64,000 nt of DNA, from assembly GCF_041053055.1 (NCBI RefSeq), contig NZ_CP163443.1:6121001-6185000 (forward strand). Reading direction: 5' to 3'. A program made the translations under genes and the position numbers. The first letter of the stretch is position 1; the number at the start of each line of letters is the position of its first letter. Source of the DNA: Streptomyces sp. R41 (GTDB lineage Bacteria; Actinomycetota; Actinomycetes; Streptomycetales; Streptomycetaceae). The notes below the pieces were generated by a model. The model saw only the letters and a program-made list of their open reading frames with translations. It did not search any database and had not been told where the DNA came from. Positions 1 through 64,000 of this stretch are shown piece by piece.

Positions 1-585
1 CTCATCACTGTCGAGCGCGCACTGGAGCTCGGTCTCGACACCTTCGCCGACCTCCACCCGAATGTGGTGGCGTTCGAGGAGCGGCTGCCCAACTCCGAGG
101 GGCAAGGCACCATCTCCATGGCCGAGTTGGTGCGCCGGTCGCTCCGTATGAACCCCTCCCGCGTCATCGTCGGTGAGGTCCTCGGCGACGAGATCGTGAC
201 CATGCTCAACGCGATGTCGCAGGGCAACGACGGCTCGCTGTCCACGATCCACGCGAACAGCTCCAGCGAGGTCTTCAACCGTATTTCCACGTACGCGCTC
301 CAGGCGAACGAGCGGCTGCCCATCGAGGCCAGCCAGATGCTCATAGCGGGCGCGGTGAACTTCGTCGTCTTCATCCAGCGGCGCAACAACTACGAGTCGG
401 GCGGCCGCCTCCAGCGCATGGTCACCTCCGTCCGCGAGGTCAACGGCGTCGACGGACGCGTGCTGTCCAGCGAGGTGTTCGCCGAGGCCCCGGACGGCCG
501 GATCGTCCCGCACGCGCCGATCGCCTGCCTCGACGACCTCGTCGCACAGGGCTACCGGCTGCCCGGCGGCGGGAATTGGGGCTGA
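1..585 (+). CDS. tadA: TadA/CpaF-type pilus assembly ATPase (C-terminal part)
   Basis: The frame is open from the first base of the window, so this is the 3' end of a longer gene and the Walker A part lies upstream. The visible 194 residues carry the secretion-ATPase core: the RVIVGEV Walker B-type strand, then GND-GSLSTIHANS (the conserved His box of the TadA/VirB11 family) and the helix with an AGAVNFVVF strand. It is the cytoplasmic hexameric motor that powers assembly of Flp/Tad pili. TadB and TadC follow immediately (593 and 1570), as in other Streptomyces tad loci. I am sure of the family; the paralogue within the TadA/CpaF group cannot be fixed without the N-terminus. Confidence 0.93.
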   Translation, partial: LITVERALELGLDTFADLHPNVVAFEERLPNSEGQGTISMAELVRRSLRMNPSRVIVGEVLGDEIVTMLNAMSQGNDGSLSTIHANSSSEVFNRISTYALQANERLPIEASQMLIAGAVNFVVFIQRRNNYESGGRLQRMVTSVREVNGVDGRVLSSEVFAEAPDGRIVPHAPIACLDDLVAQGYRLPGGGNWG

Positions 586-592
586 TCATCGC

Positions 593-1573
593 ATGACGGA
601 TACGACTTCTCTCGCCGCGCTCGACTCGCTCGGTTCCATGGGCGGGCTGTTCTCCACGACCGTCCTGTACGCGCTCGCGTCCGGTGTCGCCGTCGGCGGC
701 GGCCTCGCGCTGTTCGCCGTCGCCGTGCGCGGACTGCCCGCCAAGCCCGAGCACGAGAAGCAGAAAGCCAGCGAACGGGCCAATGAGCTGATCCGGTTCG
801 CCGGGCAGCGCGGTTCGATCGCCGCCATCGCCGGACTCGTCGTCCTGCTCCTCACCCGCTGGGCGGTCGCCGGTATCGCCGCCGGTGTCCTCGTCTTCTT
901 CTGGGACAAGCTCTTCGGCGGCGCCTCGGAGGAGCGGGCCGCCATGCGCCGCGTGGAGGCGCTGGCCTCCTGGACCGAGTCGCTGCGCGACACGATCGCG
1001 GGCGCGGTCGGCCTGGAGCAGGCCATCCCCGCCTCCGCGCGCGCCTCCGCCCCTGTACTGCGGCCGCATCTCGACGCTCTCGTGGACCGGCTGCGTTCCC
1101 GTACGCCGCTGCCCGAGGCCCTGCAGCAGCTGGCCGACGAGATCAATGACGCGTCGGCGGACATCATCGTCGCCGCGCTCATCCTCAACGCCCGGCTGCG
1201 CGGCCCGGGTCTGCGCCAGGTGCTCGGCGCGCTCGCCAAGTCGGCGCGCGAGGAGGTCGACATGCGGCAGCGCGTGATGGCCCAGCGCGCCTCGACCCGG
1301 CGCTCGGTCCAGATCGTCGTCGCCGTCTCCATCGCCTTCGTGCTCGGTCTGTCGATCTTCAACCGCGAGTTCGTCAAGCCGTACGGCACGGCGGTCGGAC
1401 AGCTCGTACTCGCCTGTGTCTGCGGCCTGTTCGCGCTCGGCTTCTGGTGGCTGCGCAAGCTGTCCACCATCGAGACGCCGGAGCGGTTCCTGGTGCGCGA
1501 CGAGTCGTCGGTGCAGTTCGTGCGTCCTCGTACGCCCGCGCAGTCCGCACCGGATGAGGGGGTACGCCGATGA
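593..1573 (+). CDS. tadB: TadB-like inner-membrane platform protein
   Basis: A 326-residue protein with hydrophobic segments near residues 20-45, 78-105 and two near 215-270. A T2SF domain (GspF-type) lies between, recognisable by the cytoplasmic helices with the LxEALQQLADEI pattern. It would form the membrane platform on which TadA acts, together with TadC. The ATG at 593 lies 7 bases after the tadA stop, and its 3' end overlaps the next gene by 4 bases, so tadA-tadB-tadC are translationally coupled. TadB and TadC are hard to tell apart by eye. Order and length support TadB here. Confidence 0.85.
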   Translation: MTDTTSLAALDSLGSMGGLFSTTVLYALASGVAVGGGLALFAVAVRGLPAKPEHEKQKASERANELIRFAGQRGSIAAIAGLVVLLLTRWAVAGIAAGVLVFFWDKLFGGASEERAAMRRVEALASWTESLRDTIAGAVGLEQAIPASARASAPVLRPHLDALVDRLRSRTPLPEALQQLADEINDASADIIVAALILNARLRGPGLRQVLGALAKSAREEVDMRQRVMAQRASTRRSVQIVVAVSIAFVLGLSIFNREFVKPYGTAVGQLVLACVCGLFALGFWWLRKLSTIETPERFLVRDESSVQFVRPRTPAQSAPDEGVRR

Positions 1574-2493
1574 ACCTGACCATGCCGATCCTGATCGGTG
1601 CCGTACTGGGCCTCGGGATCTACGCCCTCGTACGCGCCCTCATGCCGTCGAAGCGCAGCGCGGTCGCGCAGGTCGCGCGCATCGACGCGATGCGGGCGCG
1701 CGGGGCGGCGTACGAGTCCGCGCACCACGCCCAGCAGGAGGCCGGCAGGCTCGGCAGCGTACGGGCCCAAGTGGGCGCCCGTGTCGCCGAGTTCTATCTG
1801 CAGCAGGGCTGGGAACAGCGCTCGCTGCGGGCCGACCTGGCGGTCCTGGACCGGAGTTGGGAGAAGTTCCTCGCGACGAAGGCCCTGCTGGCCGCGGCGG
1901 GCCTGTTCTTCGGCCCGTTCCTCTTCGCCATCGTCTGGACGCTCGGCTTCGGCAGCAGTCCGATCATCCCGGTCTGGCTGGCGCTGCTCTTCGCGCTCGT
2001 CTTCTTCTTCCTCCCGGACGTGGAGGTACGGCGGGACGCGGCGGACAAGCGGCGTGACCTGCGGCGCGTGATCGGCGCGTATCTGGACCTGGTGGCGATG
2101 AGCCTGGCCGGCGGCCGGGGTCTTCCCGAGGCGCTGATGGCCGCCGCCGAGGTCTCCGACGGCTGGGCGACGCAGCGCATCCGCAACGCGCTCGCCGACG
2201 CCCGGATCACCGGCATCAGCCAGTGGCAGGCGCTCGGCTCGCTCGGCGAGGAGCTGGGCGTGGAAGAACTGAAGGACCTCTCGGCCTCGTTGGCGCTGGT
2301 CGCGGACGACGGCGCGAAGGTGCGCGAGTCGCTCGCCTCGCGCGCCGAGACGATGCGGCACCGCGAACTCTCCGAGATCGAGGGCAGCGCGGGCGAGAAG
2401 TCGCAGTCGATGCTGGTCGCCCAGCTGCTGCTGTGCGCGGGCTTCCTGGTCTTCCTGATCTTCCCGGCGGCGATGCGCGTGTTCCAGGTCTGA
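1570..2493 (+). CDS. tadC: TadC-like inner-membrane platform protein
   Basis: A 307-residue second T2SF-domain protein. It has an N-terminal membrane segment, a hydrophobic pair around residues 100-140 (ALLAAAGLFFGPFL and WLALLFALVFFFLP), a cytoplasmic helical domain with LDLVAMSLAGGRGLPEAL, and a C-terminal membrane segment. It pairs with the upstream TadB-like protein. The ATG at 1570 overlaps the tadB stop by 4 bases. The last residues are followed by a 74-base gap before the pilin gene, which has its own ribosome binding site and is probably made in larger amounts. Confidence 0.85.
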   Translation: MNLTMPILIGAVLGLGIYALVRALMPSKRSAVAQVARIDAMRARGAAYESAHHAQQEAGRLGSVRAQVGARVAEFYLQQGWEQRSLRADLAVLDRSWEKFLATKALLAAAGLFFGPFLFAIVWTLGFGSSPIIPVWLALLFALVFFFLPDVEVRRDAADKRRDLRRVIGAYLDLVAMSLAGGRGLPEALMAAAEVSDGWATQRIRNALADARITGISQWQALGSLGEELGVEELKDLSASLALVADDGAKVRESLASRAETMRHRELSEIEGSAGEKSQSMLVAQLLLCAGFLVFLIFPAAMRVFQV

Positions 2494-2567
2494 CGGGGCT
2501 GACTGCTCTGAAGTCGACGATCCGCAATTTTTCTTCGAACTCGACGTATTCGAGAGGACAACTCACC

Positions 2568-2819
2568 ATGAACGGACGGAACTTCAGCACCGGGATCCCG
2601 GGGGTGGACTTCCTGATCACCTTCCTCCAGGGCCGGGTGCAGCGCGCCCGCTCCGGCGAACTCGACCGCGGTGCCTCCGCTGTCGAATGGGTCATCATCT
2701 CCGCCGTCGTCGTCGCGATCGTCGGCGTGGTCGCCGCGATCATCAACGCCGCCCTGAGCGACGGCGCCAACAAGGTGGGCGACTGCATCAAGGGCGCAGA
2801 CGCGGGCAAGACCTGCTGA
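2568..2819 (+). CDS. Flp-like major pilin (DUF4244-type small protein)
   Basis: An 83-residue protein, too small to stand out. It begins at the ATG at 2568 behind GAGAGGAC (2552-2559). After an unusually long cytoplasmic leader of about 38 residues comes DRG/ASAVEW, which looks like a type IV prepilin cleavage site with Glu at +5, and then a hydrophobic stretch (VIISAVVVAIVGVVAAII). Two Cys in the short C-terminal tail (DCIKG and KTC) could form a disulfide. Position in the tad locus and the TadE-like genes that follow support a pilin role. The prepilin peptidase at 12988 would process it. The longer reading frame upstream in the same phase overlaps tadC and is not the start. Confidence 0.8.
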   Translation: MNGRNFSTGIPGVDFLITFLQGRVQRARSGELDRGASAVEWVIISAVVVAIVGVVAAIINAALSDGANKVGDCIKGADAGKTC

Positions 2820-2851
2820 GTTCTTCGTCCACTTCTCATACGGGGATACGG

Positions 2852-3307
2852 GTGCGCGCACGCCGAGGGGTACGTCGCTGGGTGCGCCGCAGGGTGGAGG
2901 CCGCCTCCGCCCGCGGCGACTCCGGCATGACCGCGATCGAGTTCGTGCTGCTCACGCCGGTGCTCTTCTTCATGATCTTCGCGACGGTGCAGTTCGCGCT
3001 GTACTTCTTCGCGGACCATGTGGCCCAGGCGGCGGCCCAGGCGGGCGCCCGCAAGGCGCGTGCCGTGGCCGACGAACAGCCCGGCGCGTGGCGCGGCGAA
3101 GCTCGCGACGTCGTCGACAGCTACATCCGCCAGCTCGGCCCGCAGCTGGTGCTCTCCCCGGACGTGACGATGCTCCAGCCCGAGCAGAACACGGTGGGCG
3201 TGGAGATCACGGCGAAGGTGCCCACGGTCTTTCCGGGGCTCGACCTGACGGTGCACGCGCAGTCGTCGGGGCCGGTGGAGAGGTTCGTCAAGGAGGGGGA
3301 GAACTGA
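2852..3307 (+). CDS. TadE-like pseudopilin
   Basis: A 151-residue protein from GTG 2852, with CGGGGA just upstream. An Arg-rich leader is followed by SG/MTAIEF, a prepilin-like site with Glu at +5, and a membrane stretch (LLTPVLFFMIFATVQFALYFF). The rest is an extracytoplasmic domain of the TadE type, with AAQAGARKAR after the membrane helix, which is typical of the family. It overlaps the next gene by one base (TGATG). It is probably a minor pilin or assembly factor processed by the same peptidase as the main pilin. Confidence 0.82.
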   Translation: MRARRGVRRWVRRRVEAASARGDSGMTAIEFVLLTPVLFFMIFATVQFALYFFADHVAQAAAQAGARKARAVADEQPGAWRGEARDVVDSYIRQLGPQLVLSPDVTMLQPEQNTVGVEITAKVPTVFPGLDLTVHAQSSGPVERFVKEGEN

Positions 3308-3735
3308 TGACCGGTCTGGTCTCCCTCGTACGGGACCGGGCATCCCGTGACCGGGGCCTGTCCACGATCGAGGTCGTGATCCTGGCGCCGGTGATGATCC
3401 TCTTCATTCTCGTCCTGGTGGCCTTCGGGCAGTTGGTGGACGGGCGGGGCGCACTCGACGGGGCAGCCCGGGACGCCGCGCGCGCCGGGTCGATCCAGAA
3501 GGACCACTCGACGGCCATGGCCGAGGCGAAGAAGGCGGCGGAGGCGGATCTCGCGGACGTCTGCTCCGGCCCGGTGACCGTGAACCAGACGAGCTCCGGC
3601 TTCGAGCCCGACACCCTGTTCACGGTCGAGGTGAGCTGTGAGGTGCGGGGGCTGGCGATGATCGGTCTCGACGTGCCCACGACGCTCTCGGCCAGCTTCA
3701 GCTCGCCACTCGACCCGTTCAGGAGGACGGCATGA
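3307..3735 (+). CDS. TadE/TadF-like pseudopilin
   Basis: A 142-residue protein starting at ATG 3307, overlapping the previous stop. DRG/LSTIEVV gives another prepilin-type site with Glu at +5, followed by a hydrophobic helix (ILAPVMILFILVLVAF) and the GRGALDGAARDAARAGS segment seen in TadE/F proteins. Two Cys (VCSGPV and VSCEV) may pair outside the membrane. It ends in a 4-base overlap with the TadG-like gene, which places it firmly in the tad operon. Confidence 0.82.
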   Translation: MTGLVSLVRDRASRDRGLSTIEVVILAPVMILFILVLVAFGQLVDGRGALDGAARDAARAGSIQKDHSTAMAEAKKAAEADLADVCSGPVTVNQTSSGFEPDTLFTVEVSCEVRGLAMIGLDVPTTLSASFSSPLDPFRRTA

Positions 3736-4343
3736 CGCTGCGTTCCGCTGGGCGGGGCCGGGGGACGGCCCGAGCTACCCGGGTGACGGCTGGACCTGCC
3801 AGGTGGACGCCTGGACCTGCTCGGGTGACGGCCGGACCTGCTCGGCTGACGACCGAACCTTCTTGGGCGGCCGTACCTTATTGGGCTGCGGCCGTACCTG
3901 CCTGGGTGGCGGCCCGCCGTGCCCGCCTCGACGACCGCGGCTCGGGCGCCGGCGCGGTCATCATCTTCGCGATCGTCTTCCTCTCCCTCTCGGCCTTCGT
4001 CATCGACGGCGGGATGTCCATCTCCAAGCGGGAGCGTGCCGCGGACATCGCGGAACAGGCTGCGCGGTACGCCGCCCAGGACATCGACCGCGAGGCCCTC
4101 TACCAGAACCAGAACGGCCCCGCCCCCATCCGCTACGAGAACTGCGGCGCCCGCGTCAAGGCCTTCGCCCGCGAAATGGGCATGTCCGGCGCGGACATCG
4201 CGGCCACCCACTGCGTCGCCGCCAACGCCGACCAGGTCGAGGTCGAGGTCCAGCTCACCTACTCCCCGGTCTTCACGGGCATGTTCTACGGCGGAGACGT
4301 GGTCGTCCACGGCCAGGCGGTTGCGGAGAACGAGGTCGGCTGA
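3732..4343 (+). CDS. TadG-like / TadE-like pilus assembly protein with repeat-expanded N-terminus
   Basis: A 203-residue protein. The core starts near residue 65: DRGSGAGAVIIFAIVFLSLSAFVIDGG, the Flp pilus TadE/G-like membrane segment followed by SKRERAADIAEQAARYAAQDID. Unlike its neighbours it lacks Glu at +5 of the would-be cleavage site (Ala instead), so it may stay uncleaved, as TadG proteins do. Residues 17-64 are a degenerate heptad repeat written by a 21-bp tandem repeat. ATG 3732 overlaps the previous stop (ATGA) and is preferred. GTG 3906 would give a protein without the repeat. Confidence 0.78.
   Translation: MTLRSAGRGRGTARATRVTAGPARWTPGPARVTAGPARLTTEPSWAAVPYWAAAVPAWVAARRARLDDRGSGAGAVIIFAIVFLSLSAFVIDGGMSISKRERAADIAEQAARYAAQDIDREALYQNQNGPAPIRYENCGARVKAFAREMGMSGADIAATHCVAANADQVEVEVQLTYSPVFTGMFYGGDVVVHGQAVAENEVG
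3781..3924 (+). repeat. 21-bp in-frame tandem repeat (about 7 units)
   Basis: Units begin at 3781, 3802, 3823, 3844, 3865 (18 bp), 3883 and 3904. The pattern is GGGTGACGGCCGGACCTGCTC with drift. All units keep the reading frame and encode heptads such as VTAGPAR, WTPGPAR, VTAGPAR and LTTEPSW, so the array lengthens the cytoplasmic leader of the TadG-like protein. Boundaries were read by eye. Confidence 0.8.
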
Positions 4344-4380
4344 GGGGAGTGGCGCTCAGCCCCGGTGAGGGGCGGCTGGC

Positions 4381-4399
4381 CGCCGGCGTGCCGCCGGCG
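4381..4399. terminator. Short GC stem-loop between convergent genes
   Basis: CGCCGGCG is repeated at 4381 and 4392 and is self-complementary, giving a compact hairpin between the end of the tad operon (4343) and the convergent WXG100-like gene (ends 4402). There is no T-run. It is a possible bidirectional terminator. Confidence 0.35.
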
Positions 4400-4401
4400 A
4401 C

Positions 4402-4743
4402 CTACTTCCCGTCGCCCTTCTTGCCGCCCTTGCCGTCCTCCTGCTTCACCCCGTCCTTGACGTCCTTGGCGAGCTTGTCGTCGAGCTTCTTGAACTCGCG
4501 GACCACGGCGTCGGACATGTCGGCCAGGGCGTCCAATGCCTGGGTGATGTCCTCGCGGCCGTCCTCCCAGCCGGACTCGAAGTCGTCGAGCGCGTCGTAG
4601 ACCGTGTGGTCGCCGAGGTCGTCCTTGTACGACTCGAAGAGCTTCTTGGTGTGGTTGAGGCGGGTCTTGATGTCCCGCAGCCGCCCGCCGTAGTCCTCCA
4701 GCTCACTCAGCGGGAGCGCGAGGTCGCTCTTGCCGTTGCCCAT
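4402..4743 (-). CDS. WXG100-like small helical protein
   Basis: A 113-residue, all-helical, acidic/Lys-rich protein. The central turn reads SGWEDGRED, in the place of the WxG turn, with a helix of about 45 residues on either side, and the length is typical of WXG100/Esx-like proteins. The C-terminal 25 residues are a Lys/Gly/Asp-rich tail. It is the last gene of a minus-strand set with a T7SS-type toxin and is probably a secretion partner or chaperone for it. The WxG is imperfect (W-E-D-G), so the assignment is by architecture and context. Confidence 0.65.
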   Translation of the reverse strand: MGNGKSDLALPLSELEDYGGRLRDIKTRLNHTKKLFESYKDDLGDHTVYDALDDFESGWEDGREDITQALDALADMSDAVVREFKKLDDKLAKDVKDGVKQEDGKGGKKGDGK

Positions 4744-4769
4744 GTCTCAAGTCCCCCAAGCTCGGTTCG

Positions 4770-5396
4770 TCAGACGAAGCGGAAGGTGCTGGTCACCGCG
4801 TCGAAGATGTCGTGGAACGCCTCCGCCAGGTCCAGCACCGGGCTGGCCCCGGAGACGAGGACGACCTGGTCGGTGGTTCCCGGGACGGGAATGTACGTCT
4901 GGGTCAGCACCATACGAAGGGTACGCGTGTCGCCCTGCGCGACGGGTACGTCTTCGACGCCGAACGTCCGGGCTGCCGCCCCGACTTCGCGGATGTCGAC
5001 GGTCGTCACAGTGCGCCAGGCGTCGCCGTCCCGACGGGGCGTGATGGTGCGCAGGTTCTCGGCGATGGCGCGGGGATCGGTGGAGAGCGCCACACCCTGC
5101 TTGTCCTTCGCACCGAGCACGGAGACCGTGACGGTCGCGGACAGGGGTACCCCCTCGAAGTTCTCCGCCATACAGCCCATGTAGATGGCACCGGAGTCGT
5201 GCGCGTCCTTGGCCATCTTGCGGAGCATGTTGGTCAGGTCGGCGCGGTAGGGAGCGAGTTCGGGGATCTCGCGGGTCCGCTCGTCGACGAGGGCACGGAT
5301 GGTCGCGTCCCGGCCCTCGGGGCGGATGTCGAACTCCCACCAGGACTCCGGGACCGAGAGAGACACGCCGACGGCTGCGGTACCAGGGGCAGTCAT
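4770..5396 (-). CDS. Protein of unknown function in T7SS toxin cluster
   Basis: A 208-residue soluble protein with no signal peptide or membrane segment. It starts at ATG 5396, overlapping the previous stop by 4 bases, so it is coupled to the gene before it. There is a helical N-terminal half (ELAPYRADLTNMLRKMAKDA) followed by several beta-type stretches (LSATVTVSVLG, TLRMVLTQTYIPVPGT). It ends in VTSTFRFV. It lies directly before the WXG100-like gene and resembles the unnamed small proteins that accompany WXG100 genes in Streptomyces. I assign no function; a chaperone or adaptor for the secreted partner is one possibility. Confidence 0.6.
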   Translation of the reverse strand: MTAPGTAAVGVSLSVPESWWEFDIRPEGRDATIRALVDERTREIPELAPYRADLTNMLRKMAKDAHDSGAIYMGCMAENFEGVPLSATVTVSVLGAKDKQGVALSTDPRAIAENLRTITPRRDGDAWRTVTTVDIREVGAAARTFGVEDVPVAQGDTRTLRMVLTQTYIPVPGTTDQVVLVSGASPVLDLAEAFHDIFDAVTSTFRFV

Positions 5397-6094
5397 ACGC
5401 CCTCCTCGTCGTCGAAGGTGACGGGCACGTAGGTCTCCGCGTGTTTCGCCAGGAAAGCGCATGCCTCTTCGGGAAGCGGCAGGGGAGCCTGGGCGACGTA
5501 ATCCAACAGGCGCTTCGGTGGGTAATAGTCGACGAACCGGTACTCCACGTGCGCCAGGTTGGCCACGGTGGCATACCTTTCTTCCACTCCGAGGGCCGTG
5601 AGCAGTTCCGGAAGACTCAACTCGGCGACCCGACTGCCCGGATCCACGGGAAGGCGGTAGCGGGTCACGTCGGCAGGCGAATTCGGCAGAGAGCCGTCGG
5701 CGATTTCCTGAAGCTGGGGGTAACCCAGGGCGAACCAAGGGCCGTTCTTCTTGACCACCATCCAGCGATCGGAAACACCGCTCTGGAAGATGTGGCATTC
5801 CGCGCCGGAGAAGACCTGAGACATCCCCAGCCCCATCCTGGTGAGCCGAGGAAGCGATCCGTCCAGGCTGTCGATCTCCTCATGCCCGGCCTGTACCAGG
5901 TGGGTGAACTCGTCGAAGAAGCTCTCCCGCTTGTCGGATCCCTCCAGGCAGGAGAAGTGAATGTTGCCGTCCAGGAAGGAGGGAGCAGCGGCCCATGGGT
6001 CTCGGACAAGCCGGTAACCGACGATCTCCCCGCAGTACCCTTCGACAGGCGGAGCCGCCTCACCGCAGATCTGGCAGCAATTGATGTCGGGCAT
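5393..6094 (-). CDS. Probable immunity protein candidate (unknown family)
   Basis: A 233-residue protein. It begins with a small Cys cluster (NCCQICGEAA and a Cys at about residue 20), which looks like a half zinc ribbon, then a mixed alpha/beta body. Acidic composition and a position 51 bases downstream of the toxin gene are what one expects of the cognate immunity protein. Lower GC in places and more varied codon use than the neighbouring tad genes hint at an exchangeable cassette. I do not recognise the family. The role is inferred only from position. Confidence 0.5.
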   Translation of the reverse strand: MPDINCCQICGEAAPPVEGYCGEIVGYRLVRDPWAAAPSFLDGNIHFSCLEGSDKRESFFDEFTHLVQAGHEEIDSLDGSLPRLTRMGLGMSQVFSGAECHIFQSGVSDRWMVVKKNGPWFALGYPQLQEIADGSLPNSPADVTRYRLPVDPGSRVAELSLPELLTALGVEERYATVANLAHVEYRFVDYYPPKRLLDYVAQAPLPLPEEACAFLAKHAETYVPVTFDDEEGV

Positions 6095-6145
6095 GTCTCT
6101 CCTGGTGGTCAGCTCCGCGGAGCCTGGATTGTCGCAGTCTATGTT

Positions 6146-7732
6146 CTATACGCGGGGCACCGGGATGAGGCCGCCGACGTCGCTCACCGGGCCGCCGGCG
6201 GGGTACGTTCCTTGCGGGAGCTCCAGGACCCCTGTGTTGTCGAAGAACCTGAGATTGCCATCACGGCTGATCACCACCTCCGTGTGAGGTGTGCTCTTGT
6301 TGTCCAGGTCCCGGCTCATGCTGTTTCTGACATTGCGCGCGGCTTCCATCTCATCGGGAGGGCCGGGTATCCGATCCTCCGGGTGCGTATGAGCAATGAA
6401 CTTGTAGCCGTCGTTCGCCAGTTCATCGGGGATTTTCGTGGTGATCTCCGTGCCCTGGAAAAGTCTGAGTTCACCGGCCGCATTCTGAACCACAGCGTGT
6501 TCGACGCCATGGAATTTCTGAAGCTCGGCCATGTGAGAGATGTTCACCTCGTTCGGGCGGATGTGAACGGGGCCGCGCGTGAGAGCCTTGGCGAGTTGGC
6601 GCGCCTTGGGTGACAGCGCGCGGTAAGGGATGGTTCCGCCGAATAGTCGCGTCGATCCCTTGAACGGTCGGTAGATGGCGCGAAGGCCTTCTCCTGACCT
6701 GATCTGCAGGGCCTTTTTGAGGAGCCCTCCGCCGATTCCTTTCATGAACGCACCGCCGAGGGCGCGCAGCCCGCCGACCTTCCACAGCTTCCCGATCTTG
6801 GCGAGGCTGGTGAAGCCCTTCGTGGCGGGTATGCAGTCGAGGACGGCGAAGAGCAGATCGCCCCAGCCCGCTTGGCCGTTGGCCATCTTTCTTATCGTGT
6901 CGGCCAACACGACCAATGCGGCGGCGAACACCAGCCAGCCCAGTGGGCCGCCCACGATCATCACGATGATGCCGACGATGGTCACGACCCACTTGCAGAC
7001 GGTGACGATCTCGTCCCAGTGGTCGGTGACCCAGTCGACGGCCTCTTCCCACCAGTGCCGGTTGTGGATGCCGGCGTCGGAGGCCTCGTGGAGCTTCTTC
7101 ACCGTGCGGCGGGCGGCGTCCTCGCGCAGGCCCTTCGCATGGGCGGCGAGCTTCTTCGCCGCGTCCAGCATGCCCTGGGCGTCGTCCACGTCCTTCTGGG
7201 CGGCGGTCTGCTGCTCCTTGGCGTGCTGCGCGTTGCGAGTGGCCCGCCGGACCTCGGCCTCGTCGGGCTTGGGTACGTCCTTGCCGTGGTTCTTGTTCGG
7301 GTCGTACGAGTCCGCCTTCGCGGTGGCCGTGTGCACCCAGTCGTTCGCGCCGGACAACGCGGTCTGCGCGGTGGAGAGTTCCTCGCGGGCCTTGCGGCCG
7401 TCGCGCAGTGCCTTGTCCGCCTTCGTCTGGGCGTCCTCCAGGTCCGGCCAGTACGTGGCGAGGGCGTCGCCCGCGAGGTCGTAGGACTTCTTGAGCTTCT
7501 TCAGCTTGCCGGGGACGTCCTCGAACTCCGCGGTGAACGCGTCCGCGGTCTTGCCCGCCCACTTCAGGACGGCGTCCTCGTTCGCCATGCCCTTGATGTC
7601 CCGCAGCACGTGGGAGACGTCGTCGGCGAAGTCGTGCAGGGAACCCGCGAGTTTGCGGACCCGGTGCGGGTCACCCGGCGCCGGGTCGTGATCCAGGTCG
7701 AGTATGTGCCAGTCGGTCGGGCGGTGCGACAC
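6146..7732 (-). CDS. T7SS-type polymorphic toxin with JAMM-like C-terminal domain
   Basis: A 528-residue protein. GTG 7732 is chosen because GGGGGA lies about 6 bases before it; a longer frame to 7828 lacks such a site. Residues 1-200 are long helices with W-x-G-like features (KWAGKTADAFTAEF) and match the putative T7SS signal domain common in actinobacterial toxins. About 255-300 is a hydrophobic pair (VVTIVGIIVMIVGG, WLVFAAALVVLAD). The C-terminal 120 residues contain Glu411, His448-Thr-His450-Pro and PGPPD460. This resembles the Glu, HxHP and PSxxD metal site of JAMM/JAB proteases, with Ser replaced by Gly and a loop one residue shorter. Followed by a likely immunity gene. The secretion class is fairly sure; the catalytic fold is inference. 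Confidence 0.7.
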   Translation of the reverse strand: MSHRPTDWHILDLDHDPAPGDPHRVRKLAGSLHDFADDVSHVLRDIKGMANEDAVLKWAGKTADAFTAEFEDVPGKLKKLKKSYDLAGDALATYWPDLEDAQTKADKALRDGRKAREELSTAQTALSGANDWVHTATAKADSYDPNKNHGKDVPKPDEAEVRRATRNAQHAKEQQTAAQKDVDDAQGMLDAAKKLAAHAKGLREDAARRTVKKLHEASDAGIHNRHWWEEAVDWVTDHWDEIVTVCKWVVTIVGIIVMIVGGPLGWLVFAAALVVLADTIRKMANGQAGWGDLLFAVLDCIPATKGFTSLAKIGKLWKVGGLRALGGAFMKGIGGGLLKKALQIRSGEGLRAIYRPFKGSTRLFGGTIPYRALSPKARQLAKALTRGPVHIRPNEVNISHMAELQKFHGVEHAVVQNAAGELRLFQGTEITTKIPDELANDGYKFIAHTHPEDRIPGPPDEMEAARNVRNSMSRDLDNKSTPHTEVVISRDGNLRFFDNTGVLELPQGTYPAGGPVSDVGGLIPVPRV

Positions 7733-7879
7733 GTGTTTCCCCCGTAAACACCTGCGACGTAAAATCATGTCTGCAATAGAACGCGCATGCGAACATAGCG
7801 CATTGACCGTTGCTGGTGTGACGCGCAATGACAGTTGGTCAGTTGCGGGGCGCGCCCCCCAAGTGCCCAGCAGGCCCGC

Positions 7880-8959
7880 TCAGCGGTTGATCGACTGGAT
7901 CTCCTGGACGTTCATGTCCTGGGTCGTCTCGAAGGTGCCGTTCGGGAGGTCGCCGCCGGTGCCGTCGCTGCCCTGCCAGGTGATCTGCCAGGTGACGCTC
8001 GCCTTCAACTGGTACGGCCGGCCGTCCGTGGCGCGCAGGTAGGTGATTCCGCAAGGCGGAGCCTTGTCGGCGTCCCCCGTCTTGTACGGGGTGCCGATGG
8101 AGCCGTCATCGTTGAACTTGCACTCGCCGGAGGCGGGGTAGGTCTCGGCGTCGTCCGTGCCCGGCTCCAGGTTGAGGGCGATCGGCTTGGCGGTGGTCTC
8201 CGCCCACAGACCCGTGTTCGGCAGCTCGGCCCGGACCTTGACCTCCTGGAAGGTGCCCTTGTCGAGCCAGACCCAAGTGGGCAGGTTCACAGTCGACTTG
8301 GCCTCGGGCCTCAACTCGACCTGCGTGTCCGGGACCTTGATCTTGTCGTAGGCGTATTCGGCGAGGGTCTTGGCCGTGGGGGCGTGCGGGACCTTCGGTA
8401 TCTGACCGGCGTTCTGCCAGAACATGATGAGACCGCAGTTCCAGGACTCCGGGTCGGTGTCGTCCGGTGCGACGCTCCGCCAGAAGTAACCGTCCTTGCC
8501 GATGTTGTAGTTCTCGTAGCCCGGCGCGGACGTCCACTTCTCGTCCATGTTGTCCTCGGGCTTGCCGTCCTTGTAGTGGTCGGTCCACAACCCCTTGCCG
8601 AACCAGGACTGGTGGATCCCGACGTCCCCGTTGCCGTCCGACTCGTCCACGAAGTTCTTGAGCCCCTCGGGCGTGAAGACGGGCTCGTACCAGCAGGCCG
8701 GCGGCTTCCAATTCGGGTCGACGGTCCCGAGGTTGCCCTTCTTCCCGCCGCTGTTGCCCTTCGTGTAGGTGATTTTGATCTGGGAGTGGGTGGCGGAGGC
8801 GTAGATGTTCTTGCCCTTGGCGCCGCCGCTCGGCTTGTCCGCGGGCGGAGTCGTGGTACCGCCCGGAACGTCATCGGCGTATGCGGCGCCGGCCGACCAC
8901 AGGACGGCTGCCGCTGCCAGAGCGGCGGCCCGGCGTGCCGTGTGCTGTGCGGTCGTCAT
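7880..8959 (-). CDS. Secreted protein of unknown function
   Basis: A 359-residue protein with a clear Sec signal peptide (Arg-Arg near residue 10, Ala-rich core, likely cut after AYA at about 28). A Pro/Thr/Lys-rich linker is followed by a large extracellular domain with several Trp and Cys (ACWYEP, WNCGLIMFW, GECKF, PPCGI). The C-terminal third reads as a beta-rich domain (YQLKASVTWQITWQ). ATG 8959 overlaps the upstream lipoprotein stop by 4 bases, so the two are co-translated and probably work together at the cell surface. Similar Streptomyces proteins are known but have no assigned function. It lies next to the tad and T7SS genes. Confidence 0.7.
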   Translation of the reverse strand: MTTAQHTARRAAALAAAAVLWSAGAAYADDVPGGTTTPPADKPSGGAKGKNIYASATHSQIKITYTKGNSGGKKGNLGTVDPNWKPPACWYEPVFTPEGLKNFVDESDGNGDVGIHQSWFGKGLWTDHYKDGKPEDNMDEKWTSAPGYENYNIGKDGYFWRSVAPDDTDPESWNCGLIMFWQNAGQIPKVPHAPTAKTLAEYAYDKIKVPDTQVELRPEAKSTVNLPTWVWLDKGTFQEVKVRAELPNTGLWAETTAKPIALNLEPGTDDAETYPASGECKFNDDGSIGTPYKTGDADKAPPCGITYLRATDGRPYQLKASVTWQITWQGSDGTGGDLPNGTFETTQDMNVQEIQSINR

Positions 8960-9603
8960 CCCTGGCACTCCTTTACCCGCCCCTGCACCTCGATCTGCTG
9001 TGCCTTCCACGACTGCGTGGAACCGGGTGAGGGGCGCATCAGGATGGTGAACTTCTGGTAGCTGTCCAGGGATTCCTTCGTGTAGTGGGTCTTCCCTGTC
9101 TTGATTTTCTTGCTGTACGACTTGGCCTGGTTCCTGCAGAACGTGACGAGGACGCCCGTGGAGCCGACGTTCGCGGTGTCGGCATTGAAGTACTTGTCCG
9201 TCCCGGTGGCGGTCCATCCGCCGTCCACCCACGCCTGAATCTGCGACTTGGCGTACTTGGCGGCGCCGCCGACGGAGTAGTACTGGTACGCCGGATCGTC
9301 CGGATTCTGCTTCACGATTCCGTGCTTCAGCGCCCGGATGTAGTTCGTGGCCGTGTCGAGCGCCGCCGCGTGCTTGGAGTCGGAGGGCTTGGCGAAGTCG
9401 AAGACGAGGTGCAGATCGCCCGGCAGCGAGAGGTCGGGTGCGTCGGAGTTCGCCTTCGACGTCGAAGCCGACGGACTGCTCGACCCGGTGTCCGCCCCCT
9501 TGATGCCGTCGGACGAGTCGTCATTGCTGCCGCCGCAAGCGGTGAGCAGCAGGGTCGCCGTCGCGGCGAACGCGGCGGCGGTGGTCAGGGTGCGGCGGGC
9601 CAC
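8956..9603 (-). CDS. Lipoprotein of unknown function
   Basis: A 215-residue protein. GTG 9603 is chosen because GGGGGAG sits 7-8 bases upstream. The N-terminus ARRTLTTAAAF...LLLTAC is a classic lipoprotein signal with Cys23. A Ser/Asp-rich linker follows, then a compact domain with YQYYSVGGAAKYAKSQIQ and two Cys (TFCRN and KECQG) that may be bonded. It is the first gene of a coupled pair with the secreted protein downstream, and is divergent from the LysM/BTAD gene. The domain resembles the NTF2-like lipoprotein domains of actinomycetes only in general layout, so I assign no function. Confidence 0.7.
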   Translation of the reverse strand: MARRTLTTAAAFAATATLLLTACGGSNDDSSDGIKGADTGSSSPSASTSKANSDAPDLSLPGDLHLVFDFAKPSDSKHAAALDTATNYIRALKHGIVKQNPDDPAYQYYSVGGAAKYAKSQIQAWVDGGWTATGTDKYFNADTANVGSTGVLVTFCRNQAKSYSKKIKTGKTHYTKESLDSYQKFTILMRPSPGSTQSWKAQQIEVQGRVKECQG

Positions 9604-9923
9604 GATCGATCTCCCCCTGTGTAAGGCATGTGTGCAACAGAGAACGAAGCTACCAGCGGCGCGTAAAGGGGAGCGGGGCAGCAGAAGGGGATTGTGTGGG
9701 GACCGTGAGAACTGTGACATGACGGTTGCGAATGATGTGGAGGCTGGGCGTCATGGGGGATGGGGCCCGACGGGCAACTCGGGCTTACGGGGCGGGTGGT
9801 GAGGAATCGGATGGGCGCAGGTCGGCGTCCCCTGTCTGACCTTCGACTCTCTCCTTAAGATCTCGGTAGGCTCAGCACACTCCCAACTCCCACTCCCTCC
9901 ACTCACGACCCAGGACACCCGCC
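9604..9923. other. Divergent intergenic region
   Basis: 320 bases between the lipoprotein (minus) and LysM/BTAD (plus) genes. No gene is convincing here. For the plus strand a weak promoter pair can be read: TTCGAC at 9842 and TAGGCT at 9867, with 19 bases between. It should hold both divergent promoters. Confidence 0.4.
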
Positions 9924-12890
9924 ATGGCGCGACGCACCACTTCCAGCTCGACGGGAAGCTCGCCGGGTCCGAGGAATCGGACGCCGCAGCCCCTGCCCCG
10001 GCGTCGTCGGACGTTCGGGGACTTCGTTAAGGCGTTCGGGGCGTTCGTCGCTCTGGTCGTGCTGTTGGTCGGGGTGCCGGGTGCGCTGGCCACGCAGATC
10101 GGGTGGCCGCTGCCGAGCGGGAAGCCGTCGCTGGACTGGCTGCAGCAGGAGATCACCGTCGACACGTTCATCAACGTGCTCACCGTGATCGTGTGGTTCG
10201 CCTGGGCCCAGTTCACCGCCTGCGTGCTCGTCGAGGTGAAGGCCGCGCTGTCGGGCGTGGGGCTGCCGAACCGGGTACCGGGCGCGGGGCCCAGCCAGTT
10301 GCTCGCGCGGCAGCTCGTCGCCGCGCTGCTTCTCGTGGGGGCCACCGCGGCCAGCTTCACTCCCGGGCTCTCGCAGCTCGGGCAGAACCTGGAGGGCAAC
10401 CAGCGGGGGACCGTCGCCGTCGCCCAGCAGACCCCTGGCGGGCTGTTCGCCCAGCAGCAGGAGCAGGCCGCCGCCGACACGGCCGCCGCGATCGCCGAAC
10501 AGGCCGCCCATGCGGCCTCGCACGCCGACAGCGGGAGCGGTCACGCCGCCAAGGAAGGCGACACCAAGTACTACCGGATCCAGCCGCCCGAGGGACGCCA
10601 CCACGACTCGCTCTGGGAGATCGCCCAGCGGCATCTCGGCGACGGGCGCCGGTACAAGGAGATCTACCAGCTCAACAAGGACCGTACGCAGCCCGACGGG
10701 TCCAAGCTCTCCGAGGCCAGCCTGATCCGGCCCGGGTGGATCCTCGAAATGCCCGGCGACGCCCACGGCGGCGAGCTCGTCGAGATGCCCGACGAGGCGC
10801 CCAAGGTCTCGGAACAGGTCCAGCAGCAGATCCACGACTACGCCAAGACCGGGGATCACCAGCAGGGCGGAGGCAGCCAGCAGGGCGGCGGCTCCGGAGA
10901 CCGGGACACCGCGCACATCCATGTGCCCCAGCAGCGGCCCAGCAGTGACCAGGGCGGCGGCGACCAACAGCACGAGCAGGCCGGTTCGCAGGAGAGCGGC
11001 TTCTCCTTCGGGCTTCCCGAAGCACTCGTCGGCGCGCCCCTCCTCGCCGCCGGCCTCCTCGGCGCCCTCGGCCGCCGGCGCCGTCAGGCGCTGTGGCAGT
11101 CGGCGCTCGGTGCCGTCGGCGGGCGGCGCGGCATGGAGCCGCCGATCCCGACCGGTTCCGCCGCGGACGCCCAGGACGCGCTGCTCGTGGGCGCCGACCC
11201 CGAGGGCGTACGCCTGCTCGACCTGTCGCTGCGCGGACTCGCGGCCGCTCTCGCGGCAGAGTCGCGCCCGCTGCCGACCGTCTACGCGGCCTGGCTCAGC
11301 GGCAACGGCGATCTGCATCTGCAGCTCGCCCAGCCCGCCGGGAAGCCGCCCGCGCCGTGGCAGCTCGGTCAGGACCAGACGTTCTGGATGCTGGCGCGGA
11401 CGGACGCGGAACGGTACGAGGACGTCGACACCGCCGCGCCCTACCCCGGGCTGGTCAGCCTGGGCACCATGGACGACTCCAGGCTGCTCCTCAACCTCGA
11501 GTCCGTCCCCGGCATCGTCTCGCTCAGCGGCAGCGAGAGCGACCGCGCGGGCGTCTTCGCCTCCGTCGCCGCCGAGTTGGCGACCAATGGGTGGTCGGAC
11601 CGCATGACGATCACGCTCGTCGGCTTCGGCCAGGACCTGACGCCGCTCGCGCCCAACAGGCTGCGCCACCTCGACGACGTCGAGGCGCTGGTGGAGACCA
11701 TGGAGGCGGAGACGCGGCAGCGGCGCGGTGCGCTGGGGGCCGCCGGACACGACTCCGTGCTCACCGGCCGCACCGGGCCCGCCCAGCACACCCGTTGGGC
11801 CCCGCACCTCGTGCTGCTCGCCGCCGAGCCGTCCGCCGAGGATGCCGTCAAGCTCGCCGAACTCGCCGCCGACGCCAGCCGGTTGGGCATCGGCTACCTC
11901 GTCGGCACCGAGAGCGGCGATCTGCCGGGCGCCGCCTGGGAGATGGAGATCACCAGCCAGGGGAAGCTGCTCGCGCCGCTGCTTGGCCTCGAACTCGACG
12001 CGCAGCTCCTGCCGGTGGCGCAGCAGCGGGCCGTCGTCGAGCTGTTCGTCGAGGCGGACCCCGAGCGGGAGAGCACCAACTCCTCCGCGCCGCCGTTCCT
12101 CGTCGACATCAGCGAGCAGGGGCGTCCGGCGGTGTACGCGCGCCTCGTGGGCCCGTACGAGATCATCGGTCTGGAGACGCCCGACGGCGAGCGCAGCCCA
12201 CTGCTGCACGAGGCGCTGGCGCTGCTGCTTCTGCACCGTGAGGGTGTGCACCCGCGGGTGCTGTCCTCCGCGCTGTGGCCGCGCGGTGTCACCGAAGACG
12301 TACGCGACGCGCTCGTCGAGCGGCTGCGCGGCTGGCTCGGCAACGACCCCGACGGCACGCCCCGCCTCGGCATCGACGCGGCCGGGCGGCTCACGCTCGC
12401 CAAGTCGGTCGTGTCCGACCTGGATGTGCTGCGCTCGCTGTACCACGAGGCGACGCAGGGCAAGGGCGTCAACAGCCGTGCGGTGCGGGGGCGGTTGCTC
12501 ACGGACGCGCTCGTGCTCGTACGCGGGCCGCTGCTCGCCGACCGTCCGCAGGGGCGGTACGGGTGGCTCACGCACGAGATCATCGACGCCCAGCTTCCAC
12601 TGCTCGTCGCGGACATCGGACTCGCGCTCTCCGCGTTCCATCTGGAGAAGGACCGGGCGGAGAAGGCGATCGAGGCGCTGAACGCGGCGTTGGGCTCCGC
12701 CCCCGGGGACGAGCGGCTCTGGAACGAGTTGCTTCGGGCGACGCATGCCACGGGGGACAGTGACCGGCTGAAGCGGCTTGCTGCGGACCTCGTTGCCCGC
12801 AGTGGGGCGCGTGGGTTGCCTCCGCGCACGGAGGCGCTGCTGGATGAGTTGCTGCCGACGTGGCGCAGTGGCGTGGCTGCCGTCGGGTGA
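9924..12890 (+). CDS. Membrane LysM protein with C-terminal BTAD domain
   Basis: A 988-residue protein. There is an Arg-rich N-terminus, membrane segments near 36-58, 80-100 and 128-150, and a Gln/Ala-rich linker. A LysM domain lies at about 213-278 (DSLWEIAQRHLGDG...YQLNKD). A His/Gln/Gly-rich linker and another membrane segment at about 370-390 follow, then a long cytoplasmic part. The last 140 residues are the TPR-like bacterial transcriptional activator domain (AFHLEKDRAEKAIEALNAAL). Such proteins sit in Streptomyces tad loci and are annotated as BTAD regulators. No DNA-binding winged helix of the SARP type is obvious before the BTAD, apart from a helical WPRGVTEDVRDALVERLRGWL region that could be a degenerate one. 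It probably links the cell wall or pilus state to the cytoplasm. Confidence 0.8.
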   Translation: MARRTTSSSTGSSPGPRNRTPQPLPRRRRTFGDFVKAFGAFVALVVLLVGVPGALATQIGWPLPSGKPSLDWLQQEITVDTFINVLTVIVWFAWAQFTACVLVEVKAALSGVGLPNRVPGAGPSQLLARQLVAALLLVGATAASFTPGLSQLGQNLEGNQRGTVAVAQQTPGGLFAQQQEQAAADTAAAIAEQAAHAASHADSGSGHAAKEGDTKYYRIQPPEGRHHDSLWEIAQRHLGDGRRYKEIYQLNKDRTQPDGSKLSEASLIRPGWILEMPGDAHGGELVEMPDEAPKVSEQVQQQIHDYAKTGDHQQGGGSQQGGGSGDRDTAHIHVPQQRPSSDQGGGDQQHEQAGSQESGFSFGLPEALVGAPLLAAGLLGALGRRRRQALWQSALGAVGGRRGMEPPIPTGSAADAQDALLVGADPEGVRLLDLSLRGLAAALAAESRPLPTVYAAWLSGNGDLHLQLAQPAGKPPAPWQLGQDQTFWMLARTDAERYEDVDTAAPYPGLVSLGTMDDSRLLLNLESVPGIVSLSGSESDRAGVFASVAAELATNGWSDRMTITLVGFGQDLTPLAPNRLRHLDDVEALVETMEAETRQRRGALGAAGHDSVLTGRTGPAQHTRWAPHLVLLAAEPSAEDAVKLAELAADASRLGIGYLVGTESGDLPGAAWEMEITSQGKLLAPLLGLELDAQLLPVAQQRAVVELFVEADPERESTNSSAPPFLVDISEQGRPAVYARLVGPYEIIGLETPDGERSPLLHEALALLLLHREGVHPRVLSSALWPRGVTEDVRDALVERLRGWLGNDPDGTPRLGIDAAGRLTLAKSVVSDLDVLRSLYHEATQGKGVNSRAVRGRLLTDALVLVRGPLLADRPQGRYGWLTHEIIDAQLPLLVADIGLALSAFHLEKDRAEKAIEALNAALGSAPGDERLWNELLRATHATGDSDRLKRLAADLVARSGARGLPPRTEALLDELLPTWRSGVAAVG

Positions 12891-12987
12891 CGTGCCCCGG
12901 CCCTGGGGCTGGACCTCTTTTGAGCGGTAGCGGTGGCTGTCCGATGCCCGCTGGGTGGCGACAGGGCTCGAACGGCCTACGTAGGGT

Positions 12988-13809
12988 GTGCGCGTGGATC
13001 TCGATCTCTGGTTGACCGGTGTCGCCGCCCTGTGGGGCGCGGCGGCGGGGTCGCTGGTGCCGCGGGCCGCGTACCGGTTTTCCGTCGCGCCGGATGAGGC
13101 GTGGCGGGAACGGTGTCCCGAGGGGCATGTCATCGCCGGGGTCGCGGGCGGATGGCTCGGGCTTGCCCGGTGCGGCCGGTGCGCCGGCTCCGGTCGTGCG
13201 TCTCGTACGTCGGAGGCCGTGCACGGTGACGCGGGACATGTGGCCGCCGGTCGTGCACCCGCCTCGTACGGACCCAGTGCCCTCCTCGTCTCCCTCGCCA
13301 CCGCTCTCGTCTGTGCCGGGCTCGGCCTCGCGACCGGTACGCGGCCGGAGCTCGCGGTGTGGCTGCTGCTCGCGCCGCTCGGTGTGCTGCTCGCGGTCGT
13401 GGACTTCAGAGTGCAGCGGCTGCCGGATGTGCTCACCCTGCCGCTCGCGGGTGCCGCGCTCGTGCTGCTCGGGGTGGTCGCGGCCGTGCCCGAGCACGCG
13501 GGGGAGTGGCTGACGGCGCTGTTCGGGGCGCTCGCGCTCGGGGGCGGGTACTTCGTCCTCTTCCTCGTCAATCCGAACGGCATGGGGTTCGGGGATGTGA
13601 AGCTGGCGCTGGGGCTCGGGGCCATGCTCGGCTGGTACGGGTGGAGCGTGGTGTTCCTGGGGACCTTCGCCGGGTTCCTGTTCGGCGGGCTGTACGGGAT
13701 GGGGCTCGTCGTGGTGCGGCGCGCCGGGCGCAAGACATCGATCCCGTTCGGACCGTTCCTGATCGCAGGGGCGTACGTCGGGCTCCTGATCGGGGCGTAC
13801 GCGGCCTGA
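12988..13809 (+). CDS. Type IV prepilin peptidase (A24 family)
   Basis: A 273-residue polytopic membrane aspartyl protease. Six to seven hydrophobic segments are visible. The two catalytic Asp are in VVDFRVQRLPD (about residue 138) and in GFGD (200-203), the hallmark GxGD motif. A cytoplasmic insert at about 30-85 has Cys pairs (RCPEG, RCGRC), as in enzymes with the zinc/methylase loop. It would cut the Flp-like pilin and TadE/F proteins at 2568-3735 after Gly. GTG 12988 is used. GTG 12994 is equally possible, because TAGGGT (12982-12987) could be a -10 box giving a leaderless start there. Confidence 0.88.
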   Translation: MRVDLDLWLTGVAALWGAAAGSLVPRAAYRFSVAPDEAWRERCPEGHVIAGVAGGWLGLARCGRCAGSGRASRTSEAVHGDAGHVAAGRAPASYGPSALLVSLATALVCAGLGLATGTRPELAVWLLLAPLGVLLAVVDFRVQRLPDVLTLPLAGAALVLLGVVAAVPEHAGEWLTALFGALALGGGYFVLFLVNPNGMGFGDVKLALGLGAMLGWYGWSVVFLGTFAGFLFGGLYGMGLVVVRRAGRKTSIPFGPFLIAGAYVGLLIGAYAA

Positions 13810-13912
13810 GCAGGGCGGAATCGACGGCGTACGCGGCCTGACGTCGGGTGACCGAAGGGGCTGGCGTAGGCTGGTTCGGTCCGTCCACAACCCTTACGAA
13901 AGGGACGCCCCG

Positions 13913-15112
13913 GTGACCGAGAACGCCGACCTCCAGTCCGTCCTCGACCGTGCCGCCGAGGGTGGGCGGATCACCCCCGAAGAGGCGCTCGACCTCTACC
14001 GCGACGCCCCGCTGCACGCGCTGGGCGCCGCCGCCGACGCCGTACGCCGCCGCAGGTACGCCGGTACCGAGCACATCGCCACGTACATCATCGAGCGCAA
14101 CATCAACTACACGAACGTGTGCGTCACGGCGTGCAAGTTCTGCGCCTTCTACGCGGCCCCGAAGGACACGGACAAGGGCTGGACACGCGACCTCGACGAC
14201 ATCCTGCGGCGGTGTGCCGAGACCGTCGAGCTCGGCGGTACGCAGATCATGTTCCAGGGCGGGCACCACCCGGACTACGGCGTCGAGTACTACGAGAAGC
14301 ACTTCGCCGCGATCAAGAAGGAATTCCCGCAGCTGGTCATTCACTCCCTCGGCGCGTCCGAGGTCGAGCACATGGCCCGTATCTCCAAGGTGAGCGTGGA
14401 GGAGGCCATCCAGCGGATTCACGCGGCCGGCCTCGACTCCTTCGCCGGCGCCGGCGCCGAGCTGCTCCCCGAGCGGCCGCGCAAGGCGATCGCCCCGCTG
14501 AAGGAGAGCGGCGAGCGCTGGCTGGAGATCATGGAGACCGCGCACCGGCTGGGTGTGGAGTCGACGTCCACCATGCTCATGGGCACCGGCGAGACCAACG
14601 CCGAGCGCATCGAGCACCTGCGGATGATCCGCGACGTACAGGACCGGACGGGCGGCTTCCGCGCCTTCATCCCGTACACCTACCAGCCCGAGAACAACCA
14701 CCTGAAGGGCCGTACGCAGGCCACGCTCTTCGAGTACCTGCGGATGATCGCCATCGCGCGGCTGTTCATGGACAACATCGCCCACATCCAGGGCTCCTGG
14801 CTCACCACCGGCAAGGAGGTCGGCCAGCTCTCCCTGCACTACGGCGCGGACGACCTCGGCTCGATCATGCTGGAGGAGAACGTCGTCTCCTCGGCCGGCG
14901 CCAAGCACCGCTCCAACCGCATGGAGATCATCGACCTGATCCGCAAGGCCGGACGCGTGCCCGCCCAGCGGACGACGACGTACGAGCACATCGTCGTGCA
15001 CGACGACCCGGCGAACGACCCGGTCGACGAGCGGGTCATGTCCCACATCTCCTCGACCGCCATCGAGGGCGGCACGGCTCACCCCGAGCTGAAGCTGCTG
15101 GCGTCCAACTGA
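13913..15112 (+). CDS. mqnC: Cyclic dehypoxanthine futalosine synthase
   Basis: A 399-residue radical SAM enzyme of the futalosine menaquinone pathway that Streptomyces uses in place of MenFDHCEBA. It converts dehypoxanthine futalosine to its cyclic form. The iron-sulfur site is Cys70-x3-Cys74-x2-Cys77 (CVTACKFC). The family continuation FQGGHHPDYG, the SLGASEVEH stretch and the C-terminal HRSNRMEIIDLIRKAGR are all present, and the length fits. GTG 13913 has AAAGGGA upstream. The menaquinone genes menG and menJ-like and the nuo operon lie 10-20 kb downstream, giving a respiratory quinone neighbourhood. Confidence 0.95.
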   Translation: MTENADLQSVLDRAAEGGRITPEEALDLYRDAPLHALGAAADAVRRRRYAGTEHIATYIIERNINYTNVCVTACKFCAFYAAPKDTDKGWTRDLDDILRRCAETVELGGTQIMFQGGHHPDYGVEYYEKHFAAIKKEFPQLVIHSLGASEVEHMARISKVSVEEAIQRIHAAGLDSFAGAGAELLPERPRKAIAPLKESGERWLEIMETAHRLGVESTSTMLMGTGETNAERIEHLRMIRDVQDRTGGFRAFIPYTYQPENNHLKGRTQATLFEYLRMIAIARLFMDNIAHIQGSWLTTGKEVGQLSLHYGADDLGSIMLEENVVSSAGAKHRSNRMEIIDLIRKAGRVPAQRTTTYEHIVVHDDPANDPVDERVMSHISSTAIEGGTAHPELKLLASN

Positions 15113-15119
15113 CCCCAGA

Positions 15120-15569
15120 ATGCTGACGATTCACGCCGCGGACGACCTGCGGTACGCCTGGGACGACTCCGAGCCGGTCAAGGACGGCGCCGTCGCTGTC
15201 GAGGGGGACCGAGTCGCGGGCATCGGGCCGCTGGACGAGCTACTGGAGCGTTTTCCGGGGGCGCGCGTACGGAGATGGCCCGGGGTCCTCGGGCCCGCCC
15301 GTGTCCACGACGGTGCCCTGCCCGAGGCACCGAGCCCCCGCGAACGCGTCCACGCCGTCCTGAAGTCGGGCGCCACCGCCGTACTGGCGGAGTACGCCGA
15401 TACGGCTGAACTCCGCGCGGCGGCCGCCCGCAACGACGTCGCCGTCCTCGCGTGTATGCGAAGGGCCGCGATCGTCGCCGCGGGACGTGCCGACCTCGCG
15501 GTCTTCGACGCGGACGGGGCGTGCATCGCCACGGTGTGCGCGGGTCGCTTGGTGCACCGGCGCCGATAG
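15120..15569 (+). CDS. Amidohydrolase-like protein lacking the catalytic barrel
   Basis: A 149-residue protein. The first 60 residues look like the N-terminal beta-sandwich strand set of imidazolonepropionase/amidohydrolases (DGAVAVEGDRVAGIGP...). The last 50 look like the closing strands (GRADLAVFDADGACIATVCAGRLVH). The metal-binding TIM barrel that should lie between is reduced to about 60 residues, and no HxH metal motif remains. It begins 8 bases after mqnC and is presumably in the same transcript. Streptomyces genomes often hold such an imidazolonepropionase-like gene beside mqnC, so it may be a retained non-catalytic protein rather than decay. Function unknown. Confidence 0.65.
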   Translation: MLTIHAADDLRYAWDDSEPVKDGAVAVEGDRVAGIGPLDELLERFPGARVRRWPGVLGPARVHDGALPEAPSPRERVHAVLKSGATAVLAEYADTAELRAAAARNDVAVLACMRRAAIVAAGRADLAVFDADGACIATVCAGRLVHRRR

Positions 15570-15654
15570 GTACCGTCGGCCCGGTGTCGCTGCTCGGGGG
15601 TGGGCTGCGCAACTCGGCGCCTACGAGGTGCCGCCCTCTGCGGGACGGGCGCCG

Positions 15655-15709
15655 CCTGGGGGTCCCCCCACGCCGTCAAGGCAGTGGGGGAGGCACGATC
15701 GCCCACAGC
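15655..15709. repeat. Streptomyces G/C hairpin repeat, intergenic copy
   Basis: CTGGGGGTCCCCCC at 15655 is followed by a spacer, AGTGGGGGAG and GCCCACAGCTG. It shares the TGGGGGTCCCCCC...AGTGGGGGAG core and the outer TGTGGGC(A/G)ATCGT motif (reverse orientation here) with the copy at 20075-20152. It lies between two convergent genes and may also stop transcription. Confidence 0.65.
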
Positions 15710-15713
15710 TGGG

Positions 15714-16745
15714 TCAGCCGGCCAACGCCTCCGCGAACTCCCCCGAACTCTGAGTCACCCCACTGCAGTTGGTGGCCGCATCGTCTGACGCGGAGTCGTC
15801 GTCCTCGCACTGCTGGTCCCGGAACGTCGACCACATCGACACCCAAGCCACCCCCTTCTCCTCCGCGAACGCCCGTACCTGCGCCGCGTCCGAGAGCGTG
15901 AACGTCTCGCCCGAGACGTCCTGTTCGCCGATCATCGAGGTCAGTGCGAGCCCCTGCCAGGCGCCCGTGCTCGACAGCCCGAAGACGTCCCGCAGTTGAT
16001 CGTGGGCCGCCTTGGCGGACGTCTCGGCGTAGTCGCCCATGTCGTCGGTGTACGAACTGCCGTAGTTCATCGTCATGATGTTGACGGTGGAGACCTTCAC
16101 GGCGTTGTCGTTGGCGGACTCCAGGAGCGCCAGGCTGTCGTCGTCGAGGCCGGACGGCATCACCGGCAGCGTGAAGGAGACCTTCAGGTCGGTGCGCTCC
16201 TTCTGGAGCAGCGCGATCGCCTTGGAGCGCAGCGCGACCGAGTCGGAGTCGGTCAGCGCGTCGCCCTCGATGTCGAAGTCCGCCTGGGTCGAGCCGGCGG
16301 CGTCCAGCGCCGCCCCGTACGCCGCCGCGAGCGCCGTCGCGCTGTCGCAGACCTCGGCCAGCTCCTTGCCGGACGCGCCGCCGAAGGAGACGCGCACGTT
16401 TGCGCCGGACTCCTTGAGCGCCGAGATCCTGGTCCTCACGGCCGAGTTGCCGATGGCGTACGTCCCGTTCCACTTCGCCGTGCAGTCGCTGCCGTCGGAG
16501 ATCACGAAGGCCAGGTTGTACGTCGTCGGCGACCCGGTGGAGTCGGTGTCGGACGCGGTGGTGGCGCTCACGTACGGGGCGTACGAGGTGGTGGACGAGG
16601 CCTCGCTCTCGGAGGGCGCCGCACTGGTCCGCCGGGTCTGCGCGGGTGCCGCGTCCGATGCGTCGTCACCGCCCGAGGAGCACCCCGCACAGGCCAGAGC
16701 CACCAGGCAGACGAGCCCGGCGGCCGGCTTCAGGAAACTCCTCAT
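15714..16745 (-). CDS. GH18 chitinase-like exported protein
   Basis: A 343-residue protein with an export signal and probably a lipoprotein anchor (Cys19 or Cys22 near LACAGCSSGG), then a Ser/Thr-rich linker. The domain shows the GH18 landmarks: the VRVSFGG strand, ADFDIEG with Asp156, Asp158 and catalytic-type Glu160, and MTMNYGSSY. The tail has two or three Cys (QQCEDD, TNCSG). It would hydrolyse or bind beta-1,4-N-acetylglucosamine polymers outside the cell. ATG 16745 starts a proper signal sequence. It is divergent from the exopolysaccharide cluster, so a role in trimming a GlcNAc polymer is possible but unproven. Confidence 0.75.
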   Translation of the reverse strand: MRSFLKPAAGLVCLVALACAGCSSGGDDASDAAPAQTRRTSAAPSESEASSTTSYAPYVSATTASDTDSTGSPTTYNLAFVISDGSDCTAKWNGTYAIGNSAVRTRISALKESGANVRVSFGGASGKELAEVCDSATALAAAYGAALDAAGSTQADFDIEGDALTDSDSVALRSKAIALLQKERTDLKVSFTLPVMPSGLDDDSLALLESANDNAVKVSTVNIMTMNYGSSYTDDMGDYAETSAKAAHDQLRDVFGLSSTGAWQGLALTSMIGEQDVSGETFTLSDAAQVRAFAEEKGVAWVSMWSTFRDQQCEDDDSASDDAATNCSGVTQSSGEFAEALAG

Positions 16746-17052
16746 TGCACATGCACCCGCTCTCGTGATTTCTGTCTCAGGACGGAAACAAAATGCGATT
16801 CCGGAGTTCAAAGGTGGCACATCCGGTGGTGATTCATGAATACAGGGAGTGCATAGATGCTGCATAGGAAAGTGGGCTGAAGCAGGGTATATCGGGCGCG
16901 AGAATGGGGCATAAGGCCTATATCTACTGAGCCTGAGCTGCGCAGATGTTCATGGATTCTCTCAGGGAATGGACAGGTTGGGCCAAGTCTCATGGGTGCC
17001 TCACATGAGAACCAGAGAATTGGCCACATAAAGGCGGCCTAATATCCGGGGA
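16746..17052. other. A/T-richer divergent intergenic region
   Basis: 307 bases between the GH18 gene and the exopolysaccharide cluster, visibly poorer in G/C than the surroundings. It holds short repeats (TGCATAGATGCTGCATAGG) and dyads (CATGGGTGCCTCACATG). No gene is seen. It should carry two divergent promoters and likely regulator sites. Confidence 0.5.
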
Positions 17053-17457
17053 ATGCAATCCGAGTCAGCCATCGAAAACCGCGCCCAAGTGCGCGGCCGC
17101 CGCCGCAAACGCGGCAACGGGGCCGTCGACGGTCCCGTGTTCGTTGACAACTCTGGGCGCCGGGCCCGCCTGCTGCGCAGAATCGGCATGCTCGTCGGCG
17201 TCGTCTGCCTCGGCTACGCGGTCGTGCTCGGTATGGCCTTCATGGGCTGGGGCACCTCGCTGACGCCGTCCTCACTCTTCCCCTTCGGCGGCGGCCAGGC
17301 CGGCTCCGCTCCCGGCGGCGGGGGCAACCTGCAGCCGCAGGGCGGCGCCGCAGCCACCGGCACCCCGCCCACGAAGCCCACCGGTACTCCGCCCACGGGC
17401 GTCGCCACGGGCGAGCCCCCGTCCCCCGCCGCGTCCGCCTCCACCGACGCCAACTGA
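17053..17457 (+). CDS. Small membrane protein of the exopolysaccharide cluster (MatA-like position)
   Basis: A 134-residue protein. A basic N-terminus (RGRRRKRG) is followed by one membrane segment at about 46-68 (MLVGVVCLGYAVVLGMAF), then a Gly/Pro/Thr/Ala-rich extracytoplasmic tail. ATG 17053 has CCGGGGA upstream. It is followed after 46 bases by the fused deacetylase-glycosyltransferase gene. In Streptomyces a small partner gene precedes the PNAG-type synthase of the matAB locus, and this layout is the same, but the name is not certain here. It probably acts as an accessory subunit of the synthase. Confidence 0.6.
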   Translation: MQSESAIENRAQVRGRRRKRGNGAVDGPVFVDNSGRRARLLRRIGMLVGVVCLGYAVVLGMAFMGWGTSLTPSSLFPFGGGQAGSAPGGGGNLQPQGGAAATGTPPTKPTGTPPTGVATGEPPSPAASASTDAN

Positions 17458-17503
17458 CGGGGACGCACACACTCATGACACCGACTGGGACGCACCCACA
17501 CCC

Positions 17504-19861
17504 ATGACTTCGACCACGCCCTCGCGCGGCCGTCGGCGCGCCCCCTCCAAGATGGAGCGGGCGGCCGACAAGGCCGCGGCGCTGCAGAAACCGCGCGTGA
17601 TCCTCGCCCTGCTGCTCCTGCTGGCGCTCGTCAGCGTGATGCTGCTCGACGGCTACCTGCGCTCCGAGATCGGCAACGACTCGCGCGTCCGCGACGGCGC
17701 GGCCTACGACAAGGTCCCCCAGAAGATCCTTGACGGCGGCCCCATCCTGACGTTCGACAACGGCACCGCGAAGACCGAGTCCGTGCCGGACAAGACCATC
17801 GTGCTCACCTTCGACGACGGGCCGACGGCGACCTGGACGCCCCAGGTCCTCAAGGTCCTCGAGGACAACGACGTCGAGGGCACGTTCTTCATGGTCGGCT
17901 CGATGGTCTCGCGCTACCCGAGCGTGGTGAAGGACCTGGTGGACCAGGGCAACGAGATCGGCATCCACACCTTCACGCACGTCGACCTCTCCTACCAGAG
18001 CACCGCACGGCTCCAGCGCGAGCTCAAGCAGACGCAGCTGGCGCTCGCGGGCGCCGCCGGGATCCAGACCACGCTGTTCCGCGCCCCGTACTCGTCGGAG
18101 ATCAACGCCGTCGACAACTACAGCTGGCCGGTCTACAAGCAGATCGGCAACCTGGGCTACACCAGCGTCTTCGTCGACACCGACAGCGACGACTGGAAGA
18201 AGCCGGGCGTCTCGAAGATCGTCCAGTGGGCGACGCCGAAGAAGAACAAGGGCGCCATCGTCCTCCTGCACGACGCGGGCGGTGATCGCTCGGAGACGGT
18301 CAAGGCGCTCGGCACGTACATCAAGAAGATGAAGGCGAAGGGCTACACCTTCACCACGGTCAGCGGCGCGATGGCCAAGGCCAACAACCAAAGCCGGCAG
18401 CAGAACGCCCAGCAGGCCGGTGCCACCGGGCAGACCGACGGCGAGACTGCCGGGCAGGCCGCCGGTTCCGGACAGCAGCCCGGCGGTACGCAGCCGACCG
18501 GTCGGCCCCAGCAGGGGCGGGGCGCGGGCGCGGCCGGCACGGTCAGCGTCGAGCAGGCCGCCCACAGCAAGGCCACCGGCGCCACCCTCTACGAGGGCAA
18601 GGCCCTGATCTGGGCGGTCGCGGTCGCCGAGTGGGTCGTACCGGTGCTGTCCTACTTCCTGATCGTCGTCGGCGTCGCCGTGATGGGCCGGTTCGGGATG
18701 ATGCTGATCCTCGCCCGACGCCACTACAGACAGCGCAACAGAAAACGCGGCAGGGGTGGGAAGTTCAGCTGGGGTCCGACGGTCACCCGGCCGGTGACGG
18801 TCATCGTGCCCGCGTACAACGAGAAGGAGTGCATCGCCAACACCCTGAAGTCGCTGGCGAAGAGCACCCATCCGATCGAGATCATCGTTGTCGACGACGG
18901 CTCCGAGGACAACACGTCCGAGATCGCCGAGTCGCTCGGCATGCCGAACGTCCGCGTCATCCGGCAGGAGAACGCGGGCAAGCCCGCTGCCCTCAACAAC
19001 GGTGTGCGCAACGCCAGTCACGACATCGTCGTGATGATGGACGGCGACACCGTCTTCGAGCCCGACGCCGTGCACCAGCTCGTGCAGCCCTTCGCGGACC
19101 CGGAGATCGGCGCGGTCGCCGGCAACGCCAAGGTCGGCAACCGCAACACCATGATCGGCGCCTGGCAGCACATCGAGTATGTGATGGGCTTCAACCTCGA
19201 CCGCCGCATGTACGACCTGCTGCGCTGCATGCCCACCATTCCGGGCGCGATCGGCGCGTTCCGCCGGGACGCGGTGCTTGAGGTCGGCGGCATGAGCGAG
19301 GACACGCTCGCCGAGGACACGGACATCACCATCGCCATGCACCGCGCGGGCTGGCGGGTCGTCTACCAGGAGCACGCCAAGGCCTGGACAGAGGCGCCGG
19401 GCTCCCTGAAGCAGCTGTGGTCGCAGCGCTACCGCTGGTCGTACGGCACCATGCAGGCGCTGTGGAAGCACCGCAAGTCCCTGACGGACAAGGGTCCTTC
19501 GGGCCGCTTCGGCCGCGTGGGCATGCCCCTGGTCGTGCTCTTCCAGATCGTCACGCCGGTCTTCGCGCCGCTCATCGACGTGTTCACCGTCTACTCGATG
19601 ATCTTCGTGGACTTCAAGGCGGCCCTGCTCGCCTGGCTGGCCGTCCTCGCAATCCAACTCGTCTGCGCGGCCTACGCGTTCCGACTCGACCGGGAGAAGT
19701 ACCGATACCTCGCGATGCTGCCGCTGCAGCAACTCGCGTACCGCCAGATGATGTACCTGGTTCTGATCCACTCCTGCGTCACGGCCCTGACCGGCGGCCG
19801 CCTCCGCTGGCAGAAGCTCAAGCGCACGGGTGAGGTCGGAACTCCGGCAGGAGTGAGCTAG
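17504..19861 (+). CDS. Fused polysaccharide deacetylase / family-2 glycosyltransferase
   Basis: A 785-residue bifunctional membrane protein. After a membrane segment (about 32-48) comes an extracytoplasmic NodB deacetylase with TFDDGP (102-107) and the metal-binding H155-x3-H159. A Gln/Gly-rich linker and a double membrane segment (about 365-405) lead to a cytoplasmic GT2 domain: VIVPAYNE, VDDGSED (about 464), MDGDT (about 512), EDTDI and QRYRW (about 643), all processive-synthase motifs. Membrane helices close the protein. It would polymerise and partly deacetylate a beta-linked GlcNAc polymer, as PgaB plus PgaC do in other bacteria and as proposed for Streptomyces MatB. It is in an operon with an acyltransferase. 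Confidence 0.85.
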   Translation: MTSTTPSRGRRRAPSKMERAADKAAALQKPRVILALLLLLALVSVMLLDGYLRSEIGNDSRVRDGAAYDKVPQKILDGGPILTFDNGTAKTESVPDKTIVLTFDDGPTATWTPQVLKVLEDNDVEGTFFMVGSMVSRYPSVVKDLVDQGNEIGIHTFTHVDLSYQSTARLQRELKQTQLALAGAAGIQTTLFRAPYSSEINAVDNYSWPVYKQIGNLGYTSVFVDTDSDDWKKPGVSKIVQWATPKKNKGAIVLLHDAGGDRSETVKALGTYIKKMKAKGYTFTTVSGAMAKANNQSRQQNAQQAGATGQTDGETAGQAAGSGQQPGGTQPTGRPQQGRGAGAAGTVSVEQAAHSKATGATLYEGKALIWAVAVAEWVVPVLSYFLIVVGVAVMGRFGMMLILARRHYRQRNRKRGRGGKFSWGPTVTRPVTVIVPAYNEKECIANTLKSLAKSTHPIEIIVVDDGSEDNTSEIAESLGMPNVRVIRQENAGKPAALNNGVRNASHDIVVMMDGDTVFEPDAVHQLVQPFADPEIGAVAGNAKVGNRNTMIGAWQHIEYVMGFNLDRRMYDLLRCMPTIPGAIGAFRRDAVLEVGGMSEDTLAEDTDITIAMHRAGWRVVYQEHAKAWTEAPGSLKQLWSQRYRWSYGTMQALWKHRKSLTDKGPSGRFGRVGMPLVVLFQIVTPVFAPLIDVFTVYSMIFVDFKAALLAWLAVLAIQLVCAAYAFRLDREKYRYLAMLPLQQLAYRQMMYLVLIHSCVTALTGGRLRWQKLKRTGEVGTPAGVS

Positions 19862-21265
19862 ATGAGCTGGGGCTCGGAACAACCGGGGCAACAGGGGCAG
19901 CAGGGCTACGGCTACGGATACGGGCAACAGCCCGACCCGTACGGCTACGGGCAGCAGCCCCAGCAGTACGCCCAGGGATACCCCCAGTACGAGCAGCAGA
20001 CGTACGCCGACTACGGGCAGGGGTACGCCGGCGAGACCGCGCCCCTGCCGACGGTGGAGCCGGAAGCTGCTACCACTGTGGGCAATCGTCCCGCAGGGCG
20101 ATGGGGGTCCCCCCGCTCGAGCGAAGCCGAGAGTGGGGGAGGGTGGGCACAGCCAGCAGCGCCGGACGCCCTGGAACCCGACCCCGGCACCGACGGCGGT
20201 GAGTCAGTGCCCCCCGCGCCGAAGGCGAAGGGGGGCGGCCGCGACCGCTACTTCGACACGCTGCGCGCCATCGCGCTGATCCGCGTCGTGGCGTACCACA
20301 CCTTCGGCTGGGCCTGGGCCGGCATGGTCTTCCCCTCCATGGGCGTGATGTTCGCGCTCGCCGGCTCGCTGATGGCCAAGTCCCTGGAGCGCCCCGCGTT
20401 CAAGGTGGTCAAGAGCCGGATGCGGCGACTGCTGCCGCCCTTCTGGTTCTGGGGATTCTTCGTCGTGCTGGCGATGCTCGTCCACGACTGGATGCCGGGC
20501 TGGCAGATCGTCTTCTGGATCGTCCCGGTCGGCGACCCGCCGGGCAACCAGTGGGGCATCCAGGCCTGGGAGATCCTCTGGTACCTGCGGACGTACCTCT
20601 GGTTCGTCCTGCTGTCCCCGCTGCTCCTCAAGGTCTTCCGCAAGGCCCCGATTCCGGTCCTGCTCCTCTCCCTCGTCCCGATCGTGGTCTTCCAGTACGG
20701 CTGGCAGCCGCCGTACAACCGCTTCGGCAGCGGCCTCACGGACCTGGCCACCTTCCTGTTCTGCTGGCTGGTCGGCTTCGCGCACCGCGAGGGCGTGCTG
20801 CAGCGGCTGAAGCCGGCCGTGGTGATCCTGGCGTCGGGAGCCCTGCTGGCGTACGGCGGCTGGTACGCCTTCGGGCACCAGGCGGAGTTCGGCACCTACG
20901 ACCTGGACGAGGTGCCGCTCGCCCAGACCTTCTGGTCGGCGGGCTTCGTGACGCTGCTGATGTTCTTCAAGGCGTACTACAACGTCGACGTCGCCTGGCT
21001 CGCCCGCTTCAAGCGGCTCGACCGGATCGTGACGATCTTCAACGGGCGGGCGGTGACGATCTACCTCTGGCACGAGATCGCGCTGGTGCTCGCGGTCCCG
21101 CTGATCGACCAGTTCTGGAAGGTGCCCGCCTTCGAGAAGTGGCTGCCGCTGGAGAGCCAGTGGTTCATGTTCGGCATCGGCTGGGTGCTGATCTGGGTCG
21201 CGATCCCGCTCGTGGGGTGGGTCGAGGACGTGGCCGCGAAGAAGAAGCCGAAGCTACTTCCCTGA
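19862..21265 (+). CDS. Acyltransferase family 3 membrane protein
   Basis: A 467-residue protein directly abutting the synthase stop. The first 65 residues are Gly/Tyr/Gln-rich (YGYGQQPDPYGYGQQ). Residues 71-98 are written by a Streptomyces hairpin repeat. The core (from about 120) is the acyltransferase-3 fold with RYFDTLRAIALIRVVAYHTFGW, carrying the active-site type Arg/His, and about ten membrane segments. It probably O-acylates (for example acetylates or succinylates) the polymer made by the upstream protein. The WHE motif near the end is also usual. Confidence 0.82.
   Translation: MSWGSEQPGQQGQQGYGYGYGQQPDPYGYGQQPQQYAQGYPQYEQQTYADYGQGYAGETAPLPTVEPEAATTVGNRPAGRWGSPRSSEAESGGGWAQPAAPDALEPDPGTDGGESVPPAPKAKGGGRDRYFDTLRAIALIRVVAYHTFGWAWAGMVFPSMGVMFALAGSLMAKSLERPAFKVVKSRMRRLLPPFWFWGFFVVLAMLVHDWMPGWQIVFWIVPVGDPPGNQWGIQAWEILWYLRTYLWFVLLSPLLLKVFRKAPIPVLLLSLVPIVVFQYGWQPPYNRFGSGLTDLATFLFCWLVGFAHREGVLQRLKPAVVILASGALLAYGGWYAFGHQAEFGTYDLDEVPLAQTFWSAGFVTLLMFFKAYYNVDVAWLARFKRLDRIVTIFNGRAVTIYLWHEIALVLAVPLIDQFWKVPAFEKWLPLESQWFMFGIGWVLIWVAIPLVGWVEDVAAKKKPKLLP
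20075..20152 (+). repeat. Streptomyces G/C hairpin repeat inside a coding region
   Basis: The sequence runs CTGTGGGCAATCGT, then ATGGGGGTCCCCCC, GCTCGAGCGAAGCCGAGAG and TGGGGGAGGGTGGGCACAG. It can fold into a strong hairpin. Same family as 15655-15709. It keeps frame in the acyltransferase and encodes about 26 residues of its N-terminal linker. Confidence 0.75.
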
Positions 21266-21716
21266 GGGGGTTCCGAGGGGGCCCGGAGGGGGGTGCGTGA
21301 GACGGGCGTACGGGCCGGGTGCTGGAGAGACGCGGGCGATCACGACGGGTTGGGTATCTGACCTGCAAGTTTCCCGTCTGCGTGTCCCCTTCGGCATCCA
21401 ACATCGCCGCGTATTTGCCGGTAGGGGCCGTTCCGGGCACGTGCAACGCCCTAGGTGTGCTGACCGGAGAGGTTGGTGACGCGGCCGGCTGGGGTGTGGC
21501 ACGCACATCTGCGGCGTTGTCATCGGTTGCCTGCTCCGCGTTGACGCCCCCTCCGCCTTGCGGCTGCACGCACCAGACTCCGCTCGGGTCGGCCAAGAGG
21601 TACCGCACCTCACGGCCGGGCTGATCCAAACGACGGCCCTGGTGCTGCGCCGCGGAAGTTCCGCCGATGAGTTTTCGGCGGTTGTGCGGTCTACCCGTCG
21701 ACGAAGGGAGCGCACC
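21266..21716. other. Intergenic region with possible transposon-derived sequence
   Basis: About 450 bases without a convincing gene. The 12-base TGATCCAAACGA at 21622-21633 recurs inverted at 22328-22339, beside the transposase remnant, so both flank the RibD-like gene. The rest shows no readable protein on either strand. Confidence 0.4.
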
Positions 21717-22322
21717 ATGCGCGAGATCATCGTTTGCACGTTTCTGACGCTGGACGGCGTCATGCAGGCGCCGGGCGGTCCGGACGAGGACGCCGAGAGC
21801 GGCTTCGAGCACGGCGGCTGGCAGAAACCGGTGGCCGACGACGAGGTCGGCGCGGCCATCGCCGGTTGGTACGAGCACTCCGACGCGATGCTGCTCGGCC
21901 GTAAGACGTACGAGATCTTCGCGTCGTACTGGCCGACCGCCGATCCCGACAACCCGTTCACCAATCGGATGAACAGCATGCACAAGTACGTGGCGTCTCG
22001 GACCCTGACGTCCGTCGAGTGGCAGAACTCCACGCTGCTGGAGGGCGACATCGTCGATGCCGTACGCAAGCTGAAGGCGTCCGACGGCGGCAACATCAAC
22101 GTCGTCGGCAGTGGCGACCTCGCCCAGACCCTCATGCGGCACGGCCTCGTCGACGAGTACCGGCTGACCATCCATCCGGTGATCATCGGCACCGGCAAGC
22201 GGCTGTTCGCCGACGGAGCGATCCCCACTGCGCTGGAGCCGGTCAGCGTCTCGACGACGAAGGGCGGCACCATCGTCGGCGTCTACCGGCCGAACGGTAA
22301 GCCCAGCTACGACAGCTACTAG
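21717..22322 (+). CDS. Dihydrofolate reductase-like (RibD C-terminal) protein
   Basis: A 201-residue protein from ATG 21717 with GAAGGGA upstream. The fold markers are the N-terminal strand MREIIVCTFLTLDGVMQ, LLGRKTYEIFASYWP, the VVGSGDLAQTLMRHGLVDEYRLTIHPVIIGTG stretch and KRLF. This is the broad family of NADPH-dependent reductases found as lone genes in many soil actinobacteria, and the substrate is unknown. It is a single gene set between inverted 12-base ends and a transposase tail, so it may have arrived with a mobile element. Confidence 0.85.
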   Translation: MREIIVCTFLTLDGVMQAPGGPDEDAESGFEHGGWQKPVADDEVGAAIAGWYEHSDAMLLGRKTYEIFASYWPTADPDNPFTNRMNSMHKYVASRTLTSVEWQNSTLLEGDIVDAVRKLKASDGGNINVVGSGDLAQTLMRHGLVDEYRLTIHPVIIGTGKRLFADGAIPTALEPVSVSTTKGGTIVGVYRPNGKPSYDSY

Positions 22323-22336
22323 GCGGTTCGTTTGGA

Positions 22337-22500
22337 TCACCGAGCAGGCCAGAGAAAGATGCCCGCGACGTGGAGTCCGGCCAGGTGGACGGTCGCGGTC
22401 TTCTCGTAACGGGGGGCGATGCCGCGCCATCGTTTCAGGCGGTTGATGCACCGCTCGACGGTGTTGCGCTGCTTGTAGGCCGCCCGACCGAACTCCTCAA
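22337..22500 (-). pseudogene. IS5-type transposase C-terminal remnant
   Basis: On the minus strand the frame reads AAYKQRNTVERCINRLKRW, RYEKTATVHLAG and LHVAGIFLWPAR, then a stop (22337-22339). This is the tail of an IS5-family DDE transposase, including the conserved catalytic-Glu YxxRNxVERxxxxLK helix. The rest of the gene is missing upstream, so it is dead. Confidence 0.85.
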
Positions 22501-22516
22501 GCGGGTGTCGCTGGGG

Positions 22517-22882
22517 TCACCGGGGGATCAGCTGCCCTGCTTCGGTGAGGACGAGCGTGAGGCGACCCAGCCACTCGCCGTCGTCTGGGTACTCCCAGTT
22601 GTCAGCATCTGCCAGCAAGGCGGGAAGGTCATGTCGCGGGATGGAAGGACCGGGCTGGAGTCCAGGCTTGTCATCCGGAGCGGTCCAGGGAACGAGCCGG
22701 GAGACTTCAATCCAGCCTCTGTCGATGAGCGGCAGAAGGATTGCGGTCAGCTCGGTGGGCTCGGCGGATGCCAACGCTTCTTCCAGGTCTCCCCGAACAC
22801 CGGGCAGGATGTCGATCTCCGTCGCATTGATCATGAATGCGTGCTCGGCTGACGACAGCTCGTCTGTTGCGGGATAGCTCAC
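22517..22882 (-). CDS. Hypothetical protein
   Basis: A 121-residue acidic protein if GTG 22882 is the start; ATG 22834 and a longer frame to 23041 are alternatives, and none has a clear ribosome binding site. It reads as a globular helical protein (SSAEHAFMINATEIDILPG, LLPLIDRGWIEVSRLVPW, DDGEWLGRLTLVLTEAG). It looks like a small orphan protein of the kind found next to insertion scars. No family recognised. Confidence 0.5.
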   Translation of the reverse strand: MSYPATDELSSAEHAFMINATEIDILPGVRGDLEEALASAEPTELTAILLPLIDRGWIEVSRLVPWTAPDDKPGLQPGPSIPRHDLPALLADADNWEYPDDGEWLGRLTLVLTEAGQLIPR

Positions 22883-23407
22883 CGGGAGATCATCCCAGCT
22901 CCGCCAGGTCGTGGGGCGGCTACAGCGCAGGATCTCGGGCCGTCGCTGGGCTGCCTGAGGGTGGCCGATGGTGACGGGCGACGACAGCGGCCGACCGCTA
23001 ACGCACAGGTCATGCGGTCGGCCGCCGGAGAAGGGGGTCACTGCGAGCCAGGCTCGTCATGTCCTGCGGCAGCTGATGGTCAGCGATGGTCTGCACATCT
23101 GTGCCGCTGCGGCACATCTGTGCCTCTGCGCTATCGATCATCGTCGTCTGGCGGCTCATGCACAGGTTGGAGCGCGCCGCTGCGACAGCGCCCGCTGAGC
23201 CATGCGGCCAGCCCGGCCGCGACAGTCACCAAGAACCGGTCTGGGCTCAGTCGGGCGTGCCTGACTCTCCGACGCCCCGGCTTCTCCAGTGCGCGAGGTT
23301 GTTGCGGGTGGTGAGGGTGTCGAGTGGTCGGGACTCGGCACAGGCCCGGGCCAGATCGGCGAGCGCGGTGGCGGGCCACTTCGAGTCGGCCGGCACAGCC
23401 CGGCCGT
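22883..23407. other. Scarred region with a TPR gene remnant
   Basis: About 525 bases of mostly unreadable DNA. On the minus strand, 23286-23340 reads PLDTLTTRNNLAHW, a signature of the TPR repeats of large Streptomyces signalling proteins. It runs into a stop at 23247 and has no intact gene around it. It appears to be debris from a deleted gene. Confidence 0.5.
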
Positions 23408-24157
23408 TCAGCCGGGACTGCCGGAGGGTGCCTGATCCTGCGGGTCGCCGGGCGGTACGGCGTCGTGCGGCGGGAGCGGGGTTGTCGAATCCGCCTGCGG
23501 GGCCGGGATCCGTGCCCGCGCCCGCAGTCTGCGCCGGTGGCCGGTGCGGTCGGCGCGGCCCTTGTAGCCCTTGGGCTGCCATTTGTTGCCGTGCCAGAGG
23601 TCGGGCGGAACCCAGCGGGAGCAAGCCTGTTCGGCGTCCGTGGTGACGTTGGCCATCCGGGTCAGCTCGACGCGGTAGCGCAGTCTCGGGAGACCGTCGG
23701 CGGGCGGGTCACCGTCCCGTACATATCGCCACAGCAGGGGGTGATCGAGGTCGAAGTCCCCGCGGGGGAAGAGCTCGAGCGTCGCGGTGCCGTAGTCGAC
23801 GGCTGCGTCACCGGTGGAGTAGATGCACACACCGGCCAGCGACTCCCAGGTCAGCAGCGTGTCCCCTTTGGAGCTGAACCACCACCACCCCGTGGCATCG
23901 AAGACGAATCTGTCGTCGCGCTCGGCCACTGTCACTACCGGTAGCACCAGGCCGACAAGCGCATACGGACTGACGACAGCGCCGAGAATCCACGAAGCCA
24001 CGTTGCTGTCCACCAGCGCCGCGCCCGTCAGTCCGGCAGCGGCAACCACGAGAAGGTATGCGGTGGTGATCAGGCCGGGTCGGACGTCCCGCTGCCCGTA
24101 CCGTACGGCGGTCGCATCGTTGGACGGCCGCGCTGGCAAGCTCCCCCCGGCGCTCAT
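23408..24157 (-). CDS. Hypothetical membrane protein
   Basis: A 249-residue protein from ATG 24157. There are two membrane segments (TTAYLLVVAAAGLTGAALV at about 34-52 and WILGAVVSPYALVGLVLPVV at about 60-80), then a cytoplasmic domain with FVFDATGWWWFSSKGDTLLTW that looks like a PH-like/bPH beta domain. A Pro/Gln/Arg-rich tail closes it. It is alone on its strand inside a scarred island. A role cannot be given. Confidence 0.6.
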   Translation of the reverse strand: MSAGGSLPARPSNDATAVRYGQRDVRPGLITTAYLLVVAAAGLTGAALVDSNVASWILGAVVSPYALVGLVLPVVTVAERDDRFVFDATGWWWFSSKGDTLLTWESLAGVCIYSTGDAAVDYGTATLELFPRGDFDLDHPLLWRYVRDGDPPADGLPRLRYRVELTRMANVTTDAEQACSRWVPPDLWHGNKWQPKGYKGRADRTGHRRRLRARARIPAPQADSTTPLPPHDAVPPGDPQDQAPSGSPG

Positions 24158-24339
24158 GGTCACCACTGTACGGAGAGCCGCTGCGGAATGCCCGGAATCC
24201 GCACCCCAGGGGGATGGCAAAACCCGGCCGCATTCCGTCACCGGTCGGCCGCAACACTTGGGTGGCGCCGTCCAGCGCCCTTGGAGCCAGATCAACTCCG
24301 TACCTCGGTGGTACCCGAGCAGCTCCGTGGTGGGGCCCG

Positions 24340-24473
24340 AACAAGTGCTTGTGAACACTGAGCGGTTCCGGAAACTTCGCCACGTATTTGCCGCAGCCAC
24401 TCGCAGAAACCCGGTGACAGCCGGACGGCGCCGGACCCTCCCCACGGTTTACGGGGGAGGGTCCGGCGCTTTT
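24340..24473 (+). ncRNA. Candidate small RNA with intrinsic terminator
   Basis: The plus-strand hairpin at 24427-24473 ends in TTTT, but no plus-strand gene lies upstream within 2 kb. A transcript starting somewhere near 24330-24370 would therefore be a short non-coding RNA of about 100-140 bases. The 5' end is a guess. No known RNA family recognised. Confidence 0.35.
24427..24473 (+). terminator. Strong intrinsic terminator
   Basis: GGCGCCGGACCCTCCCC at 24427 pairs with GGGGAGGGTCCGGCGC at 24454 across a loop of about ten bases, and is followed by TTTT. A stem of 16 G/C-rich pairs with a T-run is rare in this genome type. It points to termination on the plus strand just before menG. Confidence 0.8.
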
Positions 24474-24610
24474 CCAGGTACGCAGAAACAGGCTCCGACC
24501 AGCACATAGGCGTGCCTGAAGGTAGGGCTCCGAATGAGTGCCCTCGGTAGTGCCCGAATCTGCGGCCGGGTGCTGGAGAGTCGCCCGGTCCGTACTGCCA
24601 CAATGGGTTC

Positions 24611-25303
24611 GTGACCCGCGCATCCCTGGACAAGCAGCCGCACGAAGTCGCCTCGATGTTCGACGACGTGGCGGAACGGTACGACCTGACGAACGACGTG
24701 CTGTCGCTGGGCCAGGCCCGGCTGTGGCGCAGGGAGGTCGCGAAGGCGGTCGACGCGCGGCCCGCGCAGAAGATCCTGGACCTGGCGGCCGGTACGGCGA
24801 CCTCGTCCCTCCCCTTCGCCCGCACCGGCGCGTACGTCGTGCCCTGCGACTTCTCCCTCGGCATGCTGCGGGTCGGCAAGAAGAACCACCCCTGGCTGCC
24901 CCTGACCGCGGGCGACGCGACGAAGCTGCCCTTCAAGGACGACACCTTCGACGCGGTCACGATCTCCTTCGGACTGCGCAATGTGCAGGACACCGACGCC
25001 GCGCTGAGCGAGCTGTACCGGGTGACCAAGCCCGGCGGCCGCGTCGTGATCTGCGAGTTCTCGCACCCCACCTGGGCGCCGTTCCGCACGGTGTACACCG
25101 AGTACCTGATGCGCGCGCTGCCGCCGGTCGCCCGCGCGGTCTCCTCCAACCCCGAGGCGTACGTCTATCTCGCCGAGTCCATCCGCGCCTGGCCGAACCA
25201 GCCCGAGCTGGCCGAGCGGCTGCGCAAGGCGGGCTGGTCGAAGGTGGCCTGGCGCAACCTGACGGGCGGGGTCGTCGCCCTGCACCGGGGCTTCAAGGCC
25301 TGA
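24611..25303 (+). CDS. menG: Demethylmenaquinone methyltransferase
   Basis: A 230-residue SAM-dependent enzyme that adds the last ring methyl to make menaquinone. Family marks are the N-terminal [19 protein letters not shown], motif [10 protein letters not shown] (55-63), [24 protein letters not shown] and the [11 protein letters not shown] strand. The start is GTG 24611. The region before it lacks a strong ribosome binding site, so the message may be leaderless. It is followed by a tandem hairpin repeat and lies about 1.2 kb before the menJ-like gene. Confidence 0.93.
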
Positions 25304-25311
25304 GGCCTCAA

Positions 25312-25413
25312 GCCGTGAAGCGCCTCAAGCCCTGAGGCGCTTCGGGCCGTGTGGCGCTTCAAGCCCTAAGGCGCTTCGGGCCGTGTGGCGCCTCAAGTCC
25401 TGAGGCGCTTCAA
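25312..25413. repeat. Three tandem 34-bp hairpin units after menG
   Basis: Units start at 25312, 25346 and 25380. Each carries GCGCCTCAAGCCCTGAGGCGC or a close variant, that is an 8-bp arm, 5-base loop and 8-bp arm, joined by TTCGGGCCGTGTG. A partial copy overlaps the menG stop. Three hairpins in a row may act as a strong or two-way terminator between menG and the convergent PASTA gene. Confidence 0.8.
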
Positions 25414-25453
25414 GGCCTGACCCGGGCACCTGCGCACCCGGCACCGGCACTGA

Positions 25454-25834
25454 TCACCTGAGGACCTCGAACGGGTCGCCCGGCTCGTCGAGTTCGCGGC
25501 GCATCCCGCCGGACGGCGGCCGCGGCAGCCGTGGCTCGCGCACCCCCGCGCCGCCCTCGGTGTCACCGAGGTCGAACCACACCGTGACCACGGCACCGCG
25601 CGGGACCTCGGCGCCGGGCGGCGGATATTGGCGTACGACGTAGTCGACGACCGTGAGATGGAAGTCGGGCCGGTCGGGCGCGACGAGCAGCACCCCTCGG
25701 GCCTCGGCCGTCTCGCGCGCGTCCACAGCCATCAGGCCGATGAGCCGCGGTACGCGCACTTCGGGTGTCTCGGGTGTTATGCGCACAGACGTCACCCCCA
25801 GCGGTACCGGAAGGGTAAGCCGCGCCCGGGCCAT
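25454..25834 (-). CDS. PASTA-domain protein
   Basis: A 126-residue protein holding one PASTA-like domain (about 27-90): RVPRLIGLMAVDARETAEARGV, VVRQYPPPGAEVPRGAVVTVWF. No signal peptide or membrane helix is seen, so it would be cytoplasmic, unlike the wall-sensing PASTA kinases and PBPs. The C-terminal tail is Pro/Arg/Gly-rich. It is a short solitary gene beside menG in Streptomyces and its role is unknown. Confidence 0.75.
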   Translation of the reverse strand: MARARLTLPVPLGVTSVRITPETPEVRVPRLIGLMAVDARETAEARGVLLVAPDRPDFHLTVVDYVVRQYPPPGAEVPRGAVVTVWFDLGDTEGGAGVREPRLPRPPSGGMRRELDEPGDPFEVLR

Positions 25835-25867
25835 TCCGGAAGCCGTAGGGTGGCTCGCCGGGAGCCG

Positions 25868-26374
25868 TCAGAGGGCCAGCCGGTAGCAGTGCGCGGGCTG
25901 CTTCAGCTCCGGGTGGGGGAAGCGCTCGGCCAGTTCCATGCCGAGGCGCCGGGTCACGGCGATGGACCGCTCGTTGTCGGCTCTGACCATGGCGACGACA
26001 TGGGAGACGCCCGCCGCGCGCACCCTCTCCAGGGTGGCGAGCCCGGCCGCCGTCGCGTACCCCTTGCCCCAGTGTGCCCGCCCGAGCCGCCAGCCGATCT
26101 CGATCTCGCCCGTGGGGCCCCATTCCCGCGGCCACGGCTGCGCGCCGGTGAAACCGAGTACCTCGCCCTCGGAGTCGACCATCGTCCACAGACAGAACCC
26201 GAGCTCCGCGTCGTGCCGCCGCTGCCGCGCGGTGAGCTCCTCGTAGACGGACAGTTCGGCCGCCCGGCCGCCGTGGAACTCCATGACCTCCGGGTCCGCG
26301 AAGACCCGGTGCCAGGCGAAGGCGTCCTCGTCGGTGGGGACTCGGAGCTGTACGTCGGGGAGCGCTCGGTTCAC
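25868..26374 (-). CDS. GNAT-family N-acetyltransferase
   Basis: A 168-residue RimJ/RimL-type acetyltransferase. GTG 26374 is chosen because GAAGGG sits just before it. The acetyl-CoA loop reads RLGRAHWGKGYATAAG, followed by VRADNERSIAVTRRLGM and a closing strand. It would acetylate a protein N-terminus or small amine. Divergent from the menJ-like gene with about 100 bases between. Confidence 0.85.
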   Translation of the reverse strand: MNRALPDVQLRVPTDEDAFAWHRVFADPEVMEFHGGRAAELSVYEELTARQRRHDAELGFCLWTMVDSEGEVLGFTGAQPWPREWGPTGEIEIGWRLGRAHWGKGYATAAGLATLERVRAAGVSHVVAMVRADNERSIAVTRRLGMELAERFPHPELKQPAHCYRLAL

Positions 26375-26472
26375 GGGGCAGCCCTTCAACGAGGTGATCA
26401 GTACCGCTGCATAGACTGCCCATGTCCAGTGCCCGTCGGCACGTTGATTTCGCATCTTGGGGAGAACCCGCC

Positions 26473-27768
26473 GTGACCGAGCCCCAGCCCCTCTCCGAAA
26501 ACACCGCCGATGTCATCGTCGTCGGGGCCGGGCCAGCCGGTTCCACCACCGCGTACTACCTGGCGAAGGCGGGGCTGGACGTCCTGCTCCTCGAGAAGAC
26601 CGCGTTCCCGCGCGAGAAGGTCTGCGGTGACGGGCTGACCCCGCGCGCCACCAAGCAGCTCGTCTCGATGGGCATCGACATCTCGGAGGAGGCCGGCTGG
26701 CTGCGGAACAAGGGCCTCCGCATCATTGGCGGCGGCGTCCGCCTCCAGCTGGACTGGCCGGATCTCGCCTCCTTCCCCGACTACGGCCTCGTACGCAAGC
26801 GGGACGACTTCGACGAGCAGCTGGCGCGGCAGGCGCAGAAGGCGGGCGCGCGGCTGTACGAGCGCTGCAACGTCGGCGCCCCGATCATCGACGACCGCAC
26901 CGGCCGCATCACCGGCGTCCACGCCAAGCTCGGGGACACCGGCGAGAAGCGCGAGGTCACCTTCCACGCGCCGCTGGTCGTCGCGGCCGACGGCAACTCC
27001 ACCCGGCTCTCGCTGGCGATGGGCCTGCACCGCCGCGAGGACCGTCCGATGGGCGTCGCGGTCCGTACGTACTTCACCTCCCCGCGTCACGAGGACGACT
27101 ACCTGGAGTCCTGGCTGGAGCTGTGGGACCGCCGGGGCCCCGAGGACCGTCTGCTGCCCGGCTACGGCTGGATCTTCGGCATGGGCGACGGCACCTCGAA
27201 TGTCGGCCTCGGTGTGCTCAACACCTCCGACTCGTTCAAGGAGCTGGACTGGCGCGAGGTCCTGAAGGCGTGGTGCGCGTCCATGCCGGAGGACTGGGGT
27301 TACACCCCCGAGAACATGACCGGCCCGATCCGCGGCGCCGCCCTCCCCATGGCCTTCAACCGCCAACCGCACTACACGAAGGGGCTGTTGCTGGTCGGCG
27401 ACGCCGGCGGCCTGGTGAACCCCTTCAACGGCGAGGGCATCGCCTACGCCATGGAATCCGGCCAGATCGCCGCCGACGTCATCGTCCAGGCCCACGCGCG
27501 CGCCACCCAGGGCCAGCGCGAACTGGCCCTGCAGCGCTACCCGCGCGTCCTCAAGGACACCTACGGCGGCTACTACACCCTCGGCCGCGCCTTCGTGAAG
27601 CTCATCGGCAACCCGAAGGTCATGAAGATCGCCACCCAGCGCGGCCTGACCCACCCCATGCTGATGAAGTTCACGCTGAAGATGCTCGCCAACCTGACGG
27701 ACCCGACGGGCGGCGACGCGATGGACCGCATCATCAACGGCCTGTCGAAGGTGGCTCCGAAGGCGTAG
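26473..27768 (+). CDS. menJ: Menaquinone reductase / geranylgeranyl reductase family flavoprotein
   Basis: A 431-residue FAD enzyme. It has the dinucleotide motif GAGPAG (18-23), the family stretch KVCGDGLTPRA (49-59) and the second FAD motif LVGDAGGLVNPFNGEGI (about 306-322). GTG 26473 follows GGGGAGAA. This family saturates isoprenoid double bonds. In actinobacteria with partly hydrogenated menaquinone, the MenJ enzyme reduces a side-chain unit. Here it sits between menG and nuo, so menaquinone tail reduction is the best guess. A geranylgeranyl lipid reductase is the alternative. Confidence 0.72.
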   Translation: MTEPQPLSENTADVIVVGAGPAGSTTAYYLAKAGLDVLLLEKTAFPREKVCGDGLTPRATKQLVSMGIDISEEAGWLRNKGLRIIGGGVRLQLDWPDLASFPDYGLVRKRDDFDEQLARQAQKAGARLYERCNVGAPIIDDRTGRITGVHAKLGDTGEKREVTFHAPLVVAADGNSTRLSLAMGLHRREDRPMGVAVRTYFTSPRHEDDYLESWLELWDRRGPEDRLLPGYGWIFGMGDGTSNVGLGVLNTSDSFKELDWREVLKAWCASMPEDWGYTPENMTGPIRGAALPMAFNRQPHYTKGLLLVGDAGGLVNPFNGEGIAYAMESGQIAADVIVQAHARATQGQRELALQRYPRVLKDTYGGYYTLGRAFVKLIGNPKVMKIATQRGLTHPMLMKFTLKMLANLTDPTGGDAMDRIINGLSKVAPKA

Positions 27769-27777
27769 CTCCCGGGA

Positions 27778-28404
27778 CTACCGGGCGAGTTCGGCTTCCT
27801 TGACGGCGCGGCGGGCGAGCACCCGCTCGCGCCGGTCGGCCACCTGCCGCAGGGCGTCCTTCCGCTCCCGCTTGGAGAGACGATCCAGATAGACGTGCCC
27901 GTTGACGTGGTCGGTCTCGTGCTGGAGGCAGCGGGCGAAGTACCCCGTCCCCTCGATGACCACGGCGTTCCCGTCCTGGTCGACGCCGCGTACGACGGCG
28001 CGATCGGGGCGGGGTACGTCCATCACGGCGCCCGGTACGGACAGGCACCCCTCGCCCTCGTCGAGGAGGCGACGGCCGGTCGGATCGAGCTGATCGAGGA
28101 CCGGGTTGGCGATGTGGCCGACGTGCCGGACGCCGTCGTCGTCCGGGCAGTCGTACACGAACAGTCGCAGGTCGACGCCCACTTGATTCGCCGCGAGCCC
28201 GGCTCCGTCGGCGACGTACATCGTCAGGAACATGTCGTCGATGAGCGCGGCGAGGTCGGGACCGAACTCGGTCACGTCCCGGCACGCCTTGTGCAACACC
28301 TCTTCCCCCACCTCGGTGATCCGTCGCACCGATCCGCGAGCGGCCTCCGGCGTCAACCGGGGGTAGGACGTGACGGGCTTTCCCTGGACGAACACACGTG
28401 GCAT
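27778..28404 (-). CDS. def: Peptide deformylase
   Basis: A 208-residue metalloenzyme that removes the formyl group from new proteins. All three motifs are present: [10 protein letters not shown] (67-76), EGCLSVPG (118-125) and QHETDHVNG (161-169), giving metal ligands Cys120, His162 and His166 and catalytic Glu163. It has an N-terminal extension of about 25 residues and a Lys/Arg-rich C-terminal helix, as in actinobacterial type enzymes. It converges on the menJ-like gene with a 9-base gap. Genomes of this type usually hold more than one def copy. Confidence 0.93.
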
Positions 28405-28496
28405 GGCTGGTTCTCCTTCGGGTGGTGTGTGGATGCTGTGGGTGGCCTGGCGGCGGCCTTCCGGCCTCCGGCGCCGCTCCCTACCCTCCCGTACTC

Positions 28497-30305
28497 ATGA
28501 CAACAGAACACTCGGAACAGTCCCAGGAGCACATCGGACACTCACGCAGACGCTTCCTGGCCGGTACCGGAGGCGCCCTCGGCGCCGTCGCCTTATGGCC
28601 CGGAAGCGCGAGCGCCGCCTCCGGCAAGCGCGTCGCCGTCCTCGGCGGCGGCGTCTCCGGCCTCAGCGCGGCCCATGAGCTCGCGGAGCGGGGCTACGCG
28701 GTGACCGTCTACGAGTACTACGACGTCCTCGGCGGCAAGGCCCGCTCGATGGACGTCCCCGGAACGGCAGGCGGCGGCCGCAAGCCGCTCCCCGGCGAGC
28801 ACGGCTTCCGCTTCTTCCCCGGTTTCTACCGGAACCTCCCGGACGTGATGCGCCGGATCCCCTTCCCCGGCAACGCGAACGGCGTCCACGACAACCTCCG
28901 CGGCGGCACCGAGGCCCTCTTCGCCCGCACGGGCGGCCGGCCCGATCTGCACTTCCCGCTGCGGCGGGTGACGACTCCGCCCGCGCCCGGCGACATCACC
29001 CCGTCGTGGATCCGCGACCAGCTCCTGTCCGTCCTCGACCTGGGCACCCGGCTGCCCGCCCACGAGGCCGCGTACTTCGCCGACCGCCTCCTCGTCCACC
29101 TCACCAGCTGCGACGCGCGCCGTGAGGACCAGTGGGAGAAGACCTCCTGGTGGGACTTCATCCGCGCCGAGAAGATGAGCGAGGAGTACCGGACACTCCT
29201 CGGCATCGGCCAGACCCGCAACCTCGTCGCCACCCGCGCCGAGGTCGCCTCCACGCGCACCGTCGGCCGCGTCATCATCGAGGCGCTGCTGTTGTGGGGC
29301 CTGCTCGGCCGCGGCATGGACGGCGACGCCGACATCGACCGCGTCCTCAACGCCCCGACGAGTGAGGCGTGGATCGCCCCCTGGGAGACGTATCTGCGCT
29401 CGCGGGGCGTCGAATTCGTCCTGCGCACGCAGGTGCGAGAGGTCCTGTACGCGGGCGGGCGCGTCACCGGCGTACGCGTCTCGGCCCCCGACGGGAGCCA
29501 GGAACGTACGGTCATCGCCGACCACTACGTCTCGGCGATGCCGGTGGAGCACGCGCGCGGGACCTGGGGCCCGGCCCTGCGCGCCGCCGACCCGCAGCTC
29601 GCCAAGTGCGATGCCCTGAAGACGGACTGGATGGTGGGCATCCAGTTCTATCTGCGCACGCCGACGCCCGTGGTGCACGGGCACATCAACTGCCTCGACT
29701 CACCCTGGTCGGTGACGGGCATCGGACAGGCCCAATTCTGGGACGTACGCGACTTTTCGGCCGACTACGGAGACGGCGGCGCCCACGACTGCCTCTCGGC
29801 GATCGTCTCGGAGTGGGACAAGCCGGGGATCCTGTACGGCAAGACGGCCCGTGAGTGCACCAAGGAGGAGATCGTCGCCGAGACCTGGGCGCAGCTCAAG
29901 GACGGCCTCAACGACTCCGGGAAGACGACTCTCACGGACGCCGACCGGCTCGGCTGGTTCATGGACCCGGCGGTGACGGGGCTCGGCGGCCCGGATCCGC
30001 AGAACCGAGAGCCACTCCTCATCCACCCGACGGGAACCCTCTACAGCCGCCCGTCCGCCCGCACGGCGGTGCCGAACTTCTTCCTCGCGGGCGACTACGT
30101 ACGCACCGACGTGGACCTGGCCACCATGGAAGGCGCCAACGAGTCCGCACGCCGGGCCGTCAACGCACTCCTGGACGCGGACAATTCGGGCGCCGAGCGT
30201 TGTGAGATCTGGGAGCTGTACCGCCCGCCCGAGATGGAACCCCTCAAGCGCGTGGACGAACTCCGCTACAAGCTGGGCCTGCCCAACACATTCGACCTCG
30301 GTTAG
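28497..30305 (+). CDS. Tat-exported FAD-dependent oxidoreductase (phytoene desaturase / hydroxysqualene dehydroxylase-like)
   Basis: A 602-residue protein. The N-terminus has a twin-arginine signal (SRRRFLAGTGG, 16-26, then a hydrophobic stretch ending in ASA near 40). It leads to the FAD motif VAVLGGGVSGLSAAHELAERG (from about 47) with VYE and the GGKARS element of amine oxidase/desaturase enzymes. The C-terminal FAD contact is FLAGDYVRTDVDLATMEGANESAR. No ribosome binding site precedes ATG 28497, and TACCCT at 28483 could be the -10 box of a leaderless message. The substrate is probably an isoprenoid lipid. Export of a flavoprotein of this class is unusual. Confidence 0.75.
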   Translation: MTTEHSEQSQEHIGHSRRRFLAGTGGALGAVALWPGSASAASGKRVAVLGGGVSGLSAAHELAERGYAVTVYEYYDVLGGKARSMDVPGTAGGGRKPLPGEHGFRFFPGFYRNLPDVMRRIPFPGNANGVHDNLRGGTEALFARTGGRPDLHFPLRRVTTPPAPGDITPSWIRDQLLSVLDLGTRLPAHEAAYFADRLLVHLTSCDARREDQWEKTSWWDFIRAEKMSEEYRTLLGIGQTRNLVATRAEVASTRTVGRVIIEALLLWGLLGRGMDGDADIDRVLNAPTSEAWIAPWETYLRSRGVEFVLRTQVREVLYAGGRVTGVRVSAPDGSQERTVIADHYVSAMPVEHARGTWGPALRAADPQLAKCDALKTDWMVGIQFYLRTPTPVVHGHINCLDSPWSVTGIGQAQFWDVRDFSADYGDGGAHDCLSAIVSEWDKPGILYGKTARECTKEEIVAETWAQLKDGLNDSGKTTLTDADRLGWFMDPAVTGLGGPDPQNREPLLIHPTGTLYSRPSARTAVPNFFLAGDYVRTDVDLATMEGANESARRAVNALLDADNSGAERCEIWELYRPPEMEPLKRVDELRYKLGLPNTFDLG

Positions 30306-30347
30306 GGCCGGTTCGAGTCAGGGCAATTCACCCAGGACGGGCCGAAA

Positions 30348-30374
30348 GGGCCACCGCCCCCGAGGCGGCGGCCC
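30348..30374. terminator. Hairpin between convergent genes
   Basis: GGGCCACCGCC pairs with GGCGGCGGCCC across a short CCCGA loop. There is no T-run. It lies between two convergent genes and could stop both. Confidence 0.5.
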
Positions 30375-30397
30375 TCAGGCCGTGTGGTTCGTGCGTC

Positions 30398-31195
30398 TTA
30401 GAGGACCCGCACCGCACCCGTCGCCGGGTAGCCCGAAAGGTCCTGAATCACCACACCCTTGGAGGGGTTGGCGGCGTCCAGGTACTGCCCGTTACCGATG
30501 TAGACACCCACGTGGTACGCCGAACCGGCCGAACCCCAGTACAGGATGTCGCCGACCTGGATGTTGGACAGCGAGACCGGCGTACCGCTCGTCGACTGGT
30601 CCTGCGAGACGCGCGGCAGGTCGACGCCGACCTGCTTGAACGCGGCCTGCACGAGACCGGAGCAGTCCCAGGCGTTGGGCCCGGTGCCACCCATGACGTA
30701 GGCATCGCCGACCTGCGCCTTGAGGAAGGCGATGACGGTAGCGACACTGCCGCTGGCCGGGGCGGAGACGTTCGAGCTCGTGGAGGCGGACAGGGTGGTC
30801 CGCTCCGAGGAGCGCGAGGCGGCCTGGGCGGCGGCGGCCTTGCGGGCGGCCTCGGCCTTCTTCTTGGCCTCCGCCTTCTTCTTGGCCTCGGCCAGGTCGG
30901 CCTTGGCCTGCTTGGCGGCCTTGGCGGCGGCCGCGTCACGCTCCGCCTGCAGCTCGTAGTTGGCCGCGGCCTGCTGTGTGGCGTCCGCCGACTGCGCGAC
31001 CTGGGTGGCCAGGTCGGCCGTCAGGGTGGGCAGTTCGAGAGTCTGCGTCGTGGACTCGGCAGCGTTCGCCGAACCCGACGCACCGGCCACTGCCAGGGTG
31101 CTGAGAACGCCACCGGCAACTCCGGCGCGCATCGCGAGCGACGACGCGTTGCGACGGGGCTTCCGGTGGCTTCGTATGTGAGCGGTGTGGGACAT
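30398..31195 (-). CDS. NlpC/P60-family peptidoglycan endopeptidase
   Basis: A 265-residue secreted protein. A basic N-region and signal peptide (cut near SANA at about 45) are followed by a long charged Ala/Lys helix (about 85-130, coiled-coil-like). The C40 domain (about 150-265) has catalytic Cys178 in WDCSGLVQ and His228 in YHVGVYIG. It would cut peptide stems of peptidoglycan. ATG 31195 gives a proper signal; two upstream Met in frame are less likely. In Streptomyces an NlpC/P60 gene sits divergent to nuo in the same way. Confidence 0.87.
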   Translation of the reverse strand: MSHTAHIRSHRKPRRNASSLAMRAGVAGGVLSTLAVAGASGSANAAESTTQTLELPTLTADLATQVAQSADATQQAAANYELQAERDAAAAKAAKQAKADLAEAKKKAEAKKKAEAARKAAAAQAASRSSERTTLSASTSSNVSAPASGSVATVIAFLKAQVGDAYVMGGTGPNAWDCSGLVQAAFKQVGVDLPRVSQDQSTSGTPVSLSNIQVGDILYWGSAGSAYHVGVYIGNGQYLDAANPSKGVVIQDLSGYPATGAVRVL

Positions 31196-31769
31196 GGGTA
31201 CAAGCGGTACCAGGGGCTCCTCCATACCTTCAAGAAACGTGTGGTGCGCCACAGTTGTTCAATCCGCGGCCGAATTCAGCTCGCGTCACTCTTTATTGAC
31301 GCCGTAACGGGCATTGCGGACACGGTCCATCAAGCCCGTGATCAAGGGCTTTCTGCATTACGTCCGAATTGCCTGCCGCCTACCACTGGTTTGAACGGAT
31401 GGCCAAGCCCGGCTTATCTGACCCATAGGGAGATGTGGTGCAGGTCACGGAACGGTCACCGCGACGGTGGCGTCACGCGCGTGAGTCCCCACCCCCTCCG
31501 TTCGTGAACGCGTGCACGCGTCCACACCCGTCCCCGCGCCTCCCTCTGAAGTGTGAATGCGCCCCTCTATCAAGGCCCCGCGTCCATCGCCAATTTGCAT
31601 GCAAAGGAAGCCTCTTGATATGGAGACGCCGCCCGGGACCTGCGGTGACGAGCGGAAATGTCACCTCTGGTGATCGACCGGACGCTTCGCGTATGAAGAT
31701 CACTGCTCATCCGACTTCATGATCGTTCGTCAGGTGGTGGAGATCACAAAGCTTGTGCAATACCCCGTG

Positions 31770-31799
31770 TCGCAGATCACAGACCGCCGGGCATAAGAT
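31770..31799 (+). promoter_or_regulatory. Candidate nuo promoter
   Basis: TAAGAT at 31794-31799 is a good -10 box. TCGCAG-like bases around 31770 are a weak -35 at normal spacing. The start would fall near 31806, just before the Rex operator, which fits repression by Rex. Confidence 0.5.
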
Positions 31800-31814
31800 G
31801 CGAGGCAGTTGGGC

Positions 31815-31832
31815 TTGTGACCTGCTTCACAT
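31815..31832 (+). promoter_or_regulatory. Rex operator upstream of nuoA
   Basis: TTGTGACCTGCTTCACAT at 31815-31832 matches the Rex-box pattern TGTGAnnnnnnTCACA, with extra TT on the left and T on the right. Rex is the NADH/NAD+-sensing repressor of Streptomyces and is known to control nuo and cyd genes. Placement just after the probable start point would block transcription when NADH is low. Confidence 0.82.
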
Positions 31833-31938
31833 GTTCGCGATCTTCGCCGGGACGCACGGGGCTCGTGGGACACGTGGGCGGAAGTGCTCGCCCGACGCAA
31901 CCGCCAGCAGTCAGTGCCGACTGAGAGGAGCGAGGAGC

Positions 31939-32298
31939 GTGAACGCGTATGCGCCGATCCTCGTACTGGGAGCCCTCGGGGCAGGCTTTGCGATCTTCTC
32001 CGTGGTCATGGCCACGCTGATCGGTCCGAAGCGGTACAACCGCGCCAAGCTCGAAGCCTACGAGTGCGGTATCGAGCCGACCCCCACGCCGGCCGGCGGC
32101 GGGCGCTTCCCCATTAAGTACTACCTGACGGCGATGCTCTTCATCGTCTTCGACATCGAGATCGTCTTCCTCTACCCCTGGGCCGTCACCTTCGACGCCC
32201 TGGGTGTTTTCGGGCTCGTGGAGATGTTGCTCTTCGTGCTCACCGTCTTCGTCGCGTACGCGTACGTATGGCGGCGCGGCGGCCTGGAATGGGACTGA
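31939..32298 (+). CDS. nuoA: NADH-quinone oxidoreductase subunit A
   Basis: A 119-residue subunit with three membrane segments. It has the family signature YECGIEPT in the first loop and the FDIEIVFLYPW stretch in the second helix. GTG 31939 is preceded by GAGGAG. It is the first gene of the 14-gene operon and forms part of the quinone-side membrane arm. Confidence 0.95.
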   Translation: MNAYAPILVLGALGAGFAIFSVVMATLIGPKRYNRAKLEAYECGIEPTPTPAGGGRFPIKYYLTAMLFIVFDIEIVFLYPWAVTFDALGVFGLVEMLLFVLTVFVAYAYVWRRGGLEWD

Positions 32299-32312
32299 GG
32301 GGCCTTTAAGAC

Positions 32313-32867
32313 ATGGGACTCGAAGAAAAACTGCCGAGCGGATTCCTGCTGACCACCGTCGAGCAGGCCGCGGGCTGGGTGCGCAAGGCGTCCGTCTTCC
32401 CCGCCACGTTCGGACTCGCCTGCTGCGCCATCGAGATGATGACGACCGGCGCCGGGCGCTACGACCTGGCGCGCTTCGGTATGGAGGTCTTCCGCGGATC
32501 ACCGCGCCAGGCGGACCTGATGATCGTGGCCGGCCGGGTCAGCCAGAAGATGGCCCCGGTGCTGCGGCAGGTCTATGACCAGATGCCCAACCCCAAGTGG
32601 GTGATCTCCATGGGGGTTTGCGCCTCATCGGGCGGGATGTTCAACAACTACGCCATTGTGCAGGGTGTCGACCATATCGTCCCGGTCGACATCTATTTGC
32701 CCGGCTGTCCGCCGCGGCCCGAGATGCTGTTGGACGCGATTCTCAAGCTCCACCAGAAGATCCAGACCTCCAAGCTCGGCGTGAACGCCGAGGAGGCGGC
32801 CCGCGAGGCGGAGGAAGCGGCGCTCAAGGCGCTCCCCACCATCGAGATGAAGGGCCTGCTGCGGTGA
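32313..32867 (+). CDS. nuoB: NADH-quinone oxidoreductase subunit B
   Basis: A 184-residue subunit carrying the terminal [4Fe-4S] cluster N2 that hands electrons to menaquinone. The four ligands are Cys37, Cys38, Cys103 and Cys132 ([24 protein letters not shown]). It overlaps nuoC by 4 bases. The C-terminal 30 residues are a charged helical extension. Confidence 0.97.
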
Positions 32868-33625
32868 GCGACGCGAACGGTAACGGGGCGAACACGCCGG
32901 GCGACGGCGTCAACCCCGAGAAGGACCTGGGCGCCCAGAACCTCCCCGGCCAGCGCGGCGAGGGCGGAGAGGAGATCCGCGTCCAGCGCGGCATGTTCGG
33001 TGCCAACAACGGCGGCGACACCACCGGCTACGGCGGCCTGGTCCGCTCCATCCGGCTGCCCGGCCCGGCCGCCCGCCCCTACGGCGGCTGGTTCGACGAG
33101 GTCGCCGACGAGCTGGAAGGCGCCCTTGAGGAACAGGGACTCGTCCCCGAGCACGCCATCGAGAAGACGGTCGTCGACCGCGACGAGATCACCTTCCACA
33201 TCGAACGCGAGTACCTGGTCCGCGTCGCCCAGACTCTGCGCGACGACCCGGCGCTCCGCTTCGAGTTGTGCACCGGCGTGAGCGGGGTGCACTACCCCAG
33301 CGACAAGGGCCGCGAGCTGCACGCCGTGTACCACCTGCGCTCGATCACCCACAACCGGCTGATCCGCCTGGAGGTCAGCGCCCCCGACGCCGACCCGCAC
33401 GTTCCCTCGCTCGTCTCCGTCTATCCGACGAACGACTGGCACGAGCGCGAGACGTACGACTTCTTCGGGCTGATCTTCGACGGTCACCCGGCGCTGACGC
33501 GGATCATGATGCCGGACGACTGGCAGGGCTTCCCGCAGCGCAAGGACTACCCCCTCGGCGGCATCCCCGTCGAGTACAAGGGCGCCCAGATCCCGGCTCC
33601 GGACCAGCGGAGGTCGTACTCATGA
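32864..33625 (+). CDS. nuoC: NADH-quinone oxidoreductase subunit C
   Basis: A 253-residue subunit from GTG 32864, inside the nuoB stop. The first 60 residues are a Gly/Asn-rich extension. The core has the 30-kDa subunit signature [21 protein letters not shown] followed by [10 protein letters not shown]. It is a separate protein here, not fused to NuoD as in E. coli. Confidence 0.96.
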
Positions 33626-34962
33626 GCACGCAGACCCCTTCTTCTGCAGCATCCGCTGCGGCCCGGGAGACGACCGAGGGCACCGTATATACGGTCACCG
33701 GTGGCGACTGGGACGAGATCGCCCAGTCCGCGGCGAAGTCCGACGACGAGCGCATCATCGTCAACATGGGGCCGCAGCACCCCTCCACGCACGGTGTACT
33801 CCGGCTCATCCTGGAGATCGACGGCGAGACGGTCACCGAGGCCCGCTGCGGCATCGGCTACCTCCACACCGGCATCGAGAAGAACCTCGAGTTCCGCACG
33901 TGGACCCAGGGCACCACGTTCGTGACGCGCATGGACTACCTGACGCCGTTCTTCAACGAGACGGCGTACTGCCTCGCGGTCGAGAAACTTCTCGGCATCA
34001 CGGACCAGATCCCCGACCGGGCGACGATCATCCGCGTGCTCCTGATGGAGCTGAACCGGCTCTCCTCCCACCTGGTGTGCATCGCCACCGGCGGCATGGA
34101 GCTGGGCGCCACGACGATCATGATCTATGGCTTCCGTGATCGTGAACTCATTCTCGACATCTACGAGCTGATCACCGGTCTGCGGATGAACCACGCGTAC
34201 ATCCGCCCCGGCGGACTCGCCCAGGACCTGCCCCCAGGTGCGGTGGACCAGATCCGCGAGTTCGTGAAGAAGATGAAGAAGAACCTTCCCGAGTACGACA
34301 AGCTCGCCACCGGGAACCCCATCTTCAAGGCCCGTATGCAGGACGTCGGCTATCTGGACCTGGCCGGCTGCATGGCCCTCGGCGCCACCGGCCCGATCGT
34401 GCGCTCTGCCGGTCTGCCGCACGACCTGCGCAAGACCCAGCCGTACTGCGGCTACGAGACGTACGACTTCGACGTCCCGACCGCCGACACCTGCGACTCC
34501 TACGGGCGCTTCCTGATCCGCCTGGAGGAGATGCGCCAGTCGCTGCGGATCGTCGAGCAGTGCCTGGACCGGCTGCAGCCCGGCCCGGTCATGGTCGCCG
34601 ACAAGAAGATCGCCTGGCCGGCCCAGCTCGCGCTCGGCCCCGACGGTCTCGGTAACTCCCTCGACCACATCAAGAAGATCATGGGCACCTCCATGGAGGC
34701 CCTGATCCACCACTTCAAGCTGGTGACCGAGGGCTTCCGCGTCCCGCCGGGACAGGCGTACGCGGCGGTCGAGTCGCCCAAGGGCGAGCTCGGGGTGCAC
34801 GCCGTGTCCGACGGAGGCACCCGCCCCTACCGGGTCCACTTCCGCGACCCGTCCTTCACCAACCTGCAGGCCATGGCGGCGATGTGCGAGGGCGGCCAGG
34901 TCGCCGACGTCATCGTCGCCGTCGCGTCCATCGACCCCGTGATGGGAGGCGTCGACCGGTGA
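33622..34962 (+). CDS. nuoD: NADH-quinone oxidoreductase subunit D
   Basis: A 446-residue 49-kDa-type subunit lining the quinone pocket with NuoB. Motifs are [25 protein letters not shown], and the PGGLAQDLP and ALIHHFKL regions. ATG 33622 overlaps the nuoC stop by 4 bases. A 30-residue Thr/Ser/Ala-rich leader precedes the core. Confidence 0.97.
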
Positions 34963-35801
34963 CCACCACCCCCGAGGGCGTCAGCCTGGGCATGCCCCAA
35001 CTGCCCGCGCCCGACTACCCGGACGACGTTCGAGCCCGGCTCGAAGCCGATGGGCGCGAAATCATCGCCCGCTACCCGGACTCCCGCTCGGCGCTTCTTC
35101 CGTTGCTGCATCTCGTGCAGTCGGAGGAGGGCCATGTCACGCGCACAGGGCAGCGGTTCTGCGCGGACATGCTCGGCCTGACCACGGCCGAGGTCGCCGC
35201 GGTCGCGACCTTCTACTCGATGTACCGGCGCAAGCCGAGCGGTGACTACCAGGTGGGTGTCTGCACCAACACCCTGTGTGCGGTCATGGGGGGCGACGCG
35301 ATCTTCGAGGCCCTCCAGGACCACTTGGGCGTCGGCAACGGCGAGACCACCGACGACGGCAAGGTCACCCTGGAGCACATCGAGTGCAACGCGGCCTGCG
35401 ATTTCGCGCCGGTCGTGATGGTCAACTGGGAGTTCTTCGACAACCAGACCGTGGACTCCGCGAAGCGCCTCGTCGACGACCTGCGCGCGGGAGCACAGGT
35501 CGAACCCACCCGCGGCGCCCCCTTGTGCACCTTCAAGGACACCGCCCGCATCCTGGCGGGCTTCCCCGACGAGCGGGCCGGGGCTGTCGAGGCGGGCGGC
35601 AGCGCGGGACACGCCTCCCTGATCGGCCTTCGCCTGGCCAAGGGCGAGACCGCCCCCGCGCGCGTGGTGCATCCGCGCGGTGGTGAGGCCCCTCAGGACC
35701 AGTCGCCCGCCGAGCACTTGAGCTCGCACGACGCGCCGCAGGACACATCGGCCTCCGACCCGTCCCACCCGGCGGGTCCTGCAGCCGAGGAGGGGGAGTG
35801 A
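34959..35801 (+). CDS. nuoE: NADH-quinone oxidoreductase subunit E
   Basis: A 280-residue subunit with a thioredoxin-like [2Fe-2S] site: Cys102, Cys107, Cys143 and Cys147 (VCTNTLC, CNAAC). It passes electrons near the NADH site on NuoF. The family is usually 160-240 residues. The last 90 here are a Pro/Gly/Ser/His-rich tail ([11 protein letters not shown]...) with no known role. GTG 34959 overlaps the nuoD stop by 4 bases. Confidence 0.96.
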
Positions 35802-37147
35802 TGACCTTGGCACCCGAGATCAACGAGACCAGCCCCGAGAAGCTGCTGGTACCCGTGCTGTCGGCCTTCTGGGACGAGGACGAGTCCTGGACGCTCGACG
35901 TCTACCGGAGGCACGAGGGGTACGAGGGCCTGCGCAAGGCGCTCGCGATGTCGCCGGACGACCTGATCGCGTACGTCAAGGACTCCGGGCTGCGCGGCCG
36001 CGGGGGCGCGGGATTCCCGACGGGAATGAAATGGCAGTTCATTCCCCAGGGTGATGGCAAGCCTCACTATCTAGTTGTCAACGCCGACGAATCGGAGCCG
36101 GGAACCTGCAAGGACATCCCGCTCCTCTTCGCGAACCCGCATAGCCTCATCGAGGGCATTGTGATCGCGTGTTATGCCATCCGGTCTTCGCATGCGTTCA
36201 TCTATCTGCGCGGTGAAGTGGTCCCCGTACTGCGGCGGTTGCACGAGGCCGTGCGTGAGGCCTATGCGGCGGGTTACCTCGGCGAGAACATCCTGGGCAG
36301 CGGACTCGACCTCAAGCTCACCGTGCACGCGGGCGCGGGCGCGTACATCTGTGGTGAGGAGACCGCACTGCTCGACTCGCTCGAAGGCCGCCGTGGTCAA
36401 CCGCGGCTTCGTCCCCCTTTCCCTGCCGTCGCGGGCCTCTACGCGTGCCCGACTGTTGTAAATAACGTCGAGTCGATCGCGTCAGTTCCCGCAATTCTGC
36501 ACAAAGGCAAGGAATGGTTCCGGTCGATGGGAAGCGAGAAGTCCCCGGGCTTCACGCTGTACTCGCTCAGCGGCCACGTCACCAATCCCGGCCAGTACGA
36601 GGCCCCGCTCGGCATCACACTCCGTCAACTCCTCGACATGAGCGGCGGGATGCGACCCGGCCACCGGCTGAAGTTCTGGACGCCGGGCGGCTCCTCGACG
36701 CCGATGTTCACCGACGAGCACCTCGACGTCCCTCTTGATTACGAAGGAGTGGGTGCCGCGGGTTCCATGCTCGGGACCAAGGCCCTGCAGTGCTTCGACG
36801 AGACGACATGCGTCGTCCGCGCCGTCACCCGCTGGACCGAGTTCTACGCCCATGAGTCCTGCGGCAAATGCACACCGTGCCGCGAAGGCACGTACTGGCT
36901 CGTGCAGTTGCTGCGCGACATCGAGGCAGGCAAGGGCGTCATGTCCGACCTCGACAAGCTGAACGACATCGCCGACAACATCAACGGCAAGTCCTTCTGC
37001 GCCCTCGGCGACGGTGCCGCCTCGCCGATCTTCTCCTCGCTCAAGTACTTCCGCGAGGAGTACGAGCAGCACATCACGGGCCGCGGCTGCCCCTTTGACC
37101 CGGCCAAGTCCACGGCTTGGGCCGACCGCACGGAGGTGAACGCATGA
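35801..37147 (+). CDS. nuoF: NADH-quinone oxidoreductase subunit F
   Basis: A 448-residue NADH- and FMN-binding subunit. [13 protein letters not shown] (63-75) is the nucleotide motif. The [4Fe-4S] cluster N3 is held by Cys354, Cys357, Cys360 (SCGKCTPC) and Cys400. ATG 35801 follows GAGGAG by 9 bases; GTG 35798 is an alternative start one codon upstream. Confidence 0.97.
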
Positions 37148-39648
37148 CGGTGACCACCAGCGCTCCCTCCGGTGGGGGAGAGGCGGCGGTTCCGCCGGAA
37201 GATCTGGTCTCGCTGACGATCGACGGCGTGGAGATCAGCGTGCCCAAGGGCACCCTGGTCATCCGGGCCGCCGAACAACTCGGCATCGAGATCCCCCGCT
37301 TCTGCGACCACCCGCTCCTCGACCCGGCCGGCGCCTGCCGCCAGTGCATCGTCGAGGTCGAGGGCCAGCGCAAGCCGATGGCGTCCTGCACGATCACGTG
37401 CACGGACGGGATGGTCGTCAAGACTCACCTCACCTCCCCGGTGGCCGAGAAGGCCCAGCACGGTGTGATGGAGCTGCTGCTCATCAACCACCCGCTGGAC
37501 TGCCCTGTCTGCGACAAGGGCGGCGAGTGCCCCCTGCAGAACCAGGCGATGTCGCACGGCAACGCCGAGTCCCGCTTCGAGGGCAAGAAGCGGACGTACG
37601 AGAAGCCGGTCCCGATCTCCACCCAGGTGCTGCTCGACCGCGAGCGGTGCGTGCTGTGCGCCCGGTGCACCCGGTTCTCCAACCAGATCGCGGGCGACCC
37701 GATGATCGAGCTGCTCGAGCGGGGCGCGCTCCAGCAGGTCGGCACCGGTGAGGGCGACCCCTTCGAGTCGTACTTCTCCGGGAACACGATCCAGATCTGC
37801 CCGGTGGGCGCGCTGACGTCGGCGGCGTATCGCTTCCGCTCGCGCCCCTTCGACCTCATCTCCTCGCACTCCGTGTGCGAGCACTGCTCCGGCGGCTGTG
37901 CCACTCGCACCGACCACCGGCGCGGCAAGGTCATGCGGCGGCTCGCCGCACCCGACCCCGAGGTCAACGAGGAGTGGCTCTGCGACAAGGGGCGGTTCGC
38001 CTTCCGGTACGCGCAGCAGCGGGACCGGCTGGAGACGCCTCTCGTTCGCGACGGGTCCGGAGAGCTCGTGCCCGCTTCCTGGCCGGAGGCGCTCTCGATT
38101 GCCGCTGAGGGACTGTCGGCCGCCCGCGGCCGGACCGGCGTCCTCACCGGCGGCCGACTCACCGTCGAAGACGCCTACGCGTACAGCAAGTTCGCGCGCG
38201 TGGCCCTCGACACGAACGACATCGACTTCCGCGCGCGCGTGCACACCGCCGAGGAGGCCGACTTCCTGGCGGCCCGGGTCGCCGGACGCGGACGGGACCT
38301 CGACGGTACGGGCGTCACATACACCTCTCTGGAGAAGGCGCCCGCCGTCCTGCTCGCCGGATTCGAGTCGGAGGAGGAGGCGCCCGGCGTCTTCCTGCGG
38401 CTGCGCAAGGCGTGGCGGGGGCACGGACAGAAGACCTTCTCGCTCGCCACACACGCGACGCGCGGCCTGGAGAAGGCGGGCGGCACGCTGCTGCCGGCCG
38501 CGCCCGGCACCGAGACCGAGTGGCTGGACGCGCTCGCGAGCGGCGTCGGCCTGGAGGGCGACGGCGCCAAGGCCGCGGAGGCGCTGCGCGCCGAGGGTGC
38601 GGTGATCGCCGTCGGTGAGCGGCTCGCCGCCGTGGCGGGCGGGCTCACCGCCGCCGTGCGGGCCGCGTCCGTGACCGGCGCCCAACTGGTGTGGATTCCG
38701 CGCCGGGCCGGGGAGCGCGGTGCGATCGAGGCGGGCGCGCTGCCGTCGTTGCTGCCGGGCGGACGCCCGGCCACCGACCCGCGCGCGCGGGACGAGGTCG
38801 CGGCGGCCTGGGGAGTCTCCGAACTCCCGCACCGATACGGCCGCGACGCCGGTCAGATCGTCGAGGCCGCCGCCGGTGGCGAACTGCAGGCCCTGGTGGT
38901 CGCGGGCGTGGAGGTCGCCGACCTTCCTGACCCGGCACGCGCGCGTGCGGCACTTTCCGAAGTGGGCTTCCTGGTGTCGCTGGAACTGCGCCCCAGCGAG
39001 GTCACCGATCACGCCGATGTCGTCCTTCCGGTCGCCGCGGTCACCGAGAAGGCGGGAACCTTCCTCAACTGGGAAGGCCGGGCCCGCTTCTTCGAGGCCG
39101 CGCTCAAGCCCGACCAGATGACCCGCCGCCTGGCGCCCACCGACGCGCGCGTCCTGCAGATGCTGGCCGATGCCATGGACGTACACCTGGGTCTGCCGGA
39201 TCTGCGCACCGTGCGCGGGGAGCTGGACCGGCTCGGGGCCTGGGACGGGCCGCGGGCCACCGAGCCCCTGGAGGTCGCGGCCCAGTTGCCGCGCCCGGCC
39301 GCCGGAGAGGCTGTACTGGCCGGGCACCGGTTGCTGCTCGACCAGGGGCGCCTCCAAGAGGGCGACGACGCGCTCGCCGGGACCCGGCACGCCGCACGCG
39401 CGCGCGTGTCGGCCGCCACGGCAGCCGAGGCGGGCGTCAAGGACGGCGATGTCCTCGCCGTGACCGGTCCCACCGGAGTGGTCGGACTTCCGCTGCAGAT
39501 CACCGAGATGCCCGACCGCGTGGTGTGGCTCCCGCTGAACTCCACAGGAGGGGGCGTCGCCTCCGACACCGGAGCGCTGCCCGGCGCTCTCGTCCGCATC
39601 GGCCCGGCGACCCTGGCCGCCGAGCCCCCCAAGGAGGTGGAGGCATGA
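37144..39648 (+). CDS. nuoG: NADH-quinone oxidoreductase subunit G
   Basis: An 834-residue iron-sulfur subunit. The N-terminal [2Fe-2S] ferredoxin has Cys54, Cys65, Cys68 and Cys82. The His-Cys3 [4Fe-4S] site is His116, Cys120, Cys123 and Cys129 ([12 protein letters not shown]). A further 4Fe-4S set follows (CVLCARC...CPVGAL), and CEHCSGGC with a later Cys marks a molybdopterin-type domain. The rest is a molybdopterin oxidoreductase-like domain without cofactor. It overlaps nuoF and nuoH by 4 bases each. Confidence 0.97.
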
Positions 39649-41018
39649 GCCCGTACCTCGCCGCTGAAGACCTCTCCATGTTCGGCCGCGACCCCTGGTG
39701 GCTGGTCGTCATCAAGGCGGTCTTCTGCTTCGCCTTCCTGATGGTGACCGTGCTGTTCTCCATCGTGTGGGAACGCAAGGTCGTCGCCTGGATGCAGCTG
39801 CGCATCGGCCCCAACCGGCACGGCCCCTGGGGCATGCTCCAGTCGCTCGCCGACGGCATCAAACTGATGCTCAAGGAAGACGTCATCGTCAAACGCGCGG
39901 ACAAGATGGTCTACGTCCTCGCACCGATCGTCGCGGCCATCCCGGCCTTCATGGCGATCGCGGTGATCCCCTTCGGGCCCGCCGACAACGAGATCTCGAT
40001 CTTCGGCCACCGCACCACGATGCAGCTCACCGACCTGCCGATCGCGATGCTCTACATCCTCGCGGTCGCCTCGGTGGGCATCTACGGGATCGTGCTCGCG
40101 GGTTGGAGTTCTGGATCCACCTACCCGCTGCTCGGTGGTCTGAGGTCCTGCGCGCAGATGATCTCGTACGAGATCGCCATGGGCGCCGCCTTCGCCTCGG
40201 TGTTCCTCTATTCCGGGTCGATGTCGACCTCGACGATCGTCGAGCAGCAGCACGACCGCTGGTACATCATCCTGCTGCCGGTCTCGTTCCTGATCTACAT
40301 CGTGACGATGGTCGGCGAGACCAACCGCGCCCCCTTCGACATGCCGGAGTCCGAGGGCGACCTGGTCGGCGGCTTCAACACCGAGTACTCGTCCATCAAA
40401 TTCGCGATGTTCATGCTTGCCGAGTACGTGAACATGGTGACGGTCTCGGCCGTGTCGACCACGCTCTTCCTGGGCGGCTGGCGGGCTCCCTGGCCCATCA
40501 GCACCTTCTGGGAGGGCGCCAACCACGGCTGGTGGCCGATGCTCTGGTTCGTGGTGAAGGTGCAGCTGCTGCTGTTCTTCTTCATCTGGCTGCGCGGCAC
40601 GCTCCCGCGCGTCCGCTACGACCAGCTGATGAAGCTCGGCTGGAAGGTCCTCATTCCGGTCTCCGTGGTCTGGCTGATGCTCGTCGCGACCGTACGGACG
40701 CTGAGGAACGAGAACTACGACTTCGCGGACATCGCCCTGTACGTCGGCGGAGGCGTCCTCGTCCTGCTGCTGCTCTCGTTCGCCGCGGACATCTTCCGCG
40801 ACAAGCAGGGAGCCGAGGAGGCGCCCGCCGAACCCGCCGCCTTCGACCCGATGGCGGGCGGATTCCCCGTACCGCCGCTGCCGGGACAGGAGCTTCCGCC
40901 GGTGCCGCGACGCCGCCCGCGCCGCGAGCGGGAGTTGATTGTCAGTGGTGGGTCCGATACTGCGAGTGACGGATCAATGGACGGAACTCGTGACGGAAAG
41001 GAGGGGTCCGATGGCTGA
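39645..41018 (+). CDS. nuoH: NADH-quinone oxidoreductase subunit H
   Basis: A 457-residue membrane subunit (eight helices) that links the redox arm to the proton path. The conserved loops are [10 protein letters not shown] and [19 protein letters not shown]. The C-terminal 60 residues are a cytoplasmic Pro/Arg/Gly-rich extension absent from E. coli. It overlaps nuoI by 8 bases. Confidence 0.97.
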
Positions 41019-41613
41019 GGAGCCGAAGGAGACCAAACCCGGTTTCCAGAACCCCGTCGCCGGCTTTGGCGTGACCTTCAAGGCCATGTTCAAGAAGCGG
41101 CTGACCGAGCAGTACCCGGAACAGCAGAAGACCACCGCCCCGCGGTTCCACGGCCGGCACCAGCTCAACCGCCACCCGGACGGCCTGGAGAAGTGCATCG
41201 GCTGTGAGCTGTGCGCCTGGGCCTGCCCCGCGGACGCCATCTATGTGGAGGGCGCGGACAACACCGACGAGGAGCGCTACTCGCCGGGCGAGCGGTACGG
41301 CCGCGTCTACCAGATCAATTACGCCCGCTGCATTCTCTGCGGCCTGTGCATCGAGGCGTGCCCCACGCGCGCGTTGACGATGACGAACGAGTTCGAGCTG
41401 GCCGACTCCAGTCGCGCCAACCTCATCTACACCAAGGAGCAGCTGCTCGCCGGTCTCGAGGAGGGCATGGTCGACACGCCGCACTCGATCTTCCCCGGCA
41501 CGGACGAGCAGGACTACTACCGGGGCCTGGTGACCGAGGCGGCGCCCGGCACGGTGCGCCAAGTCGCGGTCTCCAAGGGCGAGAAGGCTGCCGGAGAGGA
41601 GGTGGAGGCATGA
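41011..41613 (+). CDS. nuoI: NADH-quinone oxidoreductase subunit I
   Basis: A 200-residue subunit with two [4Fe-4S] sites, N6a and N6b: Cys62/65/68/72 ([13 protein letters not shown]) and Cys107/110/113/117 ([13 protein letters not shown]). ATG 41011 is preceded by GGAAAGGAGGGG and starts inside the nuoH gene. Its last bases overlap nuoJ by 4. Confidence 0.97.
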
Positions 41614-42425
41614 GCAATCTGGCCGCCTACTCCACCTCCACCGGAGAGGCCTTCCAGTTCTGGGTCCTCGGCGCGGTCGCCGTGCTCGGCGCCCTGGGCA
41701 CCGTCTTCATGAAGAAGACCGTGCACAGCGCGCTCAGTCTCGCCGGGACCATGATCATCCTGGCGGTGTTCTACCTTGCCAACGGCGCGTACTTCCTGGG
41801 CGTCGTGCAGATCATCGTCTACACCGGCGCGATCATGATGCTGTTCCTCTTCGTGGTCATGCTCGTCGGTGTCACCGCGGCGGACTCCCTGAAGGAGACG
41901 ATCAAGGGCCAGCGCTGGCTGGCCCTGGTGTGCGGGCTCGGCTTCGGCGTCCTGCTGATCGGGGGCATCGGCAACGCGTCCATCAAGGACTTCAACGGCC
42001 TGGCCAAGGCGAACGCGAACGGCAACGTGGAGGGTCTCGCCGCCCTCATCTTCACGAAGTACGTGTTCGCCTTCGAAATCACCGGCGCTCTGCTCATCAC
42101 GGCCGCCGTCGGCGCCATGGTGCTCACGCACCGCGAGCGCACCGAGCGCGCCAAGACCCAGCGCGAGTTGTCCGAGCAGCGCGTACGGGAGGGCAAGCAC
42201 GTACCGCCGCTGCCGGCCCCCGGCGTCTACGCCCGGCACAACGCGGTGGACATCGCGGGCCTGCTGCCCGACGGCACCCCGTCCGAGCTGACCGTCAACA
42301 AGACGCTGCGCGAGCGCGGGCAGATCCGTGACGTGTCGACCGAGGCGTTGAACGACCTGAAGGCCCTGGAACAGCGCGCCGAGGAGCGCCTGGAGCGCAC
42401 GAACTCGGGAGAGGGGTCGAAGTGA
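41610..42425 (+). CDS. nuoJ: NADH-quinone oxidoreductase subunit J
   Basis: A 271-residue membrane subunit with five helices; helix 3 has the usual [20 protein letters not shown]. The C-terminal 100 residues are a charged cytoplasmic extension ([18 protein letters not shown]...) that is longer than in enteric bacteria but common in actinobacteria. It overlaps nuoK by 4 bases. Confidence 0.96.
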
Positions 42426-42721
42426 ACCCGGTCAACTACCTCTATCTCGCCGCCCTGTTGTTCACGATCGGCGCCACCGGCGTACTGATCAGGCGGAACG
42501 CGATCGTGGTGTTCATGTGCGTCGAGCTCATGCTCAACGCCTGCAACCTCGCGTTCGTCGTCTTCTCCCGTATGCACGGCAATCTCGACGGCCAGATCAT
42601 CGCCTTCTTCACGATGGTCGTCGCCGCCGCGGAGGTCGTGGTCGGGCTCGCGATCATCGTGTCGCTGTTCCGTTCCCGCCACTCGGCCTCGGTCGACGAC
42701 GCCAGCCTGATGAAGTTGTAA
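42422..42721 (+). CDS. nuoK: NADH-quinone oxidoreductase subunit K
   Basis: A 99-residue three-helix subunit. The key membrane Glu are in [16 protein letters not shown] and in the [16 protein letters not shown] stretch, both needed for proton movement in the family. GTG 42422 overlaps the nuoJ stop by 4 bases. Confidence 0.96.
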
Positions 42722-42735
42722 GGGGTCGCTGAATC

Positions 42736-44649
42736 GTGGAGAACCTGATTGCGCTGCTGGTAGCGGCGCCTCTGCTCGGAGCGGTCGTCCTGTTGTGCGG
42801 CGGACGGCGGCTGGACGCCGTCGGCCAGTGGATCGGCACCGCTTTCGCGGCCGCCTCCTTCGTGATCGCCGTCGTACTCTTCGCCGACATGCTGGGGAAG
42901 AGCCCCGAGGACCGGACCCTTACGCAGCACCTGTACAGCTGGGTCGCCGTCGGAGACTTCCGGGCGGACGTCGGCTTCCAGCTCGACCAGCTGTCCATGA
43001 CGTTCGTCCTGCTGATCACCGGCGTCGGCTCGCTGATCCATCTGTACTCGGTCGGCTACATGGAGCACGACGAGCGCCGCCGCCGCTTCTTCGGCTATCT
43101 GAACCTGTTCCTGGCGGCGATGCTGCTGCTCGTCCTCGCCGACAACTACCTGTTGCTGTACGTCGGCTGGGAAGGCGTCGGCCTCGCCTCGTACCTGCTG
43201 ATCGGCTTCTGGCAGCACAAGCCCAGCGCCGCCACCGCCGCCAAGAAGGCCTTCCTGGTCAACCGCGTCGGCGACATGGGCCTGTCCATCGCCATCATGC
43301 TGATGTTCACGACCTTCGGGACCTTCGCCTTCGGGCCGGTGCTCGGCACCGAAGGGCACCCGGGGCTGGTCGGAGGCGCCACCGAGGGCAAGCTCACCGC
43401 CATCGGCCTGATGCTGCTGCTCGCCGCCTGCGGCAAGTCCGCCCAGGTGCCGCTGCAGTCCTGGCTCGGGGACGCGATGGAGGGCCCGACCCCGGTCTCG
43501 GCCCTCATCCACGCCGCCACCATGGTGACCGCGGGTGTGTACCTGATCGTGCGCTCGGCCGCGATCTTCAACGGGGCGCCCGACGCACAGCTCGTCGTCA
43601 CCGTCGTGGGTGCTGTCACGCTCCTGTTCGGTGCGATCGTCGGTTGCGCGAAGGACGACATCAAGAAGGCGCTCGCCGGTTCGACGATGTCGCAGATCGG
43701 CTACATGGTGCTCGCCGCGGGCCTCGGCCCCATCGGCTACGTCTTCGCGATCATGCACCTGGTGACGCACGGCTTCTTCAAGGCCGGGCTCTTCCTCGGC
43801 GCAGGTTCGGTCATGCACGGTATGAACGACGAGGTCGACATGAGGAAGTACGGCGGCCTCAGGAAGTACATGCCGGTCACGTACATCACGTTCGGCCTCG
43901 GCTACCTCGCCATCATCGGCTTCCCCGGCCTGTCGGGCTTCTTCTCCAAGGACAAGATCATCGAGGCGGCCTTCGCCAAGGGCGGCACCGAGGGCTGGAT
44001 CCTCGGCGGAGCGGCCCTGCTGGGCGCCGCGATCACCGCGTTCTACATGACGCGCGTGATGATCATGACCTTCTTCGGGGAGAAGCGCTGGCAGCCCGAC
44101 GCGGAAGGCCATGAGCCGCACCCGCACGAGTCGCCCAAGTCCATGACGATCCCCATGATCGTGCTGGCCTTCGGATCGGTCTTCGCGGGTGGTCTGTTCA
44201 GCATCGACGACAGCTTCCTGCACTGGCTGGAGCCGGTGACCGGTCACTCGGAGGGGAACTCGCCCGTCAGTGCCCTCACGGTCACGCTGGCCACGATGGC
44301 GCTGCTCGTCGTCGGAGCCGGAATCGCGTACGTCCAGTACGGGCGCCGTCCCGTCCCGGTGGTCGCCCCGCGCGGCTCCCTGCTCACCCGGGCCGCCCGG
44401 CGCGACCTGCTTCAGGACGACTTCAACCACGTCGTGCTGGTGCGCGGCGGAGAGCACCTCACGCGCTCCCTGGTGTACGTCGACCACACCCTGGTCGACG
44501 GTGTCGTCAACGGCACGGCGGCCTCGATGGGCGGCCTCTCCGGGCGGCTGCGCAAGGTGCAGAACGGCTATGCGCGCAGTTACGCGGTCTCGATGTTCGG
44601 CGGTGCGGCGATCCTCATCGCCGCGACCCTGCTGATGAGGGCGGTCTGA
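42736..44649 (+). CDS. nuoL: NADH-quinone oxidoreductase subunit L
   Basis: A 637-residue antiporter-like subunit, the distal proton channel with the lateral helix. Family marks are [21 protein letters not shown] and [19 protein letters not shown] [16 protein letters not shown], the latter carrying the channel His. GTG 42736 is 14 bases after nuoK. The C-terminal helix is preceded by an Arg/Pro loop. Confidence 0.96.
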
Positions 44650-44654
44650 TACCG

Positions 44655-46226
44655 ATGTCCTTTCCTCTACTGACAGCGACGGCGGCGCTCCCGGCCCTCG
44701 GGGCGATCGCCACGGCCGCCGTGCCGGCCGCGCAACGCGTCGCGGCCAAATGGCTGGCGCTGCTCGTCTCGCTCGCCACGCTCGTGCTGGCCGCGATCGT
44801 GCTCGTACGCTTCGAGCCCGGCGGCAGCCGCTACCAGCTCACCGAATCCCACGCCTGGATCAAGGACTTCGGGGTGCAGTACGAGCTGGGGGTGGACGGC
44901 ATCGGGGTGTCGCTCCTCGCGCTCACGGCGCTGCTGATCCCGTTCGTGATCCTCGCGGGCTGGCACGACGCCGACCCGCACGAGACCGGAAGCAAGCGCT
45001 GGCGGCCCACGCAGGGCTTCTTCGCCCTGATCCTGGCCGTCGAGGCGATGGTGATCATCTCCTTCGAGGCCACCGACGTCTTCCTCTTCTACATCTTCTT
45101 CGAAGCCATGCTCATCCCGATGTACTTCCTCATCGGCGGCTTCGGAGACCGCGCACACGAGCACGGCGACGAGGCAGCGGCGACGCAACGCTCGTACGCC
45201 GCCGTGAAGTTCCTCCTCTACAACCTGGTCGGCGGCCTGATCATGCTGGCCGCCGTGATCGGTCTCTACGTAGTGGCCGGAAACTTCTCGCTCCAGGAGA
45301 TCGCGCAGGCACGCGCCAACGGTTCGCTGCACATGGCGACCAGCACGGAGCGGTGGCTCTTCCTCGGCTTCTTCTTCGCGTTCGCGGTGAAGGCGCCGCT
45401 GTGGCCGCTGCACACCTGGCTGCCCAACGCCATGGGTGAGGCGACCGCCCCGGTAGCCGTACTGATCACGGCGGTTGTCGACAAGGTCGGCACGTTCGCG
45501 ATGCTCCGCTTCTGCCTCCAGCTGTTCCCGGAGGCGTCGAAGTGGGCGACGCCCGTCATCCTCGTACTGGCGCTGATCAGCATCATTTACGGGGCGCTGC
45601 TCGCGGTCGGCCAGCGGGACATCAAGCGGCTGGTCGCGTACGCGTCGATCTCGCACTTCGGTTTCATCATCATGGGCATCTTCGCGATGACCAGCCAGGG
45701 CCAGTCGGGCGCCACGCTCTACATGGTCAACCACGGGATCTCGACCGCCGCCCTGATGCTGGTGGCGGGCTTCCTGATCTCGCGGCGCGGTTCGCGTCTG
45801 ATCGCCGACTACGGAGGGGTGCAGAAAGTCGCCCCGGTGCTCGCGGGCACCTTCCTGATCGGCGGCCTGGCGACCCTCTCGCTCCCCGGGCTCGCGCCCT
45901 TCGTGAGTGAATTCCTGGTCCTGGTGGGCACGTTCACGCGCTACCCGGCCATCGGCATCATCGCCACCTTCGGCATCGTCCTCGCCGCGCTCTACACACT
46001 CGTCCTCTACCAGCGGACGATGACGGGCCCGGTGAAGGCGGAGGTCGCCGAGATGCCCGACCTCAGGGTGCGCGAGCTCCTGGTGGTCGCCCCGCTGATC
46101 GCATTGCTGATCTTCCTGGGCGTCTACCCGAAGCCGGTCACCGACATCGTCAACCCGGCGGTCCAGCAGACCATGTCAGACGTACACAAGACGGACCCCA
46201 AGCCCGAGGTGGAGGCGGCCAAGTGA
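44655..46226 (+). CDS. nuoM: NADH-quinone oxidoreductase subunit M
   Basis: A 523-residue antiporter-like subunit. It has FYIFFEAMLIPMYFLIGGFG with the channel Glu, and KAPLWPLHTWLPNAMGEATAPV with the Lys/His path. ATG 44655 lies 5 bases after nuoL. It overlaps nuoN by 4 bases. Confidence 0.96.
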   Translation: MSFPLLTATAALPALGAIATAAVPAAQRVAAKWLALLVSLATLVLAAIVLVRFEPGGSRYQLTESHAWIKDFGVQYELGVDGIGVSLLALTALLIPFVILAGWHDADPHETGSKRWRPTQGFFALILAVEAMVIISFEATDVFLFYIFFEAMLIPMYFLIGGFGDRAHEHGDEAAATQRSYAAVKFLLYNLVGGLIMLAAVIGLYVVAGNFSLQEIAQARANGSLHMATSTERWLFLGFFFAFAVKAPLWPLHTWLPNAMGEATAPVAVLITAVVDKVGTFAMLRFCLQLFPEASKWATPVILVLALISIIYGALLAVGQRDIKRLVAYASISHFGFIIMGIFAMTSQGQSGATLYMVNHGISTAALMLVAGFLISRRGSRLIADYGGVQKVAPVLAGTFLIGGLATLSLPGLAPFVSEFLVLVGTFTRYPAIGIIATFGIVLAALYTLVLYQRTMTGPVKAEVAEMPDLRVRELLVVAPLIALLIFLGVYPKPVTDIVNPAVQQTMSDVHKTDPKPEVEAAK

Positions 46227-47872
46227 GCGCAACAGCCGTCCACAGCCTGTGGACAACCGCGGCCGACCCGATCTCGAAGATCGACGCGCCGAAGATCGAA
46301 TACGGGCAATTGTCGCCCACCTTGATCGTCATCGGAGCTGCGATCATCGGGGTGTTGATCGAGGCGTTCGTGCCGCGCAAGTCGCGCTACTACGCCCAGG
46401 TGTTCGTCTCCGTCGTCGCACTCGCCGCCGCGTTCGCCGCGGTCGTCGCGCTCGCGGCGGGCGGATACGGCACCACGAAGGCGCACATCGCGGCGATGGG
46501 CGCAATCGCGGTCGACGGGCCTTCCTTGTTCCTGCAGGGCACGATCCTGCTCGCGGGCATCCTCGGCGTATTCACCTTTGCCGAGCGACGGCTCGACCCG
46601 GAGGCGCACGGCAACCGCGTCGACTCATTTGCCGCGCAGGCCGCCTCCGTGCCCGGCAGCGACAGCGAGAAGGCCGCCGTGAAGGCCGGGTTCACCACCA
46701 CCGAGGTGTTCCCGCTCCTGCTCTTCGCGATCGGCGGCATGCTGGTCTTCCCGTCGGCCAACGACCTGCTGACGCTGTTCATCGCGCTGGAAGTCTTCTC
46801 GCTGCCCTTGTATTTGCTGTGCGCCGTGGCCCGCCGCAAGCGGCTCATGTCGCAGGAGGCCGCGGTCAAGTACTTCCTGCTCGGCGCCTTCGCCTCCGCG
46901 TTCACGCTCTTCGGCATCGCCCTGCTGTACGGCTACGCGGGCTCGGTGTCGTACGCGACGATCGCGCAGGTCGTCGACGGCACGATCACGAACGTCGACC
47001 CGGCGCTGGCCGGCACCATGGGCAACGATGCGCTGCTGCTGATGGGCGCCGCCATGGTCGTCATGGGCCTGCTGTTCAAGGTCGGCGCGGTGCCGTTCCA
47101 CATGTGGACGCCGGATGTCTACCAGGGCGCGCCGACACCGGTCACCGGCTTCATGGCGGCGGCGACGAAGGTGGCCGCCTTCGGCGCGCTGCTGCGTCTG
47201 CTGTACGTCGTCCTGCCGGGCCTGCGCTGGGACTGGCGTCCGGTCATGTGGGCCGTCGCGATCGTCACCATGCTGGGCGGTGCGATCGTCGCGATCACCC
47301 AGACCGACATCAAGCGGTTGCTGGCGTACTCGTCGATCGCGCACGCGGGCTTCATCCTCGCGGGTGTCATCGCGACCTCGCCCGACGGCGTCTCCTCCGT
47401 CCTCTTCTACCTGGGCGCGTACTCGTTCGTCACGATCGGCGCCTTCGCCGTCGTGACGCTCGTCCGGGACGCGGGCGGCGAGGCCACGCACCTGTCCAAG
47501 TGGGCGGGGCTCGGACGCAGGTCCCCGCTGGTGGCGGCCGTGTTCGCGGTCTTCCTGCTGGCCTTCGCGGGTATCCCGCTGACCTCCGGTTTCGCCGGAA
47601 AGTTCGCCGTGTTCAAGGCGGCGGCGGAGGGCGGCGCGGGCGCGCTGGTCGTGGTCGGTGTGATCTCGTCGGCGATCGCGGCGTTCTTCTACATCCGCGT
47701 GATCGTGCTGATGTTCTTCAGCGAGCCGCGGCCGGAGGGTCCGACGGTCGCGGTGCCGTCGCCGCTGACCATGACGGCGATCGGGGTGGGCGTGGCGGTC
47801 ACGCTGGTGCTGGGTGTGGCGCCGCAGTACTTCCTCGACCTGGCAGGCCAGGCGGGGGTCTTCGTCCGCTGA
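46223..47872 (+). CDS. nuoN: NADH-quinone oxidoreductase subunit N
   Basis: A 549-residue antiporter-like subunit, the last gene of the operon. It has FIALEVFSLPLYLLCAV, KVGAVPFHMWTPDVYQGAPTPVTGFM and the SSIAHAGFIL stretch. GTG 46223 overlaps the nuoM stop. A strong hairpin follows at 47885. Confidence 0.96.
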   Translation: MSATAVHSLWTTAADPISKIDAPKIEYGQLSPTLIVIGAAIIGVLIEAFVPRKSRYYAQVFVSVVALAAAFAAVVALAAGGYGTTKAHIAAMGAIAVDGPSLFLQGTILLAGILGVFTFAERRLDPEAHGNRVDSFAAQAASVPGSDSEKAAVKAGFTTTEVFPLLLFAIGGMLVFPSANDLLTLFIALEVFSLPLYLLCAVARRKRLMSQEAAVKYFLLGAFASAFTLFGIALLYGYAGSVSYATIAQVVDGTITNVDPALAGTMGNDALLLMGAAMVVMGLLFKVGAVPFHMWTPDVYQGAPTPVTGFMAAATKVAAFGALLRLLYVVLPGLRWDWRPVMWAVAIVTMLGGAIVAITQTDIKRLLAYSSIAHAGFILAGVIATSPDGVSSVLFYLGAYSFVTIGAFAVVTLVRDAGGEATHLSKWAGLGRRSPLVAAVFAVFLLAFAGIPLTSGFAGKFAVFKAAAEGGAGALVVVGVISSAIAAFFYIRVIVLMFFSEPRPEGPTVAVPSPLTMTAIGVGVAVTLVLGVAPQYFLDLAGQAGVFVR

Positions 47873-47884
47873 ACCGCGCAAGTG

Positions 47885-47920
47885 CCGGGCCTCGCTCCCT
47901 CCTCGGGAGCGGGGCCCGCG
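47885..47920 (+). terminator. Hairpin after nuoN
   Basis: GGGCCTCGCTCCC pairs with GGGAGCGGGGCCC across TCCTC. There is no T-run, but the stem is long and sits just after the operon. It likely ends nuo transcription. Confidence 0.6.
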
Positions 47921-48091
47921 GCATGATCAGCGGGCTGCGTGGGGCGCGCTGTCCAGGGGAGCGCGGCGAGCCGGGAGCCGGTGCGTACCGAAGCCGTCCG
48001 GTCGCAGCCTGTGGATAACTCTGAGGCTGTCGGTGCGGGGCCCTATGGTGGCTGTCGTGGGCGAAGCACGACATACGGGGGACGACGGGCG

Positions 48092-50089
<1,998 letters not shown>

Positions 50090-50255
50090 GGGTGCGGCGC
50101 GTTCGTAACCGCCCCCCTGCTGTGGGCATGCGTGTCGCTAGGGGCGACACCCGTCCCCGAGAGCGCGGCACCCCGTAAGTGCCGGGCTGCGCGACCCACC
50201 CCGGCGCCGGCACCCACGCCGGCCGCCCTTGGGCGCGGCCGCATGCGGCACGGCG

Positions 50256-53009
50256 TCACAACGCCCGTGACGCATATGCCCTGACGTCCGCGTCGGGGTC
50301 CGTCACCGCCGTGGCGAGGGCGGCGCGGGCTTCGGCGACATCGGCATGGCGGACCAGCGCCAGCACCGCAGCCTTGCGGACGTCGGCGTTCGGGTCGCCC
50401 AGAGCCTTGGCCAGGGCGGGGACGGCCACGTCGGTATCCGCGCCGGACAGCGCGGTGGCGGCGCCGGCCCGGACCTGCCAGGCGGCGTCGGCCTGGGCGG
50501 CGACGGCGCGCGCGGCGAGCGGCGCCGGGCACCCCGTGGCCGCCAGCGTCTCGAAAGCCGCCGCGCGGACCAGGGCGTCGGGGTCCTCGGAGAGCCGATC
50601 GAGGGTGTGCTCGACCGGCCTCCCCGGGGTCACGTTGGCCAGGGCCTTGGCCACGGTGACGCGGACCTCGCGGGAAGGGTCTGCCGCCGCCCGGGCCAGG
50701 GGCTCCGCGGCGTCGATCGAGACGAGGGCGCGTACGGCCTCGATCCGGACGGCGGTGGCGGGATCGGCGAGGGCGTCCGCGAACAGCGCCGCGTCACCGA
50801 GGCGCAGCGCCCGCAGGACGTCCAGGGAGGCGGCGCGTACGACGGGATCGTCCTCGGCGAGGGCGGAGGCGAGACCGTCGCGCAGGTCTGGCTCGGGCGG
50901 CAGCGTCTCGACCAGCTCGCGCAGCGAGGCCGCGGCGGCGGCCCGTACATCGCCGTGCGGGTCGCGGAGCGCGGTGGCCAGGGCGGGGCCGGTACCGGGC
51001 GGCACGGTCTCGGTGAGTACGGCGACGGTCGCCCGCCGGACGGCAGGGGAGGGATCGCTCAAGTAGGGCCGCAGGGTGGAGAGGTCGGGCTCCTCTTCGG
51101 AGAGGGCGAGGAGTTCCAGCAGGCGCGGTGTGGAGTCGTCATCCGCGTCCGGGTGATTGCTGGTGCCGGCGTCGGGGATGTCGGTGACCGCCGACGGCGA
51201 GGCCACCGGTGCCGCATCACGGGCACCCGCCGTGGCCACGCCCTCCGGGTGGACCTCGCCGAGGTGCCGGGAGGGGCCGCCGGTGGGGGTGAAATCGGGG
51301 ACGGGGACCAGATAGGGGGCCACGGGTCGGGCCGTGAACTCCATCGAGCCGGAGGGGGACTTGTGCAGGTCGAGGTGGTGGAACCAAGAGGCGTCGTCGC
51401 GCGCGGGATGGTCCGTGCGGTCGTGGTACAGGCCCCAGCGGGACTCCGTGCGGGCCAGCGAGGCGCGCGCGGCCATCTCCGCGCAGTCGCGGATGAAGGT
51501 GACCTCGGCGCACCGCATCAGCTCATGGGGCGTGCGGGCACCCATCTCCGCGATGTCCTTACGCATCCGCTCGAACGCTTCCAGGGCGAGCGACAGCCGG
51601 GCGCCGGACTTCGGCGGTGCCACGTAGTCGTTCACGAAGCGGCGGAGTTTGTATTCGACCTGGGGTTGAGGCGGGCCGTCCGGGCTGCGCAGCGGGCGGT
51701 AGATCAGTTCGTGCGCGTCGCGGAGTTGGTCCTGCGGCAACTCGCCCTCGTAGGGCTTGTACTGGGCCGCGTCGGCGCCCGCGAGGTCGCCGAAGACGAA
51801 GGCGCCGATCATGTAGTTGTGGGGGACGCAGGCCAGGTCTCCAGCGGCGTACAGGCGCGGCACGGTCGTACGGGCGTGGTCGTCGACCCGTACGCCGGAA
51901 GCGGAGTGGCCGCCGCACAGGCCGATCTCGGAGATGTGCATCTCGATGTCGTGGGTGCGGTAGTCGTGGCCGCGGCCGGCGTGGAAGGTGCCGCGGGTGG
52001 GGCGTTCCGTGGTGTGCAGGATGGATTCGAGGGCGCTGATCGACTCCTCGGGGAGGTGGCTCAGTTTGAGGTACACCGGGCCCCGGTCCGAGGCGACCTC
52101 CGCGGCGAACTCCGCCATCATCTGGCCGGACCAGTAGTCGGAGTCGACGAAGCGCTCGCCGTGCCGGTTGACCTGGTAGCCGCCGAAGGGGTTGGCGACG
52201 TAGGCGCAGGCGGGGCCGTTGTAGTCCTTGATCAGCGGGTTGATCTGGAAGCACTCGATGCCGCTGAGCTCGGCGCCGGCGTGGTAGGCCATGGCGTAGC
52301 CGTCACCGGCGTTGGTGGGGTTCTCGTACGTTCCGTAGAGGTAGCCGGAGGCGGGCAGGCCGAGGCGGCCGCAGGCGCCGGTGGCGAGGATGACGGCACC
52401 GGCGCGGACCGAGACGAAGCCGCCCGTGCGGGTGTTGAAGCCCGCCGCCCCGACCGCGCGGCCCTCCGCCGTGAGGACCCGCACCGGCATCACGCGGTTC
52501 TCGATCCGGATCCGCTCACGCGTCTCGCGGCGCCGCAGCTGCCGGTAGAGGACCTTCTTGACGTCCTTGCCCTCGGGCATCGGCAGCACGTACGAGCCGG
52601 ACCGGTGCACCTGGCGGACCGCGTACTCGCCGTGCTCGTCCTTCTCGAACTTCACGCCGTACGACTCCAGGCGCTGCACCATGGCGAAGCCGCGGGTCGC
52701 GGTCTGGCGGACGGTGGACTGGTCGACGATGCCGTCGTTGGCGCGGGTGATCTCGGCGACGTAGTCGTCGGGTTCGGCGCGGCCGGGGATGACCGCGTTG
52801 TTGACGCCGTCCATGCCCATGGCGAGGGCGCCGGAGTGGCGGACGTGCGCCTTCTCCAGGAGGAGGACGTCGGCCCCATGCTCGGCGGCGGTGAGGGCCG
52901 CCATGGTGCCGGCCGTGCCGCCACCGATGACGAGGACGTCACAGGTGAGTTCCTCGGCGTCCGCGAGGGCGGGGATCTCCATACGGGTGTCCGCGCGGGT
53001 GGTGTCCAC
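50256..53009 (-). CDS. AprA-like FAD oxidoreductase fused to HEAT repeats
   Basis: A 917-residue protein. Residues 1-580 belong to the fumarate reductase/succinate dehydrogenase flavoprotein superfamily. The FAD motif is VIGGGTAG (27-34), and the following KAHVRHSGALAMGMDGVN fits the adenylylsulfate reductase alpha (AprA) branch (K-x-x-x-x-x-SGA-x-A-x-G) better than FrdA/SdhA. IGAFVFGDLAG is near the second FAD contact. After a Pro/Ser/Asp linker, about 625-917 are eight or nine PBS-lyase-type HEAT repeats (DPSPAVRRATVAVL, DPHGDVRAAAAASL, DPNADVRKAAVLAL). It is the last gene of the cluster with an AprB-like ferredoxin. A substrate cannot be named; the HEAT tail is probably a partner or docking surface. 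Confidence 0.82.
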   Translation of the reverse strand: MDTTRADTRMEIPALADAEELTCDVLVIGGGTAGTMAALTAAEHGADVLLLEKAHVRHSGALAMGMDGVNNAVIPGRAEPDDYVAEITRANDGIVDQSTVRQTATRGFAMVQRLESYGVKFEKDEHGEYAVRQVHRSGSYVLPMPEGKDVKKVLYRQLRRRETRERIRIENRVMPVRVLTAEGRAVGAAGFNTRTGGFVSVRAGAVILATGACGRLGLPASGYLYGTYENPTNAGDGYAMAYHAGAELSGIECFQINPLIKDYNGPACAYVANPFGGYQVNRHGERFVDSDYWSGQMMAEFAAEVASDRGPVYLKLSHLPEESISALESILHTTERPTRGTFHAGRGHDYRTHDIEMHISEIGLCGGHSASGVRVDDHARTTVPRLYAAGDLACVPHNYMIGAFVFGDLAGADAAQYKPYEGELPQDQLRDAHELIYRPLRSPDGPPQPQVEYKLRRFVNDYVAPPKSGARLSLALEAFERMRKDIAEMGARTPHELMRCAEVTFIRDCAEMAARASLARTESRWGLYHDRTDHPARDDASWFHHLDLHKSPSGSMEFTARPVAPYLVPVPDFTPTGGPSRHLGEVHPEGVATAGARDAAPVASPSAVTDIPDAGTSNHPDADDDSTPRLLELLALSEEEPDLSTLRPYLSDPSPAVRRATVAVLTETVPPGTGPALATALRDPHGDVRAAAAASLRELVETLPPEPDLRDGLASALAEDDPVVRAASLDVLRALRLGDAALFADALADPATAVRIEAVRALVSIDAAEPLARAAADPSREVRVTVAKALANVTPGRPVEHTLDRLSEDPDALVRAAAFETLAATGCPAPLAARAVAAQADAAWQVRAGAATALSGADTDVAVPALAKALGDPNADVRKAAVLALVRHADVAEARAALATAVTDPDADVRAYASRAL

Positions 53010-53020
53010 GGGGGTGCCTT

Positions 53021-53890
53021 TCAGGTGCTGAGGGAGGTGAGGACCTCGCGGCGCAGGGACAGCCTCGCCGGGTCGTCCAGGGCGGATCGCTCACGAGGGC
53101 GCGGGACTTCGCGTACGGCGAGTAGCCTGCCGGCGCTGTGGGAGCCGGCGCCGTCGAGCGGACGTCCGGAGCCGAGCAGGGCGACGCGGTCGCCCAGGAA
53201 CAGCGCCTCGTCCACGTCGTGCGTCACGAAGACCACCGTGGCGCCGGTTCCGTGCAACACCTCGACCAGCAGGTCCTGCATTCCGGCGCGGGTCTGGGCG
53301 TCGAGGGCGCCGAATGGTTCGTCCATGAGGACGGCGCGGGGCGCTCCGGCGAGGGCACGGGCGAGTTGGACCCGTTGGCGCTGTCCTCCGGAGACACGGT
53401 GCGGCAACTGCCGTCCGTGGCCGGCGAGTCCGACCCGGGCGAGCCAGGAGTCGGCCTGGGCGCGACGTTCGGCGCGGGACAACCCCTTGATGGCCAGCGG
53501 GAGTTCGACATTGGCGCGCAGGGTGCGCCAGGGGAGCAGGGCGTCCTCCTGGAAGACGAGCGCACGGTCGGCGGCGGGGCCCACCAGGGGGCGGCCGTCC
53601 TGGGTGACCGTTCCCGCGAGGGCGGGCAGCAGCCCGGCCAGGGTGCGCAGGAGGGTCGACTTGCCACAGCCCGAGGGGCCGACGACCGTGATGATCTCGC
53701 CGGGGGCGATGTCGAGGTCGACCCCGTCGAGGACGGGGGCACCGGGGCGGCCGAGGGAGGCGTTCACGACGGACAGGCGGGTGCCGCGCGTGGCGATGGA
53801 TGTCCCGGTCTCGGCGACGGCCGACTCCGTGCCCGCGACAGGCGGCTCCGTGCCGGCGACGGACGTCTCGGTCTCAGACGAGGTGCTCAT
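53021..53890 (-). CDS. ABC importer ATPase, nitrate/sulfonate/taurine type
   Basis: A 289-residue ATPase of the SsuB/TauB/NrtD class. Walker A is GPSGCGKS (71-78), then the Q-loop FQEDALLPWRTL, signature VSGGQRQRVQLARAL, Walker B LMDEPFGALD and VTHDVDEA. The first 33 residues are a repetitive Thr/Glu/Ala stretch (SVAGTEPPVAGTESAVAETGTS) not usual in the family. It overlaps the permease gene by 17 bases. Confidence 0.9.
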   Translation of the reverse strand: MSTSSETETSVAGTEPPVAGTESAVAETGTSIATRGTRLSVVNASLGRPGAPVLDGVDLDIAPGEIITVVGPSGCGKSTLLRTLAGLLPALAGTVTQDGRPLVGPAADRALVFQEDALLPWRTLRANVELPLAIKGLSRAERRAQADSWLARVGLAGHGRQLPHRVSGGQRQRVQLARALAGAPRAVLMDEPFGALDAQTRAGMQDLLVEVLHGTGATVVFVTHDVDEALFLGDRVALLGSGRPLDGAGSHSAGRLLAVREVPRPRERSALDDPARLSLRREVLTSLST

Positions 53891-54728
53891 CGCGCACCCC
53901 CTCAGGGCGTTCAAGCGCCGGAGTCGGGGAGACCGGCGCGGTCTTGCGGACGCGCGCGCCGGTGACGTACTCCGTGCGCGGCAGCCAGCGGGTGAGCCAC
54001 CGGCCCACGCGTTCGACCGCCGTGGACGTGAGCCAGCCGAGCACCCCGATCGTGACCATGCCCACGAAGACGCCGGGGTAGTCGACGACGGTGTAGTCCT
54101 GCCAGGTGCGGTAGCCGACGCCGTACTGGCCGGAGATCATCTCGGCGGAGATGACGCAGATCCACGAGACGCCGATGCCGACCGACAGGCCACCGAAGAT
54201 CCCGGGGAGGGCGCCCGGCAGGATCACCGAGCCGAGCACCCGCCACCGGCCGCCGCCCATGGTGCGTACCGCCTCCTCCCATACGGGGGTCAGCGCGCGC
54301 ACCGCGTGCCGGGTGGAGACCAGGACCGGGAAGAAGGCGGCGGTGCAGGTGATGAAGACGATGCCTTGTTCGTTGGAGGGGAAGAGAAGGATCGCGACGG
54401 GGACGAGGGCGATCGCCGGGATCGGGCGGACCACTTCCAGGACCGGGCCGAGCAGGTCCTCGGCGAAGCGGGAGCGCGCCACGGTCACTCCGGTGGCCAC
54501 GCCCAGGACGGCCGCCAGCAGGAAGCCGGTGAGGATCCGGGTGAGGCTGTCGGTGAGGTCCGTCCAGTAGTCGTCGCCGCCCAGCCGGTCGCCGAAGGCG
54601 CGGGCCACATCGGCGACGGTCGGGAACTGCGAGAAGCGCAGCCAGAGGTCGACGTTCAGGCTGGTCAGCAGCTGCCAGGCGGTCAGGGCCGCGGTGAGCG
54701 ACGCGGCCCTGACGAGATACCGGGTCAT
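53874..54728 (-). CDS. ABC importer permease, nitrate/sulfonate/taurine type
   Basis: A 284-residue permease with six membrane helices and the BPD-type EAA loop (EEAVRTMGGGRWRVLGSVILPGALPGI). It pairs with the ATPase (17-base overlap) and the binding protein (4-base overlap), forming one transport unit. The class usually brings in sulfonates, taurine, nitrate, bicarbonate, or pyrimidine/thiamine precursors. ATG 54728 gives the normal first helix. Confidence 0.9.
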   Translation of the reverse strand: MTRYLVRAASLTAALTAWQLLTSLNVDLWLRFSQFPTVADVARAFGDRLGGDDYWTDLTDSLTRILTGFLLAAVLGVATGVTVARSRFAEDLLGPVLEVVRPIPAIALVPVAILLFPSNEQGIVFITCTAAFFPVLVSTRHAVRALTPVWEEAVRTMGGGRWRVLGSVILPGALPGIFGGLSVGIGVSWICVISAEMISGQYGVGYRTWQDYTVVDYPGVFVGMVTIGVLGWLTSTAVERVGRWLTRWLPRTEYVTGARVRKTAPVSPTPALERPEGVRDEHLV

Positions 54729-56146
54729 GACGCGCGCTCCAGGGCGGTGGCGTACGAGATGGTGCGCGCGCCCTGGTGGTCGGCGATGTACGCCCGGGCG
54801 GTCTCCGCCGTGACGAAGGGGTGCAGGTCGTCGCCGTCGGCCACCCACACCGCCTTGTCGGCGAACCACAGGGTGCCGGTGGTGGTGTCGGGGACGTACG
54901 CGGCGCGGAGAGCGGTGCGATGCGCGGCCACGTAATGGAGAAGGGAGGCGGGGGAGTTGAAGGTACGCGTGCTGGTGGCGCCCTTGGGCCAGGCCTGGCT
55001 CGCGGCCGGTGGGGGTGTCGCGGTGAGCTGGTCGGCGTACGCGGTCGGGCCGAGGGCGCGCTTCACGTACTGGTCGTCGACGAAGGCGTCCACGTCCACG
55101 TCGCCGACGAGCTTCGCCGACTTCAGGACGGACACGTCCTTCTTCAGGGCAGAGATCAGGCTCGGTTGCAGCGCCGGGTTGAAGGTGGCGATGCCATGAG
55201 CGCCGTTGTAGAGGTAGACGACCTCGGCGGGCAGGCCGGTCGCCTTCGCGACCTTCTCCGCCGCGGCCACCGGGTGGTCGTGGAGGTAGGCCGTCGCGTC
55301 CGACTGCGCCTTCAGGAACGCCTCCAGCACGGCAGGGCGCTTCTTCGCGAAGTCCTCGCGGGCGGTGACGCCGTGGAAGGTCGGCAGGTTCAGTTCGGCG
55401 CCGTCGTACAGGGCCTTCGCTTTGCCCTGGTAGGCGAGCAGACCGGGCCATGCGACGAACTGCGAGAGCGCGTCCGTGCTGCCCGCCGCGAGGGCCGAAG
55501 CGCCCACCGCGGGCTGCTGGTTGAGCTTCTCGACGCCCTTGGCCGGGTCGATTCCGGCGCGCTGGAGGGCCCGTACGAGAGTGCCGTCGGCGGCCGAGCC
55601 GACGCTGGTCGACACCTTCTTGCCGCGCAGGTCATTCAGCGAACGGAGCTTCGAACCCGGCGCCGTGACGATGGTGTTGAGGCCCCCGCGGAGGTTGTAG
55701 CCGGTGACGGAGACCAGGTGGGTGGGGCGGCCGAGTTGTTTGCCGCGGGCCGCGTTGATGAGGAGCGGGAAGTCACCCATCGAGCCGATGTCGATCTTTC
55801 CGGCGGTCATCTGGGCGGTGATCGGGGCGCCGGTCGCGTAGTCCTGCCAGTTCACCTTGTAGGTGGTGCCGTCTCCGAGGGCGTTCAGCTCCTTTTCGAA
55901 GGAGCCGAGCGAGCGGAGGAGGGTGCCTGCTGTGACCGTGTTGATCGTTTTGGACTGGTAGCCGATCGTGACGGTGACCGTGGAGCCGTCGCCGGGACCG
56001 GTGTCGGTGCCGCAGGCGGTGAGGGGGAGTGCGAGGGCGGTCGTGACGAGGGCGGCGAGTGCTTTGCTCTTTGCGCCGTGCTTGGCCCCGCGCATGTCCT
56101 TGTGCGCGGCTCCGTGTTTCGCCTTGCGTATTGCCTTGTGTTTCAT
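54725..56146 (-). CDS. ABC importer substrate-binding lipoprotein
   Basis: A 473-residue lipoprotein, longer than the usual 320-350 of this class. The first 28 residues are an unusual Lys/His/Ala repeat (KHKAIRKAKHGAAHKDMRGAKHG), then the lipobox LTAC with Cys45. The binding domain has VTIGYQSKTINTVTAGTLLRSLG, GKIDIGSMGDFPLL and SVGSAADGTLVRALQRAG, typical of SsuA/TauA/NMT1-like proteins. An extra C-terminal domain of about 100 residues with TTGTLWFADKAVWVAD is present. It is the capturing part of the importer. Confidence 0.88.
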   Translation of the reverse strand: MKHKAIRKAKHGAAHKDMRGAKHGAKSKALAALVTTALALPLTACGTDTGPGDGSTVTVTIGYQSKTINTVTAGTLLRSLGSFEKELNALGDGTTYKVNWQDYATGAPITAQMTAGKIDIGSMGDFPLLINAARGKQLGRPTHLVSVTGYNLRGGLNTIVTAPGSKLRSLNDLRGKKVSTSVGSAADGTLVRALQRAGIDPAKGVEKLNQQPAVGASALAAGSTDALSQFVAWPGLLAYQGKAKALYDGAELNLPTFHGVTAREDFAKKRPAVLEAFLKAQSDATAYLHDHPVAAAEKVAKATGLPAEVVYLYNGAHGIATFNPALQPSLISALKKDVSVLKSAKLVGDVDVDAFVDDQYVKRALGPTAYADQLTATPPPAASQAWPKGATSTRTFNSPASLLHYVAAHRTALRAAYVPDTTTGTLWFADKAVWVADGDDLHPFVTAETARAYIADHQGARTISYATALERAS

Positions 56147-56161
56147 GGGAGTTCGGGCCTC

Positions 56162-56389
56162 TCACCGGAGCAGATAGGGCATGTTGACCGTGACGGCTCC
56201 GGTGGGACAGCGGGCCGCGCACGGGCCGCAGTACCAGCACTCGTCGACGTGCATGTACGCCTTGCCGTTGCTCTCGTCGATGGCGAGGGAGTCCAGCGGG
56301 CACATGTCCACGCAGAGGGTGCAGCCGTCGATGCACTTCGACTCGTCGATGGTCACGGGCACGTCGGCCCGCTGGGGCGCCAAGGGCAT
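56162..56389 (-). CDS. AprB-like two-cluster ferredoxin
   Basis: A 75-residue protein with two [4Fe-4S] sites: CIDGCTLCVDMCP and CWYCGPCAARCP. The second, with CW-x-C-x-x-C and the Lys-Ala-Tyr stretch before it, resembles the beta subunit of adenylylsulfate reductase (AprB), though without the long AprB tail. It is a natural electron partner for the AprA-like flavoprotein of the same cluster. It lies 15 bases before the binding-protein gene. Confidence 0.85.
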   Translation of the reverse strand: MPLAPQRADVPVTIDESKCIDGCTLCVDMCPLDSLAIDESNGKAYMHVDECWYCGPCAARCPTGAVTVNMPYLLR

Positions 56390-56426
56390 GGCTGTCTCCA
56401 GGGAGGTCCTGCGGGAAGGGCGGGTC

Positions 56427-56486
56427 GGGAGGAGTGGGCTCGGGAGGAGTGGGCTCGGGCTGGGTGGGCTCGGGCTGGGTGGGGTC
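56427..56486. repeat. Four tandem 15-bp units
   Basis: GGGAGGAGTGGGCTC occurs twice (56427, 56442), then GGGCTGGGTGGGCTC (56457) and a variant (56472). The array lies between the GntR-type gene and the ferredoxin and touches the 3' end of the former. Confidence 0.7.
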
Positions 56487-57264
56487 AGCGCGCGCGGCGG
56501 AGTCGGCCGCTCATCGTGATGCGGTCGCCGCGGAAGCGGATGAACTCCAGGTCGACGGGGCGGCCGTCGGCGAGATGCGTGAGGCGTTCCAGCATGAGCA
56601 CGGCGGTGCCGCGCGGGGCCTGCAGTACGGCGGCCGAGTGGGCGTCGGCGTTGACCGCCTCCAGGGTGATGTCGGCGTGCCCGAGGGGCTGCCCCGTGAC
56701 AGCTTCCAGGAGCCGGAAGACGTCGGTGTTCTCCAGGTCGGCGCCGAGCAGGGCGGTGCCGAGGTCGAGCGGGATGTAGGTGAGGTCGAGGGAGAGGGGG
56801 AGGCCGTCGAGGCGGCGGAGGCGTTCGATGTAGAGCACGTCGGCGCCGGGGGCGATGTGGAGGCGGTCGGCCACCGGGGCGGGTGCGGCGACGGGGCCGA
56901 CGGTGCGGACTTCGTTGGTGACCTGGCCGTGTTCGCGCAGGGTCTCCGCGAGTCCCATCAGCCGGTCGAGCCCGTGGGGGTACTTCTGGGCGACGACGAC
57001 CGTGCCGACGCCGGGGAGGCGTTCCACCAAGCCCTCCGCGCGGAGCAGGTCGAGGGCCTGGCGGACGGTGTTGCGGGAGGCGCGGTAGTCGGTGCCGAGG
57101 GTGGTCTCGTGCGGGAGGGAGCCGTTCGGGTAGCCGCCGGTCAGGATCTGGTGGCGGAGCAGGTCGGCGAGTTGGCGGGCCTGGTCCGCGCGCAGCCGGC
57201 GCCGGTGGGCGGCGACGGTGGTCGCGCCCTGGCCGGCGTGGTCTCGGATGCGGTCGGTGGGCAT
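56485..57264 (-). CDS. GntR/HutC-type regulator with UTRA domain
   Basis: A 259-residue repressor-type protein. The winged helix (about 28-95) has QARQLADLLRHQILTGGYPNGSLPHE, SRNTVRQALDLLRAEGLVERLPGVGTVV. The UTRA effector domain follows, with LYIERLRRLDGLPLSLDLTYIPLDL and LMLERLTHLADGRPVDLEFIRFRGDR. It should control the downstream ferredoxin, importer and flavoprotein genes in response to a small molecule, perhaps the transported one. ATG 57264 is used. TATCGT shortly upstream could be a -10 box of a leaderless message. Confidence 0.88.
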   Translation of the reverse strand: MPTDRIRDHAGQGATTVAAHRRRLRADQARQLADLLRHQILTGGYPNGSLPHETTLGTDYRASRNTVRQALDLLRAEGLVERLPGVGTVVVAQKYPHGLDRLMGLAETLREHGQVTNEVRTVGPVAAPAPVADRLHIAPGADVLYIERLRRLDGLPLSLDLTYIPLDLGTALLGADLENTDVFRLLEAVTGQPLGHADITLEAVNADAHSAAVLQAPRGTAVLMLERLTHLADGRPVDLEFIRFRGDRITMSGRLRRAR

Positions 57265-57385
57265 GCGTCGGACGATACCGACGGGGGGTGGGGCGTGGTG
57301 TTGCCGGAGTGTTGCGCCACTCCCTGCCGCCCGGGAAGCCTCGCTGACCTGGGGTTTCGTGTATCCGTGGGCAAGATCTGCCACC

Positions 57386-57508
57386 GGTGTGCCGCTGGTG
57401 GGGTGCCGCGTGTGCCGCTGGTGGTTTGCCGCGTGCGCCTCGCGTGGGTGGGTCGCGTGCGCCTTACCTGTGTTGGTCGCGTGCGCCTCACGCGTGTGGG
57501 TGGGGCGG
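57386..57508. repeat. About five tandem 23-26-bp units
   Basis: Units of the type GTGTGCCGCTGGTGG...TGCCGC drift into GTGCGCCTCGCGTGGGTGG. All share a GTG(T/C)GCC start and a GGT(C)GC end. Confidence 0.55.
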
Positions 57509-57608
57509 GTCCGTGCCGGTACATCCGCCCGTCGCGGTGCCGACGTTCTCTGGGAGGCTCGACTTGGCTGTCGGGAGCGACGGGCATTCGATGTACCGGC
57601 ACGGACCC
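57507..57608. repeat. Long inverted repeat (hairpin)
   Basis: GGGTCCGTGCCGGTACAT at 57507-57524 is exactly complementary to ATGTACCGGCACGGACCC at 57591-57608. The pairing resumes with GCCCGTCGC (57527-57535) and GCGACGGGC (57577-57585). The loop is about 41 bases. It could be a small non-autonomous element or a transcription stop. Confidence 0.8.
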
Positions 57609-57789
57609 TTCCGTGCGTGGGCGACTGCGGGTGCGTGGGGGCTATGGGCTATGGCCTCAGCGCCCTTCGCCCCTGTGGGGGTCATGGCCTCAGCGCCTTC
57701 CGACGGCGCCTCCCGTATTCGTGGGGGCTGGGCCGCGGACCCAACGTCTCCCGCGCCGCCGCGATTGCCATCGCCGCGGCGGCCTCCTG

Positions 57790-59004
57790 TCACGCGCTCG
57801 GCGTGATCCGCCCAGTCACCTCACCAAGGCCCACCCGTGTCCCGCCCGGCCCAGGAGCCCATGCCGTCAGGGTCACCTCGTCGCCGTCCTCCAGGAAGGT
57901 GCGCTCGGCGTCGGGGAGGGGGAGGGTGTCGCGGCCGTTCCAGGTGAGTTCCAGGAGGGAGCCGCGTTGGGTTTCGGTGGGGCCGCTGACGGTGCCGGAG
58001 CCGTACAGGTCGCCGGTGCGCAGGGAGGCGCCGTTGACCGTCATGTGGGCCAGTTGCTGAGCGGCGGTCCAGTACATGGTGGCGAAGGGGGGTTCGGAGA
58101 CGACGTGGCCGTTGATCGCGACGGAGATGTGGAGGTCGTAGCCGCCGGGGTCCTCGGAGGAGTCGTCCAGGTAGGGGAGGAGGGGGTGTGTGCGGGTGGG
58201 GGGCGCTACCCGGGCGTCTTCCAGCGCGTCGAGCGGGGTGATCCATGCCGACACCGACGTGGCGAAGGACTTGCCGAGGAAGGGGCCGAGGGGGACGTAC
58301 TCCCATGCCTGGATGTCGCGGGCCGACCAGTCGTTGAGGAGGCAGAGGCCGAAGACGTGGTCGCGGAAGTCGGAGAGGGGGACGGGGGTGCCCATGGGTG
58401 AGGGTGTGCCTACCACGAAGCCGACCTCCGCCTCGATGTCCAGGCGGATGGAAGGGCCGAAGGTGGGGGCGGTGTCGGAGGGGGGCTTGCGCTGGCCCGA
58501 GGGACGTACCACCTCCGTGCCGGAGACCACCACCGTGCCGGAGCGGCCGTGGTAACCGATCGGCAGGTGCTTCCAGTTGGGGGTGAGGGAGTCGGCGGCG
58601 TCGGGACGGAAGATCTGGCCGACGTTCCGGGCGTGGTTCTCAGAGGCGTAGAAGTCGACGTAGTCCGCTACGTCGAAGGGGAGGTGCAGGGTCGCCTCGG
58701 AGAGGGGGTGGAGATGGGGTTCGAGGGTCTCCCGGTGTGCCGGGACCGTCACCCAGGCCGTGAGCGCGCGTCGTACGTCGGACCAGGCAGTGCGGCCCGC
58801 CGCGAGCAGCGCGTTCAGGGTCGGCTGCGCCAGCAGCTCGGCGTACGGGGAGCCGAGTGCGCGGGCCGCCGCGCCCGCGTCGAGTACGTGGTCGCCGAGC
58901 CGGACGCCGATGGTTCGCTCGGACGAGCCGGCCCGGGAGAAAACGCCGTACGGAAGGTTGTGCGGGCCGAAGGGATCGCCCTCGGGGACATCGAAGGGGG
59001 GCAT
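57790..59004 (-). CDS. Fumarylacetoacetase
   Basis: A 404-residue enzyme of tyrosine/homogentisate breakdown that splits fumarylacetoacetate into fumarate and acetoacetate. The family marks are PEGDPFGPHNLPYGVFS near the N-terminus, DFYASENHARNVG, LPIGYHGRSGTVVVSG and DIEAEVGFVVG, LLNDWSARDIQAWEY with the metal ligands. ATG 59004 is used; GTG 59019 and upstream ATGs are also in frame. No other tyrosine-breakdown gene is next to it. Confidence 0.92.
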   Translation of the reverse strand: MPPFDVPEGDPFGPHNLPYGVFSRAGSSERTIGVRLGDHVLDAGAAARALGSPYAELLAQPTLNALLAAGRTAWSDVRRALTAWVTVPAHRETLEPHLHPLSEATLHLPFDVADYVDFYASENHARNVGQIFRPDAADSLTPNWKHLPIGYHGRSGTVVVSGTEVVRPSGQRKPPSDTAPTFGPSIRLDIEAEVGFVVGTPSPMGTPVPLSDFRDHVFGLCLLNDWSARDIQAWEYVPLGPFLGKSFATSVSAWITPLDALEDARVAPPTRTHPLLPYLDDSSEDPGGYDLHISVAINGHVVSEPPFATMYWTAAQQLAHMTVNGASLRTGDLYGSGTVSGPTETQRGSLLELTWNGRDTLPLPDAERTFLEDGDEVTLTAWAPGPGGTRVGLGEVTGRITPSA

Positions 59005-59134
59005 CGGGTGCTGCCTCACTTTCGGATTCGTACTCGCCATGTGATTCATGTGTTCCATGTGGTCGGGGCACACGTTACGGGGGAGTGACCATGCTGTGGC
59101 AGTGCCTAAAGAGTTTGCAATGTCCGAATTGGTC

Positions 59135-59164
59135 TTGTCGGACGTGGCAATTCCGGCTTAGCGT
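59135..59164 (+). promoter_or_regulatory. Candidate promoter of the ATP-grasp/flavoprotein pair
   Basis: TTGTCG (59135-59140) and TAGCGT (59159-59164) lie 18 bases apart, a good housekeeping-type promoter. GTCCGA...TCGGAC (59122-59143) forms a dyad over the -35 box and may be an operator. Confidence 0.6.
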
Positions 59165-59211
59165 CCTTTGGGGGACACGGACGGGGTGGGTCCGGTCCGT
59201 AGGGGGGACGC

Positions 59212-60495
59212 GTGGGGGGACCCGTGGCCAGGAGCTCCAGCAGTGTGCCGGTCGACGCCGACCGGGAGGTTCCGGGCCTCATCGTGAAGTTCGGCGACTA
59301 CCCGCTGCACCACGGTGGGGTGGGCGCGATCCGGAGTCTGGGCCGGCTCGGCGTACCGATGTATGCGATTACCGAGGACCGTTACACGCCCGCTGCGGCC
59401 TCGCGCTATCTCCGGCGTGCCTTCGTATGGCCGACGACCGGGACGGAGGAACCGGAGCGGCTCGTCGAGGGGTTACTGCGCATCGGGCGGCGGATCGGGC
59501 GGCCGACGGTGCTCGTCCCGACGGACGAAGAGGCCGCGGTGCTGATCGCCGAGCACCAGGACGAGTTGGGGGACCGCTTTCTCTTTCCGCGCGTCGATGC
59601 CAAGCTGCCGCGCCGCCTCGCGAGCAAGCAGGGGCTGCACGAACTGTGCGTGGAGCACGGCATCCCCAGCCCGCAGGCGGCCTTTCCCCAGTCGTACGAG
59701 GAGATCGCCGCGTTCGCCGAGAGCGCCCGCTTCCCGCTCGTCGCCAAGAACCGCGAGGCGTTCGTGCGTCGCAGCCGGCCGGCGGTGAACGGGACGACGC
59801 GGATCGCGACCCGCGAGGGGCTGCTGACGCTCGCCCGGGACTGGGGCGCGCAACCGGGCGTGATCCTCCAGGAGTACCTGCCGAGGGAGGAGGCGGAGGA
59901 CTGGATCGTGCACGCGTACTTCGACGCGGACTCGACACCTCTCGCGATGTTCACGGGCGTGAAGGTCCGCTCCTGGCCGCCGCACGCGGGAATGACGGCG
60001 AATGCGTACGTCGTCGACAATCCGGAACTCGCGGACCTCGCCGCGCGTTTCATCAAACAGATCGGCTTCAGCGGCGTCATCGATCTCGATCTGCGCTTCG
60101 ACCGGCGCGACGGACAGTACAAGCTCCTTGACTTCAACCCACGGATGGGCGCGCAATTCCGGCTCTTCGAGAACGAGTCGGGGATCGACGTCGTCCGTGC
60201 CATGCATCTGGACCTGACCGGACGCACCGTTCCAGAGGGGGAACAGCGCGCCGGTCACCGGTACATCGTGGAGAACATCGACCTGCCGGCCCTGCTCGCC
60301 TACCGGCGCAGTGGCTATACGACACCGCACGCGCCGGCTCGCGCGAGCGGTACGGAGCTGGCGTGGCTCGCGGGTGACGACCTGCGGCCGTTCTTCACGA
60401 TGCTCGCGCGCTTCGCGCGGCCGGGTGCGAAGCATCTGTATCAGCTGTGGCGGACCAACCGCCGCGGCAGCAGCAACAGTTCCACCGCGAAGTAG
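59212..60495 (+). CDS. ATP-grasp ligase-like protein
   Basis: A 427-residue protein of the carbamoyl-phosphate synthase-like ATP-grasp class. It has a preATP-grasp Rossmann part (GLIVKFGDYPLHHGGVGAIRSLG, TVLVPTDEEAAVLIAEH), then FPLVAKNREAF (ATP Lys), ILQEYLPREEAEDW and the metal site YKLLDFNPRMGAQFRLFENES. The substrate is unknown; such enzymes join an amine or acid to another acid, with ATP cleavage. GTG 59212 or GTG 59224 may be the start, each with its own G-rich site. It is followed after 28 bases by a flavoprotein and the two are probably one unit. Confidence 0.82.
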   Translation: MGGPVARSSSSVPVDADREVPGLIVKFGDYPLHHGGVGAIRSLGRLGVPMYAITEDRYTPAAASRYLRRAFVWPTTGTEEPERLVEGLLRIGRRIGRPTVLVPTDEEAAVLIAEHQDELGDRFLFPRVDAKLPRRLASKQGLHELCVEHGIPSPQAAFPQSYEEIAAFAESARFPLVAKNREAFVRRSRPAVNGTTRIATREGLLTLARDWGAQPGVILQEYLPREEAEDWIVHAYFDADSTPLAMFTGVKVRSWPPHAGMTANAYVVDNPELADLAARFIKQIGFSGVIDLDLRFDRRDGQYKLLDFNPRMGAQFRLFENESGIDVVRAMHLDLTGRTVPEGEQRAGHRYIVENIDLPALLAYRRSGYTTPHAPARASGTELAWLAGDDLRPFFTMLARFARPGAKHLYQLWRTNRRGSSNSSTAK

Positions 60496-60523
60496 ACGTA
60501 GTACGTCCTGGGGAGGGGACTTC

Positions 60524-61747
60524 GTGATTCATCCGGTAGCAGTCATCGGTGCCGGGCCATTCGGCCTGTCCACCGCCGCCCATCTGCGGGCGCGCGGTGT
60601 CCCGGTGCGCGTCTTCGGCGAGCCCATGGTGAGCTGGCGCGATCACATGCCCGAGGGGATGCTCCTCAAGTCGACACCGATCGCCTCCAACATCGACGCC
60701 CCGCAGCGCGGGCACACGCTCGTCGACTACTGCGACGCGGCGGGGATACCGCGGCTGGTGACGGACGAGGACATCATCCCGGTCGAGACGTTCATCGCGT
60801 ACGGGGAGTGGTTCCAGCAGAAGCTCGTGCCCGAGCTGGAGCGGGTGCGGGTCGTCTCGGTCGACCGCAAGGCCGGCCGCGAGGGCTCCGGTGACGCAGG
60901 CGGCTTTGAACTCAAGCTGGACTCAGGGGAGTTGTTCACGGCCCGGGCGGTCGTGGTGGCCACCGGCCTGTCCGGACTCGCCCATCTGCCCGCCGAGCTC
61001 GCGGGAGCGGCGGCAGACGGACCCACCCCCACGGGCCCTGTCTCCCACAGCTCCCAGCACCATGACCTGAGCCGGTTCTCCGGCAAGGAGCTCATCGTCG
61101 TCGGCGCGGGCCAGTCCGCTCTGGAGACGGCCGCGCTCGCGGCGGAGGCCGGCGCGCAGGTGCGGGTGGTGTCCCGTGGCAAGGGCGCCGTCGACTTCGG
61201 CGCGCCCCCGTGGAAGCAGCCCAAGTTGCGCCCCGAGTCGCCCTTCGGCCGCGCCTGGTCCCTGTGGGCGCTGAGCTACTACCCGCAGCCCTACCGCTAT
61301 CTGCCCGCGCAGACCCGGCACTATCTGGTCCGCCGTGTGCTCGGTCCGCTCGGTGCCTGGTGGCTGCGCGACCGCTTCGAGGGCAAGGTCGACGTGCGCG
61401 AGGTCTCCCGGATCGTCCGCGCCGGCACCCCCGACGGCCACCCCGTCCTGTCCGTCCAGACCCACGGGGGCCGGACCGAGGAGCTCTCCGCCGACCACGT
61501 CATAGCCGCGACCGGATATCGCGTCGACATCGCCGCGATGGACTTCCTCGGACACGAGCTGCGCACCGAGCTGGCGGTCAGCCGGGGTACGCCGAAACTC
61601 GGCGCGGGATATCGGTCGTCCGTGCCCGGGCTGTACTTCACGGGGTTGCTGGCGTCGGCTTCGTACGGGCCGGTGATGCGGTTCGTGTGCGGGACGGAGT
61701 TCGCTTCACCGCGGTTGGCCAAGCACTTGGTGGCTGCGCACGCGTGA
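60524..61747 (+). CDS. FAD-dependent oxidoreductase (flavin monooxygenase-like)
   Basis: A 407-residue protein. The FAD motif is VIGAGPFGLSTA (8-19) and the second Rossmann (NADPH-type) motif is VVGAGQSALETA (about 192-203). The region DFGAPPWKQPKLRPESPFGRAW and VIAATGYRVDI near the end are typical of flavin-containing monooxygenase and lysine/ornithine hydroxylase relatives. GTG 60524 follows GGGGAGGGGA. It is the partner of the ATP-grasp gene, as in other Streptomyces. A hairpin terminator follows. Confidence 0.82.
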   Translation: MIHPVAVIGAGPFGLSTAAHLRARGVPVRVFGEPMVSWRDHMPEGMLLKSTPIASNIDAPQRGHTLVDYCDAAGIPRLVTDEDIIPVETFIAYGEWFQQKLVPELERVRVVSVDRKAGREGSGDAGGFELKLDSGELFTARAVVVATGLSGLAHLPAELAGAAADGPTPTGPVSHSSQHHDLSRFSGKELIVVGAGQSALETAALAAEAGAQVRVVSRGKGAVDFGAPPWKQPKLRPESPFGRAWSLWALSYYPQPYRYLPAQTRHYLVRRVLGPLGAWWLRDRFEGKVDVREVSRIVRAGTPDGHPVLSVQTHGGRTEELSADHVIAATGYRVDIAAMDFLGHELRTELAVSRGTPKLGAGYRSSVPGLYFTGLLASASYGPVMRFVCGTEFASPRLAKHLVAAHA

Positions 61748-61756
61748 GTTGGGGGC

Positions 61757-61788
61757 AGGGGGCGCCCTTGCAAATGGGTGCGCCCCCT
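61757..61788 (+). terminator. Hairpin after the ATP-grasp/flavoprotein pair
   Basis: AGGGGGCGCCC pairs with GGGTGCGCCCCCT across TTGCAAAT. It lies directly after the flavoprotein stop. There is no T-run. Confidence 0.65.
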
Positions 61789-62056
61789 CGCCGTCGGATC
61801 ACATCCGCGCGGGTCAAGACGCTCGCCCTACCCGCGTGCTCGCGGCAGGCCAACTGCGCATCTGGGAGTCGACGTTGGACGCGGGCACGGTGGCGCACCT
61901 CGGTGTGAGCAGAAGTGGACCACGTACGGCCAGTACGGCCCGTAACGCCAGTACCATCCAAACCGCCCGTGCGGTGAACGGCGTTGCTGACGGGATACCG
62001 GACGTCGTCCGGTTCACGCCGGGCCGATGAGTCGTTCGATCCGTATTCTTCGGATC

Positions 62057-62884
62057 ATGGCCGCTCCGACTGCATATTCACTCATCGCCACTGACCTGGA
62101 CGGAACGCTGCTGCGCGGCGACGACACACTCTCCGACCGGTCGCGCGCCGCGTTGGCGAGAGCCACGGCCGAGGGTGCCCAGCATCTGGTGGTGACGGGA
62201 CGGCCGGCGCCGAGGGTCCGACCGCTCCTCGACGAACTCGGCGGCGAGGGACTGGCGGTGTGCGGGCAGGGGGCGCAGTTGTACGACGCCGGGGCGCACC
62301 GTCTGCTGTGGTCGGTGACCCTGGACAGGGAGCTGGCGGAAACCGCCCTCGGCAAGATCGAGGCGGAGGTCGGGCTGCTCTACGCGGCGGTGGACCAGGA
62401 CGGTGTGGACGGCCTGACGCTCATCGAGCCGGGGTATGTCATGCCGCATCCGACGCTGCCTGCGGTACGGGTGCCGCGCCGCGACGACCTCTGGACGGAG
62501 CCGATCAGCAAGGTGTTGCTCCGTCACCCTTCCCTGTCCGACGACGAGTTGGCGTCGGCGGCGCGGGGAGTGGTCGGCTCGCTGGCGACGGTCACCATGT
62601 CGGGGCCGGGCACCGTCGAACTCCAGCCATGCGGCGTGACCAAGGCGACGGGGCTCGCCCTCGCCGCCGCCCACCTCGGCCTCAGCCCCGCCGCCACCCT
62701 CGCCTTCGGCGACATGCCCAACGACATCCCCATGTTCGACTGGGCCGCCCGCGGCGTCGCCATGGCCAACGCCCACCCGGAACTGAAGGCGGTGGCCGAC
62801 GAGGTGACCCTGTCGAACGAGGAGGACGGGATCGCGGTGGTGCTGGAGCGGCTCTTCGGGGCCCGGGAGAACGTGTCTCAGTAG
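62057..62884 (+). CDS. HAD-type (Cof-like) hydrolase
   Basis: A 275-residue phosphatase-type protein. HAD motif I is DLDGTLL (13-19) with both Asp, motif II is VVTGR, and the end motif is FGDMPNDIPMF. Sugar phosphates and similar small molecules are usual substrates. ATG 62057 is preferred: TATTCT (62044-62049) would be a -10 box placing the transcript start on the ATG, so it may be leaderless. ATG 62027 is the alternative. It overlaps the convergent LysM gene by 7 bases. Confidence 0.87.
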   Translation: MAAPTAYSLIATDLDGTLLRGDDTLSDRSRAALARATAEGAQHLVVTGRPAPRVRPLLDELGGEGLAVCGQGAQLYDAGAHRLLWSVTLDRELAETALGKIEAEVGLLYAAVDQDGVDGLTLIEPGYVMPHPTLPAVRVPRRDDLWTEPISKVLLRHPSLSDDELASAARGVVGSLATVTMSGPGTVELQPCGVTKATGLALAAAHLGLSPAATLAFGDMPNDIPMFDWAARGVAMANAHPELKAVADEVTLSNEEDGIAVVLERLFGARENVSQ

Positions 62885-63627
62885 GCGCCGTTGACGTTGT
62901 CGATCGAGCCGTACTTCGCCGCCGCGTAGTTGCACGCCGCGGTGATGTTCGCGACCGGGTCGTAGGGGTCCATCGAGGTGCCGGGGACGTGGTACGCCTT
63001 GAAGGTCGGGTCGATGACCTGGAGGAGGCCCTTGGACGGGATGCCGGCGGCAGCGTTGGAGTCCCAGTTGTTGATGGCCCGGGGGTTGCCGGAGGACTCG
63101 CGCATGACGTTGCGGTGGATGCCGTTGTAGGTGCCCGGAATGCCCGCCTTGCCCATGATGTCCAGCGACTGCTTGATCCAGCCGTCGAGGTTGTTGGCGT
63201 ACGTCTTCACGGAGGCGGGAGTGGCCGTCGTCGCGGACTTGGTGCTCGCCTTGGTCGTCGAGCCCAGCTTCACGGTCTTCGTGCCCACCGTCAGCGTCAG
63301 GCCCGGGGGGAGGACCGACGGGTTCGCACCGATCACCGCGCGGTTGGCGTCGTACAGCTTCTTCCAGCCGCCGCTCTGCGGGTACTTCTGCGCGATCTTG
63401 GACAGGGTGTCGCCCGCGACCACCTTGTAGGTGACGAGCTGGACGTCGGTGATCGTGACTGCGGCGGCCTTCGTGACCTGCGGCGCCTGCGTCGGCTGGG
63501 CGGCGTGCGCGCTGGTGGCGCTCACGAGCGGGAGGACGAGCGCGGCTCCGCTCGTGCCTGCGGCGATCATGCAGCGGGTGAACGGGCTGCTGGTCTTGCG
63601 GCGGTAGTGCTTGCCTCGTGCGGGCAT
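62878..63627 (-). CDS. Secreted LysM / transglycosylase-like peptidoglycan hydrolase
   Basis: A 249-residue exported protein. A signal peptide (about 1-42, cut near AHA) is followed by a LysM domain (about 65-115: TYKVVAGDTLSKIAQKYP...). After a Thr/Lys linker comes an SLT-type domain with catalytic-type Glu177 in VMRESSGNP, then GIPSKGLLQVIDPTFKAY. It should cleave glycan strands of the wall. ATG 63627 has GAGAGGAA upstream and is preceded by a c-di-AMP riboswitch, so the gene is probably lowered when c-di-AMP is high, as for Streptomyces rpf/sw-type hydrolases. Confidence 0.88.
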   Translation of the reverse strand: MPARGKHYRRKTSSPFTRCMIAAGTSGAALVLPLVSATSAHAAQPTQAPQVTKAAAVTITDVQLVTYKVVAGDTLSKIAQKYPQSGGWKKLYDANRAVIGANPSVLPPGLTLTVGTKTVKLGSTTKASTKSATTATPASVKTYANNLDGWIKQSLDIMGKAGIPGTYNGIHRNVMRESSGNPRAINNWDSNAAAGIPSKGLLQVIDPTFKAYHVPGTSMDPYDPVANITAACNYAAAKYGSIDNVNGAY

Positions 63628-63645
63628 GACGACATTCCTCTCCGG

Positions 63646-63815
63646 CGCCTGCGAGGTGAGCTGTCGGGTTCGGGCGGGAGGTGCCCGGCCGCGCGCTGGG
63701 CGCGGCTTCACCCCTAGCCGTTCCGGAGTCCGGATCGGCGGCTTACCTGGGTCCCCCGCTCCTGCCGTGCTTGCGTGGGTGGGTGGGTTTCCGAGCGGCG
63801 GCAGGATTCGGCGAT
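63646..63815 (-). promoter_or_regulatory. ydaO/yuaA-type c-di-AMP riboswitch
   Basis: Read on the minus strand from 63815 to 63646: CGCCGAATCCTGCCGCC, then GGAGCGGGGGACCCAGGTA, TAGGGGTGAAGCCG, and finally CCCGAACCCGACAGCTCACC followed by TCGCAGGC. These are the conserved blocks of the ydaO class in the right order. It sits between promoter region and the LysM/transglycosylase-like gene, the usual setting in Streptomyces. Confidence 0.9.
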
Positions 63816-64000
63816 CCGCTCGGATCGGGGCGAACGTATGCGAGAGCACATGTCGGGAACAAGCCCCGAATTCCCGCCTCAGCCCGCTTTAACCTGGGAA
63901 AAGGAAGGGTTGAATTGCCCGATTGGGGCGGAATGTGATCCTCAACTTGCCTTTCGCGAAGGGGAAGTCGAGGTGGTGGAGTGTGGCGCGAGGGCGGCTC

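Follow-up and report, generated by a model that had tools for sequence, protein, structure and literature searches.

The locus examined here raises the question of which reaction is served by an AprA-like flavoprotein and an AprB-like ferredoxin that are encoded together with an ABC importer. It lies on the minus strand, at positions 57264-50256, of the window (the whole stretch of 64,000 nucleotides of Streptomyces sp. R41 DNA that was analysed) and forms a six-gene unit of regulator, ferredoxin, binding lipoprotein, permease, ATPase and flavoprotein. The original prediction had described five co-directional genes and a GntR/UTRA gene; all were found in place and their families were confirmed by Pfam. 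Its gene identities stood, whereas the HEAT domain fused to the flavoprotein and an existing NCBIfam family name had been overlooked. The unit comprises the following features:

56485..57264, minus strand: GntR/UTRA regulator of 259 aa, counted from an ATG at 57264 (Pfam GntR 53.7 bits, UTRA 124.2 bits)
56162..56389, minus strand: AprB-like ferredoxin of 75 aa with two [4Fe-4S] sites, lacking the AprB tail
54725..56146, minus strand: substrate-binding lipoprotein (SBP), 473 aa, NMT1-type, with a predicted SsuA/TauA fold and a C-terminal extension
54728..55063, minus strand: SBP C-terminal extension, approximately residues 362-473, which resembles NosL in some relatives
53874..54728, minus strand: ABC permease (BPD_transp_1 72.5 bits)
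about 53021..53890, minus strand: ABC ATPase (ABC_tran 103.4 bits)
50256..53009, minus strand: flavoprotein, whole gene (Pfam FAD_binding_2 and Succ_DH_flav_C)
51285..53009, minus strand: AprA-like FAD domain of the flavoprotein, residues 1-575
50256..51134, minus strand: fused HEAT-repeat domain of the flavoprotein, approximately residues 626-917 (Pfam HEAT_2 100 bits)

The regulator gene may instead begin at a GTG at 57384, which would lengthen it, the SBP carries a lipobox-like Cys45 (judged by eye) and the permease ATG overlaps the SBP stop codon. Upstream of the regulator gene, common 9-mers were detected, with GTGGCGCAA present in 54 of 76 loci.

Linkage was assessed on genome contigs in the best 80 flavoprotein loci among the matches listed, all actinobacterial, by counting neighbours within 9 kb. 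Importer and redox pair travel together in this set, the flavoprotein being accompanied by the ferredoxin in 77/80 loci, the SBP in 77/80, the permease in 78/80, the ATPase in 80/80 and the GntR regulator in 76/80; three of the four incomplete loci sit at contig ends. Because the gene order recurs in these actinobacterial loci, the arrangement in the window is not due to chance. Linkage outside the actinobacteria is based on 20 fetched plasmid records out of 54 matching ones, many of which represent related rhizobia, burkholderia and Pseudanabaena, and a good part of the 54 have no annotated feature under the match. An SBP was present in 18/20 plasmid loci (leaving out an SsuA-type Nostoc SBP, a weak match) and a GntR regulator in 7/20 (leaving out that of L112, an unrelated gene 7.7 kb away that forms the outgroup in the GntR tree), while HEAT repeats were encoded by a separate gene in 19/20 and fused in the remaining one. 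The gene set thus recurs in sampled actinobacteria, proteobacteria and cyanobacteria, and the flavoprotein hosts are soil, plant-associated and aquatic bacteria of these three phyla, together with some clinical Acinetobacter records.

The flavoprotein is a full-length member of NCBIfam NF010374 (PRK13800; 1670.2 bits, cut-off 1196), a family that is already named, though not explained. No characterised or published member was found in the open-licence PMC literature, and a description elsewhere may exist; in the main text of PMC8557817, the terms 'fumarate', 'flavoprotein' and 'succinate dehydrogenase' do not occur. PRK13800 occurs once in a paper on mycorrhizal fungi. The nearest solved chain is the alpha subunit of MtPAPSR (8a8o_A, E 4e-54), followed by AprA (2fja); the score against the aprA model was 122 bits, below the cut-off of 641.75.

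Active-site comparison revealed a pocket that is partly retained and partly altered. Residues N70, H368, H397, Y228 and L259 (window numbering) are invariant in 146/146 flavoproteins. Among the AprA sulfate-site equivalents, Asn74 and His398, which in AprA contact sulfate oxygens (PMC2211403), are kept, and Arg265 is replaced by Leu and Trp234 by Tyr, again in 146/146. The column of the adenine-clamp residue Arg317 is a gap in 97/97 aligned sequences, in a region where the alignment is gappy and where an Arg occurs at window position 296 in 4/146 and at 303 in 24/146. At the position of the MtPAPSR PAPS-loop residue Ser122 (AprA Gln145), the sole loop position checked, Val was found in 97/97. 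Conservation in the flavoprotein domain is rigid, extending over 195 of 575 positions, and the SBPs drop to about 33% identity; this combination is easier to reconcile with a single fixed substrate than with sulfate esters in general. In the AlphaFold2 model, mean pLDDT was 68.3 over the whole protein, with a catalytic domain too poor for docking and the last ~290 residues forming a helical repeat at high confidence; this HEAT domain may act as a scaffold or lid.

The ferredoxin is, as originally described, a shortened AprB: it retains eight Cys residues, with conservation of 99% or more at every one, together with W52, present in 143/143 sequences at the position of AprB Trp-B48 and MtPAPSR Trp42. 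It thus carries a two-[4Fe-4S] beta segment with a bridging Trp, as in AprAB. Polyferredoxins were its best matches, followed by AprB (3gyx_B, 1jnr_B) and the MtPAPSR beta subunit (8a8o_C). Against the aprB model it scored 36.3 bits, below the cut-off of 135.65, and it was the single match to that model in G000 at E <= 0.001.

The importer is of sulfonate type. The SBP model shares the SsuA/TauA fold, and its scores of 140.3 and 81.6 bits lie below the respective curated cut-offs of 163.5 and 304.25. The permease likewise falls below the SaoP, NtrB, TauC and SsuC cut-offs, and the best models for the ATPase are of taurine/nitrate type, also below cut-off. The C-terminal extension of the SBP is confidently folded in the AlphaFold2 prediction. 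Among six SBPs scanned, Pfam NosL (PF05573, cut-off 24) matched that of Pseudanabaena (L097) at 24.1 bits and two others at 19.6 and 14.9, with no match in the window SBP. A search of one relative's C-terminus against PDB sequences gave a single weak match (E 0.0098), which was set aside, and the fold search barely covered this part.

Homologous importers elsewhere are coupled to a different enzyme. Five loci (L106 in Gordonia, L107 in Paraburkholderia, and L156, L158 and L159 in three further actinobacterial genomes) carry importer and regulator homologues together with an arylsulfatase, a formylglycine-generating enzyme (FGE) and SulP, and neither flavoprotein nor ferredoxin was found at these five loci. 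The arylsulfatase of this cassette has a C-T-P-T-R motif and shows no sign of a signal peptide, as read from the motif and start of two members. When loci were collected around every SBP match beyond the window's genome, 45 of the 50 carried the flavoprotein, three the sulfatase cassette and one neither; one more (L162) is the other half of a flavoprotein locus split over two contigs. In the SBP tree the sulfatase-linked members occupy two places, a single clade being rejected (p-AU 2.9e-10, for a group named after BLAST), and the GntR tree places them in the same two positions. Both cassettes are carried by G050 and G419, and therefore their substrates may differ; both also occur among the plasmid records of Paraburkholderia largidicola. 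A further importer relative (L157) adjoins an apparent alpha-galactosidase and galactokinase, as judged by eye.

Since an ordinary sulfatase accompanies related importers, the redox pair may act on imported sulfate esters and release their sulfur reductively. The leading explanation, which we regard as quite possible though short of probable, is that the unit serves sulfur scavenging: a sulfate ester or a comparable compound would be imported and cleaved reductively to sulfite, in place of a sulfatase. Under GntR/UTRA control, the SsuA-type importer would take up an organic molecule bearing oxidised sulfur, with a sulfate ester (R-O-SO3-) as the likeliest candidate. Within the cytoplasm, two electrons would flow from the AprB-like ferredoxin, by way of its conserved Trp, to the FAD held in the AprA-like subunit, whose reduced flavin N5 would attack the sulfur, as proposed for APS/PAPS reductases, so that the organic part leaves; the sulfite set free would enter the ordinary assimilatory sulfite reductase. 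The pair would thereby apply an APS-reductase-like action to a non-nucleotide substrate, that is, act as a reductive sulfatase. Retention of Asn74 and His398 in the pocket, the Trp-B48 equivalent in 143/143 sequences, the SsuA/TauA matches of the SBP and a sulfite-reductase-family gene in the genome are consistent with this scavenging role, as are the sulfatase-linked importer relatives and the sulfite-exporter-type genes described below. Counting against it are the change of two of the four AprA sulfate contacts (Arg265 to Leu, Trp234 to Tyr), the genomes with both cassettes, the rigid enzyme beside divergent SBPs, the minority share of exporter genes, the neighbours of L157, the poor catalytic-domain model and the infirm rooting on the Apr side. 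The original proposal of another reaction, on an imported and perhaps sulfur-containing compound, gains support from the altered pocket and the sulfatase-linked sister importers.

The neighbourhood contains further sulfur genes. TauE/SafE-type (sulfite-exporter-type) genes occur in 5/20 flavoprotein plasmid loci, a minority in which two are sister Pseudanabaena strains, and three of them also hold a YeiH-type gene; YeiH confers sulfite resistance in Salmonella (PMC12880088). Some organosulfur or sulfite gene was present in the flanks of 10/20 plasmid loci, and actinobacterial flanks gave scattered matches only. In a small control, 150 kb of sequence in three of the same records, annotation showed one LLM oxidoreductase and, among nod genes, a sulfotransferase-cysD-cysN set, and TauE/YeiH genes were absent. 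Neither qmo, sat nor cysC was annotated in the 20 plasmid loci. The Streptomyces genome encodes, besides its sulfite-reductase-family gene, CysH/CysD-family genes, the nearest of both kinds on that side lying 1.7-1.95 Mb from the unit, and the original statement that no cysH stands beside it was correct.

The same scavenging role might be exerted on a sulfonate (C-S bond) or a sulfamate, with sulfite detached from a carbon or nitrogen atom, possibly once the substrate has been activated. The closest types to SBP, permease and ATPase are those for taurine, alkanesulfonate and nitrate, and five flavoprotein loci adjoin TauD, sulfonate SBPs, LLM monooxygenases or related genes; however, the enzyme of the sister cassette is a sulfatase, a class acting on S-O esters, and N5 attack expelling a carbanion from an unactivated sulfonate is chemically unlikely. 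We consider this substrate class rather unlikely, yet worth keeping in view.

Phylogenetic reconstruction bears on a second alternative, an enzyme akin to fumarate reductase whose reaction is the reduction or dehydrogenation of a C-C bond in some imported organic acid, with the associations to sulfur being incidental. The flavoproteins fall outside the SdhA and NadB references. In the rooted tree the Apr side is favoured (support 92/91; joining Sdh/Nad p-AU 0.049), and in the thinned rooted tree this support is 85/81, with a join to Sdh/Nad not rejected (p-AU 0.166); bootstrap for the flavoprotein group itself is weak on both (69 and 59). The predicted 'AprA branch' is therefore likely but unproven, the trees leaning towards an Apr-side origin. 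The HPT and R-D motifs are catalytic in SdhA and NadB, and here they are replaced by QINP and YWSGQMM. Fold superfamily and the Pfam FAD_binding_2/Succ_DH_flav_C assignment agree with such an enzyme, whereas these motif losses, scores far below each curated cut-off of the listed FrdA, SdhA and NadB models and an AprB-like partner with the Apr electron-transfer Trp make it improbable. An ordinary fumarate reductase is rejected on motifs and cut-offs, the tree being just suggestive.

It is still more doubtful that the unit imports and reductively modifies a cofactor-like or metabolite precursor of thiamin type rather than supplying sulfur, a reading to which the NMT1/Thi5-type fold, the rigid enzyme conservation and two Rhizobium loci adjoining thiC, thiO, thiS and thiazole synthase would lend themselves. 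A true APS/PAPS reductase, or a reverse APS reductase oxidising sulfite with AMP, is very improbable and was rejected on R265, R317, W234 and the model cut-offs: although MtPAPSR and AprA are the closest solved relatives and the beta subunits are related, Arg265 is lost in 146/146 and Arg317 missing in 97/97, both subunits score below the aprA and aprB cut-offs, qmo, sat and cysC are absent from the annotation of the 20 plasmid loci, APS needs no importer and the genome has CysH/CysD-family genes.

Returning to the reductive cleavage of sulfate esters, a broader proposition, which we advance tentatively, is that aerobes possess a reductive sulfatase that uses AprA-type flavin chemistry to break the S-O bond in imported sulfate esters without oxygen as co-substrate, yielding sulfite directly, sparing the ATP of sulfate activation and having been exchanged in evolution with the formylglycine sulfatase behind homologous importers and regulators. 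A reductive sulfatase would be distinct from sulfatases of the hydrolytic, oxidative and zinc kinds and represent a new reaction; the fumarate-reductase annotation of the flavoprotein would then be wrong, and soil sulfate esters would have an unrecognised reductive route to sulfite that bypasses APS. The natural swap with the sulfatase cassette offers a concrete substrate hypothesis.

Among known systems, MtPAPSR of Methanothermococcus thermolithotrophicus (8a8o; PMC10322725) shares with the window pair the FAD alpha subunit, a small beta subunit that has two [4Fe-4S] sites and the bridging Trp, and identical Asn and His residues in the sulfonyl site; the R265 and W234 equivalents are changed in the window flavoprotein, which has a HEAT partner, and MtPAPSR genes co-occur with sulfate-activation genes, whereas the window pair co-occurs with an importer. 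AprAB (2fja, 3gyx; PMC2211403) has in common the fold family, the ferredoxin partner, N74, H398 and H446; the window pair lacks R265, R317 and W234, its beta subunit lacks the tail, and sat and qmo are not annotated in the 20 plasmid loci. In contrast to those loci, with no cysC annotated, Ilyobacter has cysC and cysD. NF010374 and NF006131 (PRK08275) are named fumarate reductase/succinate dehydrogenase flavoprotein subunit and take in the window flavoprotein fully by score, and the names are silent on ferredoxin, importer and sulfur. Compared with SsuABC and TauABC, the window importer scores below the family cut-offs, its SBP has an additional C-terminal domain, and the linked enzyme is not SsuD or TauD. 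In the arylsulfatase/FGE/SulP cassettes, the regulator and the three importer genes are homologous to those of the window, including the C-terminal extension of the SBP, and a formylglycine-type sulfatase stands where the window unit has flavoprotein and ferredoxin.

The six-gene unit lies in a genome of 10.46 Mb (window, G000:C1:6121001-6185000) between a RecQ-like helicase gene, assigned by eye, and a fumarylacetoacetase gene. Its minus-strand order is GntR/UTRA regulator, ferredoxin, substrate-binding lipoprotein (SBP), permease, ATPase and an AprA-like flavoprotein fused to HEAT repeats. The SBP stop overlaps the permease start and the permease gene overlaps that of the ATPase, so these three products are probably co-translated.

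57264-50256, minus strand: the complete unit
56484-56390: gap between the GntR and ferredoxin genes, in which imperfect direct repeats rich in C were noted by eye
55063-54728, minus strand: C-terminal extension of the SBP, NosL-like in several relatives

Two cysteines occur within the SBP extension in 44 of 143 members, and the NosL Pfam cut-off was reached by the Pseudanabaena SBP alone (L097, 1987-3453). In the cyanobacterial loci L097 (6673-8673, minus strand), L098 and L109, a LysR regulator is fused to an SBP-family domain that lacks the extension, in what looks like use of the importer's binding domain for sensing.

Scanning genome contigs with the flavoprotein yielded at least 80 actinobacterial loci. 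The original candidate is real and conserved. In the best 80 among the matches listed, its closest relatives, ferredoxin and SBP lie no more than 9 kb away at 77 loci, as do the permease at 78, the ATPase at all 80 and GntR at 76. Incomplete loci comprise three at contig ends (L062, L064, L081) and one lacking GntR (L071). The flavoprotein occurs at E ≤ 1e-100 in 8/296 genomes of a phylum-wide draw, the window's genome counted, and is thus accessory. In four actinobacterial loci (L151, L154, L155, L161) the flavoprotein is unfused, a HEAT reading frame lies close by and the gene order differs, possibly an older form. Literature searches found no published description of the system.

Plasmid records gave 54 flavoprotein matches, and surroundings were examined for 20 loci, besides a truncated A. 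caldus copy and an Ilyobacter Apr homologue. Hosts include cyanobacteria (Nostoc, Pseudanabaena, Leptolyngbya), rhizobia, Bradyrhizobium, Methylobacterium, Methylocystis, Cupriavidus, Paraburkholderia, Aquabacterium, Acidithiobacillus, Acinetobacter and Tsukamurella. Ferredoxin is present in all 20, permease and ATPase are nearby in 19 and the SBP in 18, the exceptions being A. caldus (SBP ~11 kb distant) and Nostoc (an SsuA-type SBP instead). HEAT is encoded by its own gene in 19/20 and fused in one; in Mesorhizobium AR07 (L095) this gene is annotated as two pieces. GntR adjoins seven loci, and a Crp/Fnr or LysR gene is present in 11 of the remaining 13. DUF971 (gamma-butyrobetaine-hydroxylase-like) or Mrp/NBP35 genes, whose products are plausible Fe-S helpers, are annotated in 15/20. 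The partial copy of A. caldus SM-1 (L108) matches flavoprotein query residues 20-158 and adjoins an ISL3-type transposase. On the Ilyobacter plasmid (L105, 5303-10634), which is typed as conjugative, cysC is followed in turn by genes for a PAPSR-like alpha subunit and a ferredoxin, then by cysD and a gene for a GTP-binding protein; the row looks like a bacterial PAPSR-type cluster for assimilation.

Sulfite and organosulfur genes lie around some of the plasmid loci. TauE/SafE-type genes occur in 5/20, three of them also with a YeiH-type gene, and exporter genes were not seen in 150 kb of control sequence from three of the plasmid records. YeiH is the main sulfite-resistance factor of Salmonella, according to PMC12880088. 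Outside this count, Acinetobacter has a gene of the broader TSUP family 6.6 kb upstream, and sulfonate, TauD, LLM or related genes adjoin five further loci. Scattered occurrences, as raw counts without a chance control, were YeiH-type 1, TauD-type 2, LLM-type 9 and NtaA-type 7 among the 80 closest listed actinobacterial loci, and 3, 4, 6 and 2, respectively, among 50 SBP loci. NIR_SIR-family and PAPS_reduct-family genes lie elsewhere in the window's genome.

Relatives of the importer also stand beside a different enzyme. Searching plasmids with the SBP returned largely the same records, plus more distant SBPs (taurine-type, Shinella and others); two full-length SBPs, from Gordonia amicalis and Paraburkholderia, lay on records without a flavoprotein match. 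There, GntR, SBP, permease and ATPase homologues stand beside an arylsulfatase, a formylglycine-generating enzyme (FGE) and SulP, and neither flavoprotein nor ferredoxin was detected at E ≤ 1e-3. The arylsulfatases share 70% identity and a CTPTR motif and, by eye, have no evident signal peptide at their start, so both should act inside the cell. The Gordonia SulP, unannotated and recovered as three tblastn pieces, may be broken.

In a class-wide draw, 48/394 genomes had an SBP match at E ≤ 1e-30. Fifty loci covering every match outside the window's genome were classified: 45 with the flavoprotein, three with sulfatase, FGE and SulP, one split half and one with neither; both cassette kinds are present in two genomes (G050, G419). 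The locus with neither (L157, G408:C6:1-14532) adjoins alpha-galactosidase-like and galactokinase-like genes, assigned by eye. In a tree of 42 family SBPs picked for spread, including the LysR fusion, plus one SsuA outgroup, sulfatase-linked SBPs occupy two places, one actinobacterial and one next to the Methylobacterium radiotolerans flavoprotein locus; forcing them together cost 263 log units, and the GntR tree places their regulators likewise. A Mycobacterium adipatum plasmid (L163) carries sulfatase, FGE, GntR and SulP, with only short SBP and permease remnants (11496-11845) between DUF202 genes and SulP. More distant arylsulfatases occur within an ssu-type operon in Synechococcus and with FGE in Cupriavidus.

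The most far-reaching interpretation compatible with this evidence is a reductive sulfatase. Gene linkage, the change in the pocket and the exchange of enzymes are demonstrated. For its substrate, direction and product, we infer that the importer would take up R-O-SO3-, ferredoxin would deliver electrons to FAD, flavin N5 would attack sulfur, ROH would leave, and the sulfite freed would pass to sulfite reductase. The sulfate/sulfite potential is about -516 mV and that of APS about -60 mV, and the sulfate group of an aryl sulfate is fairly high in transfer energy; an aryl sulfate would thus fall between the two and could be reducible by ferredoxin.

The flavoprotein belongs to a family already named yet unexplained. 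In profile searches it reaches the cut-offs of NF010374 and NF006131, whose names say nothing beyond fumarate reductase/succinate dehydrogenase flavoprotein, and it falls far below those of FrdA, SdhA, NadB and AprA models (25 models shown). Among solved structures it comes closest to the alpha subunit of the Methanothermococcus thermolithotrophicus PAPS reductase (E 4e-54); AprA is second (E 6e-28), with SdhA and aspartate oxidase after it. The ferredoxin best matches polyferredoxins, with AprB and the PAPSR beta subunit weaker. An unrooted tree separates the family from Apr/PAPSR and from Sdh/Nad (90/98). Rooting with another flavoprotein of the window's genome joins it to Apr (92/91; Sdh/Nad joining, p-AU 0.049), as does a rooted tree thinned of NadB, the third SdhA and 3gyx (85/81; p-AU 0.166), with support for the family itself of 69/98 and 59/95, respectively. 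Because long branches meet, the trees lean towards the Apr side rather than prove it.

Residue roles were taken from PMC2211403 (AprA) and PMC10322725 (MtPAPSR) and followed on alignments of 97 members (with 8a8o, 2fja, 3gyx, Ilyobacter and the window genome's SdhA/NadB) and of 146. In both, N70, H368 and H397, equivalent to Asn74, His398 and His446, are invariant, the HPT and RD motifs of SdhA/NadB were not found, and the pocket is changed relative to AprA (Arg265 to Leu259, Trp234 to Tyr228). At the Arg317 position all 97 sequences show a gap, and local alignment is poor there; a nearby arginine occurs at position 296 in 4/146 and at 303 in 24/146. Across the flavoprotein domain, 195/575 positions are identical in at least 145/146 sequences, and ferredoxin Trp52 is conserved in 143/143. 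By this residue comparison, the enzyme pair retains two of the four sulfate-contact residues and, in ferredoxin Trp52, the electron path of its reductase relatives, with an altered nucleotide site.
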